DNA of 64,000 bases from Thiorhodospira sibirica ATCC 700588 (lineage in GTDB: Bacteria > Pseudomonadota > Gammaproteobacteria > Ectothiorhodospirales > Ectothiorhodospiraceae): the NCBI RefSeq assembly GCF_000227725.2, contig NZ_MU255056.1, positions 1,342,747-1,406,746 of the forward strand, read 5' to 3'. Below, piece after piece: positions 1-64,000 of the stretch; position 1 is the first letter of the stretch; every line of letters begins with the position of its first letter. Made by a program: the position numbers and the translations under genes. Under the pieces are notes generated by a model that was not told where the DNA came from, ran no database searches, and saw only the letters and a program-made list of their open reading frames with translations.

Positions 1-2
1 CC

Positions 3-833
3 CAAGGCCAGCCGTGGCTGGTCAATGCTCTGGCCTATCGGGCCACCTTTAAGATTCGTGCCGGGCGGGATCGCGCACAGCCCATCACCGTGGAACGGAT
101 TGAGCAGGCCAAGGAGGCCATGATTGTGGAACGGGTGACCCATTTGGATCAACTGGCGCATAAACTCCAGGAACCCAGGGTGCGCCGGGTGATTGAGCCG
201 ATGCTGGCGGGAACGGCGTTGGGCAACGTCCCCGAAGATGATATCCAGTATCTGCTGGATTTAGGCTTGTTGCGCCGGGATCGTAGCGGGGGCATGAATG
301 TGGCCAACCCGATTTATCGGGAAGTGTTGCCACGGGCGCTGGCATTTACGCCGGAAGCTGGACTGCCGCAAATCCAGCCCAGCTGGCTGAACAGCGATCA
401 CAGCCTTAACCCAGAAAAACTGCTGGCGGCTTTTCTCAGTTTCTGGCGACAACACGGTGAACCGATGTTGAAAAGCGCGCCCTATCATGAAATCGCCCCC
501 CATCTGGTGTTGATGGCCTTTTTGCATCGGGTGGTCAATGGCGGTGGGAGTTTGGAGCGCGAATATGCCATTGGCTCAGGGCGGATGGATTTGTGTCTGC
601 GCTATGGGGATGTGACCTTAGGCATTGAGCTTAAAGTCTGGCGCGATACCCGCCCTGATCCTTTGATGGAAGGCTTGGAACAACTGGATGGGTATCTCTC
701 GGGCTTGGGCCTGGACAGCGGCTGGCTGGTGATTTTTGATCGCCGCTCAGATCAGCCCGCCATTGAAACCCGCACCTCCTGTGAAACCCATACCAGCCCG
801 CAGGGGCGGGCTGTGCAGGTGGTGCGGGCGTGA
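3..833 (+). CDS. AAA-like ATPase with C-terminal PD-(D/E)XK nuclease domain (5' truncated)
   Basis: The reading frame is open from the first bases of the window, so the start and the ATP-binding core lie upstream. The first visible residues (GQPWLVNALA) resemble the end of the AAA-like ATPase domain found in many proteobacterial and cyanobacterial proteins of unknown function, followed by a helical region with RVRRVIEPML and NPIYREVLPR. The last 90 or so residues carry a PD-(D/E)XK-like signature: RMDL, a strand, then IELKVW, the expected D...ExK arrangement. Proteins of this build are usually annotated only as ATP-binding proteins; a nuclease or defence-like role is inference. No partner gene is visible, since the next gene lies on the other strand. 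The stop TGA is clear. Family assignment is fairly secure, function is not. Confidence 0.7.
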   Translation, partial: QGQPWLVNALAYRATFKIRAGRDRAQPITVERIEQAKEAMIVERVTHLDQLAHKLQEPRVRRVIEPMLAGTALGNVPEDDIQYLLDLGLLRRDRSGGMNVANPIYREVLPRALAFTPEAGLPQIQPSWLNSDHSLNPEKLLAAFLSFWRQHGEPMLKSAPYHEIAPHLVLMAFLHRVVNGGGSLEREYAIGSGRMDLCLRYGDVTLGIELKVWRDTRPDPLMEGLEQLDGYLSGLGLDSGWLVIFDRRSDQPAIETRTSCETHTSPQGRAVQVVRA

Positions 834-903
834 ATTTGGGAACACTTCCCGGGAGCGCGCTGCTTGGCCTTATTGATGGTTGCTTTTAAAAAATGCATGA
901 CGA

Positions 904-2523
904 CTATTTACCCATCCATTTGACCTGGTACAGGTCGTGGCGGCGGTCGCGCAGGTTTTGCACGGTGCCACTGCTGCGCGCCATCATCAGCGTTTCGGGG
1001 CGTAAATCGGCAATTGCGACGGTTTCGACATTCGGCGTGGTGTCTGCGGCGACGCCATCGCGGGCGAAGGGGAAGTCACAGGGAGTAAGGATGCAGCTTT
1101 GTGCGTATTGAATGTCCATATTTGAGACATTGGGCAGATTGCCGACATTGCCAGACATCACCACATAAAACTGATTTTCCACCGCCCGCGCCTGACAGCA
1201 ATAGCGCACCCGTAAATACGACTGGCGTTCATCGGTGCAAAAAGGCACAAACAGGATATGAATCCCCTGATCTGCCAGATGGCGGGTCAGCTCCGGAAAT
1301 TCCGAGTCATAGCAGATCAAGACCCCAATCGGCCCACAGTCGGTATCAATCGCGCTTAAGGTGCTGCCGCCTTCAATGTTCCACCAGTAGACCTCATTGG
1401 GGGTCGGGTGGATTTTAGGCTGCTCATGCACACTGCCGTCGCGCAGGAAGATATGGGCGATATTTTCCACGCGCCCGTTGGGCATACGCGTAGGATGCGA
1501 GCCGCCGATGATATTGATGTTATAGCGCAAAGCCATATCGCGCAGCGCCTCACGAAAGCGCGGAGTATATTTGGTCAAAGCCTCGATGGATTGCGCCGGG
1601 GAGAGCTGCTGATCTTCAATGGAGAGCAGTTGCAGGGTGAACATCTCGGGAAATACCACAAAATCCCCGCGATAATCGGCCACCACATCGACAAAATATT
1701 CCACAATCCCCAAAAATTCCTCAAAAGTGCGCACCCGCCGCTGCATATATTGCACCGTGCCCACGCGGATGGTATCCGTCAGGCGCCCGCCATAGCGCTT
1801 GGTTTTGCTTTGATCTTCTTTTTGTGGGAGCTTGGGGTTGTACCAGCGCAGATGCACCCCGTAGCCCAGAGATTCGCGATCGGCGGGCAGATAGTCCGGG
1901 ATAATCCCCTGAATCTCAAAGCCATTGCGCAACTGAAACGACAATACCGGGTCACGTTCCTTTTTTTGCTGAATCTGCTCCACATAGGCTTGCGCGCTGG
2001 GATAACGCTTGATGCGTCGCGCCAGCGTCGGCAGACGGCCGGCAAAGACAATGCCTTTGAGGCCCAGCGACTGACACAGGCGCTTGCGTTCGTTATACAG
2101 GCGCTGGCCGATGCGATAGCCACGCAGCTCAGGATCGACACAGACCTCCATGCCATATAACCATTCGCCATTGGGATCATGGCGGCTGGCGTAACCATTG
2201 CCGGTGATCTCATTCCAGCTATGCGGCCTGTCGATCAAATCCTCCGTGATTCGGAATGTAGCGCAGTAGCCGACAATGCGCTTATCCACCGTGGCGACAA
2301 ATTGACCTTCCGGAAAATGATTGATCTGGCCATTGAGATTGCCCTCGGTATAGCCGTGCATCCCGGTTCCCTGATAGGCCCGGGCAGTCAATGCCATCAA
2401 CGCGGGCACATCGGCATGGGTGGCATTGCGCACCTCCAGACGGCTGCGCGGATGACTCAGGGCGTGGGGTTGTTCTGAGGCAGAATTGGTCTTTGACGAT
2501 GAAGCAGGGTTGGTTGAATTCAC
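904..2523 (-). CDS. GNAT acetyltransferase fused to a carbon-nitrogen hydrolase (nitrilase superfamily)
   Basis: This is a two-domain protein of 539 residues. The N-terminal part (about 30-190) reads as a GNAT acyltransferase fold (LEVRNATHADVPALM, then GMEVCVDPELRGYRIG, the acetyl-CoA loop). The C-terminal part (about 250-515) is a nitrilase-type amidase with the expected Glu-Lys-Cys triad: Glu in VFPEMF (near 292), Lys in QPKIHP (near 371) and Cys in LICYDSEFPE (near 403). Fusions of this type are known in proteobacteria; the substrate is not established, and an N-acyl amide or small amide is inferred. I chose a GTG start at 2523 because AAGGA lies just before it; an ATG 147 bases upstream would add a basic, poorly structured leader. 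The gene is divergent from the transglutaminase gene and has no obvious operon partner. Confidence 0.85.
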   Translation of the reverse strand: MNSTNPASSSKTNSASEQPHALSHPRSRLEVRNATHADVPALMALTARAYQGTGMHGYTEGNLNGQINHFPEGQFVATVDKRIVGYCATFRITEDLIDRPHSWNEITGNGYASRHDPNGEWLYGMEVCVDPELRGYRIGQRLYNERKRLCQSLGLKGIVFAGRLPTLARRIKRYPSAQAYVEQIQQKKERDPVLSFQLRNGFEIQGIIPDYLPADRESLGYGVHLRWYNPKLPQKEDQSKTKRYGGRLTDTIRVGTVQYMQRRVRTFEEFLGIVEYFVDVVADYRGDFVVFPEMFTLQLLSIEDQQLSPAQSIEALTKYTPRFREALRDMALRYNINIIGGSHPTRMPNGRVENIAHIFLRDGSVHEQPKIHPTPNEVYWWNIEGGSTLSAIDTDCGPIGVLICYDSEFPELTRHLADQGIHILFVPFCTDERQSYLRVRYCCQARAVENQFYVVMSGNVGNLPNVSNMDIQYAQSCILTPCDFPFARDGVAADTTPNVETVAIADLRPETLMMARSSGTVQNLRDRRHDLYQVKWMGK

Positions 2524-2668
2524 AATAATCCTTCGACGCAAGCGGTTAGATACAGGATCGGGCGATGGGTTGACGGATGGATTTGCACAAAGTATAGCAA
2601 CATGCCACGCTTGCTGCGCAGCCCGTGTGGTTTTATCCTTGCGGCTTAAAATCCCAAAACCATTCGCC

Positions 2669-3568
2669 ATGCGCTATCACGTCCGCCATCTGACCACATA
2701 TCACTACAGTACGCCGGTATCGTTATGCCATAACGAATTGCATCTGATGCCGCGCAGCCATGCCGGGCAACGCTGTCTACATAGCGCACTGCATATCCAG
2801 CCTGCTCCCCGCTACCGCCAGGATCGTCATGATTTTTTCGGTAATCCGGTGAGCTTTGTCACCATTGAACAGACGCACAGCCGTTTGGAGCTGGTCGTTG
2901 AAGCCACGCTTGAACGCATCACCCATGAAAACCCGTCTGCATGGGGGCAGGCGCCGTGGGAACAGGCGGTGCTGAAACAGCGCCATGAGCTCGACGCACA
3001 GTGGCCACTGGCACATCAATTCTGCTATCCCTCACCGCTAATCCCGCCGCTGTCCGCCTTGCGCGACTATGTTCAAGGCTTTTTCCCGCCCGGACGCGAT
3101 TTATACACAGCGGTAAGCGCCTTGATGGAAGGCATTTATACGCAGTTTCAATACACGCCGGGCTTTACCACCGTCAGCACCCCGCTCAGTGAGGTACTGG
3201 CGCATCAGCGCGGCGTGTGTCAAGACTTCGCCCATCTGGCCATCGGATGCCTGCGCGCCCTGGGGCTGGCGGCGCGCTATGTCAGTGGCTATCTGGAAAC
3301 GCTCCCGCCCCCTGGTCAGACCCGGCTACAAGGGGCCGATGCCTCACATGCCTGGTTTGCCGTGCTTGATCCGGCCGCCGGCTGGCTGGATTTTGATCCG
3401 ACCAATAATCTCAGCCCCGGATCTTCGCATCTGACCTTGGCCTGGGGGCGGGATTACAGCGATGTCACCCCGCTCAAAGGCGTGGTCTTTGGTGGCGGCG
3501 AACACCAGCTCAGTGTCTCGGTTGATGTCATCCGCGAAACTGCGCCATCGACCCTACCGACACGCTAA
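2669..3568 (+). CDS. Transglutaminase-like cysteine protease family protein
   Basis: A 299-residue protein with the bacterial transglutaminase N-terminal beta domain (MRYHVRHLTTYHYSTPV, about 1-80) followed by a transglutaminase-like core. The papain-like triad is visible: Cys in RGVCQDFAHL, His in ASHAWFAV and Asp in LDFDPTNN. Relatives are often next to alpha-E and circularly permuted ATP-grasp genes; none is present here, so the gene stands alone. The ATG at 2669 matches the conserved family N-terminus, although no good Shine-Dalgarno sequence precedes it. A soluble peptidase or amidase acting on peptides is the family expectation; the substrate is unknown. The C-terminus is complete (TAA at 3566-3568). 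Confidence 0.88.
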   Translation: MRYHVRHLTTYHYSTPVSLCHNELHLMPRSHAGQRCLHSALHIQPAPRYRQDRHDFFGNPVSFVTIEQTHSRLELVVEATLERITHENPSAWGQAPWEQAVLKQRHELDAQWPLAHQFCYPSPLIPPLSALRDYVQGFFPPGRDLYTAVSALMEGIYTQFQYTPGFTTVSTPLSEVLAHQRGVCQDFAHLAIGCLRALGLAARYVSGYLETLPPPGQTRLQGADASHAWFAVLDPAAGWLDFDPTNNLSPGSSHLTLAWGRDYSDVTPLKGVVFGGGEHQLSVSVDVIRETAPSTLPTR

Positions 3569-3733
3569 AACGTGGCGATGCCTGGCCCTTCGAGCAGGCT
3601 TTGTGCCGATGGGTCAGGTGAAACTCGGCGCGCCATCAATCATGCTTAATCGAAGCGGGAAGCAGCATCTGGACGGTAGGAATGCGTCTGGGCAGGGTGT
3701 GGATTCTTTGCTATCATCAAGGGCATGCGCCCT

Positions 3734-3810
3734 GCCCCGGTAGCTCAGATGGATAGAGCGTCCCCCTCCTAAGGGGAAGGTCCCACGTTCGAATCGTGGT
3801 CGGGGCACCA
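3734..3810 (+). tRNA. tRNA-Arg (anticodon CCU)
   Basis: A 77-nt cloverleaf with a 7-bp acceptor stem (GCCCCGG paired with TCGGGGC), the D arm with AGCTCAGA, an anticodon stem TCCCC/GGGGA around the loop CTCCTAA, and the T arm with GTTCGAATC. The 3' CCA is encoded. Anticodon CCT reads AGG codons (arginine). It stands alone, about 75 bp before metZ. No integrase gene or repeated tRNA end was seen nearby. Confidence 0.97.
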
Positions 3811-3885
3811 CACATTTCATCGCCCGGCTCAAGCACCGCTGACGCGCCGTGGATCAGATCGATCAACCTTTTACCCCCGCAGCCC

Positions 3886-5079
3886 ATGACTGACACTGAT
3901 ACCCATCCTGATGATTACGCCTTTGCAACCCTGGCAGTGCGCTCCGGGCAGCGCCGTTTTGGCGAGATGGAACACGCCGAGCCGATTTTCACCACCTCAA
4001 GCTTTGTCTTTGCCAATGCCGCCCAGGCTGCCGCCCGTTTTGCGGGAACGGAGGAGGGCAACATCTACAGCCGCTTTACCAATCCCACGGTGCGCACCTT
4101 TCAGGAACGCCTGGCAGCCCTGGAGGGGGCGCAGGCCTGTGTGGCAACAGCCTCGGGGATGTCGGCCATTTTGTCGGTGTGTCTGGCGCTGCTCAAGGCG
4201 GGTGAGCATGTTCTGGCCTCGCGCTCGGTCTTTGGTTCGACCACGGCACTGTTTGATAACTATCTGACGCGCTTTGGGATTCAGGTCAGCCATGTGCCGT
4301 TGCATGATCTGGATGCCTGGGAAGCGGCGATTCGCCCGAACACCCGCTTTTTATTTGCGGAAACGCCCTCCAACCCGCTCACCGAGCTGGTCGATCTGCA
4401 GGCGTTAGCCGCTCTGGCGCATCGACATGATTGCCTGCTGGTGGTGGATAACTGTTTTTGTACCCCGGCCTTGATGCGCCCCTTGGAATTAGGCGCCGAT
4501 ATCGTGGTGCATTCAGCGACCAAATATCTGGACGGTCAGGGGCGGTGTGTGGGGGGGGCGGTACTGGGCAGTGAGGCGCTGGTGGGCAAGGAGGTGTTTG
4601 GCTTTTTGCGCACCGCCGGGCCGACCATGAGCCCCTTCAATGCGTGGGTATTTCTCAAAGGACTGGAGACCTTGAAGCTGCGGATGCGGGCACATAGCGA
4701 ATCGGCCCTGCAACTGGCGCAGTGGCTGGAACAGCAGCCCGGCGTGTTGCGGGTTCACTATCCGGGCCTGCCCTCCCACCCCCAACATGCCCTGGCCGCC
4801 CGGCAACAACGCCACTTCGGCGGCATTCTCGCCTTTGAAGTGGACGGCGGACGCGAGGCCGCCTGGCGGGTCATTGATGCCACACGGCTATTGTCCATCA
4901 CCGCCAATCTGGGCGATGCCAAGACCACCATTACCCATCCAGCCACCACCACGCATGGACGCCTAAAGCCCGAACAGCGCGAGCAGCAAGGCATTCGCGA
5001 GGGGTTGATTCGCATTGCCGTAGGGCTTGAGGATATTGCCGATATTCAGGCCGATCTGGCGCGGGGTCTGCGGGTTTAG
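3886..5079 (+). CDS. metZ: O-succinylhomoserine sulfhydrylase
   Basis: A PLP enzyme of the Cys/Met metabolism family (397 residues, typical length). It is expected to join O-succinylhomoserine with sulfide to give homocysteine for methionine synthesis. Visible features: YSRFTNPT near the N-terminus, the PLP-stacking region ATASGMSAI, the Asp that contacts the pyridine nitrogen in VVDNCFCTP, and the PLP lysine in HSATKYLDGQGR. The C-terminal block SLGD-like motif is ITANLGDAKTTITHPATTTH, as in MetZ rather than cystathionine beta-lyase. The ATG at 3886 begins MTDTDTHPDDY and fits homologues; upstream in-frame codons run into the tRNA. Its last four bases overlap the end of the convergent FKBP gene. 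Direct use of sulfide suits a sulfide-living phototroph (inference). Confidence 0.92.
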   Translation: MTDTDTHPDDYAFATLAVRSGQRRFGEMEHAEPIFTTSSFVFANAAQAAARFAGTEEGNIYSRFTNPTVRTFQERLAALEGAQACVATASGMSAILSVCLALLKAGEHVLASRSVFGSTTALFDNYLTRFGIQVSHVPLHDLDAWEAAIRPNTRFLFAETPSNPLTELVDLQALAALAHRHDCLLVVDNCFCTPALMRPLELGADIVVHSATKYLDGQGRCVGGAVLGSEALVGKEVFGFLRTAGPTMSPFNAWVFLKGLETLKLRMRAHSESALQLAQWLEQQPGVLRVHYPGLPSHPQHALAARQQRHFGGILAFEVDGGREAAWRVIDATRLLSITANLGDAKTTITHPATTTHGRLKPEQREQQGIREGLIRIAVGLEDIADIQADLARGLRV

Positions 5080-5609
5080 AAGTCAGACACCGCCGGCACC
5101 GGCTGCGGCGGGGCTTCGATATTTAATAATTCCAGCTCAAATACCAGCGTTTCCGCCGGACCAATGGTTTTTCCCGCCCCAGCCTCGCCATAGGCCAGCC
5201 AATAGGGCAAGACCAGGCGCACGATAGAGCCTTCCGGCATCATCATCAGCGCCTCGCGCCAGCCGGGAATGGTCATACGCACCGGCACGGTGGCGGCCTC
5301 GCCGCGCCGGTAAGAGTTTTCAAACTCGCGCCCATCCAGATGAAAGCCGCGATAATGCACCCGCACCATCGTATCCTCAGCGGGAATCTGCCCCTCACCG
5401 ACCTGAAGCAGCTCCAATTGCAAACCGCTGGGCAGGGTGAGCACGCCTTCCCGCCGGGCCTGTTGATCACGAAATTGCTCGCCCGCCTCGCGATTAAGCT
5501 CCGCCAGCAGCAAGCGATCCTGCACCGCCTGGGAATCCGGGCCGCAGCGATTCAGCAATATCACCACCAGCAGCAAAGCCAGCAAACTCAATCCAATGAC
5601 ACGCAGCAT
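5076..5609 (-). CDS. FKBP-type peptidyl-prolyl cis-trans isomerase, membrane anchored or periplasmic
   Basis: A 177-residue protein with an N-terminal hydrophobic segment (residues 2-20, MLRVIGLSLLALLLVVILL) that acts as a signal or anchor, then a spacer with LNREAGEQF, then a C-terminal FKBP domain (about 62-165). Domain landmarks are VRVHYRGFHLDGREFENSY, PGWREALMMMPEGS and LPYWLAYGEAGAG. It is expected to speed proline isomerisation of envelope proteins. It lies 9 bp downstream of the HAD phosphatase gene on the same strand, so the two are probably co-transcribed. Its 3' end overlaps metZ by four bases tail to tail. A Cys at position 22 is not in a convincing lipobox. Confidence 0.87.
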   Translation of the reverse strand: MLRVIGLSLLALLLVVILLNRCGPDSQAVQDRLLLAELNREAGEQFRDQQARREGVLTLPSGLQLELLQVGEGQIPAEDTMVRVHYRGFHLDGREFENSYRRGEAATVPVRMTIPGWREALMMMPEGSIVRLVLPYWLAYGEAGAGKTIGPAETLVFELELLNIEAPPQPVPAVSDF

Positions 5610-5618
5610 GTTGGTCTC

Positions 5619-6275
5619 TTAGCGCAGCGACAGCGTGCGCCAGCCCATGTGCTGGGCGTGTGCTAACAAGGTTGGATCCGCATCCACCACAACGGGATGC
5701 GCCACCTCAGAGAGCAGGGGCAGATCATTGTGCGAATCGCTATAAAACCAGCTGCCCCGCAGATCATGCGCCGGATGTTGTGCCAGCCACTGCTGCAGGC
5801 GCTGCACCTTGCCGTGCTGAAAACAGGGAATCCCATCCAGCTCACCGGTATAGCGCCCGTCTTTAATCTCTGGCTCGGTGGCCAGCAGATGATCGACGCC
5901 CAGTTTGGCCGCAATCGGCTCGGTGACAAAGCGGTTGGTCGCGGTGATAATCAACAAGGTATCACCCCGCGCCCGATGTTGCGCCAATAAATCATCCGCT
6001 GCGGGTAAAAGCAAAGGCTCGATGTGTTTTTGCACAAAACGCGCCCGCCAGGCTAATAAGGTAGGCAACTCATGCGCAGCCAACACCGCAAAACTGAAGC
6101 GGCAAAACTCCGCAATGTCCAGCGTACCTTCTCGATATTGCTGATAAAAGCGTTCATTTGCGGCCTCATAGACTGAGGCATCGACAATGCCCTGCTGTAT
6201 CAGAAAGCGCCCCCATTCATGGTCGCTATCTCCACCGATCAAGGTGTTATCTAAATCGAAAATCGCCAAGGCCAC
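5619..6275 (-). CDS. HAD-superfamily phosphatase (SerB-like, subclass IB)
   Basis: A 218-residue HAD phosphatase. Motif I is IFDLDNTLIGGD (the nucleophile Asp and the acid Asp are both present), motif II is LLIITATN, and motif III/IV is SDSHNDLPLL. The helical cap between residues 20 and 95 places it in the IB group with phosphoserine phosphatase-like proteins, often annotated as HAD-IB family hydrolase. The substrate cannot be read from sequence. The start is GTG at 6275, with AAAGGAG 10 bases upstream. It is followed 9 bp later by the FKBP gene. Confidence 0.87.
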   Translation of the reverse strand: MALAIFDLDNTLIGGDSDHEWGRFLIQQGIVDASVYEAANERFYQQYREGTLDIAEFCRFSFAVLAAHELPTLLAWRARFVQKHIEPLLLPAADDLLAQHRARGDTLLIITATNRFVTEPIAAKLGVDHLLATEPEIKDGRYTGELDGIPCFQHGKVQRLQQWLAQHPAHDLRGSWFYSDSHNDLPLLSEVAHPVVVDADPTLLAHAQHMGWRTLSLR

Positions 6276-6345
6276 GCCTAAAAATCTCCTTTAACCATGC
6301 ATCATCAATGCAAAAGTGGGCAGTTTAGAGTGTAAGTCTTTACAG

Positions 6346-6420
6346 GGCAATGACAGTAACGCCATCGTGGAATACGCCAAGCGTCAAGGCATGCAAATTA
6401 TGATTATCCCGCGCAAGTAG
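6346..6420 (+). pseudogene. Fragment of a DDE transposase (IS5/IS4-like), about 24 residues
   Basis: The plus-strand frame reads GNDSNAIVEYAKRQG then MQIMIIPRK and a stop. This resembles the internal region of IS5-type DDE transposases, where a (Y/N)DS motif is followed by a helix and an I(I)PRK/PP(K/R) strand. No other part of the transposase or terminal repeats could be found around it, so it is a decayed scrap. The assignment rests on a short match recalled from the family and is tentative. Confidence 0.4.
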
Positions 6421-7048
6421 GATAGACTGGACGGCGCGGGAATCCCCTTGCGGGGATTTGCATGGCGCCGCTATACTGGCCACGTTCCTGGAACCTGCGG
6501 TCGAGTGGGCCTTAGCTGACGCCTGTCAGAGCAAAAAAAAGTTCTTGATTTTTCTTCATTGTGTATCAGAATTCTCCATTGTAGATAGGTTATCTACAAG
6601 CGCGAAGGTTTCGCGTTCTATGGTCGGGGTCGAAGTCGAATCGCAAAGTTGTTCTCTGTTCAGGATGAACGCCGAGGCCACTTTTATGGCGCAAGCTGGG
6701 TTTCGACGGCTGAAACCGCCCATGTTGCCGGTGTTGACCGGCCATTCGGTTGGGACTGCTCAACCAGGACTCCAGTTGCTCGCCCGCAAGGGTGTTATCA
6801 ACGGAGAGCGAAGTGCCTAAAAATCGCATAAGCAACTTTGCTTAGGTTTTTAGGAGCAGACGAAAGATGTGAGTCCCAGGGCGCATGGGTGGGTTCACTG
6901 CCGTAAACGCTCCGCGATAGGCCGTCTTTTGATCGTGTGTTAATACGTTGCCAATGTTCACCTGCTATCCTTTGGGGTGGGTTTCCCGCAAATTGATAAA
7001 AGACCGGAGAGCCTGCTCTACCAATCCGGCCCAAGTGACTTAAACCAA
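6421..7048. other. Gene-poor region with an imperfect hairpin
   Basis: About 630 bases with no recognisable gene. Open frames on both strands have no family resemblance. An imperfect inverted repeat with outer arms CCTAAAAA and TTTTTAGG lies at about 6817-6854, with AAGCA/TGCTT inside it. An A-rich tract sits near 6532-6540. A T-rich stretch with TTATCTACAAGC follows. I do not recognise a c-di-GMP (GEMM) riboswitch here although the downstream operon ends in a c-di-GMP enzyme. The region may be degraded mobile DNA plus the promoter of the 7049 operon. Confidence 0.4.
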
Positions 7049-7552
7049 ATGCCGATGGATCAGCCGTTATCCTCGCAGCACAGACACCGTCCACCTCGCC
7101 GCGCGGTTTTTGCAAGCGTCTGCCGGTGGATGCTTCCTGCATTACTTCCCCCACTGTTTTGGCTTTGGGCCAGCCTGTTTAGCAGCGTGCATGCGCAGGT
7201 GGTGATCATGCACTATGAGACGACGCAATGGACTATCTCGCGTGACAGCCTGCGTGCCATCTTCAGTATGCGTTTGCAAAATCTGGAGCCCCGCATCCCG
7301 TTGACGGTGTTTGTGCTGCACAGTGGTCATCCCGTGCATGATGAATTCAGTAAAAATGTTTTGGGGGTTTTTCCGTATCAATTACAGCGTTCCTGGGATC
7401 GCGGCGTGTTTTCCGGCACGGGGCGCGCGCCGATTGTGGTGCGCTCGGAAGAAGAGATGCTGCAACGGGTAGCGCAAACGCCGGGAGCGATTGGCTATGT
7501 ATCCAGTGTGAATGAGTATGCCGGCATTCGCGTCGTGGAATTGCTGCCATGA
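7049..7552 (+). CDS. Periplasmic phosphate-binding (PstS-like) domain protein
   Basis: A 167-residue protein with a basic N-terminus, one hydrophobic segment (about 30-48) and an AQ cleavage-like site, so it is probably exported. The mature part (VVIMHYETTQWTISRDSLRAIFSMR...) resembles small PstS-like substrate-binding proteins of about 130-150 residues that occur beside porins and sensor proteins in Gammaproteobacteria. FSGTGRAPIVVRSEEEM and TPGAIGYVSS are typical. A real phosphate-binding role is not established. The ATG at 7049 is chosen by position; an ATG two codons later is equally possible and neither has a clear ribosome site. Its stop overlaps the next start (ATGA at 7549-7552), so the genes are translationally coupled. 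Confidence 0.75.
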   Translation: MPMDQPLSSQHRHRPPRRAVFASVCRWMLPALLPPLFWLWASLFSSVHAQVVIMHYETTQWTISRDSLRAIFSMRLQNLEPRIPLTVFVLHSGHPVHDEFSKNVLGVFPYQLQRSWDRGVFSGTGRAPIVVRSEEEMLQRVAQTPGAIGYVSSVNEYAGIRVVELLP

Positions 7553-8781
7553 GCGTGTTCGTGGCGTACAAGGGACGGCAGCTGGTCTTTTGGCTGGCAC
7601 TGATCGCCTATCCCATCACGGCGAGCGGTATCGAGTTTCTCGGCCCGGATACCCAGCTCAATGGTTTTGTCAGTCAGGCCTTTATTCAATCCGAACACCA
7701 TAATTTTTATGGCAACAGCACCCAGGGCAGTTTTGGCCTGACAGAAATCGGGGCCAATGTACACCATCGTTTTCATCCGCAGCTTAGCGGTTCGGTGCAG
7801 GTCATCAGCCGGCGTGCTGGGGAGATGGACGATGGCACGCCGCGTCTGGACTATGCCTTGCTGGATTATCGCTATCATTCCACCATGAACGGCTTTGCCG
7901 GAATCCGTCTGGGGCGGGTTAAATTACCGGTCGGCTTATACAACGACACCCGTGATGTGGCCATTACCCGTCCGGGCATCATGGTGCCACAATCGGTGTA
8001 TCTGGAAGGGCTGGCGCTGCGTGATTTTTTTCTCTCCGCCGATGGTGCGCTGGCTTATGCGCACTGGTTTGGGGCCAGCAATCACGCGCTGCAAATAGAA
8101 GGCGGGCTGGCGGTGCCCACGCGCCTGTCTGCACAGACCCGCGATGCTTTTCTTCTGGACATGCCGGTCAACGGCTCCCTGCGCATGGATTCAGGCCAGG
8201 CGGTGCGAGCACTGTATGAATGGGGCGGCGGGCAGATACGCCTGGGCGCGACGGGTGTGCAGGTGCGCAATCGTTATCATCCGCAGGCGGGGGATTTTAT
8301 TGCCGATGGGCGCATTGATCTGGATGTCTTGATTCTCAGCGGCGAATGGAACCGCGAACGCTTCACGCTGACCGGGGAGGGCGTATACCGGCGTCTGGCG
8401 GCGCAGGACTTTGGCCCTTTGCCGAACCGGATTAACCACCAAAACGGTTATTATCTTCAGGGGAGCTACCGTTTTCATCCCGGCTGGGAGGCTTTTATCC
8501 GCCATGATATCCACTGGATGGATCGCCGTGACCGCAGTGGTAAAGCCCAGGCGCAGGCCAGCGCCTTGCTGGGACGGCCTGCGCCTGAACATGCCTTTTT
8601 TCAGCGCCATCATGTCGTGGGGCTAGGCTGGCGCTTCCAGCCGCAGTGGTTGCTGCGCACGGAATGGCATGATATTGAGGGTACGGCGCTGACCCCGTGG
8701 CAGGATAATCCGCAGTTTTCCACTGAGCGCGGCAAAGCCAACTGGGGTCTTTTTGCCGTACAACTGTCGTATAGTTTTTAG
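7549..8781 (+). CDS. Outer-membrane porin-like beta-barrel protein
   Basis: A 410-residue protein with a signal peptide (about 1-27, LVFWLALIAYPITASG) and a mature part full of alternating strands with aromatic girdles, ending in Phe (FAVQLSYSF), as expected for outer-membrane barrels. Segments such as GFAGIRLGRVKLPVGLYND resemble porins and porin-like sensor accessories in which a conserved RLGR.K.P.G block binds the N-terminal plug region. It starts inside the preceding gene (ATGA overlap) and its stop TAG is followed immediately by the ATG of the GGDEF-EAL gene, a tight three-gene operon. A role in ligand entry or in presenting a ligand to the downstream sensor is inference from context. 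Confidence 0.75.
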   Translation: MSVFVAYKGRQLVFWLALIAYPITASGIEFLGPDTQLNGFVSQAFIQSEHHNFYGNSTQGSFGLTEIGANVHHRFHPQLSGSVQVISRRAGEMDDGTPRLDYALLDYRYHSTMNGFAGIRLGRVKLPVGLYNDTRDVAITRPGIMVPQSVYLEGLALRDFFLSADGALAYAHWFGASNHALQIEGGLAVPTRLSAQTRDAFLLDMPVNGSLRMDSGQAVRALYEWGGGQIRLGATGVQVRNRYHPQAGDFIADGRIDLDVLILSGEWNRERFTLTGEGVYRRLAAQDFGPLPNRINHQNGYYLQGSYRFHPGWEAFIRHDIHWMDRRDRSGKAQAQASALLGRPAPEHAFFQRHHVVGLGWRFQPQWLLRTEWHDIEGTALTPWQDNPQFSTERGKANWGLFAVQLSYSF

Positions 8782-11700
8782 ATGATGCCTCCTCTTTTTC
8801 AGCAAGACCGCAAACCCCACTTGATCAGTCTGAAATGGAAAGCCTTTTGGTTATTTGGCGCGTTTTTCAGTGGCTTGTTTTTATTCTATATCCACTTCAA
8901 TCACCAAAACCTCAAACAAAGCTATGCGATGCAGCGCGCCAGTACGCAACAGCATGTGCAGCTGGCGCTGACTGGGCTGGTGGATCTTTCGCAGAATAAT
9001 TTATTGAATCTGGCGCAGTTGATTCCGGCGCTCAGTGGCCTGCGTGAGACGCTGGAGCAAGAAGATACGGATGCCCTGCATGCCCTGTTTGCACCGCATT
9101 GGGCGAGTTTGCAGCTAGATAGCGACATTGCCCTGGCCTTATTTGCCAATGCCAGCGGGAAAACCCTGGCCAGCTGGCATACCCTGGCCTCGCAACCGCT
9201 GCCCCTTGAGAGCATTGAGCGCGCGGTGGCGCAGGTGCTGGATTCTGAATTGCCACGTAATTTTGTGGACTGTCGGCCTGAATGCCTGTTGCTCAGTGCG
9301 GTGCCGGTGCTTTCCGAGGGGGAGACGCGCGGGGCGCTGGTGATGGGGCGTCCCCTGTTTACCCTGGTGCAGGATTTTCAGCAGATTGCACAGGCCGATA
9401 TTGTCCTGCTGGCCCCGCCTTCGGGGGATGATGAGGCCATCACGGTGCAACATCCTGCGCTGTGTCCCCGTGAGGTGATCGGCATCACCGGCGCCGCCCG
9501 CGTCTTGCCTCTGCTCAAGGCCTTTCAGACCCAGCAACCAAAGCCATTGGCACCGCATCGCTGGCAGCTGTCCCATCAGCAGCAGCACTATGAAATCATC
9601 GTCCAACCCTTGATTCAGCTCCCTTCCCAGGGCGCGATTTGCGCCTTGATCATCACCGATGTCGGCGAGGCGCTGCAGCATATCTCCCGTTCATTTTATC
9701 GCAATATTTTGCTGGGACTTGGGGCCTTTGGGCTGTTGCAAGTATTGCTGTTCGGGCTGGCGCATTCTTCCTTGTCACGTCTGAGTCGGGTGGCGGCGGT
9801 GCTGCCTGGGCTGGCAGAGCAGCGCTTTGGCGAGGTACGCGATACCCTCGCGCTGACGCCGCATCATTGGCCGGATGAGCTGGATACCCTGGAACACACC
9901 ACGCTGACACTGACCGAGCGTCTGGAAAGCCTGGAGCAGAATATTCAGCAATACACCTGCTCGCTGGCGCAAAAGATGCAGGAGCTGTCGGTGGAGCGTG
10001 AACGCTACGAGCTGGCCGTCGCCGGGGCCAATGATGGCATCTGGGACTGGAATTTGACCACGGATCGGGTGTTTTTCTCGCCGCGCTGGCAGAACATTCT
10101 CGGCTATGCCGATGTCAGCCATGAAGATTCACCGGATCACTGGCTGGATTGCGTGCATAACGAGGATCTGGAAAAGTTGCAGCGGGATTTGCAGCATCAC
10201 CTGGAAGGCGCCACGCCCTGGCTGGAAAATGAACACCGCCTGCGCCACACCGATGGCGCCTATCGCTGGGTATTGTGTCGGGCGATGGCCGTGCGCAATG
10301 CCTCGGGCTATGCCTACCGGCTAGCGGGGTCTATTTCCGACATCACCCAGCGGCGACGCATTGAGGAGCAGCTGAGCCATGATGCCTTGCACGATTTATT
10401 AACCGGTCTGCCCAACCGCAATCTGTTTCTGGATCGGCTGGAACAGGCCATTTACCGTCTGCAGCGTAATCCTGGCAGTGGTTTTGCAGTGTTGCTGCTG
10501 GATCTGGATAATTTTAAAACCATCAACGACGGCTTTGGGCATCATTTTGGCGATCAGGTGCTGGTGGAGGTCGCCAACCGTCTGCACAGCTGCCTGCGCA
10601 CCGGGGACAGTCTGGCCCGTCTGGGCGGGGATGAATTCAGCATTTTGCTGGATGAGGCGCGCACCCTGGAACAGGCCGAGCCGCTGGTGTTGCGGATTCG
10701 CGCCGCTTTTACCCTACCGATCACCGTCTCGGGCTATGAGGTGTTCACCAGTTTCAGCGTGGGCATTGTCATTGGCGCAGATCACGACATCCGTCCGGCG
10801 GAATTGCTGCGCAATGCCGATACTGCGATGTATCACGCCAAGGCCAAAAGCAAAGGCGGGCTGATCCTCTTTCAGGAAAGCATGCACACCAGCGCCATGC
10901 ATCGCATCACCCTGGAAACCGCGCTGCGTTATGCCATTGAGCGTGAGGAATTCAGTCTGTTTTATCAGCCGATTGTGGCCTTGGAGAGCGGCCAGCTAAC
11001 CGGCTTTGAGGCCCTGATTCGCTGGCAAAAAGCCAATGACCAGATTGTTTCTCCGGCCGATTTCATTCCACTGGCCGAGGAGACTGGCCTGATCATCCCC
11101 CTGGGCCGCTGGATCATCAACGAGGCGATAGCCAAGGCCGCCGCCTGGTATCATCAGCAGCTCGAAGGGCGCCCCTTACCGATTAACATCAACGTCTCCG
11201 GACGCCAGATCAAAGATGCCGGACTGCTGCCGGAGTTGCGCAAGGCCTTACAAACACACCAGTTGCCGCCAGAATGGATCAAGATTGAACTCACGGAAAG
11301 CGCGGTGATTGATGACCCGGATCATGCCCTGGCCATCTTGGAACAGATCAAGGACATGGGGCTGGGTCTATGTATGGATGATTTTGGTACCGGCTACTCC
11401 TCCCTAAGCCAGCTGCATACCCTGCCCTTTGATGTGGTCAAGATCGACGGCTCATTTATCCGGCGCATGGATAAAAATATTCACGACACCGGCATGATCA
11501 ACGCCATCATCACCATGACCCATAAACTGGGCAAAACGGTGGTGGCCGAATGTGTCGAATCCTGGTGGCAGGTCGAGGTCTTGCGCAAGATGCATTGCCA
11601 AGGGGGACAGGGCTATGTCTTCTCGCCACCGGTCAACGCCGCCAAGGCAGATACCCTGGTGCAGCAAGGCACTTCCTGGAAAAACCCGGAGGGTGCTTAG
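8782..11700 (+). CDS. Membrane sensor with PAS, GGDEF and EAL domains (c-di-GMP turnover)
   Basis: A 972-residue protein. Transmembrane segments lie at about 14-34 and 305-328, enclosing a periplasmic sensor region of about 265 residues of no recognised type. A HAMP-like linker and a short coiled coil lead into a PAS domain (about 408-528, GIWDWNLTTDRVFFSP...YRWVLCRA). The GGDEF domain follows (signature GGDEF intact at about 614-618, with LLDLDNFKTIND) and then the EAL domain (EALIRW near 741, DDFGTGYSSL, KIDGSFIRRM). Both active-site signatures look complete, so synthesis and breakdown of c-di-GMP are both possible. It is the last gene of an operon with the PstS-like protein and the porin, which suggests sensing of a periplasmic ligand. 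Confidence 0.9.
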   Translation: MMPPLFQQDRKPHLISLKWKAFWLFGAFFSGLFLFYIHFNHQNLKQSYAMQRASTQQHVQLALTGLVDLSQNNLLNLAQLIPALSGLRETLEQEDTDALHALFAPHWASLQLDSDIALALFANASGKTLASWHTLASQPLPLESIERAVAQVLDSELPRNFVDCRPECLLLSAVPVLSEGETRGALVMGRPLFTLVQDFQQIAQADIVLLAPPSGDDEAITVQHPALCPREVIGITGAARVLPLLKAFQTQQPKPLAPHRWQLSHQQQHYEIIVQPLIQLPSQGAICALIITDVGEALQHISRSFYRNILLGLGAFGLLQVLLFGLAHSSLSRLSRVAAVLPGLAEQRFGEVRDTLALTPHHWPDELDTLEHTTLTLTERLESLEQNIQQYTCSLAQKMQELSVERERYELAVAGANDGIWDWNLTTDRVFFSPRWQNILGYADVSHEDSPDHWLDCVHNEDLEKLQRDLQHHLEGATPWLENEHRLRHTDGAYRWVLCRAMAVRNASGYAYRLAGSISDITQRRRIEEQLSHDALHDLLTGLPNRNLFLDRLEQAIYRLQRNPGSGFAVLLLDLDNFKTINDGFGHHFGDQVLVEVANRLHSCLRTGDSLARLGGDEFSILLDEARTLEQAEPLVLRIRAAFTLPITVSGYEVFTSFSVGIVIGADHDIRPAELLRNADTAMYHAKAKSKGGLILFQESMHTSAMHRITLETALRYAIEREEFSLFYQPIVALESGQLTGFEALIRWQKANDQIVSPADFIPLAEETGLIIPLGRWIINEAIAKAAAWYHQQLEGRPLPININVSGRQIKDAGLLPELRKALQTHQLPPEWIKIELTESAVIDDPDHALAILEQIKDMGLGLCMDDFGTGYSSLSQLHTLPFDVVKIDGSFIRRMDKNIHDTGMINAIITMTHKLGKTVVAECVESWWQVEVLRKMHCQGGQGYVFSPPVNAAKADTLVQQGTSWKNPEGA

Positions 11701-11812
11701 GTTCTGCTGACATTTCATCCAAGTTATTGATTTATAAAATCTATGGAGAGTTCCATAAGCTTGGCCGCCAGTATGGGATGATAATGCCCCCCACCCAACA
11801 CCCGAAAAAGCC

Positions 11813-12102
11813 GTCAACTGCCCTGGCCTAAAGGCAGGAGGGTCAGGATCATGCAGGCGTTAGGTAAAGCGTCGAACCTGCCTGCTGCGACACACGCGGC
11901 GCAGGCAGGGGCTAGCCGGTTGTACAGTACACACATTGGCGGGGGAGCGACCACGCCGTGAGGCGTTGTCCGTCACCAGGCCCTTACGGGCAGAGCCTCA
12001 CGGTCCGGCAGGTGGATGGTCTGCACTTATTTTCGGCGGCTGCGAGGTCGTAGCTGCTATCCCTCCCCGGCATCAAGGCCGGGGTTTCTCGCGGAGAAAC
12101 TG
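11813..12102 (+). mobile_element. HEARO/omega-RNA-like element, copy A, without IscB, ending at the acyltransferase start codon
   Basis: About 290 bases shared with copy B at 37991-38437. It begins GTCAACTGCCC next to a small hairpin and continues through TCAGGATCATG and AAAGCGTCGAA. A stem at 11949-11970 has arms GACCACGCC and GGCGTTGTC around a GTGA loop; the same stem in copy B has different bases but keeps a GNRA loop (GCAA), as in a conserved RNA fold. The right end (12056-12102) has the hairpin CCCCGGC/GCCGGGG and ends GGAGAAACTG, directly followed by ATGA. HEARO RNAs are IscB omega-RNAs whose mobile elements were reported to lie just before ATGA or GTGA. No iscB or tnpB is present. Compared with copy B it lacks about 110 bases near the left end and carries an inserted palindrome at 11877-11909. 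The RNA class is inferred from memory of its features. Confidence 0.65.
11877..11909. repeat. Palindromic GC-rich repeat (copy 1 of 3)
   Basis: Arms CCTGCCTGC and GCAGGCAGG flank a core TGCGACACACGCG-like sequence. Related palindromes lie at 38027-38069 and 59000-59041. This one interrupts element copy A: copy B has unrelated sequence at the same place, between GTCGAA and AGCCGGTTGTAC. Confidence 0.75.
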
Positions 12103-12780
12103 ATGAGCAATTGGTTAATACGCAGGATTGCGGGGGTGATGCCCTGGCTGATACAGCGCAGTCTGCGGCGGGGTTTGCATGCGGTTTATCTGCGCACGGA
12201 TGGTCAGGCACTGGCGGCTACGGCGCTGCTGACGGCGAATCATCACAGTTGGTGGGATGGCTATCTGGTGTGGTTATTGCGTGAGCGGCTGCAGGCGCGG
12301 ATGGGACTGATTATGCGGGCGGCGCAGCTTGATCGCTTTCGCTTTTTTCGGCCCATGGGGGTGTTTAGTGATCGCGAGGTGCGCCAGGCGATTCACCGCC
12401 TCAAGCATGGCGAGAGCGTGGTCATTTTTGCGGAAGGGAAATTATGTCCGCCCGGTGTGGTGCGTGAGATTCGCCCTGGGAGTGCCTTTTTGGCGCGCAA
12501 GGCGCAAGTGCCCATTCAGCCTTTGGCGCTGCGGGTGGTGGTGCGCGGTGCCCAACATCCGGAGGCCTTTATTTCGCTGGGGCCGGTGCTACCTGCTACG
12601 GCCTCTGCCGAGCAGATCGTGGCGGCGATTAACCATGAGTTAGCGCAGATTGAGCAGAGCATTGCGCACAGTGACCCCGAACAGATGCCGCCGGGCTATA
12701 CCTGCTGGGTTGCGGGGGCGCAGGGCCTGCATGAGCGCATGGGCTGGATTGACCGGCTGTGGCAAGGCAGGGCTAAGTAG
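12103..12780 (+). CDS. PlsC-like 1-acylglycerol-3-phosphate acyltransferase family protein
   Basis: A 225-residue lysophospholipid acyltransferase-type protein. The catalytic HX4D motif is HHSWWD (near residue 47), and the second conserved block is IFAEGKLCPPG (FxEG type). It is shorter than many PlsC proteins and has one weakly hydrophobic segment near the N-terminus, so it is probably a peripheral inner-membrane enzyme; the acyl acceptor is unknown. The ATG at 12103 lies immediately after element copy A, and the GGAG at 12093-12096, inside the element, is its only visible Shine-Dalgarno sequence. The gene therefore seems to be translated from a ribosome site brought or replaced by the insertion. 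Confidence 0.8.
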   Translation: MSNWLIRRIAGVMPWLIQRSLRRGLHAVYLRTDGQALAATALLTANHHSWWDGYLVWLLRERLQARMGLIMRAAQLDRFRFFRPMGVFSDREVRQAIHRLKHGESVVIFAEGKLCPPGVVREIRPGSAFLARKAQVPIQPLALRVVVRGAQHPEAFISLGPVLPATASAEQIVAAINHELAQIEQSIAHSDPEQMPPGYTCWVAGAQGLHERMGWIDRLWQGRAK

Positions 12781-12989
12781 GGTATCGCCGGGCATGGTTA
12801 AATGATTGCGCTGAACGGTAAAGCAGTTCATTATCAAGCAAGGGTTCGCGTATACGTTTCGGGATTCCGGCGCGCTTTTTGCTTTATCCATGCCTTGGGC
12901 GAACAGTGCAACGCTTCGCTGCGTATTGTGGTTTGTGCATGACCATCCCTATACATCCATGCTGCTCTTGCTGTCACGGTGAAACTTAG

Positions 12990-14579
12990 ATGAAAAAAAA
13001 TCTGCCCGTCACCCAAAGGGATATTTCCTTTGGTGAGGATCAGGTGTTGGTTTCAATGACCGATACCAAAGGGATTATCAAAAGTGCCAATGATGCCTTT
13101 ATTGCCATTTCTGGATTTACCCAAGAAGAGCTGATTGGCCATGCACATAACATGGTACGTCACCCTGATGTGCCCCCGGCGGTCTTTGAGGATTTATGGA
13201 AAAGCTTGAAAGCAGAGAAAATCTGGGTGGGGGTGATTAAAAACCGCGCTAAAAACGGCGATCACTACTGGGTGGAGGCTTTTGTCAGTCCCTTGTATGA
13301 AGGCCGCCGTTTGGTGGGCTATCAGTCGGTGCGGGTCAAACCGCGCCCTGAAGACGTGAAACGCGCCGAGCAGATGTATCAGGCGCTGTCGCAGGGCAAG
13401 ACCAACATCTTGGCATGGTATGACCCGCATCGCTGGAGCGTGACACAGCGCCTGTTTATCGGGTTGCTGGTGGCGTTATTGATCAGCTGGGGGATGTTTG
13501 TGGGGATTTTGGCGTGGCTTTCTCAGCCGCTGTGGCCCAGTCTGTTGTTGTTGGGCATAGGACTCCCCGCGATCGGGCTGATGAGCAGTTTGTTTACCCG
13601 CAATATCCGTGCATTTTGCCGACAATCGCGGCAATTTATCCATAATCCCCTGATGCAGCAGGTGTTTACCGGCAGTCTGGATGAATTCGGGCAACTGGAG
13701 TTTGAGACCCGAGTGCTCAAGGCGCGCAATCGTACCGCCTTGGGGCGTTTGGGTGAATATGCCAAGGAGGTGGATGGCTATGCCCAGAAAAATGCCCGGC
13801 ATACCGGCGAGATGGCGCGTGAGGTGGAGCATCAGCAGGCAGAAACCGAGATGGTTGCCACGGCGATGAATGAGATGACGACCACCATTCATGAGGTGGC
13901 GCGCAATACCAGTGATACCTCGAATGCCGCCAGTTCGGCGGTGCAAAATGTGGAGCAGTCCTCGCGTGATGTGGAGTCCATTTTGCGCCAGATTCAGGGT
14001 CTGGCTCAGGATATCAGCCAGACCGCTGAGGTGATCAAAAATTTGACACAATACAGCGCGCAAATCGCCAATATTTTGGAGCAGGTGAAGGGCATTTCCG
14101 ATCAGACCAATTTGCTGGCGCTGAATGCGGCGATTGAGGCGGCGCGGGCCGGTGAGGCAGGGCGAGGTTTTGCGGTGGTGGCCGATGAGGTGCGTCAATT
14201 ATCGCAACGCACCCAGGAGTATTCCAAGGAAATCGGCACCATGGTGGGTAAGTTACAAGAGGCCACGGAGAAGGCGGTACACGCGATGGAAGGCAGCCAG
14301 GAAACCGCCAGCGAGGTCGCGCAAAAATCGACCCTGATTGGCGAAAATATCCACTCAATCGGCCACGATGTGCAAAATATCAACGATATTGCCTTGCAGG
14401 TCGCCTCAGCGGTTGAAGAGCAGGCGGCGGTGGCTGAGGAAATCAACCGCAATATCACCAATCTCAATGATGTCGGCCTGAAGAACACCCAAATTGCCGA
14501 GTCCCTCCAGCAAAGCGGCGAGCATTTGCAACAGATGGCGGTGAGCCTGTCGGATATGGTACGCCAGTTCAAACTGTAG
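12990..14579 (+). CDS. aer: Aer-like aerotaxis/energy-taxis chemoreceptor (PAS + MCP)
   Basis: A 529-residue receptor. The N-terminal PAS domain (about 10-125) closely follows E. coli Aer, with [15 protein letters not shown], the FAD-pocket region [11 protein letters not shown] and [14 protein letters not shown]. Two adjacent hydrophobic segments (about 150-172 and 177-195) make a membrane hairpin, again as in Aer, so there is no periplasmic ligand domain. The C-terminal methyl-accepting signalling domain contains the hairpin tip [19 protein letters not shown]. It is expected to sense redox state through FAD and pass the signal to CheA/CheW encoded nearby. It lies on its own transcript upstream of the second chemoreceptor and the che genes. 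Confidence 0.88.
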
Positions 14580-14891
14580 TCACCGCACCACGGCGGCAAG
14601 CCCTTGCCGTTCTTTAGAAGAACCGCCCGCACGGCGCGGGTGTACGGGGTGGCGCGATCTGCACAGATGTCGCCACCGCAGGGCTTATACGCAACACGCG
14701 CTGACGACATCACTTCAATCTACGCTAACCCAGCGACGCACTTTGGCCAGATCTTGCCAGCGGCTGCATGAAACAGCGCCCACCGCCCGTCCTTGATCTT
14801 TAGGCATAACTTTTGCTTTAAATCGCATTAAGTTAACGTAGCTTCTATACATTCAAGCCTAACAGCTTGCATACGCTAAGGGGATTGGGTC
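14580..14891. other. Intergenic region between two chemoreceptor genes
   Basis: About 310 bases. Small stems such as CGGCAAG/CTTGCCG near 14595-14611 lie just after the aer-like stop and could help end transcription, but no T run follows. AAGGGGA, about 6 bases before the ATG at 14892, is the ribosome site of the next gene. I see no convincing sigma-28 promoter and no gene. Confidence 0.4.
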
Positions 14892-17078
14892 ATGTTAAGC
14901 ATGTTCAAGCATTTAAAATTGGGGCTAAAACTGGGTTTGGGTTTTGGTCTGGTGCTGGTCTTAACCGCGATTATCGCCGTGATCGGTTATAGCGGCATTG
15001 AAAAACTTTTGTATCGGGCGCAAACCGAGGACCGCATCGCGCAACTGGGGTTTTTGACCCTGGAGGCGCGCCAGCATGAGAAGAATTTCATCATCCGTGG
15101 CGAGGCACGCTACATTGATGAGGTCAAGCAGCGCGCTGATGGGGTGATTGCCACAGCCACCGAGGCACGGGAGCGTTTTTATGACCCCGCCGATCAGGCC
15201 GCCATGGACCAGGTGGTACGCTATGCGCAGAGCTATTTCACCGCTTTTCAAAGCTATGTGAATGCGGTAGAGCGGCAAAATGCCGCCGGTACAGAGATGC
15301 AAGATCAGAGTCGGGCGATGGAGGCGATGGTTGAATCCCTGCTGCAAATTGAGCGGCAACGCTTCAGTGCCTGGGAGCAGTCGCGCAACACCCAGCGTAG
15401 CGAGGCCGATGTCTTTGCCAGTGCTCATGCCGAGCCGCTGGATTTTGAGCAGCTCAACGCCAACCGTACCGAAACCAATCGCCTGATGCGTTTGCTGTTG
15501 AGTGCGCAGGTTGATGAAAAGAACTATGCCCTGCGTCCGAGCGCCTCAGCCATCCAGGATTTTCGCATGGAACTTGCTGAGATGCGCAATACCCTGGACG
15601 CGCTGAAATCCCGCCAGCGTGATGCCTCCTATATCGCCACCCTCAATGAGGTCCATGCGATGCTGGGACGCTATGAGGAGAGCTTTATACGCTTTACCCG
15701 CCTGGAGGATGAAAAAGCCGCCGCTGAACAGCAAATGATTGAAATTGCCCGTGATTTACTCGTTGAGGCCAACCGGGTGGCTGCCCTGCAACAGGAGCGT
15801 ATGCACAGTGAAGGGATTCGCGCCGAGGTGATTATGGCTATCTCGGCGCTGGTGGCGATTTTGTTGGGAATTCTGGCGGCCTTCTTTATCACGCGCCTGA
15901 TTACGGTACCGGTGAGTCATGCGGTGACGGGTCTGAAACAGATCGCCGAGGGGGATTTGAATATGCAGATCAGCGCCGACAGTCGCGATGAAATCGGCCA
16001 GCTGATGGAGGCATTGGTCTTGATGCAGGACAATTTGCGGCGCATTGTCAGTGAGGTGCGCTCGGCCTCGGAAATGGTGTATAGCGCGGCAGGTGAGATC
16101 TCGGCGGGCAATGCCGATCTGAGCCAGCGCACCGAAGAGCAGGCTTCCAGCCTTGAAGAAACCGCGTCCAGCATGGAGCAGATGACGGCAACGGTCAAGC
16201 AGAATGCCGATAATGCCCAGCAAGCCAATCAGCTGGCCCTTCGCGCCCGCGATACGGCTGAACAGGGTGGGCAGGTGGTGGCTAATACCGTCGCCGCCAT
16301 GACAGAAATCAATCACTCTAGCAGCAAGATTGCCGATATTATCAGCGTGATTGATGAAATTGCCTTCCAGACCAATTTGCTCGCCTTGAATGCTGCCGTG
16401 GAGGCTGCGCGGGCCGGTGAACAGGGACGCGGTTTTGCGGTGGTCGCCGGTGAGGTGCGCAATCTGGCCCAGCGCAGTGCTGAGGCCGCCAAAGAGATCA
16501 AGAAATTGATTCAAGATAGCGTGGCCAAGGTGGAGCAAGGTTCGGATCTGGTGAATGAGTCTGGCACCCGTCTGGAAGAGATTGTGCAGGCGGTTAAGAA
16601 AGTCACCGATATTGTCTCCGAGATTGCCGCCGCCAGTCAGGAACAGGCCACTGGGGTTGAGCAGGTCAATAAGGCGGTGATGCAGATGGATACCGTGACC
16701 CAGCAAAATGCAGCGCTGGTGGAAGAAGCGGCCTCCGCCAGCCGTTCGCTGGCAGATCAGTCGGCCAAATTGCGCGAAACCATGGAGTTCTTTAAGCTAG
16801 AGACCGGGCAGCATACGGCAACCGCCGCACCCAGCCTGACGCAAGCCAAGGCAACATCAGGCAGCGGCGCATCCGCCCACAGCAAAGCGCCCACGGTGAG
16901 CAGGCCCGGCGCCGCAAAACCTGCTGCCAAAACCTCGGTGCCTGCGGTCAAAGCCAAAGCGCCTGCAGTTGCCGCCAAACCCCCGGCCCCCAAGGCGGCC
17001 CCCACGTCTAAACCGGTAGCCAAAGCTGCCCCTGCCAAGCATACGCTGGAGGATGATGATGAGTGGACCGAATTCTAA
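14892..17078 (+). CDS. Methyl-accepting chemotaxis protein with CheR/CheB-docking tail
   Basis: A 728-residue transmembrane chemoreceptor. A first membrane segment (about 12-34) leads to a periplasmic helical ligand domain of about 275 residues (possibly of the HBM type). A second segment (about 312-334) is followed by a HAMP domain and a long methylation/signalling coiled coil with the tip [19 protein letters not shown]. After residue 640 comes a flexible Ala/Pro/Lys-rich linker, and the protein ends DDDEWTEF, an xWxxF pentapeptide of the kind that tethers CheR and CheB in Tar/Tsr. Its last 20 bases overlap the STAS gene. The ligand is unknown. It probably leads a five-gene operon (mcp, STAS, cheY, cheA, cheW). 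Confidence 0.92.
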
Positions 17079-17367
17079 CGCGCATCAACTGGTGTTGCCT
17101 GAGGTGCTGGATATTACCCAGGTCAATGAGTTGCGCGCCGATTTAATGATGGCCCTCGGGCAAACGGAGATTCATCTGTTAGCCAATGAGGTGGTGCGGG
17201 TGGATACCGCAGGTTTGCAGTTATTGGTGGCGCTGGTGCAAGAAGCGCAACGGCGTCAGCTTAGTCTGATCATTGACTCACCTGCACCAGTGTTGCAGGA
17301 TGCGGCAAGCCGATTAGGGCTTGCTGATCTGCTGGCGCCCGTGATGATTGCGGATGCGCCATCCTGA
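17059..17367 (+). CDS. STAS-domain protein in a chemotaxis operon
   Basis: A single-domain protein of 102 residues of the SpoIIAA/STAS fold. The usual phospho-acceptor loop DSAGL appears here as VDTAGLQLL, with Thr in place of Ser, as seen in many chemotaxis-linked STAS proteins. Three ATG codons in a row (17053, 17056, 17059) follow GGAGG at 17048-17052; the third has the best spacing, so it was chosen. The start lies within the 3' end of the chemoreceptor gene, implying translational coupling. The function in chemotaxis is not established; a phospho-switch partner of CheA or of a receptor is inference. Confidence 0.82.
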
Positions 17368-17410
17368 TTGAACGTACTGAACACGATTTATTTATTTGTA
17401 AGGAGCAACC

Positions 17411-17773
17411 GTGGCCAAGATTCTTGCAGTCGATGATTCCACCTCATTGCGTCAAATGGTGGTATTTACCCTTAAACAGGCAGGCTATCAGGTCGTTGAG
17501 GCCGTAGATGGTCAAGATGCCCTGCAAAAAGCCAAGGCGACGCAGGTGGATTTAGTGCTCTCGGATGTGAATATGCCGGTGATGGACGGGATTACCTTGG
17601 TGAAAGAGCTGCGCAAGTTGCCAGCCTATAAATTTACCCCAATCCTCATGCTCACCACCGAGTCCGGAGACGATAAAAAACAACAGGGTAAGGCTGCCGG
17701 CGCCACCGGCTGGCTGGTCAAGCCCTTTAACCCGGATCAATTGCTGGCAACGGTCAAACGGGTGCTGGGTTAG
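17411..17773 (+). CDS. cheY: CheY-type single-domain response regulator
   Basis: A 120-residue receiver domain with all conserved residues: the acidic pair in LAVDDSTSLRQM, phospho-acceptor Asp52 in LVLSDVNMP, the Thr in MLTTES and Lys104 in LVKPF. It has no output domain, so it should act as the phosphorylated messenger from CheA to the flagellar motor or to another target. The start is GTG at 17411, with AAGGAGCAACC directly upstream. It lies 43 bases after the STAS gene and 70 bases before cheA. Confidence 0.93.
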   Translation: MAKILAVDDSTSLRQMVVFTLKQAGYQVVEAVDGQDALQKAKATQVDLVLSDVNMPVMDGITLVKELRKLPAYKFTPILMLTTESGDDKKQQGKAAGATGWLVKPFNPDQLLATVKRVLG

Positions 17774-17843
17774 CTCCCAACCGGTGACTGAAGGCGCGTA
17801 TGCGCACAGCAACTCTCAACGCCACTGCGGCGGGGTGAACGGC

Positions 17844-20180
17844 GTGAATATTGATATTAACCAATTCGTGCAAAGCTTCCTTGAGGAAAGCTTTGAGGGA
17901 CTTGAAATCATGGAGTCCCAGCTGCTGGGCCTGAAAGATGATGCGGATACCGAGACGATCAATACCATCTTCAGGGCCATCCATTCCATCAAAGGCGGGG
18001 CTGGAACCTTCGGCTTTCGTGAGGTTGCCGAATTTGCCCACGGCGTTGAGACGCTGCTTGATCAAATGCGCGCCCACAAGCGCAGCGTCAACCCGGAGCT
18101 GGTCAAGCTGTTATTGGAGGCCAATGACTGCATCCGGGATCTGCTGATTGCCTCACGCGACGGGGTTTCTCTAAATGCCCAGCATATCGACCGGGTGCGC
18201 GAGAGCATTGATGAGCTGCTGCAGGGGCCGGCGAGTGCGGATAAAGCCGCGCCTGCACCGGTAGCGCCGGCGGCGGTTGCCACAGCGGTTGCCGTCAGCA
18301 ACGCGGCAGAAGCAGCGCCGGAGCCGGAGGCAGAAGCAAGCCCTGCTCCTGGAGCAGTCACCGGATTTCGCATTCATTTCGTGCCAGAACATGGCATCTT
18401 GCGCACGGGTAATGACCCGCTGCGCATTTTTAACGCCCTGGCTGATCTCGGTGAGCTGAGCGCACACTGTGAACTGGATCAATTAGTGCCACTGGATGCG
18501 CTGGAACCGGAGGAATGCCTGCTGTCGTGGCAGTTGGTGCTCAAAACCGAGGCCCCTGAAGCCAAGGTCAGGGAATTATTTGAGTGGGTTGAGGATGAAT
18601 GCGAGCTGGTCATCGAAGCCCTTGCCGCCGTCCCTTCTGCAGACACCGTGGACGCATTGGCGGAGCCTGCTGCATCGGCAGAAGAGCGCCTTGATGCGCC
18701 TGAAGATACGGGCGTGGCCGATGTGCATCCCGACACGGTATCGGATGATGGCCCTACTCAAGATGAGATACCCGCGCCAAAGCCCGCCGACACGCGGGCT
18801 ACCCCTGTGGCGGAAACAGCTGAAACCGCAGCGGATACGCCGACTGCCCCTGAGCATGTCGCCTCCTCGGCAAAGCGCCCTCCTGCGGATACTCCCAAGC
18901 CGGATTTAGGGCAGGCCCGTAGCACAGAGCGCAGAGGCGGCGGGGAATCCGGCTCGATTCGTGTCAATACCGACAAGATTGACGCCCTGATCAATCTGGT
19001 GGGCGAGCTGGTGATTACCCAGTCCATGCTCAGCCAGATCGGCGAGAAGATGCAAAATCAGGAAAATGATGCCTGTCTGGAAAAGCTCTTTGAAGGGCTG
19101 ACCCAACTGGAACGTAACACCCGCGAATTGCAGGAAAACGTGATGAGCATTCGCATGTTGCCGATCAGCTTTGCCTTCAACCGCTTTCCCCGGATGGTGC
19201 ATGATTTAAGCGCGCAACTGGGCAAGCAGGTGGAGCTGCGCCTGTCTGGTGAGCAAACCGAGCTGGACAAGACGGTCATGGAAAAAATCGGCGATCCGCT
19301 GGTACATCTGGTGCGCAATGCGGTGGATCATGGCATTGAGCCGCCGGAGGCGCGCAGTCAAGCGGGTAAGTCGCCCGTCGGCGTGGTGCATCTCAACGCC
19401 TACCACAAAGGCGGCAATATCATGATTGAGATCAGTGACGACGGCTGGGGCCTCAATCGCGACAAAATTCTGAAAAAAGCCGTAGAGAAGGGCGTGGTTG
19501 CTGCGGATCAGCACCTCAGTGATGAACAGATCTTTGATCTGGTGTTTGCCCCCGGATTTTCCACCGCTGATCAGGTCAGCGATGTCTCCGGGCGCGGCGT
19601 GGGGATGGACGTGGTGCGCCGCAATATCAAGTCCCTGGGCGGCAGCGTTGAGGTGCGCACCGCACCCGGCAAGGGCAGCACCTTCAGTATTCGCCTGCCG
19701 CTGACCTTGGCGATTCTCGACGGCCAATTATTACAGGTCGGCGGCGAGACCTACATCGTGCCGCTGGTGTCCATTGTCGAGTCGCTGCAGGTGCGCGCCA
19801 ATCTGGTGAAATCCGTGGCCGAACATAATCTGATGTATCGCCTGCGCGATGAATACATCCCGATTTTATTTCTCAATGAACTGCTCGGCGTTCCCGGCAC
19901 CCGTGCCAAGCTGCATGAGGCGCTGCTGGTGGTGGTGGAAACCGAAGGACAAAAAGCGGCCCTGGTGGTTGATGACCTGCTGGGTCAGCAACAGGTGGTG
20001 ATCAAAGCGCTGGAAACCAACTACCGCCGGGTCGAAGGGCTATCCGGTGCGACCATCCTGGGTGATGGCTCGGTGGCCCTGATTCTTGATGTCGCCGGAT
20101 TGATTGTGCTGGGTCGCCAGCATTCCGAGCGTCACCATCAACAAAAAGATGCCGCCACGGCACACACCGAAGCGGCCTAA
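17844..20180 (+). CDS. cheA: Chemotaxis histidine kinase CheA
   Basis: A 778-residue CheA. The Hpt domain (about 1-105) carries phospho-acceptor His47 in AIHSIKGGAGTF. A Pro/Ala-rich linker (about 125-170) is followed by a CheA regulatory domain (about 170-260, GFRIHFVPEHGI) and a second acidic linker (about 270-375). Then come the dimerisation domain (IRVNTDKIDALINLVGEL), the HATPase domain (HLVRNAVDHGIE, SDDGWGLN, FSTADQVSDVSGRGVGMD) and the CheW-like domain. It phosphorylates CheY in response to receptors coupled by CheW. The chosen start is GTG at 17844, just before the conserved IDINQFVQSF; a GTG at 17784 would add 20 residues of no family likeness. No cheR, cheB or cheZ is in the window. 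Confidence 0.93.
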   Translation: MNIDINQFVQSFLEESFEGLEIMESQLLGLKDDADTETINTIFRAIHSIKGGAGTFGFREVAEFAHGVETLLDQMRAHKRSVNPELVKLLLEANDCIRDLLIASRDGVSLNAQHIDRVRESIDELLQGPASADKAAPAPVAPAAVATAVAVSNAAEAAPEPEAEASPAPGAVTGFRIHFVPEHGILRTGNDPLRIFNALADLGELSAHCELDQLVPLDALEPEECLLSWQLVLKTEAPEAKVRELFEWVEDECELVIEALAAVPSADTVDALAEPAASAEERLDAPEDTGVADVHPDTVSDDGPTQDEIPAPKPADTRATPVAETAETAADTPTAPEHVASSAKRPPADTPKPDLGQARSTERRGGGESGSIRVNTDKIDALINLVGELVITQSMLSQIGEKMQNQENDACLEKLFEGLTQLERNTRELQENVMSIRMLPISFAFNRFPRMVHDLSAQLGKQVELRLSGEQTELDKTVMEKIGDPLVHLVRNAVDHGIEPPEARSQAGKSPVGVVHLNAYHKGGNIMIEISDDGWGLNRDKILKKAVEKGVVAADQHLSDEQIFDLVFAPGFSTADQVSDVSGRGVGMDVVRRNIKSLGGSVEVRTAPGKGSTFSIRLPLTLAILDGQLLQVGGETYIVPLVSIVESLQVRANLVKSVAEHNLMYRLRDEYIPILFLNELLGVPGTRAKLHEALLVVVETEGQKAALVVDDLLGQQQVVIKALETNYRRVEGLSGATILGDGSVALILDVAGLIVLGRQHSERHHQQKDAATAHTEAA

Positions 20181-20195
20181 GCGGGGGATTTACCT

Positions 20196-20723
20196 ATGAC
20201 CATGGGACAACAGGCACACGCCGAACATCTGGAAAACGATCTGCTGCTGGCCAGTGGCGATGGCGATCAGTTTCTGACCTTCATCCTGGCCGGGGAAGAA
20301 TACGGCATTGACATCCTGCGCGTGGAAGAAATTCGCGGCTGGAGCAAGACCACACCCATTCCCAACGCACCCTCCTATCTTAAAGGGGTCATCAACCTGC
20401 GCGGCACCATCGTCCCGATTGTCGATCTGCGCGAGCGCTTCCATCTGGAGCATCTGGACTACGGCCCAACCACCGTGGTCATTGTCGTGCGCGTGCAAAC
20501 CGAACGCCAGGGACGGGTGATGGGCATTGTCGTTGATGCCGTCTCCGATGTGTACAAATTCAAAAGCATTGAATGCCAGGCCCCGCCGGAAATGGGCAGC
20601 AACGTTGACGCCCGTTTCGTGCAAGGTCTGGCCACCGTAGATGACAAAATGGTGATTCTTCTGGACATTGACCGACTGCTCAACATGGAAGCACTGACGG
20701 AAATATTATCCAGCAATGCCTGA
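20196..20723 (+). CDS. cheW: Chemotaxis coupling protein CheW
   Basis: A 175-residue CheW-domain protein: FLTFILAGEEYGIDILRVEEI, then TPIPNAPSYLKGVINLRG and IVPIVDLRERF, the receptor/kinase-binding core, and VDAVSDVYKF. It links the chemoreceptors to CheA. It starts 15 bases after cheA and closes the operon; the convergent recD gene ends 41 bases further on. The N-terminal extension of about 25 residues (MTMGQQAHAEHLEND) is not conserved. Confidence 0.94.
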   Translation: MTMGQQAHAEHLENDLLLASGDGDQFLTFILAGEEYGIDILRVEEIRGWSKTTPIPNAPSYLKGVINLRGTIVPIVDLRERFHLEHLDYGPTTVVIVVRVQTERQGRVMGIVVDAVSDVYKFKSIECQAPPEMGSNVDARFVQGLATVDDKMVILLDIDRLLNMEALTEILSSNA

Positions 20724-20764
20724 AGGTGTGTGCCGTACGGGTGTGCGCTGCTGCAGCGGGTGCT

Positions 20765-22777
20765 TTATGGCGCAACGATCAGGCTGAAATGGCGTTTGGC
20801 GCGGGTGATGGCGGTGTATAACAGCCCCGGCGGCAAGGTTTCCAAGGGGGCTTGGGTGGATAGGCACAGGGCGACGTGGGTGTATTCGGAGCCTTGTGCT
20901 TTATGGACGGTCAGGGCGTAGGCACTTTCGACGGGGGGGAGTTGGCGCGGGGGGATGAGGCGCACGGTGGTTTCGCCGTCGGCGGTCTGGGTCATGAAGG
21001 CGACGTGCAAGCCGCTGCGGGCGGTGCTGGTGTCGCTAGTCCCGCTATCTGGCAGGCTGAGGGTGATGCCGACATCGCCGTTCATGAGGTTTAGGTGATA
21101 GTCGTTGCGGGTGACCATCACCGGTCGTCCGGGATACCAGCCCTGTGCCTGCGGGATCAGCCCCAGTTGAGCGAGAGCCTGCGGGATGCGCTGATTCAGG
21201 TGTCGCGTGCCCAGACTTCCCCAGTGGGTGCTGCACAGCAGCTGAAATTGCTGATAGGCCTGTAAGACGCCCTGCGCCCACGCCTGTATCGCTGTATCAT
21301 CGGCGCTACGGGGTTTGGTTTCATGCATCCCTTGCAGATAGGCCCTATACCCCAGGGCGGTCTTGTGCGGGCCGTTGATGATCCAGCCCAGCCCGCGCAG
21401 ATCCTGCGCATCACTCAGCGCCAGATAATTCAGATCCTCGGTATTCGGATCGGCGCACAGGCGCTGCACTTTGGCGATGTCGAGTGATGCGCTGCGTACC
21501 AGGCGGCTGAGTTGAGCAATGCCGCTGTGGGCGGTGAAGCGATAGCTGTGGCGCAAATGCACACGCTGTTCGCAAAAGGGGGCCGCGTGATCTACAGCGT
21601 CACCCGTTTCCGGTAATTCCTCACCGCTGGCCTGCTCCAGCCAGGTGGTCAGCTCAGACCCATAGCTTCCCTCGCCGATCTGCTGGCAGAGGGTATTAAA
21701 TACTGCACCGGCCTCCACGGAGGGCAGTTGGTCGGGATCTCCCAAGAGAATCAGCCGCGCATGATCCGGCAGGGCGCTGAGCGTTTTGGCCATCATTTCG
21801 CTGTCCACCATTGAGGCCTCATCAATGACCAGCACATCCAGCGCCAGCTTGCGTTGGGCATCGTAGCGCATCTGGCGGCTATCCGGACGGCTGCCGAGCA
21901 GGCGATGCAGGGTGGCCGCCCGCACAGGGATGGCCTGGCGAACCGCCTGGCCTTCGGCATCCTCCGTGAGGGGTAAGTCGCTCAGGGCGCTCATGATGGC
22001 CTCACCCAGACGGGCGGCGGCTTTGCCGGTGGGCGCGGCCAAGGCAATACGCAGCGCCTGCCCAGGGCCATCTGGCGGATACAAAGCCAGCCATTGCAAT
22101 ACCGCCAGCAGACGCACGACGGTGGTGGTTTTGCCGGTTCCCGGCCCGCCGGTAATCATGCAAAAACCTTGACGCAAGGCCAGCGCACAGGCGATTTTCT
22201 GCCAGTCGGGTGAGGGCGCGGCGATGGCAGCGGCGGGCTGGGCAAAGAGCTGAGTTAGACGTGCGCGGATCACTTCTGTGGGGACGGCTGGGCCGGGGCA
22301 TCGCAAACGCTGGCTAAGGGCGGTGTCAATCTGGCGTTCATACTGCCAGTACCGGCGTAAATAAAGGCGCTCGCCGGCAAGCACGAAGGGGCTGAGGTCA
22401 GCATCACCGGCAAACAGCTCCGGGGCCTGTTGCAGGGCCTCATGCCACTGTGCTTGGCTTAGCGGCGCAACAAGATCGGCAGGAGTGATGAGATCCTGGG
22501 CCGTCGCCTCCTCGGCTTGCTCGACCAGCATTTGCGCAAAGAGGCGCTGGGGCTGGGCCACCGCTGCCGCCAGATCCAGATAGGTGCGCCCGCGTCCGAG
22601 CTGTTCGCTGGCCAGTGCTATGGCGAGTAATGCCAGCGGCGGTGTCGCGGGGCTTTGTTCATGGAAAAAGCGCGCCACCGCCAGATCCAGCGGACGCAGC
22701 CAGCCTTGCCTGACCCAGGCAGACAGCAACGCCAGCAGTGTTGTAGGACAGCTTAGGGCCGATGTTGCCACGCGCAT
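20765..22777 (-). CDS. recD: Exodeoxyribonuclease V alpha subunit RecD
   Basis: A 670-residue superfamily 1B helicase. Walker A is ITGGPGTGKTTTVV, Walker B is VLVIDEASMVDSEM, motif III is LILLGDPDQLPSV, and the C-terminal motifs include ALTVHKAQGSEY and YTAITRAKRHF. The N-terminal helical domain (LDLAVARFFHEQSP) matches RecD of RecBCD rather than RecD2. It should act as the fast 5'-3' helicase of the RecBCD end-processing nuclease, but recB and recC, its usual neighbours, are not in the window. The ATG at 22777 follows AAAGGGGGG; a TTG 33 bases upstream would overlap plsY. It lies 10 bases downstream of plsY in a rep-plsY-recD run. Confidence 0.9.
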   Translation of the reverse strand: MRVATSALSCPTTLLALLSAWVRQGWLRPLDLAVARFFHEQSPATPPLALLAIALASEQLGRGRTYLDLAAAVAQPQRLFAQMLVEQAEEATAQDLITPADLVAPLSQAQWHEALQQAPELFAGDADLSPFVLAGERLYLRRYWQYERQIDTALSQRLRCPGPAVPTEVIRARLTQLFAQPAAAIAAPSPDWQKIACALALRQGFCMITGGPGTGKTTTVVRLLAVLQWLALYPPDGPGQALRIALAAPTGKAAARLGEAIMSALSDLPLTEDAEGQAVRQAIPVRAATLHRLLGSRPDSRQMRYDAQRKLALDVLVIDEASMVDSEMMAKTLSALPDHARLILLGDPDQLPSVEAGAVFNTLCQQIGEGSYGSELTTWLEQASGEELPETGDAVDHAAPFCEQRVHLRHSYRFTAHSGIAQLSRLVRSASLDIAKVQRLCADPNTEDLNYLALSDAQDLRGLGWIINGPHKTALGYRAYLQGMHETKPRSADDTAIQAWAQGVLQAYQQFQLLCSTHWGSLGTRHLNQRIPQALAQLGLIPQAQGWYPGRPVMVTRNDYHLNLMNGDVGITLSLPDSGTSDTSTARSGLHVAFMTQTADGETTVRLIPPRQLPPVESAYALTVHKAQGSEYTHVALCLSTQAPLETLPPGLLYTAITRAKRHFSLIVAP

Positions 22778-22787
22778 GGCCCCCCTT

Positions 22788-23396
22788 TCAGGATGAGGCC
22801 TTTTTGCCAATGCGCGGCTCGGTCCCGGCCAACAGATTGGCGATATTGCGCCGATGGCGGATAAATACCAAGACGCTCATGATGACAGCGGTGCCGGTGA
22901 GCCACGGGTCATGGGTGGTCAGATAGACATACAGCGGGGCTAACAAGGCCGCCAGCAGCGCTGACAGTGAGGAATAACGGGTGAGTGCGGCACTGAGCAG
23001 CCAGGTCAGCAACACCAGCAGACCCGTCAGCCAATGCAGTGCTAGCAACACCCCCAGCGCGGTGGCCACACCTTTGCCACCCTTGAAGCCGTGATACAGC
23101 GGGAACAGATGGCCTAAAAAGGCGGCCAGCGCGACCAGCGCCAACCACAGACCCGATATGCCGGCAAGCTGTGCCAGCAATACCGGCGCCAGACCTTTGA
23201 GCACATCTCCCAGCAAGGTAATGATGGCTGCTTTTTTGCTGCCACTGCGCAGCACATTGGTGGCCCCCGGATTGCCGGAACCCAGGGAGCGCGGGTCTTG
23301 CAGGCCCATCAGGCGGCAGGTGAGAATCGCGCTGGAAATCGAGCCTATCAGATAGGCGGCCAGCACCCAACTCATCGCAAATAGCACCTCAATCAC
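22788..23396 (-). CDS. plsY: Acyl-phosphate:glycerol-3-phosphate acyltransferase PlsY
   Basis: A 202-residue inner-membrane protein with about five membrane helices. It has the three PlsY signatures: GSISSAIL and DPRSLGSGNPGATNVLRSG (motif 1), HLFPLYHGFKGGKGVAT (motif 2) and IRHRRNIANLLAGTE (motif 3). It transfers the acyl group of acyl-phosphate to glycerol-3-phosphate, the first step in phospholipid synthesis. The start is GTG at 23396, overlapping the rep stop codon (GTGA). An ATG 21 bases in, before SWVLAAYLIG, would be nearer the usual N-terminus of the family. Confidence 0.93.
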   Translation of the reverse strand: MIEVLFAMSWVLAAYLIGSISSAILTCRLMGLQDPRSLGSGNPGATNVLRSGSKKAAIITLLGDVLKGLAPVLLAQLAGISGLWLALVALAAFLGHLFPLYHGFKGGKGVATALGVLLALHWLTGLLVLLTWLLSAALTRYSSLSALLAALLAPLYVYLTTHDPWLTGTAVIMSVLVFIRHRRNIANLLAGTEPRIGKKASS

Positions 23397-25477
23397 GACA
23401 CACCTTCCTTCAAAACAGGATTGCTTAAAATACTTTTCATCTTGGCAATATGCGCCTTGGCGGTCAAACGCGACTCTTGGGGATCAGGTGGGCGCAAATC
23501 CGGCCAGTCCAGGTGCTCGGGTGGCAACTCCTGCAAAAAGCGCGAGGGTTCACATTCCACCAGCTCTCCCCCCCGGCTGCGCCGTTTGGCAAAGCTCAGT
23601 GTGAGCGTCTGCTGGGCGCGGGTAATCCCCACATAGGCCAGCCGCCGTTCTTCTTCCAGACCATTTTCCTCAAGGCTGGTGCGGTGCGGCAGTAATTGTT
23701 CTTCCATGCCCACCAAAAACACATGCGGAAATTCCAGCCCCTTGGCGGCATGTAAGGTCATCAACTGCACCCCGTCGCTTTGCTTGTCGTCCTCGGCCCG
23801 ATCCAGAATATCCATCAAAGTCATGTGGGCGACAATATCGCTGATGTTTTTGCCCTGTTCCAGATCGTCTTTGGCCAGGCGCGCCATCCAGTTCAGCACT
23901 TCTTGCACATTATTCATGCGCTTGGCGGCGGCCTTGGGGTCACGCGATTGCTCCAAAAGCCAGCTTTCATAATCAATGTCTGCGATCAATTCGCGGGCCA
24001 CCGTGGCCGGGTTTTCTTCCAGCGCCCGGCGGGTATAGGCGCCGATCCACTCGGCAAAGCTGTGCAGGCGGGTCAGCGCCTTGGCGGACAGGCGTTCACT
24101 CAGGCCATATTCAAAGCAGGCGGTATACAGGCTGATATGTCGTTCGATGGCATATTCCCCCAGCTTTTCCAGGGTTGAGGGGCCAATCTCGCGGCGCGGC
24201 ACATTGACGATGCGCAAAAACGCGGCATCGTCATCGGGGTTGGCCAGCAGGCGCAGATAGGACACCACATCCTTGACCTCGGCGCGCTCAAAAAACGATT
24301 GCCCGCCGCTGACTTTGTAGGGGATGCTCTGTTCGCGCAACAGCCGCTCAAACACCCGCGCCTGATGGTTGCCCCGGTATAAAATCGCATAATCGCGATA
24401 CTGAGCGGCGTGTTTGAAACGGTGTTTCATGATCTCACCGACGATCCGGGCGGCCTCACGGTCGCCATCCTCGCAGCTTAAGACCCGAATCCGTTCGCCG
24501 TGCCCCAGGCTGCTCCACAGCCGTTTTTCAAAGACGTGCGGATTGTTGGCGATCAAATGGTTGGCGGTTTGCAGGATGCGATCGGTTGAGCGGTAATTTT
24601 GCTCCAGCTTGATCAGGTTCAGACGCGGAAAATCTTCACGCAGGCGCACCAGGTTTTCCGGACGGGCGCCGCGCCAGGCATAGATCGACTGATCATCATC
24701 GCCCACCGCAGTCAGCGAACCGCACACCCCGGTGAGCAAACGCACCAGCTGATACTGGCAGGCGTTGGTGTCCTGATATTCGTCCACCAGCAGATGGCGG
24801 GTGCGATTCTGCCAGTATTCGCGCACCTCGGGATTGTCCTGCAACAGGCGCACCGGATGCACAATCAGGTCATCAAAGTCCACCGCGTTGTAGGCTTTGA
24901 GGGCACGCTGGTAGGCGGCATACAGCTGTGCCCAGCTGCGTTGCTGCTCATCTTCGGCGCTCTGATGGGCCTGTTCAATGGTGATCAGGTCGTTTTTCCA
25001 CTGGCTGATCTGATGGCGTGCGGCTTCAACGGCGGCGGTATCGGCATCACTGCGATGGGTTAGCTCTTTTAACAGTGCCAGACTGTCGGCACTGTCAAAA
25101 ATCGAAAAATGGCTTTTAAAGCCCAGCACGCGGTGTTCGCGGCGGATAAAATCCAGGCCCAGGCGATGAAAGGTAGAAACCGTCAGCCCTCGGCTCTCTT
25201 TGCCCTGTAACAAGGCGGTGGCCCGCGATTTCATCTCCCGGGCGGCCTTGTTGGTAAAGGTTATGGCGACAATGTGTTTGGGATCAACGCCGTGGCGGCG
25301 GATCAGGTGCGCCATTTTGTGGGTGATTACCCGGGTTTTACCACTCCCGGCCCCGGCCAGCACCAATAACGGCCCGTCGGTATACTCCACAGCGGCCTGC
25401 TGCTGTGGATTCAAGGGCGGTGATTTTGCGTTAATATGTCTATCCTCTGGGTCATGCCATGCGTGAACACGGTACAT
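23393..25477 (-). CDS. rep: UvrD/Rep-family ATP-dependent DNA helicase Rep
   Basis: A superfamily 1A 3'-5' helicase of about 670-694 residues, closest by eye to Rep: LNPQQQAAVEYTDGPLLVLAGAGSGKTRVIT (Walker A in LAGAGSGKT), FTNKAAREMK, DEYQDTNACQ, VGDDDQSIYAWRGA, LEQNYRST, TLHAAKGLEF and YVGITRAQ. It removes proteins ahead of stalled replication forks. The start is uncertain: the family N-terminus begins near LNPQQQ, but no ATG or GTG with a ribosome site lies there. The ATG at 25477 adds about 20 residues, and a rare ATT start after AGAGGA is possible. It is divergent from gatC. Confidence 0.9.
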   Translation of the reverse strand: MYRVHAWHDPEDRHINAKSPPLNPQQQAAVEYTDGPLLVLAGAGSGKTRVITHKMAHLIRRHGVDPKHIVAITFTNKAAREMKSRATALLQGKESRGLTVSTFHRLGLDFIRREHRVLGFKSHFSIFDSADSLALLKELTHRSDADTAAVEAARHQISQWKNDLITIEQAHQSAEDEQQRSWAQLYAAYQRALKAYNAVDFDDLIVHPVRLLQDNPEVREYWQNRTRHLLVDEYQDTNACQYQLVRLLTGVCGSLTAVGDDDQSIYAWRGARPENLVRLREDFPRLNLIKLEQNYRSTDRILQTANHLIANNPHVFEKRLWSSLGHGERIRVLSCEDGDREAARIVGEIMKHRFKHAAQYRDYAILYRGNHQARVFERLLREQSIPYKVSGGQSFFERAEVKDVVSYLRLLANPDDDAAFLRIVNVPRREIGPSTLEKLGEYAIERHISLYTACFEYGLSERLSAKALTRLHSFAEWIGAYTRRALEENPATVARELIADIDYESWLLEQSRDPKAAAKRMNNVQEVLNWMARLAKDDLEQGKNISDIVAHMTLMDILDRAEDDKQSDGVQLMTLHAAKGLEFPHVFLVGMEEQLLPHRTSLEENGLEEERRLAYVGITRAQQTLTLSFAKRRSRGGELVECEPSRFLQELPPEHLDWPDLRPPDPQESRLTAKAHIAKMKSILSNPVLKEGVS

Positions 25478-25644
25478 ACGCCGTGTCTTTTCGGCGGCTA
25501 TAATATGCCCGATCCAAGCAACATACAAATCACGTCTTGCCAGTGCCAAATCAAGCCTTTAGCCGAAAAAGCCCGGCAAGATCCCAAACCAACCCAAGGC
25601 CAGCGCCATCTTGCTGCGCCGCGACGATAAAACGAATCCAGCCC

Positions 25645-25932
25645 ATGTCATTAAATAAAGACGACGTTGTAAAAATTGCCCACCTCGCCCGTTTGGCGAT
25701 TGATGAACAAAGCATCCCGGCCTATGCGCAGAATCTGTCAGACATTCTGGCCTTTGTGGAGCAGATGGATCGGGTCGAGGTCGGCGGAACCCTGCCGATG
25801 GCCCATCCGCTGGATATGGCGCAGCGCCTGCGTGCTGATGAGGTCAGCGAAAGCGACCAACGGGCCTTGCTGCAACAAGGTGCTCCCGCCGTTGAGGCGG
25901 GGCTGTATCTGGTACCCAAAGTCATTGATTAA
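25645..25932 (+). CDS. gatC: Asp/Glu-tRNA(Asn/Gln) amidotransferase subunit C
   Basis: A 95-residue GatC: MSLNKDDVVKIAHLARLAI, NLSDILAFVEQMDRVEV, and the C-terminal belt residues GLYLVPKVID. GatC stabilises the GatA-GatB amidotransferase that converts mischarged Asp-tRNA(Asn) or Glu-tRNA(Gln). The usual gatC-gatA-gatB order is broken here: the next genes, 33 bases on, encode a MotA-like and an OmpA-like protein. gatA and gatB must be elsewhere. The ATG at 25645 fits the family start. Confidence 0.9.
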   Translation: MSLNKDDVVKIAHLARLAIDEQSIPAYAQNLSDILAFVEQMDRVEVGGTLPMAHPLDMAQRLRADEVSESDQRALLQQGAPAVEAGLYLVPKVID

Positions 25933-25965
25933 CCATCCACCGCATGTGTCGGGGTACGATCCGCC

Positions 25966-27072
25966 GTGAGATATTCGGGCAGTACATTGTTATGGATTTT
26001 GGGCTTTTTATTGGTCAGCGCGGCGGTTGTGGCGGCGCTGTGGGAGCCGCTTAGCCTGGCCTTTTTGGCCAATCCGGTCTTCAACAGCCTGATTATCGGG
26101 GTGTTGCTTATCGGCATTCTGATCAATCTGCGCCAGGTGTTGATGCTGGTCCCCGATGCCGCCTGGGTGCGGGCCTATCGCGCCAGCCAGGCTTCTTTGC
26201 GCTTGCCGCGTTCCAGCGTGATTACTTCACTGGTGCGCCTGCTCACAGAGAACAAGGCGAAAAACCTGCGCCTGTCGGCAATGAGCACCCAGGCGCTGCT
26301 TGACGGGATTCGCTCGCGCCTGGATGAATCCCGTGAATTATCACGCTATATCATCGGTTTATTGATCTTTTTGGGGCTGCTGGGGACCTTCTGGGGGCTG
26401 CTGGATACCTTGGGCGCGATTGGGCGGGTGATCCGCGATCTGGAAATCAGCGCCACCGAGGCGACCGCCATCTTTGATGAACTGCGCAGCGGCCTTGAGG
26501 CCCCCTTGGCGGGCATGGGAACGGCCTTTAGTTCTTCGCTGTTTGGTCTGGCGGGTGCCCTGATTCTGGGCTTTGTCGATTTGCAGACAGGCCATGCGCA
26601 AAACCGTTTTTATAATGATATTGAAGAATGGCTGTCCGGGTTGACGCATTATTCCAGCGGCGGGCTGAGTAGTGCCGACGATGGCACATCCTCAATTCCG
26701 GTGTATATCCAGGCCCTGCTGGAACAAACCGCTGACAGTCTGGATCGCCTGCAACGGGCGCTGGCGCGCAGTGAAGAAGAGCGCCGGGCGGCCGATCAGC
26801 GTATCGTGGCGCTGGCTGAACAAGTCACCAGTCTCAGTGAACAGGCCCGCAGCGAGCAAAAAAGCGTGCTCAATCTGGTGCGCGGTCAGGCCGATCTGCA
26901 GCCGGTTCTGGCGCGTCTGGCAGAATCTTTGCAGAACCAGCGACCGCAGGAATTGCGCGCCATCTTGCAGCAGTTACAGGAACTGTTGCTGCAGATGCAG
27001 CAGGAACGCAGCTCGGTGGCCAGTGAGATTCGCGGTCTGGTGCATGTGCTGCACCAGGAAATCAAGCGGTAA
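25966..27072 (+). CDS. MotA/TolQ/ExbB-type membrane protein with long C-terminal coiled coil
   Basis: A 368-residue protein. Hydrophobic segments lie at about 8-26, 38-58, 127-147 (ELSRYIIGLLIFLGLLGTFWGLL) and 182-208 (LAGMGTAFSSSLFGLAGALIL). The last two carry the MotA/TolQ/ExbB proton-channel signature, including the small-residue AGMGTAF...SLFGLAGA helix. From about 245 to the end it is a charged, Gln-rich coiled coil in the cytoplasm (ERRAADQRIVALAEQ...). It starts with GTG at 25966, 33 bases after gatC, and is followed after 6 bases by the OmpA/MotB-like gene. Together they should form a proton-driven stator-like complex. This is not a flagellar stator set: no other motility gene is adjacent. 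The purpose is unknown. Confidence 0.8.
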   Translation: MRYSGSTLLWILGFLLVSAAVVAALWEPLSLAFLANPVFNSLIIGVLLIGILINLRQVLMLVPDAAWVRAYRASQASLRLPRSSVITSLVRLLTENKAKNLRLSAMSTQALLDGIRSRLDESRELSRYIIGLLIFLGLLGTFWGLLDTLGAIGRVIRDLEISATEATAIFDELRSGLEAPLAGMGTAFSSSLFGLAGALILGFVDLQTGHAQNRFYNDIEEWLSGLTHYSSGGLSSADDGTSSIPVYIQALLEQTADSLDRLQRALARSEEERRAADQRIVALAEQVTSLSEQARSEQKSVLNLVRGQADLQPVLARLAESLQNQRPQELRAILQQLQELLLQMQQERSSVASEIRGLVHVLHQEIKR

Positions 27073-27078
27073 GCGCGG

Positions 27079-28086
27079 ATGTTTAATCACCATCGCCGCG
27101 CCCGGCACAGCAGCACCAATATCTGGCCGGGCTATGTTGACGCCCTGGCCACGCTGATCTTGCTGTTTGTGTTCATGCTGTCTGTGTTCATGATCGCACA
27201 AACCGTTCTCACCGATGCCTTATCCGGGCGAGATGAGGCCCTGTCGCGCCTGGAGCGGCAACTGGCTGAAATGGGCAACTGGCTGGCCATGGAGCGGCGC
27301 TCGCGTGAGGAACTGGAAGCCCAGTTGAGCATCACCGTGTTTGAGCGGGATGATCTGCGCCGTGATCTGGGCAAGCTTGAGCTCAGTTTGCAGGAACGTG
27401 AACAGGCCCTGCAGCAAGCCCGCGCCGAACTGGGCCAATCCCATGAACACGCCAGCGATGCGCAGCTGCGCATTGAACGCCTGCTACACGATGTCAACGC
27501 GCTGCGTGAACAATTACGGCGTATCGCCGCCGCGCTGGATCTGGCGCAAACTGAGTTGAGCGAGCGCGATGTCCACATCGAAGAACTCACCAGCCGCCTT
27601 AATGTGCTGCTGGCTGAACGGGTGCAGGAGTTGTCACGCTATCGCTCGGAGTTTTTTGGACGCTTGCGCGAGGTCTTGGGTGAGCGCGAGGATATCCGCA
27701 TCGTCGGTGATCGCTTCCTGTTTCAATCCGAGCTGTTTTTTGCCTCCGGATCGGCGCATTTAGGGGCTGCTGGCCGGGCACAGCTGGATCAGGTGGCGCA
27801 AACCCTGCTGGAAATCACGCCGCACATCCCTGCGGATCTGCAATGGATTTTGCAGGTGGAAGGGCATACGGATCATCGCCCGATCAACACCCCGGAGTTT
27901 CCCTCAAACTGGCAACTGTCCACCGCCCGCGCCCAATCCATTGTGGATCACCTCATCTTGCGTGGTGTCCCGCCACAGCGCCTCTCCGCTGCCGGTCTGG
28001 CGGAATACCACCCGCTTGATCCCGGCGACAACCCCGAGGCACTACGCCGCAACCGCCGCATCGAACTACGCCTGACGCAACGCTAA
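27079..28086 (+). CDS. MotB/OmpA-type peptidoglycan-binding protein with coiled coil
   Basis: A 335-residue partner of the preceding gene. One N-terminal membrane helix (about 18-41, NIWPGYVDALATLILLF) holds an Asp in YVDAL at the place of the proton-binding Asp of MotB. A heptad-rich coiled coil runs from about 50 to 195, much longer than the plug region of MotB. The C-terminal OmpA domain (about 205-335) has LFFASGSAHL, VEGHTDHRPI, NWQLSTARAQSIVDHL and NRRIELRL, the residues that hold peptidoglycan. The protein should anchor the proton channel to the cell wall across the periplasm. Pairs of this build occur in other proteobacteria without assigned function. Confidence 0.82.
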   Translation: MFNHHRRARHSSTNIWPGYVDALATLILLFVFMLSVFMIAQTVLTDALSGRDEALSRLERQLAEMGNWLAMERRSREELEAQLSITVFERDDLRRDLGKLELSLQEREQALQQARAELGQSHEHASDAQLRIERLLHDVNALREQLRRIAAALDLAQTELSERDVHIEELTSRLNVLLAERVQELSRYRSEFFGRLREVLGEREDIRIVGDRFLFQSELFFASGSAHLGAAGRAQLDQVAQTLLEITPHIPADLQWILQVEGHTDHRPINTPEFPSNWQLSTARAQSIVDHLILRGVPPQRLSAAGLAEYHPLDPGDNPEALRRNRRIELRLTQR

Positions 28087-28126
28087 ATCACGGCAGTGCA
28101 AAAGCGCCGTGCAGCCCGTATCGACT

Positions 28127-29938
28127 TTAGTTGGCGAGGATTTGCAGGTGGGTTCGCAGGCGTTGGGGGCTGATGTAGCCCACAAGGCGCAGGTGGGGCA
28201 TTTCCCGTCCTTCGCGGTTATAAAACAGCAGGGCGGGGGGGCCGAAGAGGGTGAAGCTTTGTAATAATTCGCGCTGTGGGGGGCCGTGTTGGGTGATGTC
28301 GGCCTGGATCAGGTAGAACGCACTTAAGGCGCTGGCTACGGCGCTGTCGGTGAAGGTGGTGCGTTTCATGCGCACGCAATCGACGCACCAGTCGGCATAA
28401 AAATCAACCAGCACCGGCTGTTGGCGCGCCTGGGCCTGCTGCAAATGGGTGTTGAGTTCGGCCAGGGTGGTGACGCGATGAAATTGCAGTGTCGGGTTGG
28501 GGCTGTCGGTCTGCGGGCCGGTGTTTGCCGATGATCCGGTGCTATAGGAAATCGCGGCCAGGGGACGCAGGGGGTCCTGGGCACCGCTGCTGGCACCAAT
28601 CAGCAGCAATACCCCATAGATCAGTAATACCACGCCCAGCCCGCGCCAGACGCTGCGCAGTCCGCTGGCGCCCTGCGGCAGTGCCTGCAAGGCACCCATC
28701 GCTACGGCGCTAATGATGCACAACATGGCCCACAGCCACAGTGTCAGCGCCGGTGAGAAGATGCGCTCCAGTAACCAAATCCCCAGGGCCAGAATCAGCA
28801 CCCCAAACACCGCTTTGACCTGCTCCATCCAGGCGCCCGCCTTGGGTAAGAGGGTGGCCGCTGAGGTGCCGATCAACAGCAGCGGCAAGCCCATTCCCAG
28901 ACTCAGGCTAAACAGCGCCAGACCACCGAGCAGGGCATCGCCGCTTTGACTGATGTAGAGCAGCGCGCCGAGCAAGGGGGCGGTAGTGCAGGGGCTGACC
29001 AGCAGAGCTGAAAAAATGCCCATGATGGCCGCGCCGATAAAGCTGCCGCTGCGTTGTGTGCCGCTGAGCCGGGCGATACGGGTTTGCAGGGCGGAGGGCA
29101 GGCGCAGTTCGTAAAAACCAAACAGCGATAAGGCCAGCAGGCCGAGCACCCCCACAAAGGCGCCGATGACCCAGGGGTTTTGCATTGCCGCTTGCAGGCT
29201 GGCACCGGCCAAAGCAGCCGCTACACCCGCCAGGGTATAGGTCAGGGCCATCGCCATGACAAAGCTCAGTGAGATGGCAAAGGCGCGGCCCGAGGTGAGG
29301 CTTTTTTCTCCCAGAATGATGTTTGACAGAATCGGGATCATCGGAAAGACGCAGGGCGTAAACGCTAACAGTAACCCCAGACCAAAAAAGACCAGCAGCG
29401 TCCATAGCAGTTTGCCGGAACCCAGTTGGGCGGCGAGACGGTCTTGCGCATTCTGCGGGGCAACGGCCTCGGTGGTGTTAAAGCCCGTGGTGCTTAAGCG
29501 GGCAGGCAGTGTGGGTGTGAGCGTGATGCGCAGTTCCTGGGTAAGCGGCGGATAGCAGATACCGGCATCGGCACAGCCCTGATAATGCGCGATCAGGGTA
29601 AATTGCGTCAGGTCTGGGTCATGCACCACAAAGGGAATCAGCGCCTGCACCTGCTGGCGGTGAATCTCGACCCGCCCAAAAAACTCATCTTCAATGATAT
29701 GGCCGCGTTCACGCTGTATCTCGCCCAGGCTCACTGCGTCCGCCTCAACCACCTCAAAGCGCAGTTGTTCATGGTAGAGGTAATAACCACGGCTGATGTC
29801 CCAGCGGGCGATCAGCGCCTCCTGGCTCAGGGCGTCGAGGTGTACCTTAAACGCCTGCTCCGGGCGCAATAGCTCTTGGGAGGCGCAGGATTGCAATAAG
29901 GGCAATAACAGCAGTAACAGGGCAAAATATCGTTTCAT
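28127..29938 (-). CDS. dsbD: Thiol:disulfide interchange protein DsbD
   Basis: A 603-residue inner-membrane protein in the usual three parts. There is a signal peptide with the possible lipobox-like LLQSC at the N-terminus. A periplasmic DsbD-alpha domain follows (about 25-150) with Cys residues in QGCADAGICYPP. The eight-helix membrane domain has its redox Cys in AFTPCVFPMIP and VSPCTTAPL. The C-terminal thioredoxin-like domain has FYADWCVDCVRMK. It carries electrons from cytoplasmic thioredoxin to periplasmic thiols (DsbC, cytochrome c maturation). The ATG at 29938 begins MKRYFALLLLLL; longer in-frame starts would place non-signal sequence in front. Confidence 0.94.
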   Translation of the reverse strand: MKRYFALLLLLLPLLQSCASQELLRPEQAFKVHLDALSQEALIARWDISRGYYLYHEQLRFEVVEADAVSLGEIQRERGHIIEDEFFGRVEIHRQQVQALIPFVVHDPDLTQFTLIAHYQGCADAGICYPPLTQELRITLTPTLPARLSTTGFNTTEAVAPQNAQDRLAAQLGSGKLLWTLLVFFGLGLLLAFTPCVFPMIPILSNIILGEKSLTSGRAFAISLSFVMAMALTYTLAGVAAALAGASLQAAMQNPWVIGAFVGVLGLLALSLFGFYELRLPSALQTRIARLSGTQRSGSFIGAAIMGIFSALLVSPCTTAPLLGALLYISQSGDALLGGLALFSLSLGMGLPLLLIGTSAATLLPKAGAWMEQVKAVFGVLILALGIWLLERIFSPALTLWLWAMLCIISAVAMGALQALPQGASGLRSVWRGLGVVLLIYGVLLLIGASSGAQDPLRPLAAISYSTGSSANTGPQTDSPNPTLQFHRVTTLAELNTHLQQAQARQQPVLVDFYADWCVDCVRMKRTTFTDSAVASALSAFYLIQADITQHGPPQRELLQSFTLFGPPALLFYNREGREMPHLRLVGYISPQRLRTHLQILAN

Positions 29939-29967
29939 GGCAGTGTAAAAAGCGTTTGTATTTTGGG

Positions 29968-30035
29968 TCACGCGAAGCCGCGAAGGGCGCGAAGGATAAA
30001 ACATGATTTTTTATATTTTTCGCGGCTTCGCGTGA
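29968..30035. repeat. 17-bp perfect inverted repeat of the chromosomal CGCGAAG type
   Basis: The left arm TCACGCGAAGCCGCGAA (29968-29984) and right arm TTCGCGGCTTCGCGTGA (30019-30035) are exact complements, separated by 34 A/T-rich bases. It lies between dsbD and the DUF484 gene. No T run follows either arm, so it is more like the dispersed CGCGAAG-type intergenic repeats seen in many Gammaproteobacteria than a terminator. A diverged relative (GCGCAAAAAGCGC then CACGCAAAG) is near 45789-45816. Confidence 0.75.
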
Positions 30036-30079
30036 GATCAGCCCTTCAGGACATGACGTGTGGCACAGCGCAAAAATGT

Positions 30080-30784
30080 CTACGGCGTCTGCAGACGGTG
30101 GGCAAGGGCATGAGAGATAATCTCACCCAGATAATCAAGAAACAAGGTGCCCATGCCGGGCTGAAAGCGGGTTTCATCGCGACTGCCCAAGGCCAGCAGC
30201 CCCAGGGTGCGTTCCTGGTGGAGCAGAGGGACTACCACCGAGGTGGCGACGGTGAGCGCATCCTCTGCACCAAACAATAATTCCAGACGTGTCTGCGGGA
30301 GTCTGCCGCATTGCGACTGACGGCTGCTAAACAGGCTGGCAAAGTGTTGCAGCAGCGGATCATCCTGACTCAGCACAAAAGCGGTGGGCAGTTTGGGCAG
30401 GTCAAGCAGGCGCAAGGTGATATAGTCGGCGCGAAATTCATTGCGCAATTGCTCGTGTATGAGCTGTAGCAGGGCCTCCAGGGTGTCGGCCTGCATCATG
30501 TGCAAGGCGAGGCGGTGCATGCGGTGACTGAGTGCCTGATTTTCTCGCGCCAGAGCCAGAAGTGCCAGCAGCTTGCGTTCAAGTTCGTGGTTTTTTTCTT
30601 TGAGCCAGTGTACTTGTCGCTGGATCAGGGAAATCGCCCCGCCGGTGGCGTGCGGGATCTGGATGAATTCAAGGATTTCCGGATGCTGCTCAAAAAAATC
30701 CGGATGCGCCTGTAAATATTCCAGCACCTGGGCGGCATCCAGTGCATCAGGGGGGCGGGCCATGTGATCTGCGTTGTTTACCAT
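30080..30784 (-). CDS. DUF484 family protein (GAF-like)
   Basis: A 234-residue DUF484 protein: the N-terminal helix [25 protein letters not shown], the block [21 protein letters not shown] and a GAF-like C-terminal half with [19 protein letters not shown] and [13 protein letters not shown]. Its function is unknown; in many Gammaproteobacteria it sits between dapF and xerC. Here it overlaps the end of dapF (ATG at 30784, dapF stop at 30778-30780), so they are coupled. xerC does not follow; the next gene downstream is dsbD. Confidence 0.9.
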
Positions 30785-31614
30785 GCAATGACTCCGCTAA
30801 AGACTGAGGTTGCAGGCCCGGTCATGATGACATGATCGGCGGGGTCCCCTGACCAGTGAATGTCCAATGCCCCGCCGGGCAAGACCACCCGAACCTGTTC
30901 ATCCAGCAGCCCCTGCAGCTGTCCCACCACCACCGCCGCACACGCGCCAGTGCCGCAGGCCAGGGTTTCACCCACCCCGCGTTCATACACCCGCAGGCGG
31001 ATCTCCTGGGGAGATACCAATTCCATAAAACCCACATTGACCTGTCGCGGGAAGCGCGGATGGCGCTCAATCAGTGGGCCAAGACGGGCCAGCGGCGCCG
31101 TGGCGACCTGCTCCACGCGCAACACGGCATGGGGATTGCCCATCGACACAACGCCGACTTCATGGCTATGCCCTTCCACATCCAGCAGGTAAGCGGTTCT
31201 GGCGCGGGGGGCATCGAAGGGGATTTGCCACGGTTCCAGCGCGGGCGGCCCCATATTGACCGTCACCTGATCGTCGTCTTCCAGCTGCAACTGGATCAAG
31301 CCGGCAAGGGTTTCCACCACAAGGGTGGCCTCATCGCTTAAGCCGCGTTGGCGTACAAAGACTGCAAAGCAGCGCGCACCGTTACCGCATTGCTCAACCT
31401 CCTGGCCATCGGCATTGAAGATGCGATAACGAAAGGCCGCGCCACTATCCGAGGTGGGGCGCTCAACCAGCAAGACCTGATCACAGCCCACGCCAAAGCG
31501 GCGGTCCGCCAGATGACGCACCTGTTCGGGCGTCAGCGTCACGCACTGGTTGATGGCATCAATGACCACAAAATCATTGCCCAGCCCGTGCATTTTGGTA
31601 AATTCGATGTTCAT
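30778..31614 (-). CDS. dapF: Diaminopimelate epimerase
   Basis: A 278-residue DapF that converts LL- to meso-diaminopimelate for lysine and peptidoglycan. Both catalytic cysteines are present, in [10 protein letters not shown] and [10 protein letters not shown]. Other family motifs are [15 protein letters not shown] at the N-terminus, VSMGNPHAV and [10 protein letters not shown]. The ATG at 31614 gives the family N-terminus MNIEF; a TTG ten codons upstream would overlap the methyltransferase gene. It belongs to the run lptM, lysA, methyltransferase, dapF, DUF484. Confidence 0.95.
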
Positions 31615-31640
31615 CCGGGGGTTCGCCTGGCGTGGGTGTT

Positions 31641-32312
31641 TCAATGGCTGTTGGGCAGATAGCCGTAGGCAATCAGATGGCGGTCACTGACGACCTCAAT
31701 CTGTAACTCCAGTTTGGCCTGTTGCAGCTGTTGCGCAATCTCATCAGGGCGAAAAGCCGCCAGCAGTGAATGATAAAAATCGCGCTGCAATACCTCAGGC
31801 TCATTGCCGCTGCAGCGTTGCACCAGCTCGCGGGCAATGGCCTCGGTCGGGGGGCGCATGAGATCCATGACAAACACAAAAGCCCCCGGCTTGGCGTAGC
31901 GTTTAATCGCTTCCCACAGAATCTGCGGCTGATGCAGATGATGCAGCAAGCTGTTGGAGATGATGCCCTCATAGTGGGGGCGGGGCGGCGCATCCTCGGG
32001 TAAGCGGGCATAACTGAGTTTGACCCGCTGGGCCAGTCCGGAAGCGGCCACCAACGGAGCACCGGCCTCCAGCATCGCCTGGGCGCCGTCAATGCCATCA
32101 ATCTGACACTGTGCAAAGGCCCTGGCAAAGCGCACCGAAATATCCCCTGGACCACAGCCTAAATCCAGAATCGCGCCACTGGGCTCAAGCCCCGGAAAAG
32201 ACTGCTGAAATAATTCGATGAAGTAGCTGTGCGGAGCCTCAAAATCCGCCTGGGCATAAGCGTGTGCCTGCTGCGGATCGAGCATCAATTCAGGTTCTGG
32301 GCTGCGTTGCAT
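31641..32312 (-). CDS. Class I SAM-dependent methyltransferase
   Basis: A 223-residue methyltransferase with motif [17 protein letters not shown] (about 48-63), the acidic loop [10 protein letters not shown] and motif IV region [12 protein letters not shown]. The substrate is unknown. It is placed between lysA and dapF and overlaps lysA by 23 bases, so it is translated from the same message; that is not a standard member of this operon. It could act on a small molecule linked to amino acid metabolism or be unrelated. Confidence 0.85.
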
Positions 32313-33579
32313 GGGCGTCCTCTATGGGCTGAAGATCAATAAGACATTCACGGGCAAGCATTTCATCAAGGGTTTCACGGCGGGTGATCAAGTGGGTCTG
32401 CGCGCCACTGATCATGACCTCGGCCGGTCGGGTGCGGGAGTTGTAATTGGAGCTCATGCAATAGCCATAGGCACCGGCGCTGCAAATCGCTAACAGATCC
32501 CCCTCGTGGAGGCTGAGGCTGCGCTGTTTGCCAAGAAAATCGGCGCTTTCACACACCGGCCCGACGATATCAAACAGGGTTTTTGCCGGGGTGGCGTGCT
32601 CCACCACCGGGATGATCTCCTGCCAGGCGTCATATAAGGCCGGGCGCAGCAATTCGCTCATCGAGGCATCGACAATGGCAAACTGCTTGTCCGGGGCCTG
32701 CTTGAGGTACTCTACCCGGGTGAGCAAAATACCGGCATTGCCGACAATCGCCCGGCCCGGTTCGAGCAGGATTTCATACGGCAGCGGGGCTAATTCCGCG
32801 AGCAAGGCCCGGCCATAATCGTGCGGTGTCGGCGGGGTTTCGTGGCGATAGCGAATCCCCAGACCGCCGCCAAGATCAAGATGTTGCAGCGTGATGCCGA
32901 TCTGCGCCAATGCCTGGGTCAGCGTCAGGACCCGCTGCAAGGCATCCAGAAACGGTGCCAGCGAGGTCAATTGTGAGCCGATATGACAGGCCAGCCCTTT
33001 GATCTCCAGATGCGCCAGCGTGGCCGCTTGGCGATAAAGCGATACGGCCTCATCAATATCCACGCCGAACTTGTTTTCTTTCAAGCCGGTGGAGATATAC
33101 GGGTGTGTGCCGGCATCCACATCGGGATTGACGCGCAGGGCAATGGGGGCTTTTAGCCCCATCTCACCGGCCAGTGCATTGAGGCGATACAGCTCTGCGC
33201 TGGATTCCACATTAAAGCAGCGAATCCCGGCAGTGAGGGCGGCGCGCATCTCATCGTGACGCTTGCCAACGCCGGAAAACACCACCTTGGCCGGATCGCC
33301 CCCGGCACGTATCACCCGCGCCAGCTCGCCCCCTGAGACAATATCAAAACCAGAGCCCAGGCGTGCCAGTTGTTGCAGGATGGCCAGGCTGGAATTGGCC
33401 TTGACCGCGTAGCAGATCAGGTGCGGATGTTCGCCCAGCGCCTGATCAAAGGCCTGCCAGTTGGCGGTCAACTGTGCCTGTGAGTAGACATAACAGGGGG
33501 TGTTATATTGAGCGGCGACAGTGCGCAGGTCCACCCCTTCAAGATGCAGCCGCCCATCCAGATAATGCAGTGTGTCCAT
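32290..33579 (-). CDS. lysA: Diaminopimelate decarboxylase
   Basis: A 429-residue PLP enzyme of the alanine racemase fold, group IV decarboxylases. It makes lysine from meso-diaminopimelate. The PLP lysine is in CYAVKANSSLAIL, the His/Gly-rich loop in CHIGSQLTSL, the glycine loop in LDLGGGLGIRY, and the C-terminal substrate motif in ICSAGAYGYCMSSNYN. Length and order match LysA of Gammaproteobacteria. It lies 3 bases after lptM and overlaps the methyltransferase gene. Confidence 0.95.
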   Translation of the reverse strand: MDTLHYLDGRLHLEGVDLRTVAAQYNTPCYVYSQAQLTANWQAFDQALGEHPHLICYAVKANSSLAILQQLARLGSGFDIVSGGELARVIRAGGDPAKVVFSGVGKRHDEMRAALTAGIRCFNVESSAELYRLNALAGEMGLKAPIALRVNPDVDAGTHPYISTGLKENKFGVDIDEAVSLYRQAATLAHLEIKGLACHIGSQLTSLAPFLDALQRVLTLTQALAQIGITLQHLDLGGGLGIRYRHETPPTPHDYGRALLAELAPLPYEILLEPGRAIVGNAGILLTRVEYLKQAPDKQFAIVDASMSELLRPALYDAWQEIIPVVEHATPAKTLFDIVGPVCESADFLGKQRSLSLHEGDLLAICSAGAYGYCMSSNYNSRTRPAEVMISGAQTHLITRRETLDEMLARECLIDLQPIEDAHATQPRT

Positions 33580-33582
33580 GAT

Positions 33583-33717
33583 TTACTGCCCTGCATCCGC
33601 CGCTGGCGGATCGGGAAGATATAACGGCCCTTTTTGGCCGCAGCTTGCCAGCATGGAAGCCACGCCCAAGGCGATGACCACCGCGATCATCAACAGATTT
33701 GACCAGCATATACGCAT
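33583..33717 (-). CDS. lptM: LptM-like small lipoprotein
   Basis: A 44-residue lipoprotein precursor: a signal peptide (LLMIAVVIALGVASML) with lipobox LASC at Cys26, then the conserved GQKGPLYLPDPP tail. This is the family formerly called YifL, now known in E. coli as LptM, which helps assemble the LptD LPS transporter. Its position directly before lysA and dapF is the typical one. The stop is 3 bases before the lysA start. Confidence 0.9.
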   Translation of the reverse strand: MRICWSNLLMIAVVIALGVASMLASCGQKGPLYLPDPPAADAGQ

Positions 33718-33759
33718 CTAAGAGGCCTCGCGAAAAGGGTAGAGGGATAGGAGGTGCGC

Positions 33760-34026
33760 TTAACTGGCGAGCAATTTATCCAGTTCACCCTGCTGATCCA
33801 GGGCCTGCATATCGGTAAATCCGCCGACATGCACCTCACCGATAAAGATTTGCGGCACCGAGGTACGCCCGGCGCGGCGCTCCATGATCGGGCGCTGTTC
33901 TGGGTGTTGATCCACACGGATATCTTCAAACGCCACCCCTTTCCTGGACAGCAGTTTACGCGCCATCACACAATAAGGGCAGGCGGCGGTGGAATACATG
34001 ATGACTTTGGTGGTCGCTATACTCAT
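33760..34026 (-). CDS. grxC: Glutaredoxin 3
   Basis: An 88-residue glutaredoxin with the dithiol active site CPYC in YSTAACPYCVMARKLL, the cis-Pro in TSVPQIFIG and the glutathione-binding GGFTDMQAL. It reduces protein disulfides and mixed disulfides with glutathione. It follows the rhodanese gene by 66 bases on the same strand, an arrangement often seen ahead of secB in Gammaproteobacteria, although secB is absent here. Confidence 0.94.
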   Translation of the reverse strand: MSIATTKVIMYSTAACPYCVMARKLLSRKGVAFEDIRVDQHPEQRPIMERRAGRTSVPQIFIGEVHVGGFTDMQALDQQGELDKLLAS

Positions 34027-34092
34027 AAAAAAATCAGGTATTTTTTTGTTATATGACAGGGTTTACGCACACCTTAAGGCTAAGGCGATGAA

Positions 34093-34518
34093 TTATTTTT
34101 TGCTGACCGGCAAACTGGCGGCTTGCCAGGCCGTAATGCCGCCGCGCAGATTGGCGACTTTGGCAAACTCGGCCTTGGTCAGCATACCGCAGGCCTGCGT
34201 AGAACGGGCGCCGCTTTGGCAATAAACAATGACCAGCTTGTTTTTGTGCTTTTCAAGCTCATGAATGCGCTGTTTGAACGCGCTCATCGGGATATGCCTG
34301 GCATTGGCGATGCGTCCGCTTTGCAGTTCAGCGGTTTCACGCACATCCAGCAACACCGCATCTTCCTGGTTCATGCTGCGCACCGCATCCTGCGGGGAAA
34401 GATTTTGATATTTACGGGTCAGGCGCTGCACTTCGGCAAAAATGATCAAACCGATGACCGTGGCCAGCAAGGCAAATAAAACGGGGTTGTTTCCGATAAA
34501 CTCAAGGTATTGGTCCAT
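34093..34518 (-). CDS. Membrane-anchored rhodanese-like protein
   Basis: A 141-residue protein with one N-terminal membrane helix (about 13-30, PVLFALLATVIGLIIFAE) and a rhodanese domain (about 42-135). The active-site Cys is in VYCQSGARSTQ, a six-residue loop typical of sulfurtransferase-type rhodaneses. The YibN-type build (membrane helix plus rhodanese, beside grxC) is common in Gammaproteobacteria. It should handle persulfide sulfur at the cytoplasmic face. The gene for a likely persulfide-sensing repressor lies 100 bases upstream. Confidence 0.9.
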   Translation of the reverse strand: MDQYLEFIGNNPVLFALLATVIGLIIFAEVQRLTRKYQNLSPQDAVRSMNQEDAVLLDVRETAELQSGRIANARHIPMSAFKQRIHELEKHKNKLVIVYCQSGARSTQACGMLTKAEFAKVANLRGGITAWQAASLPVSKK

Positions 34519-34618
34519 AGTGGCAAACTTCCGGAAAGTTTAAGCAAAACGAGGGTGGATTAAACCTGTAGCGTATACGCCAGGCTTGATACAAAACGAT
34601 AGGGGCGCGGGCTTGGCA

Positions 34619-34924
34619 CTAGCTGGGGTGGCAAAAGACCTCCTGCATCATGCTGATCAAGCGCAAGGTTCTGGCATCGCCCACGCGATAGTATACGCGG
34701 TTGGCCTCTTTGCGTGAGGCGAGAATGCCCTTGTCGCGCAAAATGGCCAGATGCTGGGAGATATTGCTTTGTGAGGTTCCCACCCGTTCGACAATATCTT
34801 GTACGCTCACCTCCTCGTCGCCGAGGATGCATAAAATCTTTAGCCGTAAAGGGTGTGACATCGCCTTTAAGGAGCGGGATGCGCGCTCAATATCTTCGTC
34901 CCGTGTCATAAGTTCTGCGGTCAT
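34619..34924 (-). CDS. ArsR-family repressor with SqrR/BigR-like cysteine pair
   Basis: A 101-residue winged-helix regulator (helices ASRSLKAMSHPLRLKIL, VSVQDIVERVGTSQSNISQHLAIL, wing NRVYYRVGD). It has exactly two informative cysteines: Cys32 in KILCILG and Cys98 in VFCHPS, 66 residues apart. SqrR of Rhodobacter (C41, C107) and BigR of Xylella have a reactive-sulfur-sensing pair at the same places and with the same spacing; no ArsR/SmtB metal site is apparent. The ATG at 34924 was chosen because AAAAGATAAC precedes it; an upstream in-frame start would add 17 residues. It is probably co-regulated with the rhodanese and glutaredoxin genes downstream. Confidence 0.85.
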   Translation of the reverse strand: MTAELMTRDEDIERASRSLKAMSHPLRLKILCILGDEEVSVQDIVERVGTSQSNISQHLAILRDKGILASRKEANRVYYRVGDARTLRLISMMQEVFCHPS

Positions 34925-35100
34925 GTTATCTTTTAGCCCTACCAAATCAAGACCAGCGCCAGTGGCATCTGCCATGCATGATCGTTACGCCCCGGCATGA
35001 TGAAAAGTGACTGACATGGCATCGTCAGGCCGATTTTGAAAAAAAACGGGCTACAGTTTATAAGTAAATCACCACATTTAACAGATGATTTTAGATTTTG

Positions 35101-36327
35101 ATGGGCGTCGCGGGAAGGTTTTTTAGGGCGTATTCAAGGCCGCATACGCCGCATTTCAGGCCCTGGCGGATGGGGGTGTATGCGCTGGTGCTGTGCGTGC
35201 CGCTGCTCTGTGCGCCAGTGCGCGCCGAGGATGCCGCAGCCTTGACACGTCAGCTGGACGCGGTGCAAAACGACATCCTGCGCACCCAGCAGCAGCTTAG
35301 TCAGGCACGCGGTCGCTCCGGTCAGCTGGAGCGGGAGCTGCGTGATGTGGAGCTGGCCTTGGCGCAGGCGCATCAGGATCTGGCCCGCACGCAAGCCACA
35401 CTGGAGAAGCTGGGCCAAAACGTGCAAACCTTGACACAGCAGCAACGCCAGCAGACCCAGGCGCTGCATACCCAGCGCGCCCAGTTGGCACAACAGCTGG
35501 AGCGCAGTTATCTGTTGCAGCGCGAGCACCGCCTCAAGCTGCTATTGCAACAGCAAGACCCGCAGCGCATGGCGCGCCTGTTGGCCTATTATGATTATTT
35601 TCATCAGGCACGCATGGCCCAGATGGCACGCAGCCAAAGCCTGTTACGCGAACTGGAACAGACCCTGACGGCCCTTGAGCAGACCTTGAGCGCCCGGCAA
35701 GAACAGCTCCAGATCGAGACGGCGCTACATCAACGCCTGTCAACGCAGCGGACACAGCGCACCCAGGTATTGGCCGAGCTGCGCCAGGAAATCCAACACA
35801 GCGGTCAGCAGCTGCGCCGTTTGCAAGACAATGAACGCCATCTGGAGCGTCTCTTGCGCGAACTTGAGCAGGTGCTGGCCGATATTCCTGCCGATGTCAG
35901 TGTAGGCACAGCCTTTGCTAAACTTAAGGGCAGGCTGCCGTGGCCAGTGGCTGGGCCGATGCGCAGCGCCTTTGGTGCTTCCCGGCAGGAAGGCATCACC
36001 TTATCGGCACAGGGCGTGGTGCTGGATGTGCCCACAGGGACGGCGGTGCGCGCCATCCATGCAGGGCGCGTGGCCTTTGCGCAATGGATGCACGGCTTTG
36101 GTTTGTTGCTGATTCTGGATCATGGTGAGGGGTATATGAGTTTATATGCGCATAACCACCGTCTGGAACATGACACCGGGGCCTGGGTGCAGGCCGGCGA
36201 GGTGATCACCCACAGTGGCGATACTGGCGGTCTGGGCAGTCCGGGGCTGTATTTTGAGATTCGCCACCAAGGGCGTCCAGTGAACCCGGCGCAGTGGTGT
36301 CACTCTAACCCGGATTCCAGGCGATAA
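35101..36327 (+). CDS. envC: Murein hydrolase activator EnvC-like protein
   Basis: A 408-residue periplasmic protein: a signal peptide (about 24-44, ending PVRAEDA), a long Gln-rich coiled coil (about 45-270) and a C-terminal LytM (M23) domain (about 285-400). The zinc ligands of active M23 peptidases seem lost: the usual H-x-G-x-D strand reads RQEGITL, although HGEGYMSLYAHN and LYFEIRHQGRPVNPAQW are kept. This fits EnvC, which does not cut peptidoglycan itself but activates amidases AmiA/AmiB at the septum. It is followed by ctpA, the usual neighbour. Confidence 0.88.
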   Translation: MGVAGRFFRAYSRPHTPHFRPWRMGVYALVLCVPLLCAPVRAEDAAALTRQLDAVQNDILRTQQQLSQARGRSGQLERELRDVELALAQAHQDLARTQATLEKLGQNVQTLTQQQRQQTQALHTQRAQLAQQLERSYLLQREHRLKLLLQQQDPQRMARLLAYYDYFHQARMAQMARSQSLLRELEQTLTALEQTLSARQEQLQIETALHQRLSTQRTQRTQVLAELRQEIQHSGQQLRRLQDNERHLERLLRELEQVLADIPADVSVGTAFAKLKGRLPWPVAGPMRSAFGASRQEGITLSAQGVVLDVPTGTAVRAIHAGRVAFAQWMHGFGLLLILDHGEGYMSLYAHNHRLEHDTGAWVQAGEVITHSGDTGGLGSPGLYFEIRHQGRPVNPAQWCHSNPDSRR

Positions 36328-36444
36328 CAGGATATTGCTTCAGCCAGTCCACGGATACTCTATTATTTTTGCTTAACCCATCACTACACAGGAGGCACAG
36401 CGCCGCATGAGCACCTGACTCAGCGGGGTTGCGTAAACAAGCGT

Positions 36445-37746
36445 ATGCACAAAAAAACCCGTATGGGCACCGGCATTGTCATTGGTGCGGTACTTGGACT
36501 GGCCCTGAGTTTGTCCTTTGGCGTCTTTGCCAATCGAGCCGATAACGTGGACGCCATCCCGCTGGAGGATTTGCGCGCCTTTACGGACGTATTTGTCCGC
36601 ATCAAGCGCAACTATGTGGAGGAAGTGGATAACTCACAGCTTTTGGAAAACGCCATTCGCGGGATGCTCTCGGGGCTGGATCCTCATTCGGCCTATCTGG
36701 GAGAGCGTGAATTTCGTGACCTGCAAATCGGCACCAGTGGCGAGTTTGGCGGTCTGGGCATCGAGGTTGGTATGGAAGATGGCTTTGTCAAGGTGATTGC
36801 GCCTATTGATGACACGCCTGCCAGCCGTGCCGGGGTGCGTCCTGGGGATCTGATCATCCGTCTGGATGATACGCCGGTCAAAGGCATGTCCTTAACCGAT
36901 GCCGTCAATACCATGCGCGGCCCCAAAGGCACCGACATCACCCTGACCATTGTGCGCGAAGGGACGGAGCGTCCGCTGAAGCTGACCCTGACCCGCGACA
37001 CTATCCGGGTGCGCAGTGTGCGCACCGAGATGCTGGAGCCAGGCTTTGCCTATCTGCGCATTACCAACTTCCAGGCCAAAACCGGCGAAAATCTGCTGGA
37101 GGCGGTTGCCGCCCTGCAAGCGGAAAGTGGCGGACTCAAGGGGCTGGTATTGGATCTGCGCAACAACCCCGGCGGCGTGCTCAACAGTGCGGTCAGTGTC
37201 TCCGATGCCTTTTTGGAAGAGGGGCTGATTGTCTACACCGAAGGACGGGTGCCGGATGCCCAGTTTCGCTATACCGCCTCACGCGGTGATGTACTCCGGG
37301 GCGCGCCTATCGTGGTGTTAGTGAATGAAGGCTCGGCCTCTGCTTCAGAAATCGTCGCCGGGGCTTTGCAGGATCATCAGCGGGCGGTGGTGATGGGCAG
37401 TAATACCTTTGGCAAGGGTTCCGTGCAGACCATTTTGCCGCTGCGTCAGGAAACCGCACTCAAGCTGACGACGGCGCGCTATTACACCCCGGCGGGGCGT
37501 TCTATTCAGGCAGAAGGCATTACCCCCGACATCGTGCTGGAAAAACTCAGCGTCGCGCAGGCCGGTGAGGAATCGCTGCAGCCCGTGATCGAAGCGCAGT
37601 TATCACGGCATCTGGAAAGTGCGCGTCAGGCGGGACAGGAAACCCAAGATAATGAGGCCGAAGAGTCCTTGGCACAGCGCGACACGCAGATCTATGAAGC
37701 CTTGAACCTGCTCAAAGGCTTGCATATCCTGCAAGCCCGCCGCTGA
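36445..37746 (+). CDS. ctpA: Carboxy-terminal processing protease (S41 family)
   Basis: A 433-residue periplasmic protease with an N-terminal signal or anchor (about 9-29), a PDZ domain (about 95-180, GLGIEVGMEDGFVKVIAPIDDTPA) and the S41 core. The Ser-Lys dyad is seen in EGSASASEIVAG and TFGKGSVQ. It removes C-terminal tails from envelope proteins and peptidoglycan hydrolase regulators. It lies 117 bases after envC, an order common in Proteobacteria. The last 60 residues are charged and less conserved. Confidence 0.93.
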   Translation: MHKKTRMGTGIVIGAVLGLALSLSFGVFANRADNVDAIPLEDLRAFTDVFVRIKRNYVEEVDNSQLLENAIRGMLSGLDPHSAYLGEREFRDLQIGTSGEFGGLGIEVGMEDGFVKVIAPIDDTPASRAGVRPGDLIIRLDDTPVKGMSLTDAVNTMRGPKGTDITLTIVREGTERPLKLTLTRDTIRVRSVRTEMLEPGFAYLRITNFQAKTGENLLEAVAALQAESGGLKGLVLDLRNNPGGVLNSAVSVSDAFLEEGLIVYTEGRVPDAQFRYTASRGDVLRGAPIVVLVNEGSASASEIVAGALQDHQRAVVMGSNTFGKGSVQTILPLRQETALKLTTARYYTPAGRSIQAEGITPDIVLEKLSVAQAGEESLQPVIEAQLSRHLESARQAGQETQDNEAEESLAQRDTQIYEALNLLKGLHILQARR

Positions 37747-37990
37747 GCCAGCGCGCCTAAGCCTCGCCGCTGCTGTTGTGTCGCCGGTCGAAATGGCACT
37801 GCGAGCGTGATAGAATGCTGCCGGATTCACCCCCGTGCGCGCCGCATCTGTGCCGCGCACCCTTTAAAAAACCCTTTTACCTTAACGGAGAAGGCTGTCA
37901 TGCAACACACGATGCGCGCTGTGGTGGTCTGCGCTAAGGCCGCCCGCCCGCGTATTCGGGATGTGAAGACGTGTAGCCAAGTACATTCTT

Positions 37991-38437
37991 GTCAACTACC
38001 CCGCCCTAAAGGGCGGAGCTTGCCCGCCTGCCGCGACGCACCTGCCTGCGCCGCGTGCGTCGCGGCAGGCAGGCGCGGCGCAGACAGGTGAAAGCAAGCT
38101 AGGTTGACCAGCCTAAGCCCTGTTAAAGGGGCTACGTGTACAACAGGTCGTTAAGACTCACCGGCGGATGCTTCCTCAGTCTGCCGCTCTGAAAGATCAG
38201 GATCATGCTGACGCAAGGTAAAACGTCGAAGGTTTTGATCGCCGTGCAAGCGGGAGCCGGTTGTACACATTGGCGAGGGGAGCGACGATGCCGCAAGGTG
38301 TCGTCCGTCACCAGGCCCTTACGGGCAGAGCCTCACGGCCCAGCAGGTGGAAGGCCTGCACTTATTTCCGGCGGCTGCGAGGTCGTAGCCGCTATCCCTC
38401 CCCAGCCTGAAGGCCGGGGTTTCTCGCGGAGAAACTG
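37991..38437 (+). mobile_element. HEARO/omega-RNA-like element, copy B, without IscB, ending at the ppa start codon
   Basis: The longest copy (about 447 bases). It starts GTCAACTACC with the hairpin CCGCCC-TAAA-GGGCGG at 38001-38016, contains an inserted palindrome (38027-38069), and continues with GCGG/CCGC around the GATGCTTCCTCAGTCTG loop at 38164-38187. The stem at 38284-38305 has arms GACGATGCC and GGTGTCGTC with a GCAA loop. Further stems are GCAGG/CCTGC and GCGGCT/AGCCGC. The right end at 38391-38437 matches copy A almost base for base and ends GGAGAAACTG, abutting ATGA of ppa. LE hairpin, structured RNA, RE hairpin and the ATGA junction match HEARO elements whose omega-RNA serves IscB. 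No iscB gene is present. A ribosome-site-like ACGGAGAAGG before an ATG at 37900 may be the displaced ppa leader. Confidence 0.7.
38027..38069. repeat. Palindromic GC-rich repeat (copy 2 of 3)
   Basis: Arms CCTGCCGCGACGCAC (38027-38041) and GTGCGTCGCGGCAGG (38055-38069) are perfect 15-base complements, followed by a second half-palindrome up to about 38088. It interrupts the HEARO-like element just after its left-end hairpin. Its core words (CTGCCTGC, CGACGCAC, GCAGGC) are shared with the palindromes at 11877-11909 and 59000-59041. Confidence 0.8.
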
Positions 38438-38974
38438 ATGAATCTTGACAAGATACCTGCTGGCAACGACATTCCCAATGATTTCAATGTGGTGATCGAA
38501 ATTCCTGCCCACGGATCGCCGGTCAAATATGAATTTGACAAAGAAAGCGGCGCGCTGTTTGTGGATCGTTTTATGAACGCCGCGATGTTTTATCCGTGCA
38601 GCTACGGTTTTGTCCCGCATACCCTGTCTGAAGACGGTGACCCGGTGGATGTGCTGGTGATCACGCCGGTACCGGTGATGAGTGGCAGCGTGGTGCCATG
38701 CCGTCCGGTGGGCATGTTGAAAATGACCGACGAATCCGGTCCGGATGCCAAGATTCTGGCCGTGCCCTTGTCCAAGCTGTACACCCAATACGAAAAGGTA
38801 CAAGGCCCTGATGATCTGCCGCGTGAATTGCTGGCACAGATCAGCCACTTTTTCGAGCATTACAAAGAACTGGAGCCCAACAAGTGGGTTAAGGTCGATG
38901 CCTGGGTGGGCGTGGAAGAAGCCAAGGCAGAATTGGTGGCCAGCTACAAGCGCTATCAAAAAAGCAAGGTCTAA
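38438..38974 (+). CDS. ppa: Inorganic pyrophosphatase (family I)
   Basis: A 178-residue soluble pyrophosphatase: [44 protein letters not shown] (the DxDPxD metal site reads DGDPVD) and [11 protein letters not shown]. It hydrolyses pyrophosphate made in biosynthesis. The start codon ATGA lies immediately after HEARO-like copy B, and the only nearby Shine-Dalgarno sequence, GGAG at 38428-38431, belongs to the element. An essential gene thus appears to use a ribosome site within a mobile element. Confidence 0.95.
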
Positions 38975-39319
38975 GGCCGCCGGCCTGAGTCCCTCCTTGA
39001 CTCAGATTTTTCATTCGGCCCCTGATCGCCTGCCGCGTCACGGGCCGTTTTGCTCGTTCAGGCGATGGCCGCAACAGACATTGCCTCTATACCCTTCCCA
39101 CGCACAAAGGCGACGACAGCGGTGATTGGTCCGGCGGATGTCTGTATGGTCTGCTATCATCCTGCGTTGAGTTTTAACCCGTCAAGCCACCCGATCTGCA
39201 TGTATCCGCTGCCTACCACACCATGCCTTGTTGCACCTGGCGCTACAGTCCCTGCAGCGGCACTGTCGGCAGTCTTGGTGTCCAGCGTCTGGCCTGTGCG
39301 GTTTTTATTGGCCTAGCGT
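38975..39319. other. Intergenic region upstream of the rod-shape operon
   Basis: About 345 bases between ppa and mrdA. Short open frames on the plus strand have no family likeness and poor starts. TATCAT near 39157 could be a -10 element, but no matching -35 stands out. I see no repeat or RNA here. Confidence 0.35.
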
Positions 39320-41170
39320 ATGGCACAACATACCATCAAGGATGCCTTCACCGAACGGCGACTGTTTTTCAGTCGGGTGGTGGTGCTTGTGGTTTTTATT
39401 GTGCTGTTGTTTGGCATTTTGATCGTTCGCCTGAGCCATTTGCAGGTCGTCAATTACTCGCATTTCACCACCCTCTCGCAAAATAACCGGGTGCGCCTGG
39501 AGGCCCTGCCGCCCCCACGCGGCTTGATTTATGATCGCAACGGGGTGATTCTGGCAGAAAATCGACCGGCCTATCAGCTGGAAATCACCCTTGAGCAGGT
39601 GGAGGATTTACAGGAAACCCTGGAGCGGCTGGGGCGTATCGTCACCCTGGAAAACAGCGAAATCGAACGCTTTCGCCGTCTGTTGCGGCGCAAACGCCCC
39701 TTCCAGGCGGTACCGCTGAAACTTAATCTCAGTGATGAAGAGGTCGCCAATTTTGCAGTCGATCGCCATCGCTTTCCCGGTGTGGATATTCAGGCCCGGC
39801 TGGCGCGCCATTATCCGATGGGGGAGGAAATGGCGCATGTGGTTGGCTATGTAGGACGCATCGATGAGCGCGAACTGGCACGCATTGATACGCGCAATTA
39901 CAGCGGTACCAGCCATATCGGTAAAATTGGCGTGGAACGCTACTATGAAGACGTGCTGCATGGGCAGGTCGGTTATCAGCGGGTTGAGGTTAATGCCCAG
40001 GGGCGCATGTTGCGCATCCTCGAACGCCAGCCGCCGGTGGCCGGGCGCGATATTGTCTTGAGTCTGGATGTGCGCCTGCAGGCCGCTGCCCGCCAGGCGC
40101 TCAATGGCTATACCGGCGCGATTGTGGCGATGGACCCACGCACCGGCGAGGTGCTGGCGATGGTCAGTATGCCCAGCTTTGACCCGAATCTGTTTGTGCA
40201 TGGCATTCCGGCCTCTATCTATAACCAGTTGCGGGATCATCGCCGCCAGCCCTTGTTTAACCGCGCCCTGACCGGACAATATCCCCCCGGCTCGACCTTA
40301 AAGCCGGTGGTGGGGCTGGCCGGGCTTGAACACAATATCATCACCGCCAGTCGCACCATGTTTGCGGCGGGGTATTACCAGCTTCCCGGCCATGACCGGC
40401 GTTACCGCGACTGGCGCCGTCACGGTCATGGCTGGGTGAATCTGGACAAGGCCATTGCCCAGTCCTCGGATGTGTATTTTTACGATCTGGGCTATCGTCT
40501 GGGCATTGACCGCATGTCAGAATTTTTAGGGCTGTTTGGGTTAGGGCGTGTCACCGGCATTGATTCCACCGGGGAACGGGCCGGTATCTTGCCCAGCCGT
40601 GAATGGAAACAGGGCGCTTTGGGGACCGTCTGGTATCCCGGCGAAACCATTATCGCCGCCATTGGCCAGGGCTATATGCTCACCACGCCGCTGCAATTAG
40701 CCTCCGTGGCCAGCACCTTGGCGATGCGCGGCATCCGTATCCGTCCGCACCTGTTGCGCGGCATCATTAACTCCGACTCAGAGGAACTGGAGCTGGTCAG
40801 CCCTGAATATCTCAGCCCGGTGCGGGTGAGTCATCCGCAATACTGGGATCAGGTGCTCGATCCGATGGTGCATGTGGTGCATCAACCCAATGGCACCGCC
40901 TACAACTCCACCGGGCGCACTGCCGCCTATATCATTGCGGGCAAAACCGGCACCTCCCAGGTGTTTGGGCTGGGCCAGGATGAGGAATACGACGAGTCCC
41001 GCATCGCCAAGCATCTGCGTGACCATGCCCTGTTTATCGCCTACGCTCCGGCGGAAGATCCCCGTATCGCCATTGCCGTCATTGTGGAAAACGGCGGCAG
41101 TGGCTCGCGCACAGCGGCCCCCATTGCGCGCATGGTGATGGATCACTTTCTGCTGGAAATGGGAGGCTAG
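39320..41170 (+). CDS. mrdA: Penicillin-binding protein 2 (peptidoglycan transpeptidase)
   Basis: A 616-residue class B PBP. One membrane helix (about 17-40) is followed by the pedestal domain (PPPRGLIYDRNGVILAEN) and the transpeptidase domain. The active-site Ser is Ser325 in PPGSTLKPVVG, the SxN motif appears as QSSDVYFYDLG, and the third motif is GKTGTSQVFG. It cross-links peptidoglycan during elongation together with RodA. It is the first gene of mrdA-rodA-mltB-rlpA, with 2-4 bases between or overlapping the first three genes. Confidence 0.95.
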   Translation: MAQHTIKDAFTERRLFFSRVVVLVVFIVLLFGILIVRLSHLQVVNYSHFTTLSQNNRVRLEALPPPRGLIYDRNGVILAENRPAYQLEITLEQVEDLQETLERLGRIVTLENSEIERFRRLLRRKRPFQAVPLKLNLSDEEVANFAVDRHRFPGVDIQARLARHYPMGEEMAHVVGYVGRIDERELARIDTRNYSGTSHIGKIGVERYYEDVLHGQVGYQRVEVNAQGRMLRILERQPPVAGRDIVLSLDVRLQAAARQALNGYTGAIVAMDPRTGEVLAMVSMPSFDPNLFVHGIPASIYNQLRDHRRQPLFNRALTGQYPPGSTLKPVVGLAGLEHNIITASRTMFAAGYYQLPGHDRRYRDWRRHGHGWVNLDKAIAQSSDVYFYDLGYRLGIDRMSEFLGLFGLGRVTGIDSTGERAGILPSREWKQGALGTVWYPGETIIAAIGQGYMLTTPLQLASVASTLAMRGIRIRPHLLRGIINSDSEELELVSPEYLSPVRVSHPQYWDQVLDPMVHVVHQPNGTAYNSTGRTAAYIIAGKTGTSQVFGLGQDEEYDESRIAKHLRDHALFIAYAPAEDPRIAIAVIVENGGSGSRTAAPIARMVMDHFLLEMGG

Positions 41171-41172
41171 GC

Positions 41173-42270
41173 GTGCGTCGTTACGAACACAGCTTGCTGC
41201 TGCGGATTTTGCATCTGGACCTGCCCTTGCTGATGGGGCTGTTACTGCTCATGGGGCTGGGCTTTATTATTCTGTTCAGTGCCTCTGGAGAAGACACCGA
41301 CACCTTGTTGCGCCAGGCGATGCGCATTGGCATTGCCTTTGGCATCATGTTTTTGCTGGCGCAGATTCCCAGCCATCATCTGCGCTTATGGAGCCCCTGG
41401 CTGTATGGGCTGGGCGTGATTTTGCTGGTCTTGGTGTTGCTGGTCGGGGATGTTGGCAAGGGCGCACAACGCTGGCTGGATCTGGGCTTTTTCCGCTTTC
41501 AGCCCTCGGAGCTGATGAAGCTGGTGGTGCCGATGCTGATTGCCTGGTATTTTGCAGATCGTCCGCTGCCGCCGCGTTTTCGTGAGGTCTTGGTTGCCGG
41601 TATCCTGGTGGCCGTCCCCGCCGTGCTGATTGTCGGCCAACCCGATCTGGGAACCGCCATTCTGGTCACCAGCTCAGGGCTTTTGGTGATTTTTCTGGCT
41701 GGTGTGCGCTGGCGTATCCTCATTGCCCTGGGCGCGTTGTTGCTCGCCATCGCCCCGTTTTTTTGGCATTTCATGCGCGATTACCAGCGCCAGCGCGTCC
41801 TGACCTTGCTCAATCCCGAAAGCGACCCGCTCGGCGCGGGCTATCACATCATCCAGTCCAAGATTGCCATCGGTTCGGGCGGGCTGTATGGCAAGGGCTG
41901 GCTTAATGGCACCCAGTCACAGCTGGCATTTTTGCCAGAACGCTCCACCGACTTCATCTTTGCCGTGTATGCTGAAGAATTCGGCCTGCTGGGTATTTTG
42001 CTGTTGTTAAGCATCTACCTTTTTCTGATTCTGCGCGGGCTTTATATTGCGGTGCGGGCGCAAGACACTTATGCTCGTTTACTGGCCGGCAGCATTAGCA
42101 TGACCTTTTTTGTCTATGTGTTCGTTAATGCCGGCATGGTCAGCGGCTTATTACCTGTCGTGGGCATACCTTTACCGCTGGTCAGTTATGGTGGCACCTC
42201 CATGGTGACGATTCTGGCCGCATTCGGTATTCTCATGTCCATTCATTCTCATCGGAGGCTCATGGCTTGA
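41173..42270 (+). CDS. rodA: Peptidoglycan glycosyltransferase RodA (SEDS family)
   Basis: A 365-residue integral membrane protein with about ten helices. SEDS-family hallmarks are the GKGAQRWLDLGFFRFQPSELMK loop, VGQPDLGTAILV, and the C-terminal signature GMVSGLLPVVGIPLPLVSYGGTS. It polymerises glycan strands for cell elongation. The start is GTG at 41173, two bases after the mrdA stop; its own stop overlaps the TTG start of mltB. Confidence 0.94.
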   Translation: MRRYEHSLLLRILHLDLPLLMGLLLLMGLGFIILFSASGEDTDTLLRQAMRIGIAFGIMFLLAQIPSHHLRLWSPWLYGLGVILLVLVLLVGDVGKGAQRWLDLGFFRFQPSELMKLVVPMLIAWYFADRPLPPRFREVLVAGILVAVPAVLIVGQPDLGTAILVTSSGLLVIFLAGVRWRILIALGALLLAIAPFFWHFMRDYQRQRVLTLLNPESDPLGAGYHIIQSKIAIGSGGLYGKGWLNGTQSQLAFLPERSTDFIFAVYAEEFGLLGILLLLSIYLFLILRGLYIAVRAQDTYARLLAGSISMTFFVYVFVNAGMVSGLLPVVGIPLPLVSYGGTSMVTILAAFGILMSIHSHRRLMA

Positions 42271-43325
42271 TTACCCCTGCTCGTTTTTCCCTTCGCGCCT
42301 GGCCGCGTGGGCTGTTGCTGGTTTTGGTATTTCTTCTCCCGGCCAGCGGCTGCGCCAATCCGCCCGCCCATGTCGCCCCGTATACCGCCGGCGATCCGCC
42401 CTATCTTGAGCGTGAAGAGGTGCAGCGCTTCATCAGCGAAATGGTTGAGGAAGGTTTTTCCCGCGATGAGCTCATCGCACTGTTTCGCAGCGCCAAGCCC
42501 CAGCAGCGCGTCATTGATTTGATGACACGCCCCGCCGAGGCGCGCCCGTGGTACAGCTACAGACCCATCTTTGTCAACGCCCGGCGCATTGAGGAAGGGG
42601 AGCGTTTCTGGCAGGAAAACGAAAGTCTGCTGTTGCGTGCCCAGGAAACCTTTCGCGTGAATGCCGAGATCATTGTCGCCATCATCGGTGTGGAAACCAA
42701 TTATGGGCGCAATCAGGGCAGCTTCCCGGTATTCGATACCCTGGTGACCCTGGGCTTTGACTATCCCCCGCGCCAGACCTTTTTCCGCAGCGAGCTGGGC
42801 CATTTTTTACGCCTGGTGCGTGAAGAACCACACCTCGATCTGCGCGAGGTCAAGGGCTCTTATGCCGGGGCGATGGGACGCGGCCAATTTATCTCCTCAA
42901 GCTATCGGGCCTATGCGGTGGATTTTAGCGGCGATGGGCAGCGGGATCTGATCGGCTCCTGGCCGGATGCCATCGGCAGTGTCGCCAATTACTTCAAACA
43001 GCACGGCTGGGTGATGGGGGATGCGGTCGTGGTTCCGGCACGGGTCGAAGGCGAGGCCTACAAGGCGTTGCTGGGCGGGGGGTTTTTGCCACGCCACAGC
43101 CTTGAAGATCTGGCCCGCCACGGCGTCAGACCGGCGGCGAATGTGGCTCCCGATCAGCTATTTTCGCTGATTGAACTGCAAACCGAAGATGGCGTTGAGG
43201 TCTGGCTGGGATTGAATAATTTTTATGTGATCACCCGCTACAACCGCAGTCCCTTATACGCCATGGCCGTGCATCAGGTCTCCCAGGGCTTGATTCAGGC
43301 CAGACATTCATCGATCACCCGATAA
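42267..43325 (+). CDS. mltB: Membrane-bound lytic murein transglycosylase B
   Basis: A 352-residue lipoprotein. The N-terminal signal ends in a lipobox PASGC; the lytic transglycosylase domain has catalytic Glu near 143 in IIGVETNYGRNQG, and SYAGAMGRGQFISSSYR with DLIGSWPDAIGSVANYF. It cleaves glycan strands with formation of 1,6-anhydro-MurNAc. The start is TTG at 42267 with GGAGG 11 bases upstream; it overlaps the rodA stop (TTGA). Confidence 0.92.
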   Translation: MITPARFSLRAWPRGLLLVLVFLLPASGCANPPAHVAPYTAGDPPYLEREEVQRFISEMVEEGFSRDELIALFRSAKPQQRVIDLMTRPAEARPWYSYRPIFVNARRIEEGERFWQENESLLLRAQETFRVNAEIIVAIIGVETNYGRNQGSFPVFDTLVTLGFDYPPRQTFFRSELGHFLRLVREEPHLDLREVKGSYAGAMGRGQFISSSYRAYAVDFSGDGQRDLIGSWPDAIGSVANYFKQHGWVMGDAVVVPARVEGEAYKALLGGGFLPRHSLEDLARHGVRPAANVAPDQLFSLIELQTEDGVEVWLGLNNFYVITRYNRSPLYAMAVHQVSQGLIQARHSSITR

Positions 43326-43345
43326 AACCAACAAGGTAAGCCGGT

Positions 43346-44185
43346 ATGCCATACATCTTGGGTGTCATTCGTGTTGTTGCTGTTATTGGCCTGCTTGTGC
43401 TACTGGCCGCCTGCGCCAGCAAGCCCATGTCGCCTGGCGACGGGCCGCCGAAAAAAGTCCCGGATCTCAGTGGGGTAGGTGATCCGACGCCGCGCTCAGA
43501 ACCCTTGAGTCGCTATGGCAACCCGCCCACCTATGAGGTCTTTGGCCAGACCTATCACACCATGAACTCCGCCAAAGGCTATGTGGAACGCGGTATTGCC
43601 TCCTGGTATGGCACCAAGTTCCACGGCCAGCGCACCTCCAGCGGCGAACCCTACGACATGTACAGCATGACCGCCGCCCATACCCGCCTGCCCTTGCCGG
43701 TCTATGTACGGGTCACCAATCTGGAAAACGGGCGCAGCGTGATTGTGCGCGTCAATGATCGCGGCCCCTTTGTCAAAAACCGCCTGATTGACATGTCCTA
43801 CGCCGCCGCCAAACGTCTGGGGATGCTGGAAAAAGGCACCGCCGTGGTGGAGGTGCGCGCCCTGGATGAAGGTCTTCCCTATCTGCCGGATACCCAGATC
43901 AGCGCCTTCCCCCGCGAATTGTTTCGTGATCCCCATGCCCCGGCCGAACGCGATATGTACCTGCAAATCGGCGCCTTTTCCAGCCGCTCCAATGCCGAAT
44001 CCCTGCGCCAGCAGCTGTTGGCCAATGGCTTGAGTGGCATTGGCATTCATACCGCCAGCAATCACCGAGGACCGCCGGTCTATCGCGTCAAGGTCGGACC
44101 GCTGGCCAGTCTGGATGCAGCCCATCAGACCGTGCAAAAGCTTGATCAACTCGGCGTGCGCGATTATCGCGTGATTGTGGATTAG
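43346..44185 (+). CDS. rlpA: RlpA-type septal lytic transglycosylase, lipoprotein
   Basis: A 279-residue lipoprotein with lipobox LAAC, a double-psi beta-barrel domain (about 85-175: GIASWYGTKFHGQRTSSGE, AAHTRLPLPVYVRVTN, VRVNDRGPFVKNRLIDMS) and a C-terminal SPOR domain (about 205-279, YLQIGAFSSRSNAESLRQQL), which binds denuded glycans at the septum. It closes the rod-shape operon. dacA, the usual next gene, is missing; the convergent NolW-like gene follows after one base. Confidence 0.93.
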   Translation: MPYILGVIRVVAVIGLLVLLAACASKPMSPGDGPPKKVPDLSGVGDPTPRSEPLSRYGNPPTYEVFGQTYHTMNSAKGYVERGIASWYGTKFHGQRTSSGEPYDMYSMTAAHTRLPLPVYVRVTNLENGRSVIVRVNDRGPFVKNRLIDMSYAAAKRLGMLEKGTAVVEVRALDEGLPYLPDTQISAFPRELFRDPHAPAERDMYLQIGAFSSRSNAESLRQQLLANGLSGIGIHTASNHRGPPVYRVKVGPLASLDAAHQTVQKLDQLGVRDYRVIVD

Positions 44186-44186
44186 C

Positions 44187-44945
44187 CTAATCCAGCACCT
44201 GCACCTTCAGATCCACCGCCATGCTTTCGTGTGGATCATGGGTGCTCAGCCCCAGGCGCCGCTCACCCGATGTCAGGTCTTCATGACGCACAGCCCCGCC
44301 CAGGCTGATCCACTCATCCGGGCGGGCGGTGATGGTGGTGCTCAGGGCCTGGCGCTCGGCCAGTCGGGTAAAGCGGCTGCTTTCCGGGCGCAATTTTTCA
44401 TAAAACTGCTCCACCTCCAGCAATATACGCCCATCCGGCAACAGCAAGGGCCGCACCCCAAATCCGCGCTCAAAGACATCCCGCGAGCCGCCATGACTGA
44501 CCTCTTGCCAAGGCATTAACAGCGGGACAGCAAGACTTTCGCCCGTTTTGATCAAAGCCGGCTGTCCTTCCAACACCCGCAGCTGATGCGTTTCGCCATC
44601 CCGGCGTGTGTGATACTGACGCATCACCGGCTGCCCTTCCTGCCAGGGTGATGCCTGCGTCTGCGGTCGCGAACCGCGCCGTACCACCAGCAACAGATTA
44701 CGCGCCGGACGATCCAGGGCCGCAATGCTTTCGCGCAAGGCGCTGATCGTGCCAGGATGCGCCCGGATCAATAGCTGAAAATCCCGCCCCGAAATCACCT
44801 CCTGCGGCCCCAGCAAAGGCTCCAGCACAGGAATCAGCTCACTGGCCAGGCGATGCTGCAAAGGAATCACCTCCAGCACCTCCCGCGCCTGCACCGCACC
44901 GCTACACAACACCCACAGCAGTAACCACAACATGAACCTAGGCAT
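44187..44945 (-). CDS. Secretin N-domain (NolW-like) periplasmic protein, no secretin domain
   Basis: A 252-residue protein with a signal peptide ([17 protein letters not shown]) and a NolW/secretin N-type domain near the N-terminus: [25 protein letters not shown], then [38 protein letters not shown]. The remainder is rich in beta strand and lacks the secretin pore domain. Small proteins of this kind are found in Gammaproteobacteria without a known function. The ATG at 44945 follows GAGGATGCAGACA and overlaps the msrB stop. It is probably co-expressed with msrB. Confidence 0.75.
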
Positions 44946-45342
44946 TGTCTGCATCCTCACCGGCATGAAATGACAGCGCCGCTGAATTGATGCAATAGCG
45001 CAAGCCCGTAGGCTTGGGCCCATCCTCAAACACATGCCCTAGATGCGCATCACACTGACTGCAACGCACTTCGGTGCGAATCATCCCATGACTCGCATCG
45101 CGCACCGACGTGAGCGCCGTCGCCGTCACCGGCTGCCAATAACTGGGCCAACCGGAACCGGAATCATATTTATGCACTGAACTGAACAACGGCGCATCAC
45201 AGCAAATGCAGTGATACACCCCAGTGGCCTTATGCTGATAATACGCCCCACTAAAGGCCGGTTCCGTACCGCCTAGCCGCGCAACCCGGTACGCCTCATC
45301 ACTGAGCAACGCACGCCACTGAGCATCGCTTTTCTTGGTCAT
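44938..45342 (-). CDS. msrB: Peptide-methionine (R)-S-oxide reductase
   Basis: A 134-residue MsrB with two zinc CxxC pairs (CICCDAPLF and [12 protein letters not shown]) and the catalytic Cys in [13 protein letters not shown]. It reduces methionine-R-sulfoxide in oxidised proteins. No signal peptide is seen, so it is cytoplasmic. The ATG at 45342 follows GGAGGG by six bases; a GTG just before it is less well placed. It overlaps the NolW-like gene. Confidence 0.94.
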
Positions 45343-45931
45343 CACTTACCCTCCTGCTAAAGTTATAAAGCGCCACGCACCCGCAAGGTATGCTTTTGCA
45401 GATCGCTCTGATTCACGGTGATCCCACGAATTCATCGCAGACCTCAAAGCCCGGCAGAGACACGCGCTTTGCCGACTGAAGCCTTGCCTCAGCATCTTAT
45501 AATGATTCAACGGTGGCAACATAGCAGGACTTAGGCATTGAGGCAGCCTGAAATTGTGGATTAAGCGGTGTGGCAAGCGGTGCAGGAAAGCACATGGTAG
45601 GCTGGGTATTGCGTTCTGCGGCAGTGTTTTTGACAGCCACCCGGTGGTCTGAAGGTCGAGGCGTGTCTTGTCCCGAGACAATAGGCGGGTCCTTCAGCCT
45701 GTGAAATTGGGCAAAATCGAGCCTCTGACGACTTGTGAAAATCATGACCTACGTCAAAGGTCTATGCGAGAGAGGCGTTCAAGCAGGGCGCAAAAAGCGC
45801 AAAAAATCACGCAAAGCATTCGCGTTAGAGAAAAAAATTAAATTTAAGTTATTGATTTAAAAGGTTTATTTTTTATGTAATGCAATATTTCAGAATTTGT
45901 GAACCCGTGTCACCTTTTCTGGAGCGCTTGC
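45343..45931. other. Gene-poor region upstream of the puc operon
   Basis: About 590 bases without a recognisable gene. A frame of about 110 codons on the minus strand (45346-45681) has no familiar motif and begins without a ribosome site. TGACCTACGTCAAAG at about 45744 is a partial palindrome. GCGCAAAAAGCGC followed by CACGCAAAG (45789-45816) resembles the dispersed CGCGAAG repeats. The 14-base word AAGTTATTGATTTA (45846-45859) also occurs at 11721-11734. The last 90 bases are A/T-rich, as expected upstream of a strong promoter. Confidence 0.4.
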
Positions 45932-45963
45932 TTGACATTCAATGCTGTAATGCTAGACTGACA
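45932..45963 (+). promoter_or_regulatory. puc promoter overlapped by a PpsR/CrtJ-type operator
   Basis: TTGACA (45932-45937), a 16-base spacer and TAGACT (45954-45959) form a good sigma-70-type promoter. The sequence TGT-N12-ACA (45946-45963) covers the -10 element; this is the consensus bound by PpsR/CrtJ, the redox repressor of photosynthesis genes in purple bacteria. A transcript from here would have a leader of about 250 bases before the first puc beta gene. The operator is a motif match, not proof of regulation. Confidence 0.6.
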
Positions 45964-46215
45964 CCCACGAATCGCACACGGATTGCAGGGTCTTTGGCAA
46001 GCAAGCAGATACCGATAAAGCATACGCCAAATAACCCGTCTTAGTCAGGACAGGCTAGCTAGCATGCTAAATATTTAAAGCGCTTGAATGTTATGTTGTC
46101 TCAAGGGATGGAAAGGCAGGTATGGCGCTTTGAGTAGCCTTGAATTTAGAGGCTCAGATATTGTAAAACGAACCTTGTGTGTGACCAAACGATTGATTTT
46201 TTCGGAGGTGATTAG

Positions 46216-46365
46216 ATGCCTGCACAGCAAACAGCAAGTGTTTCCGGTTTGACTGAACGTCAAGCAAAAGAGTTCCATGCGCAGTTCACAAAGACATATA
46301 GTGTGTTTGTAGTTTTAGCCGCGCTGGTTCATTTGTTGGTGTATGCCTACAAGCCCTGGTTCTAA
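46216..46365 (+). CDS. pucB: LH2 antenna beta subunit, copy 1
   Basis: A 49-residue light-harvesting beta polypeptide: MPAQQTASVSGLTERQAKEF, a membrane helix, and the ending LVYAYKPWF. The His in EFHAQF and the bacteriochlorophyll-ligating His39 in AALVHLL are present; the YKPWF end marks LH2 rather than LH1. It differs from copies 2-5 at the N-terminus (PAQQTASV instead of ADVSP) and in codon use. CGGAGGTG lies before the ATG. Confidence 0.93.
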   Translation: MPAQQTASVSGLTERQAKEFHAQFTKTYSVFVVLAALVHLLVYAYKPWF

Positions 46366-46442
46366 ATTCACAGCGCCAGTGAGCGCCATGATGCTAGGCC
46401 AGATTTTTTAGTTAGCGTTAATTTTCTTTTTAGGAGTCCTCC

Positions 46443-46613
46443 ATGAGTGATGAAAGAGTCCCAAGCCCAAGCAACCCAGCCGACGATTGGAAGATGTGGT
46501 TGGTTGTAAATCCAGCAACTTGGTTGATGCCGATCCTGTTTGCTGTGTTGGCAACTGCTTTGGTTGTCCATATTTATGTAGCAAATGCTGGCATATTCTT
46601 TAACTTAGGCTGA
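46443..46613 (+). CDS. pucA: LH2 antenna alpha subunit, copy 1 (type I tail)
   Basis: A 56-residue alpha polypeptide: MSDERVPSPSNPADDWKMW, then LVVNPATWLMP and a helix with the bacteriochlorophyll ligand His43 in LVVHIYV. The C-terminus is ANAGIFFNLG (type I), shared only with alpha copy 4. It pairs with beta copy 1 to form part of an LH2 ring. Confidence 0.93.
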   Translation: MSDERVPSPSNPADDWKMWLVVNPATWLMPILFAVLATALVVHIYVANAGIFFNLG

Positions 46614-46668
46614 TTTTCTAAGTTTTAGTTTTTTTACATGTCTAAAAATCCTTAACGGAGAATATACA

Positions 46669-46809
46669 ATGGCTGATGTAAGTCCTTCCGGTTTGACCGA
46701 ACGTCAAGCAAAAGAATTCCACGCACAATTCACCAAGACCTACACCGTGTTTGTAGTGCTGGCTGCGCTGGTACACCTGCTGGTTTATGCATACAAGCCT
46801 TGGTTCTAA
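46669..46809 (+). CDS. pucB: LH2 antenna beta subunit, copy 2
   Basis: A 46-residue beta polypeptide (MADVSPSGLTERQ..., ending LVYAYKPWF) with the pigment-ligating His in AALVHLL. Its DNA is essentially the same as that of beta 3 (up to the frameshift), beta 4 and beta 5. AACGGAG stands 10 bases before the ATG. Confidence 0.93.
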   Translation: MADVSPSGLTERQAKEFHAQFTKTYTVFVVLAALVHLLVYAYKPWF

Positions 46810-46868
46810 GCATTACTGCTGCTGACCATTAAGTCAAAACGAAAAGATCACATTCAGAGGAATATCCG

Positions 46869-47045
46869 ATGAGCGACGAAAGAGTCCCAAGCCCAAGCAA
46901 CCCAGCCGACGATTGGAAAATGTGGTTGGTAGTTAACCCAGCCAACTGGTTGATGCCGATCCTGTTCTCCCTGCTGGTGCTGGGCATTGCCATTCACTTC
47001 TATGTGTTCTCCATCCCAGGCATGGGCTGGACGCTGGCTAGCTAA
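46869..47045 (+). CDS. pucA: LH2 antenna alpha subunit, copy 2 (type II tail)
   Basis: A 58-residue alpha polypeptide. The first 33 residues match copy 1 except Asn for Thr in NPANWLMP; the helix then changes to SLLVLGIAIHFYVF, with ligand His43, and the tail is SIPGMGWTLAS (type II). The different residues around and after the His could shift pigment environment and absorption. Confidence 0.93.
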   Translation: MSDERVPSPSNPADDWKMWLVVNPANWLMPILFSLLVLGIAIHFYVFSIPGMGWTLAS

Positions 47046-47101
47046 TTAAAGCTATCACACGCTGCACAATTTAACTAAAAATCCTTAACGGAGAATATAC
47101 A

Positions 47102-47266
47102 ATGGCTGATGTAAGTCCTTCCGGTTTGACCGAACGTCAAGCAAAAGAATTCCACGCACAATTCACCAAGACCTACACCGTGTTTGTAGTGCTGGCTGCG
47201 CTGGTACACCTGCTGGTTTATGCTATACAAGCCTTGGTTCTAAGCATTACTGCTGCTGACCATTAA
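47102..47266 (+). CDS. pucB: LH2 antenna beta subunit, copy 3, frameshifted at the C-terminus
   Basis: Identical to beta 2 through LLVYA, then one extra base (GCTATACAAG for GCATACAAG near 47223) changes the end from YKPWF to IQALVLSITAADH, giving 54 residues. The conserved C-terminal Trp-Phe that contacts pigment is lost, although the ligand His remains. A single-base loss (ACGAAAGATC for ACGAAAAGATC) follows before alpha 3 in the same unit. Either this copy is decaying or these are sequencing errors in a repeat. Confidence 0.75.
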   Translation: MADVSPSGLTERQAKEFHAQFTKTYTVFVVLAALVHLLVYAIQALVLSITAADH

Positions 47267-47301
47267 GTCAAAACGAAAGATCACATTCAGAGGAATATCC
47301 G

Positions 47302-47478
47302 ATGAGCGACGAAAGAGTCCCAAGCCCAAGCAACCCAGCCGACGATTGGAAAATGTGGTTGGTGGTTAACCCAGCTACCTGGTTGATGCCAATTCTGTTC
47401 TCCCTGCTGGTGCTGGGCATTGCCATTCACTTTTATGTGTTCTCCATCCCAGGCATGGGCTGGACGCTGGCTAGCTAA
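47302..47478 (+). CDS. pucA: LH2 antenna alpha subunit, copy 3 (type II tail)
   Basis: A 58-residue alpha polypeptide, the same as copy 2 except Thr for Asn in NPATWLMP. Ligand His43 is in GIAIHFYVF; the tail is SIPGMGWTLAS. It is preceded by AGAGGAATATCCG as ribosome site. Confidence 0.93.
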   Translation: MSDERVPSPSNPADDWKMWLVVNPATWLMPILFSLLVLGIAIHFYVFSIPGMGWTLAS

Positions 47479-47534
47479 TTAAAGCTATCACACGCTGCGC
47501 AATTTAACTAAAAATCCTTAACGGAGAATATACA

Positions 47535-47675
47535 ATGGCTGATGTAAGTCCTTCCGGTTTGACCGAACGTCAAGCAAAAGAATTCCACGCACAATTCACC
47601 AAGACCTACACCGTGTTTGTAGTGCTGGCTGCGCTGGTACACCTGCTGGTTTATGCATACAAGCCTTGGTTCTAA
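47535..47675 (+). CDS. pucB: LH2 antenna beta subunit, copy 4
   Basis: A 46-residue beta polypeptide, the same protein as copy 2 (MADVSPSGLT..., ending YAYKPWF). It has the same AACGGAG ribosome site and the pigment-binding His in AALVHLL. Confidence 0.93.
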   Translation: MADVSPSGLTERQAKEFHAQFTKTYTVFVVLAALVHLLVYAYKPWF

Positions 47676-47734
47676 GCATTACTGCTGCTGACCATTAAGT
47701 CAAAACGAAAAGATCACATTCAGAGGAATATCCG

Positions 47735-47905
47735 ATGAGCGACGAAAGAGTCCCAAGCCCAAGCAACCCAGCCGACGATTGGAAAATGTGGTTGGTAGTT
47801 AACCCAGCTACCTGGTTGATGCCAATTCTGTTTGCTGTGCTGGCAACTGCTTTGGTTGTCCATATTTATGTAGCAAACGCTGGCGTATATTTTAATATTG
47901 CCTAA
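47735..47905 (+). CDS. pucA: LH2 antenna alpha subunit, copy 4 (mosaic, type I tail)
   Basis: A 56-residue alpha polypeptide. DNA of the first half follows alpha 3, including the silent change in CCAATTCTGTT. From about 47830 it switches to the alpha 1 sequence (GCTGTGCTGGCAACTGC...), ending VVHIYVANAGVYFNIA. This is a clear chimera of the two alpha types, best explained by gene conversion or unequal crossing-over. Ligand His43 is kept. Confidence 0.93.
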   Translation: MSDERVPSPSNPADDWKMWLVVNPATWLMPILFAVLATALVVHIYVANAGVYFNIA

Positions 47906-47978
47906 TGCTTGGCCAGCTTTCTAGCTGATTTGCAAAGTGTAGCTTTAATCAAAAAACATCCTTAACGGAGAATATACA

Positions 47979-48119
47979 ATGGCTGATGTAAGTCCTTCCG
48001 GTTTGACCGAACGTCAAGCAAAAGAATTCCACGCACAATTCACCAAGACCTACACCGTGTTTGTAGTGCTGGCTGCGCTGGTACACATGCTGGTTTATGC
48101 ATACAAGCCTTGGTTCTAA
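47979..48119 (+). CDS. pucB: LH2 antenna beta subunit, copy 5
   Basis: A 46-residue beta polypeptide, as copy 2 but with Met for Leu in LVHMLVYAYKPWF. The leader CCTTAACGGAGAATATACA is the same as in the other copies. Confidence 0.93.
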   Translation: MADVSPSGLTERQAKEFHAQFTKTYTVFVVLAALVHMLVYAYKPWF

Positions 48120-48170
48120 AAAACCTTACGCTTTGCTCCATAAATCAACAAATACTAGAGGAAAATGGTA

Positions 48171-48356
48171 ATGCCTACTGCGCCTAGCGAAAGAATTCGG
48201 CCACCAAGCAACCCTAGAGACGACTGGAAACTGTGGTTGGTTGTCAACCCTTCAACATGGTTGATCCCGATTCTGTTCTCCCTGTTCGTACTCGGTCTGG
48301 CGATTCATCTCTACGTCTTCTCCATCCCAGGCATGGGCTGGACGCTGGCTAGCTAA
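48171..48356 (+). CDS. pucA: LH2 antenna alpha subunit, copy 5 (diverged N-terminus, type II tail)
   Basis: A 61-residue alpha polypeptide. The N-terminus is different (MPTAPSERIRPPSNPRDDWKLW) and helix residues vary (SLFVLGLAIHLYVF), but the last part is the same in DNA as alpha 2 and 3 (TCCATCCCAGGCATGGGCTG...). It seems to be the oldest type II member, with its 3' end homogenised. The ATG at 48171 is preferred over 48165 because GAGGA would be only two bases from the latter. Confidence 0.92.
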   Translation: MPTAPSERIRPPSNPRDDWKLWLVVNPSTWLIPILFSLFVLGLAIHLYVFSIPGMGWTLAS

Positions 48357-48402
48357 TAGCTTCAGCCGTTGAGTGAATTCGGGAGATTAAAAAATCCCGA
48401 GC

Positions 48403-48439
48403 ACGACAAAGCCGCCTATATAGGCGGCTTTGTCGTTTA
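48403..48439 (+). terminator. Rho-independent terminator of the puc operon
   Basis: A perfect 17-bp palindrome (arms ACGACAAAGCCGCCTAT and its complement, 48403-48436) with almost no loop, followed by TTTAA. It lies 47 bases after the last alpha gene and is very stable. Confidence 0.85.
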
Positions 48440-48494
48440 AGCCCTGCCTGCTTTTACCTTTCAAATCATTTATCCCCGGCCCGGTCCACTGTTT

Positions 48495-48523
48495 TTGTCT
48501 GCGATAAACTGGCAAAATAAATT
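48495..48523 (+). promoter_or_regulatory. Possible sigma-70 promoter for the gsp genes
   Basis: TTGTCT (48495-48500) and TAAATT (48518-48523) with a 17-base spacer lie between the puc terminator and the gspG start at 48571. The match is moderate and rests on spacing alone. Confidence 0.4.
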
Positions 48524-48570
48524 CTCAGACTATCTTCAATATTCGTCCATATTTTTGCAAAGAGAGCGTT

Positions 48571-49023
48571 ATGTTGATTCTCCAGGCTAAGCCAAAGCAG
48601 GGCAAACAGCGTGGTTTTACGCTGATTGAAGTAATGGTGGTTGTGGTTATTCTGGGCATTCTTGCCGCGATTGTGGTGCCGCGTGTCATGGATCGTCCGG
48701 ATGATGCCCGCATTACCAAAGCGCGTAATGACATCCGTGCGATTGAGAGCGCATTGAATTTATACCGTTTGGATAACTTTCAGTATCCCAGCAGTGATCA
48801 GGGGCTGCGTGCCTTGGTAGAGCGCCCTGCGGGTCAACCCGAGGCGCGCAATTGGCGCACGGGCGGTTATCTTGATCGTCTGCCGACCGATCCTTGGGGT
48901 AATCCTTATCAATATCTGCACCCCGGCACGCGTGGCCAGATAGATATCTACAGTTTTGGTGCGGATGGCCGCCCCGGTGGCGAGGGAATTAATGCCGAAA
49001 TAGGCAATTGGCATCTGGAATAA
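48571..49023 (+). CDS. gspG: Type II secretion major pseudopilin GspG
   Basis: A 150-residue pseudopilin. The prepilin peptidase site is QRG|FTLIEVMVVVVILGILAAIVVPRVM, and the GspG globular domain has the calcium-site region and LDRLPTDPWGNPYQYLHPGTRGQIDIYSFGADGRPGGE. It forms the shaft of the type II secretion pseudopilus. It leads a run of four pseudopilin genes that starts just after the puc terminator. Confidence 0.94.
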   Translation: MLILQAKPKQGKQRGFTLIEVMVVVVILGILAAIVVPRVMDRPDDARITKARNDIRAIESALNLYRLDNFQYPSSDQGLRALVERPAGQPEARNWRTGGYLDRLPTDPWGNPYQYLHPGTRGQIDIYSFGADGRPGGEGINAEIGNWHLE

Positions 49024-49029
49024 TCCCGG

Positions 49030-49605
49030 TTGCTCGCTTTGTCTTGTGACATCAGGATATGCCCGTTACGTCCAGGGCGTAGCGCGCATGGGTTTACCCT
49101 GCTGGAAATTCTGGTGGTGTTGGTGCTGGTCGCCATCATGGCGGGTTTTGCCGTCATTTCTCTGGGCGATGGCTCGCGTGATCGCACCATTGAGCAAGAA
49201 GGGCGTCGGCTGGTGGCGCTGCTGAACCTGCTACGGGACGAGGCCATTCTGGGCGGCGAGGTGCGGGCGGTGGGCTTTGCACCGCAAGCCTACCATTTTT
49301 TGCGCCTGTATCGCGTGGATGAACGCAGCTATGAATGGTTGCCCGATGAAGACGATCCGGTCTTGCGCTCACGCGATTTAGCGCCTCTGGGTGTGGATTT
49401 TTTGCTGTATCTGGATAATTTGCCGCAGGCGCTGAATCCACGTCTGAGGCATCCTCCGCCGCAGATATTTTTTAGTGATACGGGTGAAATGATGCCATTT
49501 GCGTTGCATTTGCGCGATGAACGCGAGCGGCGTGTATTATGGATTTTAGAAGGCCATGCCGACGGGCGGTTTGCATTGATGCGCGCAGCGGATGGCCTGC
49601 GTTAG
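49030..49605 (+). CDS. gspH: Type II secretion pseudopilin GspH
   Basis: A 191-residue minor pseudopilin with HG|FTLLEILVVLVLVAIMAGFAVISLGDG as processing site and helix, then a GspH-like domain (RTIEQEGRRLVALLNLLRDEAILGGEVRAVGF). It starts 6 bases after gspG with TTG at 49030; other in-frame TTG codons follow and no clear ribosome site decides, so the exact start is uncertain. The leader before the cleavage site is about 20 residues. Confidence 0.88.
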   Translation: MLALSCDIRICPLRPGRSAHGFTLLEILVVLVLVAIMAGFAVISLGDGSRDRTIEQEGRRLVALLNLLRDEAILGGEVRAVGFAPQAYHFLRLYRVDERSYEWLPDEDDPVLRSRDLAPLGVDFLLYLDNLPQALNPRLRHPPPQIFFSDTGEMMPFALHLRDERERRVLWILEGHADGRFALMRAADGLR

Positions 49606-49695
49606 CGCCTTATGCATGGTCGATGAATATCGATATCTTGAATGCCGGCTCAGCATGAATTTTTACGGGTTTGTTTTTCCTGCAAGCAAACGGCT

Positions 49696-50097
49696 ATGCG
49701 ACCTGTTTCATTAACACAGCGCGGTTTTACCTTGCTTGAGGTGTTGGTTGCCATCACCGTGTTGGCGCTGGCCTTGGGCTCCTTGATCAAGGCCGGGAGC
49801 CAGAATGCGCTCAATGCCGCCTATTTGCGCGACCGTAGCTACGCACATTGGGTGGCGCTGAACGAAGTCAATCGTTATCGCATCGGCGCACGCAGCATCA
49901 CTGAAGGCCATGAACGTGGGAGCGCCGAAATGGCCGGGCGTGAATGGTACTGGCAAGCCACCATCCAACGCCATGAGCAAATACTCAGTGAAAATCTGAG
50001 CGTTGAGGCGTGGCGCATTGAAATCAATGTGCGGGATCGCAACGAGGTAGAACAAACGCCGCTGGCGACGCTCATTGCCTATCAACCGCTGCCATGA
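49696..50097 (+). CDS. gspI: Type II secretion pseudopilin GspI
   Basis: A 133-residue minor pseudopilin: MRPVSLTQRG|FTLLEVLVAITVLALALGSLIKAG, then the GspI globular part with NEVNRYRIGARSITEGHERGSAEMAGREWYW. It belongs to the GspI-J-K tip complex. The ATG at 49696 gives a nine-residue basic leader. Its stop overlaps the gspJ start (ATGA). Confidence 0.9.
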   Translation: MRPVSLTQRGFTLLEVLVAITVLALALGSLIKAGSQNALNAAYLRDRSYAHWVALNEVNRYRIGARSITEGHERGSAEMAGREWYWQATIQRHEQILSENLSVEAWRIEINVRDRNEVEQTPLATLIAYQPLP

Positions 50098-50738
50098 CGG
50101 CCTATCCTTTTTTATCCGCATCGCAGCGTGGTTTTACCCTGCTTGAATTGCTCGTCGCTCTGGCGGTGTTTTCGGTGGTGTCGATGATGGCCTATGCCGG
50201 TTTACGGGTGGTACTGGATGCCCGCACACACACGGACCAGGCGGCGGCCCAGCTGGCTGAATTGCAGATTACATTGACCGTGTTAGCCCGCGATTTGGAG
50301 CAAGTGGTCGAGCGCTCAGTGCGTGATACCTACGGTGATCGACACGCCGTAATGCGCTACTCTCCCTATACCATACCAAGACGCCTGGAATTTGTGCGAA
50401 CCAGGACACGCACCGGGCCACAAAAATCAGCATTACAGCGAGTGGCCTGGGAACTGCACGAAGGCGCGCTGGAACGCCTGAGTTGGGCCGTATTGGATGG
50501 TGCGGCTGAAGAATCAGTGGTTCGGGTGCCACTGCTTGGCCAGCGCGCAAGCGTCACCGTCACTACCTTTGAGGTGTATTTTTACCATCCAATGCTCGGC
50601 GAGCGCAGCGAAACCTGGCCACCGCTGGGTACAGGCGGTACGCAGTTTACAGGCTTACCCAGCGGGGTAGAAATTGAGCTGGAACTCGAAGGACTTGGAC
50701 GCATCACCCGCCTGTTTGCCCTAAGCCCCTCATCCTGA
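50094..50738 (+). CDS. gspJ: Type II secretion pseudopilin GspJ
   Basis: A 214-residue minor pseudopilin: QRG|FTLLELLVALAVFSVVSMMAYAGL at the N-terminus, then LAELQITLTVLARDLEQVVERSVRD, typical of GspJ. It overlaps gspI by four bases. gspK, which normally follows, is absent; the next gene encodes a sensor kinase. Confidence 0.9.
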   Translation: MTAYPFLSASQRGFTLLELLVALAVFSVVSMMAYAGLRVVLDARTHTDQAAAQLAELQITLTVLARDLEQVVERSVRDTYGDRHAVMRYSPYTIPRRLEFVRTRTRTGPQKSALQRVAWELHEGALERLSWAVLDGAAEESVVRVPLLGQRASVTVTTFEVYFYHPMLGERSETWPPLGTGGTQFTGLPSGVEIELELEGLGRITRLFALSPSS

Positions 50739-50745
50739 CTGCAAC

Positions 50746-51792
50746 ATGCCGAATTTTTGCCAAGGTCACTGGGTTTTACTGTTGGTACTGATTGCCCAGT
50801 TACTTGCCTTTGTGCTGACACTGGCTCCGCATAGCTTGCACCCGCATTCCTTTTGGGTGAGTCTGGGCCTGATCTCTTTGTTTGTGCAATGGGTGACCCT
50901 TGTCACCGCCCTGGTTTTGTGTGTTTTAAGGCCTTGGCTTGGCAAACTGGCCTTGGTGTGGCAATCGCTGATTGCATGGTTTCTGATTCAGGCAAGTACG
51001 GCCATCTGTTCTGTGCCGGCCTATCAACTGATCCAGCCGCATAGTGCGAATATGTCTGCGTCCCTGCACAGTGTGCATCACTTTTTGCTGCATAATTTAC
51101 TGATCAGCGCCATCATCGGTGCGGTTGCGCTGCGCTATTTTTATGTGCAACAAAACTGGAAATTACAACTTCAGGCGGAAAGCCAGGCACGGATTCAGGC
51201 CTTGCAAGCCCGCATCCGGCCACATTTTTTATTCAATGCACTCAATACCATCGCCAGCTTGATCCGTACCCGTCCAGAGACTGCCGAGGTCGCCGTACTG
51301 GATCTGGCGGATATATTTCGAGCGACCTTGCATGAGCGGGTGTGGTCAACCCTGGCCGAGGAGCTGGAACTGGTGCGCCGCTATCTTCACACGGAAGAAC
51401 TGCGCTTAGGCGCCCGCTTGCACGTTCAATGGCATATCGATCAGGGGATTGCACATAATACCGCCTTGCCAGCGCTGTTATTACAGCCTTTGGTGGAAAA
51501 TGCCGTCTATCATGGCATTGAACCTTGCGCACACGGTGGTACAATCACCATTCGCCTGGTCCGTCATGCACATCACCTGATCATTGAAATCAACAATCCC
51601 CGCCTTGAGACCGATGAACGCACACACCAAAACGCAGGCAGCGGCCAGCAACTGGCTCTGGAAAACATTCGCCAACGCCTCGCCCTGTTATACGCACGCA
51701 ATGCCCATTTAAATACTCAGGCAGGAGAGGGAGAGCAGGTGTATCAGGTTCGTTTGCATTTACCGTTGACACCCACTGCGCCTAAAGGCTGA
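50746..51792 (+). CDS. LytS/AlgZ-type membrane sensor histidine kinase
   Basis: A 348-residue kinase of the His_kinase (LytS/YehU/AlgZ) family. Four hydrophobic segments occupy about residues 5-135; the phospho-acceptor region is RIRPHFLFNALNTIASLIRT and the ATPase part has LLLQPLVENAVYHGIEP and SGQQLALENIRQRLALLY. It resembles AlgZ/FimS. Such kinases usually sit beside a LytTR response regulator (AlgR type); none is present here. It starts 7 bases after gspJ, in the place where gspK would be expected. Confidence 0.87.
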   Translation: MPNFCQGHWVLLLVLIAQLLAFVLTLAPHSLHPHSFWVSLGLISLFVQWVTLVTALVLCVLRPWLGKLALVWQSLIAWFLIQASTAICSVPAYQLIQPHSANMSASLHSVHHFLLHNLLISAIIGAVALRYFYVQQNWKLQLQAESQARIQALQARIRPHFLFNALNTIASLIRTRPETAEVAVLDLADIFRATLHERVWSTLAEELELVRRYLHTEELRLGARLHVQWHIDQGIAHNTALPALLLQPLVENAVYHGIEPCAHGGTITIRLVRHAHHLIIEINNPRLETDERTHQNAGSGQQLALENIRQRLALLYARNAHLNTQAGEGEQVYQVRLHLPLTPTAPKG

Positions 51793-51999
51793 TGATTAGC
51801 CACACCTGATGTAAATCGGTTTTGCAGTAGCCGGATGGCTTGATTGAGGCAAGGCATTCAAGGTCAGCATGAAAGATAAAACAGCGCGTTGCGCGTATTA
51901 TCCCATCGCGAAAGTTATAGGCCCGTTTCAGTTTTTAATCTGGATTTGTAAATATTCAACCATGAGATAGCCAAAGTAAGCGGAGGAAGCGAGAACAGG

Positions 52000-52060
52000 G
52001 TCGGTGTTGCGCCGACGTGCTATCCCTCTCCGGCATGAAGGCCGGGGTTTCTCGCGCAAA
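52000..52060 (+). repeat. HEARO/IS605-type right-end fragment, copy C, before the carboxylesterase start codon
   Basis: The core GCTATCCCTCTCCGGCATGA (52019-52038), then AGGCCGGGGTTTCTCGCG, matches the right ends of copies A (12056) and B (38391) and keeps the CCGGC/GCCGG hairpin. A separate small stem GTCGG-TGTTGC-GCCGAC lies just upstream. The element ends CGCAAA and is again followed directly by ATGA (52061). The GGAGAAACTG tail of the other copies is missing. No left end was found within 260 bases. Confidence 0.7.
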
Positions 52061-52729
52061 ATGATGACCCGATTGATGACTGACAGCGTATGCGTTGATA
52101 CCGCTGCGCAGCCACAGCATTGCGTTGTATGGCTACATGGCCTGGGAGCGGATGGACATGATTTTGAGCCGATCGTGCCGGAGTTAGCGATACCGGAACA
52201 TCAGGCCGTGCGGTTTATCTTTCCGCATGCCCCGGTGCGTCCGGTGACCATTAACGGCGGGATGCAAATGCGTGCCTGGTATGATTTTTTAAGCCTCGCA
52301 CCGGTACGCGGGGAGGATTATGCCCAGGTGCAGGAATCAGTGATCGCCTTGCAGCAGACCATCACCGCGCTGCGTCAGGAATATAGCAAGGTGGTGATCG
52401 GTGGCTTTTCGCAAGGCGGGGTGGTGGCGGGGACTGCCGCTTTGAGCGAAGGGGCAAGCCCGGATGGAGTTTTTGTGTTATCCGCCTATTTGCCGGATTT
52501 TCATCGTGCCGGGCTTACTCTGTCTGCGGAGGCGGCGGATTTGCCGGTATTTCAGGCGCATGGCGTGCACGATCCGGTGATCCCGGTGGCCTTTGGGCGC
52601 GCCGCCCGCGAGACCTTTGAGGAGGCAGGGACGGCGCTGGAATATGAGGAATACATGATGGAGCACAATGTTTGTCTGGAGGAAATCCGTGCGCTGCGTA
52701 CCTGGCTGCTCAAGGTGCTGGCGGCCTGA
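52061..52729 (+). CDS. Carboxylesterase / phospholipase family alpha/beta hydrolase
   Basis: A 222-residue esterase of the EstB/YpfH group. The catalytic Ser is in GGFSQGGVV, the Asp in QAHGVHDPVIPV and the His in MEHNVCLEEI; the oxyanion region is VVWLHGLGADGHDF. It hydrolyses short-chain esters or thioester-like adducts in the cytoplasm. Starts at 52061 or 52064 (ATGATG) both lie at the right end of element copy C. No strong Shine-Dalgarno sequence remains (only GGGG far upstream), so translation may be weak. Confidence 0.9.
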   Translation: MMTRLMTDSVCVDTAAQPQHCVVWLHGLGADGHDFEPIVPELAIPEHQAVRFIFPHAPVRPVTINGGMQMRAWYDFLSLAPVRGEDYAQVQESVIALQQTITALRQEYSKVVIGGFSQGGVVAGTAALSEGASPDGVFVLSAYLPDFHRAGLTLSAEAADLPVFQAHGVHDPVIPVAFGRAARETFEEAGTALEYEEYMMEHNVCLEEIRALRTWLLKVLAA

Positions 52730-52735
52730 GCGCAT

Positions 52736-54085
52736 TCAATCAGCGGTGGCGAGGGTGATGCCCTCGCGCAGAATATCGGCCAGCCAGTGGATTTGTTCGG
52801 GGGTGATGATATACGGCGGCATCAGGTAGCTGACCGCCCCGAGCGGACGCAAGAGGGCACCGCGCTGCAAGGCATGGCGATAAATGCGCAAACCGCGCCG
52901 TTCTTGCCACGGATAGGGGATTTTGCGGGCCTTGTCCTTGACCAGCTCCACGGCGGCGATCATCCCGGTCTGACGCACCTCGGCGACATGCGGGTGATCC
53001 TGCAAGTCACGGAGGGCCTCGCCCATAACCTGGGCCAGATGGCGGTTATGCCCCAGCACATCCGTTTGGGCAAAGAGATCCAGCGTGGCTAAGGCGGCCC
53101 GGCAGGCCAGCGGATTGCCGGTGTATGAATGCGAATGCAGAAAGGCCGTGAGCTTTTGATACTCATCGTAAAAAGCGGCAAATATCGCCTCGGTGGTCAT
53201 GACCACGGACAGCGGTAAATAGCCGCCGGTCAGGCCCTTGGACAGGCACAGATAATCCGGTGTCATCGCCGCCTGTTCACAGGCAAACAGGCTGCCGGTA
53301 CGGCCAAAACCGACCGCAATCTCATCGGCAATCAGGTGAATATTGTAGCGATCACAGGCCTTTCGCAGGCGCGTTAGGTAAATGGGATCATACATGCGCA
53401 TTCCGCCCGCGCATTGCACCAGCGGCTCAATGATCACCGCGCAGATCTGCTCGGCCTGAGTCGCCAGCACCTGCTCCATCGCCTCAAAGCGGCGCAGTGC
53501 GACTTCGGCGCAGGATTCGCCCGGCTCCCGGTCAAAGCAATCCGGCCCCGGTACGGTAATGGACTGCATCAACAGCGGTTGGTAGGTTTCTTTATACAGC
53601 GCGACATCGCCCACGGCCAGCGCGCCTAGGGTTTCACCGTGGTAGCTGTTTTGCAGACAGACAAAGCGGGTTTTTTGTGTCTGTCCCTGATTGCGGAAAA
53701 AGTGATAACTCATCTTCAGCGCGACTTCCACCGCCGATGAGCCATTATCCGCATAGAAACAGCGCGTCAGCCCTGGCGGTGCCAGCTTGACCAGGCGCTC
53801 AGAAAGCGCCACCACCGGCTCATGGGTAAAGCCCGCGAGGATGACATGCTCTAGCTGGCTTAGCTGCTCTTGCAGACAGGCGTTAATATAGGGATGTGCA
53901 TGTCCAAACAGATTGACCCACCAGGAGCTGATGGCATCAAGGTAGCGATGCCCCTCAAAATCCTCAAGCCACACACCCTCGCCCCGGCGAATGGGAATCA
54001 TGGGCAGGGATTCGTGGTCTTTCATCTGGGTGCAGGGATGCCAGACCACCGCGAGATCCCTTGAACTTAAGGCATTATTCGACAT
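52736..54085 (-). CDS. bioA: Adenosylmethionine-8-amino-7-oxononanoate aminotransferase
   Basis: A 449-residue PLP class III aminotransferase of biotin synthesis, which makes 7,8-diaminononanoate using SAM as amino donor. Features: HPCTQMKDHESLPMIPI at the N-terminus (BioA-specific), DAISSWWVNLFGHAHP, YADNGSSAVEVALKM, IADEIAVGFGRTG and the PLP lysine in CLSKGLTGGYLP. No other bio gene is in the window. It is convergent with the carboxylesterase gene and divergent from the glycosyltransferase gene. Confidence 0.95.
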   Translation of the reverse strand: MSNNALSSRDLAVVWHPCTQMKDHESLPMIPIRRGEGVWLEDFEGHRYLDAISSWWVNLFGHAHPYINACLQEQLSQLEHVILAGFTHEPVVALSERLVKLAPPGLTRCFYADNGSSAVEVALKMSYHFFRNQGQTQKTRFVCLQNSYHGETLGALAVGDVALYKETYQPLLMQSITVPGPDCFDREPGESCAEVALRRFEAMEQVLATQAEQICAVIIEPLVQCAGGMRMYDPIYLTRLRKACDRYNIHLIADEIAVGFGRTGSLFACEQAAMTPDYLCLSKGLTGGYLPLSVVMTTEAIFAAFYDEYQKLTAFLHSHSYTGNPLACRAALATLDLFAQTDVLGHNRHLAQVMGEALRDLQDHPHVAEVRQTGMIAAVELVKDKARKIPYPWQERRGLRIYRHALQRGALLRPLGAVSYLMPPYIITPEQIHWLADILREGITLATAD

Positions 54086-54111
54086 AACTTTTTATAAAGA
54101 TAGGACTTTTT

Positions 54112-54870
54112 GTGCGCAGCGACCAACCGATTGCCGTGTCTGTGATTATTCCTGCCTGGAACGAGGCGCAATTCATTGCGAAAACCTTGCAAAACCTCCA
54201 GCAGGTTCTGGCCGAACTTGATGTTAACAGCGAGATCATTGTAGCGGATAACGACTCTACCGACGAGACTGCCGCCATTGCCACCGGCATGGGTGCGCGG
54301 GTGGTCCATGAATCAGAACGTCACATTGCCCGCGCCCGCAATACCGGCGCCGGGATTGCCCGTGGGCAGATGTTGTTTTTTGTCGATGCCGATACCTGGC
54401 CTGCGGCTGAGCATTTTCAGAAAGCCGTGGCACTGCTGCAAAGTGGCGAAATCTGCGGCGGCGGTGCGGCCATTGAGTTTGATGGCCTCAATCGTGGCCC
54501 CCATCGGGTCGGCGTGAGCATGTGGAATCGCATCTCCGTGCGCTTTAACGTCGCCGCCGGCTGCTTTTTCTTTTGCACCCGCGAGGCCTTTGATGCGGTA
54601 GGCGGCTTTAGCGCCAAACACTATGCCGGCGAAGAGGTGTATTTCTCCCATAGCCTCAAACGCTGGGGCAAAAAACACGGCAAGCGCTTTCAGGTCATCC
54701 CCAGCCCCTTAGTGCAAACCTCCGGGCGCAAGGTTGAATGGTTCAAACCCTGGGAGCACTTCATCGTCATTCTTATGGTGATGCTTTTCCCCTTTGTCCT
54801 GCGCTCACGCCGCTTGAGCTGGTTTTGGTACAAACGCCCCCAAAGCGCGCAATCGTCTACTCCTGAGTAA
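54112..54870 (+). CDS. Family 2 glycosyltransferase
   Basis: A 252-residue GT-A enzyme: SVIIPAWNEAQFIAKTL, IIVADNDSTDETAAIA, the DxD motif in FFVDADTWP, and GEEVYFSHSLKRWGKKHGKRF as acceptor-side region. A hydrophobic stretch near 218-232 may contact the membrane. The sugar and acceptor are unknown. The start is GTG at 54112 with TAGGA upstream; it is divergent from bioA by 26 bases. Confidence 0.85.
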   Translation: MRSDQPIAVSVIIPAWNEAQFIAKTLQNLQQVLAELDVNSEIIVADNDSTDETAAIATGMGARVVHESERHIARARNTGAGIARGQMLFFVDADTWPAAEHFQKAVALLQSGEICGGGAAIEFDGLNRGPHRVGVSMWNRISVRFNVAAGCFFFCTREAFDAVGGFSAKHYAGEEVYFSHSLKRWGKKHGKRFQVIPSPLVQTSGRKVEWFKPWEHFIVILMVMLFPFVLRSRRLSWFWYKRPQSAQSSTPE

Positions 54871-54923
54871 ACAGGGTCAAAGCGGCATCTTCGGATGCCG
54901 CGATTTGCATCGGATTCTGCCCA

Positions 54924-54956
54924 TAAAAAAAGCTCGCCAAAGCGAGCTTCATTTTT
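54924..54956. terminator. Bidirectional rho-independent terminator
   Basis: AAAAAA, the stem AGCTCGC/GCGAGCT with a CAAA loop, then TTCATTTTT. It serves the glycosyltransferase gene on the plus strand and the tRNA-Leu gene on the minus strand. Confidence 0.85.
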
Positions 54957-54971
54957 AGGCATTGATTTTAT

Positions 54972-55058
54972 TGGTGCCTGGAGCCGGAATCGAACCGGCA
55001 CGCCCGTAAGGGCGAGGGATTTTAAGTCCCTTGCGTCTACCAATTCCGCCACCCAGGC
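54972..55058 (-). tRNA. tRNA-Leu (anticodon UAA)
   Basis: An 87-nt class II tRNA. On the minus strand it has acceptor GCCTGGG paired with TCCAGGC-type end, the D arm with GGTAGACGC, anticodon stem AGGGA/TCCCT around CTTAAAA (anticodon TAA), a variable arm CGCCCTTACGGGCG and T arm GGTTCGATTCC. CCA is encoded. It reads UUA/UUG codons. Confidence 0.97.
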
Positions 55059-55313
55059 AAAACCGACGTATCGGAATCCTCAAAACCAAGGCGCGTATCA
55101 TAGCATCCACTGCATGGCTTGGGTAGCGCAAATTCACCACATGGTAAAAGCAGAGACAGAGTTATGAGCGTGATACGGCCTTTCAGGTTTTACCGCCGGG
55201 AGCCTCAAGCGCCAGTGTGACTGAGTTTTGCCACACTGGTGCCTGAGCCTGCACCCATCCCCAAAGCGGAGGCTTTTGCGTTGCCCGCTTGGCAGATGCC
55301 AAGTTTCAGCGAC

Positions 55314-58898
<3,585 letters not shown>

Positions 58899-58999
58899 AC
58901 GTGTGCGTCTTTTCGTTGTCGTTATCGTCAAGGGTTGAGCGTTGTATCTTGCTTGGCATGTGGCGGTATCATCTTGATGCCGCTTTAAAACCGGCGACA

Positions 59000-59041
59000 C
59001 CTGCCTGCCGCGACGCACGCGACGCACGCGGCGCAGGCAGG
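59000..59041. repeat. Palindromic GC-rich repeat (copy 3 of 3)
   Basis: Arms CCTGCCTGC (59000-59008) and GCAGGCAGG (59033-59041) around a core with two copies of CGACGCACG. It lies between ppsA and the small membrane gene, not in a HEARO-like element, showing that the palindrome is an independent repeat. It could fold into a strong hairpin in RNA of the rnf transcript. Confidence 0.8.
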
Positions 59042-59055
59042 GAAGGTGCCGCCAC

Positions 59056-59235
59056 TTAATCCGCCGATGAGCGGCAGCGCTGTTGACAGCCCAGACAGCC
59101 GCCGGCCTTGGGGGGCAGGTCGGTGCTGTCGTGGGGGTGTTTGCAGGCGATGCGTCGGGCCAGTTGGTCTACCAGCACCCACAGGGCAAAGGCGGCAAAG
59201 ATAAACAGGATCGCCAGCAGGTAGTTCAGCATCAT
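59056..59235 (-). CDS. Small cysteine-rich membrane protein downstream of rnfA
   Basis: A 59-residue protein: one N-terminal membrane helix (about 4-23, [19 protein letters not shown]), then a cytoplasmic or periplasmic tail with four cysteines ([15 protein letters not shown]). Its ATG overlaps the rnfA stop (TGATG), so it is translated with the rnf operon. The arrangement (one helix plus Cys-rich tail) recalls NqrM, the maturation factor of the related Na+-NQR complex, but the sequence is not clearly that family. A role in metal or flavin/iron delivery to Rnf is inference. Confidence 0.7.
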
Positions 59236-59822
59236 CAGTTAGCGCCTCCCAGTCCGGCAAAGCCCATAAAGGCCAGCGATAAAATCCCGGCGAGCATCAG
59301 ACTCATGGCTGCACCCCGGCTGATGGAGGGCACGTCGGAGAGCTCCAGCTTTTCGCGCAACCCGGCCATCAGCAAGATGGCAAGAATGAAGCCTCCCCCC
59401 GCGCCCAGGCTGTAGATCAGCGATTGGCTGAGGTTGTATTCATTAAAGGTCTGAAACAGGGCCAGGCCGAGAATCGCGCAGTTGGTGGTAATCAGGGGCA
59501 AGAAAATCCCCAGCGCACGATACAACGCCGGACTGAATTTCTTCATGGTCATTTCCACCAGCTGTACCGCCGAGGCAATGATGGCGATATAGGCGATCAG
59601 GCGCAAAAATTCCAGATCCAGCAAGACCAGCAGGGCATTGATAAACCACGCAGACAGGGAGCTGATCAGCATCACAAAGGCAGTCGCCAGCCCCATGGAG
59701 AAGGCAGTTTGCAGTTTGCCCGAGACCCCCAGAAAGGGGCAGATGCCCAGAAACAGCGCCAGCACAAAGTTATTGATGATGGCGGCGTTTAAGAAGATAT
59801 AGGCTAAGGAATCGGCTTCCAT
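59235..59822 (-). CDS. rnfA: Rnf complex subunit RnfA
   Basis: A 195-residue membrane protein with six helices. It matches RnfA/RsxA: NAAIINNFVLALFLGICPFLGVS, VQLVEMTMKKFSPALYRALG and GIFLPLITTNCAILGLALF. Conserved Cys residues in ICPF and TNCA (iron site shared with RnfE) are present. Rnf couples ferredoxin/NADH electron transfer to ion transport. The ATG at 59822 overlaps the rnfE stop (TGATG). Confidence 0.94.
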   Translation of the reverse strand: MEADSLAYIFLNAAIINNFVLALFLGICPFLGVSGKLQTAFSMGLATAFVMLISSLSAWFINALLVLLDLEFLRLIAYIAIIASAVQLVEMTMKKFSPALYRALGIFLPLITTNCAILGLALFQTFNEYNLSQSLIYSLGAGGGFILAILLMAGLREKLELSDVPSISRGAAMSLMLAGILSLAFMGFAGLGGAN

Positions 59823-60478
59823 CACGCACCTGCCTGTACGGGGTTGGGTTGGGTCTTGCGTTGCATCTGGCGTTCTTTGATCCAGGCAAAGAGCAACAGC
59901 CACGCCCCCAGCACAAAAAAGCCGCCGGGCGGTAATAGCATGATGACCCACGGTTCAAAGGAGGGACCAAAGATGGGAATCCCCAATAAAGAGCCAGCAC
60001 CCAGCAACTCACGCACCGACCCCAGGCACAGCAGCGCGATGGTAAATCCTGCGCCCATGCCGAGCGAATTGATCAGGGTTTTGCTCAGGCGATGGCGCGA
60101 GGCGTAGGATTCTGCCCGTCCCAGGATCATGCAGTTGGCAACAATCAATTGAATAAAAGCCCCCAGGGCGTGATAGATTTCCAGGCTGATCGCCTGAATC
60201 AGGTAATCCACCACGGTCACAAAGGTGGCAATGATAACGATGTACGCCGCAATGCGCACCTCTTTAGGGATATGGCGGCGCAGCAGTGAGACCATCACGC
60301 TGGAGCACAGCAGCACAAAAGTGGTGGCCAGACCCATCGCTAAGGCATTGATCACCGAGTTGGTGACGGCCAGCACCGGACACATGCCCAGCAGCATCAC
60401 AAACACCGGATTTTCACGCCACAGGCCGCGCAGGAAGGTATCGGCGGTAATCGGTTTTTCGCCGGGTTTTAAAGCCAT
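59822..60478 (-). CDS. rnfE: Rnf complex subunit RnfE
   Basis: A 218-residue membrane protein with six helices: ENPVFVMLLGMCPVLAVTNSVINALAMGLAT, PKEVRIAAYIVIIATFVTVVD and LIVANCMILGRAESYASRH. The Cys residues in GMCP and ANCM match the partner Cys of RnfA. The ATG at 60478 is taken as the start; a TTG at 60487 is possible. The sequence before it is the end of the IS607-type element, so its original translational coupling to rnfG has been lost. Confidence 0.94.
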   Translation of the reverse strand: MALKPGEKPITADTFLRGLWRENPVFVMLLGMCPVLAVTNSVINALAMGLATTFVLLCSSVMVSLLRRHIPKEVRIAAYIVIIATFVTVVDYLIQAISLEIYHALGAFIQLIVANCMILGRAESYASRHRLSKTLINSLGMGAGFTIALLCLGSVRELLGAGSLLGIPIFGPSFEPWVIMLLPPGGFFVLGAWLLLFAWIKERQMQRKTQPNPVQAGA

Positions 60479-60512
60479 CTTAATCAACCTGATTCTGTTT
60501 CGTTAACATACG

Positions 60513-61664
60513 TTAGCGCGCACCCTCAATGAGGATGGGCGAATCCACCAAAGCCCGTAGGAAAATCCCACGGGCGCCATTCTCGTCGCGTTCCATTTCA
60601 ATGCCGTTTGAGCGAATGACCTTTGCAGAACCGATGTTGACAATCTCACCTGTCCAGCTCGCTGTCTTTGATGTGTACGCCTCACAGACGCGCACCAGCT
60701 TCTTCCCGCGTTCGATGCACTTCTGCTCTAGCCGTTGGCCGAACCGATAGTGCGCGAACGAGAGGAGGCTGCGGACAGACTTGCGGCGGAGCTTTCGCCC
60801 AGCCTTTGACGTCATCTGCTTTGTTTCAAATGTTGGCAGAAGGATGACATCAAAGTTGTCCGTTAGAAAACGAGCGACTTTCCAATGGAGTTCGTCGATC
60901 AGTTGCTTGATCTTCAATCGGATAGCATCCGCCGCTTTCGTAAAAGACAGACGTTTGCGCTTCCCTTCCGCTTTATCACGACGAGACAAGAGACGATCCA
61001 GATGATGCGCCAAACGCACAATCCTCTGAAAATCATCTTGCCCTAGATGACCAACGTGCTGGTCGCTAAAGAATGTCTGGAAGGTTCTCACACCGGGGTC
61101 AAGGGCAACCAGACGGCCTTGGTTCTCGGCTGCATCTGGTTCTTTTAGAACCGGGAGGGAGACATACCACTTGTTGGCAAACTTTATGACACGACCATCA
61201 CGCAGGTTCATCGGTAGAGCCTCTGCGAACTTCATTTCGCCCAAGGCTCTAACGTTGAACCCGCGCCGATCTTTTGACCACTGATCATTCCTGAGAAAGA
61301 ACGACTGCTGCGCGTCCTTGCGCGATTTGAAGCGACACCGGCTGAACTCGCCCGTGCGCTTGAATTTCGCAATCGCCTGCTGCACGGTCTGGCAGGCTTC
61401 TGCCACCGCGCCATCACGAATCGCCCTCGGGCAATCCGTTGTCCAAGGGTATTCCTCAGCGAGATGGGGGATCAGGTACTTCTTGATGGCCATGAAGTTT
61501 GGCTGGACGATCCGCAGATTCAGCAGCCAAATTGTCTCGTTGTAGACGAACCGATAGACGCCCAACCACGAGTTCAGCCGCTTCTCTTGCGACCGCGTTG
61601 GTCGCATCCTGATTCTTTTTGCTCTGGTAATTTCTCCGTCCGTAGAGCCTGCAAGCGAAGCCAT
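60513..61664 (-). CDS. tnpB: TnpB, RNA-guided nuclease-type protein of the IS607-type element
   Basis: A 383-residue TnpB with RuvC-like catalytic residues: Asp in VALDPGVRTF, Glu in LPTFETKQMTS and Asp in ERDENGARGI. The N-terminal part has ITRAKRIRMRPTRSQEKRL and WLGVYRFVYNE. The Cys pairs of the usual zinc finger are missing: the region reads YTSKTASWTGEIVNIG where many relatives have a Cys in TSKTC. The ATG at 61664 lies inside tnpA (209-base overlap); the frame is open further upstream but without family likeness. An omega-RNA would be expected at its 3' end, near 60490-60600. Confidence 0.88.
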   Translation of the reverse strand: MASLAGSTDGEITRAKRIRMRPTRSQEKRLNSWLGVYRFVYNETIWLLNLRIVQPNFMAIKKYLIPHLAEEYPWTTDCPRAIRDGAVAEACQTVQQAIAKFKRTGEFSRCRFKSRKDAQQSFFLRNDQWSKDRRGFNVRALGEMKFAEALPMNLRDGRVIKFANKWYVSLPVLKEPDAAENQGRLVALDPGVRTFQTFFSDQHVGHLGQDDFQRIVRLAHHLDRLLSRRDKAEGKRKRLSFTKAADAIRLKIKQLIDELHWKVARFLTDNFDVILLPTFETKQMTSKAGRKLRRKSVRSLLSFAHYRFGQRLEQKCIERGKKLVRVCEAYTSKTASWTGEIVNIGSAKVIRSNGIEMERDENGARGIFLRALVDSPILIEGAR

Positions 61665-62169
61665 GAACGATGGCCAATAGGTCTTCGGCAAGTTCACGTT
61701 CGGGTTTTCTTTTATCTTCACTGAGAACCACGAGTTCGCTGCCGCACTCGTGGATAATCCACTCAATGAGTTCAAATCCGAAACGCACGAGTCGATCTTT
61801 GTGGGCAACCACAACCGTGAGCTTCTCGCCGCGCAGGCATCGTCCCAATATGGATTTAAGCCCTTTACGCTGATAGTTGAGGGCGGAGCCGACATCTTGG
61901 ATGATCTCGGCGCCTGGGTAGCGCTCACGCAGGTATTGGGCTTGTCGCTCAAGGTCGGGCTTTTGGGCAGGTGAAGACACTCGGCAATAGCAGATGACAG
62001 AGGGTTTAGCCTGAATGGCATCCCCAAGATAGGCGTCGACATCGAACCTGCGCTGCCCGCTGGCAGTTCGGTAAGTGGCGATCCGCCCTTCATCGGCATA
62101 TTTTCGAAGTGTGTTTGCATGGAGTCCGAGTATTTTAGCGGCTTCTCTGGATGGAACATACCTGGGCAT
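61456..62169 (-). CDS. tnpA: IS607-family serine recombinase TnpA
   Basis: A protein of up to 237 residues. The N-terminal helix-turn-helix (VPSREAAKILGLHANTLRKYADEGRI) is of the MerR type and the resolvase domain starts VICYCRVSSPAQKPDLERQ, with the catalytic Ser in RVSS. Further on are VVAHKDRLVRFGFELIEWI and ELAEDLLAIVHGFACRLYGRR, the usual end of IS607 TnpA; the 45 or so residues after that overlap tnpB in another frame and may not be native. The ATG at 62169 gives the family start MPRYVPSREA. Confidence 0.9.
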   Translation of the reverse strand: MPRYVPSREAAKILGLHANTLRKYADEGRIATYRTASGQRRFDVDAYLGDAIQAKPSVICYCRVSSPAQKPDLERQAQYLRERYPGAEIIQDVGSALNYQRKGLKSILGRCLRGEKLTVVVAHKDRLVRFGFELIEWIIHECGSELVVLSEDKRKPERELAEDLLAIVHGFACRLYGRRNYQSKKNQDATNAVAREAAELVVGRLSVRLQRDNLAAESADRPAKLHGHQEVPDPPSR

Positions 62170-62213
62170 GTGTGCTCCGCGTTTACTTAAGAATGTAAGC
62201 AAAAGTTAGTATA

Positions 62214-63041
62214 CTAAAACCTAGATGTCAACTCGTGAGCGGGTTCAGGGGGCAGCGTGTCAGATTCTGCCGCAGGCATATTCACCATTCCCGGCGGACC
62301 GGGCACAATCTCTGCGGGAACGGGCTCATGTACCGGCGGCACAACGGCAAACAGTGGCCACTGATCGACCAGTTGGGGCAAGACGGTTGCCGCGCTGTCG
62401 TTGAGCATACGCCCGATGGCATTGGCAGAGATGGTGGCTCCGCTGATGCCGTCAATCTGCCAGGGGTGTTCCTTGGTATTGGGACGTACCGTGACGATGG
62501 CATTGGCCAGACGCTCCCGGGCGAGATCCAGGCGCGCATCCAGGGCCTCAAAATTGGCTAGAAAGCGCGCATCGGTTTCGATTTTATCGCCCAGCCCTGG
62601 GGTTTCCTTGCTCTCCAGTACCTTGATGCCGATGATGCACTGGCACTGCGGGTCATAGCCATACAGCACCCGGATGATGTCGGCATAGCCGCGTGCTGCC
62701 GCTTCCAGGGCAACGCCCTTAAACTGCCCCTCGGCATCATAACCGGCATAAATGCGCCGTGCCCCGCTGGGTACCGCCCCCTCCAGCACCGCCACACCAT
62801 CGCTGCCGAGCACAAAATCATAGCGCTGGGTGGCCCCCGGAATCACTTGCAATACGGCGGCTTCCAGCGCCAGACGCTGGTTTTCCACAATATAGGGGCG
62901 GGTCAGCTCTACCACGCTGACCACCAAGAGCCCGGAAAACAGGGCAATCAAGCCCAGGGTGGCAATCAGCCTGCTGCTGGCGGTAGGGCTGGAGGCAGCC
63001 AGTGGGGCTTGTGGGGTTGAGGTCGTCGTATCGGAGCTCAT
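62214..63041 (-). CDS. rnfG: Rnf complex subunit RnfG
   Basis: A 275-residue protein with one N-terminal membrane helix (about 25-47) and a periplasmic FMN-binding domain. The flavinylation motif is GISGATISANA, where the Thr carries FMN covalently. Other features are SKETPGLGDKIET and TVRPNTKEHPWQIDG. The Pro-rich C-terminus (PVHEPVPAEIVPGPPG) is longer than usual and ends at the IS607-type element. It overlaps rnfD by four bases (ATGA). Confidence 0.92.
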   Translation of the reverse strand: MSSDTTTSTPQAPLAASSPTASSRLIATLGLIALFSGLLVVSVVELTRPYIVENQRLALEAAVLQVIPGATQRYDFVLGSDGVAVLEGAVPSGARRIYAGYDAEGQFKGVALEAAARGYADIIRVLYGYDPQCQCIIGIKVLESKETPGLGDKIETDARFLANFEALDARLDLARERLANAIVTVRPNTKEHPWQIDGISGATISANAIGRMLNDSAATVLPQLVDQWPLFAVVPPVHEPVPAEIVPGPPGMVNMPAAESDTLPPEPAHELTSRF

Positions 63042-64000
63042 GCCCCCTCCTTGCCAGGGGCGGCTGGGCGGCGGTCTTTGGGTTTAAGGCGCTGGCGCAA
63101 CGCGCTCAACGCATCGCGCAGACGCGGCGGCGGGCGCTTGCCGTAGGGGCGCGGCTGGGTCAGGTGATCAATCAACGGTGAGGCGGCATTGCCCAATAAA
63201 ATGGCATACATGATGCCCTCCGGCAGTCCACCAAACAGGCGGATGATCACCGTGAGAAAGCCGATCAGCAGGCCATAAATCCACACCCCCCAGGGCGTCA
63301 CCGGTGAGGCGACCATATCGCTGGCCATGAAAAAGGCCCCGAGCATCAAGCCGCCGGATAACAAGACAAACCACGGCGAGGGGTAATAGGCCGGGTCCAG
63401 CAGATAAAATACGCCAGCGGTCAGAAAGGCCCCGCCCAGCACCGCTGCGGGCAGACGCCAGTTAATCAACCGCCGCACCACCAGATACATGCCGCACAGA
63501 AAAATCAACAGTGCCGAGGTTTCACCCACCGAGCCGGTGGTCAGCCCCAGGAGCAGATCCGTGGTTTCGGTAAACATCCCTTCAAATTTCCACTGCGCCA
63601 GCGGGGTTGCCCCGGTGTAGGCGTCCACCGATGGCGGGGTGGTAAAGGGCATGGTCAGGGTTGAGGGCAAGACCTCGGTAAAACGATCCGGATGACCGGG
63701 CACCGTCCAGGTGGAAATCGCCCCCGGAAAGGCCGCCTGGGCAAAGGCCCGCCCGACCAGCGCCGGGTTGAAGGCATTAAAGCCCATGCCACCGAACAGC
63801 ACTTTCCCCAGGCTCATGCCGATAAAGGCCGAAACCGCCGCCATCCACAAGGGAAAAGCCGGTGGCAGGGTCAGCGCCAGAAGAATGCCGGTGATGATGG
63901 CGCTGTAATCCGACAGGGAATTTTCGCGCCGCCCAAGACGGTTAAACAGGTGTTCAGTGGCCACGCAGGTGAGCGTGGTGGTCAGAATCAACAGCAGCGC
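63038..64000 (-). CDS. rnfD: Rnf complex subunit RnfD (5' end outside the window)
   Basis: Residues from an internal point to the C-terminus; the frame is open to the last base of the window, so the start lies beyond. Membrane helices and LTLPPAFPLWMAAVSAFIG, FGGMGFNAFNPALVGRAF and YTGATPLAQ (the FMN-accepting Thr site) identify RnfD. The order D-G-E-A follows the Nqr-like and clostridial arrangement rather than the E. coli rsxABCDGE order; rnfC and rnfB are presumably upstream. Confidence 0.93.
   Translation of the reverse strand, partial: ALLLILTTTLTCVATEHLFNRLGRRENSLSDYSAIITGILLALTLPPAFPLWMAAVSAFIGMSLGKVLFGGMGFNAFNPALVGRAFAQAAFPGAISTWTVPGHPDRFTEVLPSTLTMPFTTPPSVDAYTGATPLAQWKFEGMFTETTDLLLGLTTGSVGETSALLIFLCGMYLVVRRLINWRLPAAVLGGAFLTAGVFYLLDPAYYPSPWFVLLSGGLMLGAFFMASDMVASPVTPWGVWIYGLLIGFLTVIIRLFGGLPEGIMYAILLGNAASPLIDHLTQPRPYGKRPPPRLRDALSALRQRLKPKDRRPAAPGKEGA

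Follow-up and report, generated by a model that had tools for sequence, protein, structure and literature searches.

Two IscB-less elements in the window

What kind of element ends exactly at the start codon of a PlsC-like acyltransferase gene, and why does it lie there? The window, meaning the whole 64-kb stretch of DNA that was analysed, contains two related sequences in such a position, here called copy A and copy B, and the first-pass annotation had described copy A as a HEARO-like element with the same architecture as copy B. The features concerned are the following:

11797..11812, + strand: left flank of copy A, 16 nt, in the position of an IscB guide (analogy with empty alleles in the sister genus)
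11813..12102, + strand: copy A, IscB-less omegaRNA-type element of 290 nt, internally deleted (alignment to copy B and ten other copies)
11813..11834, + strand: left end of copy A, where the guide-adaptor stem-loop begins (alignment to copy B)
11949..11970, + strand: GNRA hairpin in the 3' region, with eight of its nine pairs formed and a single C.U mismatch
11988..12102, + strand: conserved 3' module of IscB-less elements, several hairpins (alignment A2, model R1)
12065..12084, + strand: right-end hairpin CCCCGGC..GCCGGGG (predicted fold)
12093..12096, + strand: GGAG Shine-Dalgarno motif (sequence), within a predicted small hairpin UUUCUC-GCG-GAGAAA at 12085-12099
12103..12780, + strand: gene for a PlsC-like acyltransferase of 225 aa that begins at ATGA (Pfam PF01553)
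37991..38437, + strand: copy B, 447 nt, an element without IscB (Rfam RF02033, 102.1 bits)
38438..38974, + strand: inorganic pyrophosphatase gene, start codon in ATGA (Pfam)

HEARO RNA is the omegaRNA of IscB, an ancestor of Cas9, which uses it as guide RNA. The assignment to HEARO-type elements was borne out, since copy B contains a complete HEARO omegaRNA at 37991-38288 (102.1 bits against a gathering score of 83 for RF02033) and copy A shares both ends and the 3' module with it. Copy A starts with GTCAAC at 11813, and its end at 12102 is adjoined by the ATGA at 12103-12106 that opens the 225-aa PlsC-like ORF, which agrees with the boundary originally placed at the start codon; the ribosome-binding motif that the element was said to supply was also found, as GGAG at 12093-12096, 6 nt 5' of the ATG of this gene. 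The right end of copy B, with the same ends as copy A, carries GGAG at 38428-38431, and the inorganic pyrophosphatase that follows it can be aligned to a solved structure from its first residue onward. No IscB-type ORF was found inside either copy.

The shared architecture holds for the ends and for the 3' part, in which the whole module is complete in copy A, but not for the omegaRNA core, which in the alignment to copy B is absent from copy A after approximately position 11834, that is, after the first 22 nt (~170 nt of the core of copy B are missing). Through this deletion the guide-adaptor stem has lost its 3' strand and the pseudoknot its 5' partner, so that copy A, judged from its sequence, is probably no longer a working omegaRNA. 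Rfam returned no HEARO match for 11700-12200 even at E<=1. Calling copy A HEARO-like was thus right as to type and silent about the internal deletion and the missing Rfam match; on alignment it is best described as a derivative of the HEARO/omegaRNA family (RF02033) and not as a full member, and its present role is probably only that of leader of the PlsC-like gene. It is a real element and a member of a dispersed family.

Two minor observations concern right ends. On the minus strand, 12044-12166 of the window resembles the archaeal HgcC RNA family below threshold (28 bits against a gathering score of 50), and this match falls on the right-end hairpins of copy A. Moreover, a third related right-end remnant, TTTCTCGCGCAAAATG directly followed by ATGA and without a Shine-Dalgarno motif, was located at 52019-52067 (L038), preceding a carboxylesterase-like ORF of 222 aa.

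Fold and covariation of the 3' region

Not all of the sequence details first reported for the two copies could be reproduced. The last 47 bases had been described as shared, when the identical 3' end comprises 32 nt and 44 of the 47 positions match. The compensating changes proposed between the stem at 11949-11970 in copy A and its counterpart at 38284-38305 in copy B were not recovered either, because double-sided compensation is absent: copy A has a C.U mismatch where copy B has G-C, and two further pairs differ by one-sided wobble changes. The pairing said to be kept in this stem is retained in eight of its nine pairs and lost at the C.U mismatch.

The broader proposal of a conserved RNA-like fold was upheld by both of the analyses suggested for it, namely folding of the two copies and covariation among additional ones. 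The 173-nt 3' regions of both copies fold better than shuffled sequences (z of -3.3 and -2.8), and both-side changes are present across 19 sequences from three genomes, in which 98.6% of the cells of 41 pairs are paired, compared with 92.8% in shuffles, and 52 cells are changed on both sides, compared with 20.9 in shuffles (0/500 shuffles). A shift of the partners by one to three columns makes this signal collapse. It represents few independent covariation events, since most both-side changes fall on one split, separating the genome that carries the window from G003/G009. Additionally, predicted folds place subterminal hairpins at the element ends, as expected of IS200/IS605-like elements, and a long-range pairing, GCGAGGGG/UUUCUCGC, is predicted to compete with the hairpin that holds the Shine-Dalgarno motif.

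The element family and its IscB and transposase genes

The genome that carries the window (3.2 Mb) has 10 HEARO matches and 11 long right-end copies, and its total amounts to 11 IscB-less elements and one with an intact IscB. The latter, together with its omegaRNA, is located on contig C5, has ends as in copies A and B, and lies directly 5' of the start codon of a tRNA-editing, YbaK-like gene. IscB matches were detected in all 9 genomes checked, above the cut-off in 8 of them; G278 carries IscB-less elements, yet no IscB above the cut-off. An IS200-type TnpA is absent from the genome carrying the window, which has just two RAYT-size Y1 matches, and TnpA of IS200 size was found in G003, G009, G010, G161, G244 and G278, with no Y1 in G373. 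The IscB-bearing elements have no Shine-Dalgarno motif, and in the intact ones the IscB ORF ends 26-63 nt before the host ATG, a spacing that might couple translation of the host gene to that of IscB.

Besides, short TnpB-type MITEs were observed in the same genome (L027-L040), running from TTGACATCCTCCCC to CGCGCAAACTG directly before ATGA and having the right-end hairpin in common with the IscB elements. In contrast to the elements that bear a Shine-Dalgarno motif, these MITEs have a related right end without the motif and are mostly located away from start codons. Directly 5' of the start codons of glnB (L034) and of a gene for a SmpA/OmlA-like lipoprotein (L024) there are solo right-end remnants that carry GGAGG or GGAG, apparently fossil elements retained as leaders.

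Insertion sites and empty alleles

No empty allele was found for copy A or copy B themselves; for copy A it was sought by means of the PlsC-like gene, whose relatives are distant (Deinococci, at most 48% identity). Genome G003 of the sister genus has 23 HEARO matches, and the joined flanks of its copies were searched against ten genomes of that genus. Uninterrupted alleles were found for pckA (98% in G009), hmuV (95%), a Gfo/Idh/MocA gene (95%) and others, and at their junctions the left flank is followed by ATGA with no gap and no duplication. Comparison of these alleles shows the insertion of the sister copies to be base-exact, directly 5' of ATGA and without target duplication, and such precision next to a fixed short motif is characteristic of IS200/IS605. 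By analogy, the empty site of copy A would consist of its flank (11797..11812) joined to ATGA. This flank would be the guide of copy A, considering that the IscB guide comprises 16-17 nt located 5' of the omegaRNA scaffold (PMC9640706).

At hmuV, the native ribosome-binding sequence GGGAGG is found immediately to the left of the junction, and the inserted element therefore stands between it and the ATG. Native Shine-Dalgarno motifs in the left flanks were also considered as a general proof of such separation and dropped, because their enrichment is weak; hmuV is a clear case. In G003, an omegaRNA-only element was observed directly 3' of a right-end-like remnant at prlC (L115) and at L112, a sign that one and the same ATGA may have been used more than once for insertion; in that case the guide at L115 would correspond to the tips of IscB-type elements. 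A search at the level of the order added nothing beyond the family.

Residence at start codons

The position at a start codon was correctly recognized for copies A and B, but it is not a peculiarity of these two, as it characterizes the whole family bearing the Shine-Dalgarno motif: dozens of sister copies in the same genome and in related bacteria lie at start codons like copy A. The null expectation was taken from the 64-kb window alone, with ORF length as a proxy for the gene start, for which Pfam gave support in only part of the set. In the window, 18.5% of 557 ATGA tetramers, mostly inside genes, are the start of an in-frame ORF of 90 codons or more, compared with 26 of the 31 element junctions of the first set (at least 90 aa; P = 6e-15). 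Outside gene interiors, at most 27 of 88 ATGA tetramers of the window are near gene starts, which gives an upper bound of 31%. Pfam domains start near residue 1 in most junction ORFs, clear internal insertions amount to just two in the first set (higB and a receiver-domain gene), and at recA the junction precedes the usual start by a few codons. An IscB-bearing element was observed inside the higB toxin gene in G010 (L127), within-gene insertions being few.

A class-wide search yielded 124 HEARO matches in G161, 69 in G276 and 37 in G373, and for a wider test 99 regions were retrieved and their right ends classified by the Shine-Dalgarno motif (GGAG or GAGG) and by ATGA or GTGA. IscB-less elements with GGAG/GAGG and ATGA lie at an ORF start in 27 of 31 cases (G000, G003, G276, G373), compared with 19 of 43 for ATGA ends without the motif (mainly CTCGGGGACACTG) and 1 of 7 for GTGA ends; for IscB-bearing elements the count is 7 of 9. 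Ends with and without the motif differ (Fisher P = 2e-4), the class with the motif being partly confounded with lineage and copy age, and against the 31% bound the probabilities are 1e-10 for ends with the motif and 0.04 for those without. Start-codon residence depends on the right-end type, and IscB-less elements bearing a Shine-Dalgarno motif are almost always located between a gene leader and its start codon; this residence is the main new result of the current study.

The recipients include GlgA, citrate synthase, ThiG, PdxA, SurA, FeoB, HU and KaiB, as well as MetH, biotin carboxylase and a PEP-utilising enzyme, and they are ordinary genes at seemingly native starts. A 119-nt covariance model of the 3' module (R1), the last four positions of which are ATGA, also retrieved solo right ends bearing the motif before nadC in G244 (gene name read from the translation) and before ORFs in G278 and G373, thus in further bacterial families, in a class-wide search that under-counts because few candidates were scored per genome. 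In G161 (L227-L266), part of the 124 HEARO matches form a family that ends before GTGA, away from gene starts.

Proposed mechanism and alternative explanations

Taken together, we consider it probable that copies A and B are non-autonomous, IscB-less, IS200/IS605-like IscB-omegaRNA (HEARO) elements lodged at start codons by the following mechanism. Elements of this kind insert directly in front of ATGA and leave the target unduplicated, as the empty alleles of sister copies show, and ATGA would probably serve both as target motif and as TAM. Weinberg reportedly described HEARO integration at ATGA/GTGA in 2009, and the TAM of AwaIscB is ATGA. Because ATGA probably has both functions, the left flank would be the guide, and guide plus ATGA would constitute the empty allele. 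IscB acting in trans would cut this allele, which would favour retention of the element, as has been proposed for TnpB (PMC11870625). Since the guide lies outside the element, it needs a transcribed neighbourhood, and landing between promoter and start codon would solve this, with the host promoter transcribing the guide plus the omegaRNA. The GGAG of the element would replace the separated native ribosome-binding site and lower the cost to the host, the gene presumably remaining translated from this right-end motif. Several findings speak against this reading: no IS200-type TnpA in the genome that carries the window, no IscB above the cut-off in G278, a weak enrichment of native Shine-Dalgarno motifs in the left flanks, the partial confounding of the motif class with lineage and copy age, and no empty allele found for copy A or copy B.

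In the most far-reaching version, IscB-less omegaRNA elements would be an evolved, leader-replacing mobile class with a portable ribosome-binding site at the start codon, in which the start codon is the target, host promoters make the guide RNA and IscB binding possibly acts as a switch. These propositions are advanced jointly and tentatively, at somewhat less than even confidence; if they are true, a host gene becomes, with every insertion, the cistron downstream of a guide RNA.

It is also conceivable, to a degree that falls a little short of an even chance, that insertion occurs at any ATGA and that gene-damaging copies are then purged, leaving intergenic and start-codon sites, so that the Shine-Dalgarno motif just improves tolerance at starts and there is neither start targeting nor a link to guide transcription. 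Such purging agrees with the elements without the motif, many of them near-identical in G276, whose 19 of 43 at ORF starts is near the 31% upper bound, and with the near absence of insertions inside genes. However, the families with the motif reach 27 of 31 with empty alleles in a sister species that are 98% identical, and intergenic copies would therefore need to be purged fast.

Domestication as a riboregulator, the element being kept since its omegaRNA, IscB binding or Shine-Dalgarno hairpin regulates the downstream gene, appears unlikely. The predicted hairpin with its competing pairing and the precedent of IsrB, whose protein contacts the motif of its own nuclease ORF within the terminal hairpin of the omegaRNA (PMC9581776), speak for it, but the downstream genes are functionally unrelated, the copies are absent from sister species and copy A retained the leader after loss of the omegaRNA core. 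A plain non-coding leader or repeat unrelated to mobile guide-RNA elements, which the missing Rfam match of copy A taken alone would allow, can be virtually discounted, being already contradicted by the HEARO identity of copy B, by the ends and whole 3' module that both copies share and by the empty alleles of sister copies.

Comparison with known systems

For the preferred reading as non-autonomous IscB-omegaRNA elements, the closest relatives are HEARO/IscB OMEGA elements, as copy B belongs to the same RNA family (RF02033), has the same end architecture as the IscB-bearing copy and, like them, is inserted before ATGA. Unlike these, copies A and B have no IscB gene, reside at start codons and possess an additional conserved 3' module that includes a Shine-Dalgarno motif; in copy A the omegaRNA core is also missing. 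OmegaRNAs that stand alone and work with IscB in trans are mentioned in a passage of PMC9581776 that cites Altae-Tran 2021 and, as described in that passage, likewise represent an omegaRNA without a nuclease gene in an IscB-encoding genome; in the literature examined, no description was found of a start-codon position and a right end with a Shine-Dalgarno motif for them. Non-autonomous IS200/IS605 derivatives (PATE/MITE) are likewise short and hairpin-ended, without target duplication or transposase gene, but elements of the A/B type carry omegaRNA-derived sequence and a ribosome-binding motif. The omegaRNA of IsrB also has a linked 3' hairpin holding the Shine-Dalgarno motif of the next ORF, which is a suggestive precedent for the hairpin predicted here, although that ORF encodes the nuclease whereas the ORF after copies A and B is an unrelated host gene.

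A link of IscB/HEARO insertion to start codons or ribosome-binding sites was not found in the literature searched, Weinberg 2009 and Altae-Tran 2021 being outside this search. Expression of OMEGA guide RNAs and tolerance of the elements are directly testable, the ends with the Shine-Dalgarno motif, those without it and the GTGA ends forming a natural series. Moreover, a number of genes in such genomes would have mobile-element leaders, and their annotated starts may be wrong.

The PlsC-like gene

A coding reading of copy A, as a 254-aa ORF running from 12016 through the element, was considered and rejected, because the part that extends the protein at its N-terminus consists of element sequence and the spacing of the motif fits the ATG at 12103. 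The closest named relatives of the protein encoded at 12103-12780 belong to the Trueperaceae/Deinococci (up to 48% identity), which suggests that the gene was acquired by horizontal transfer.
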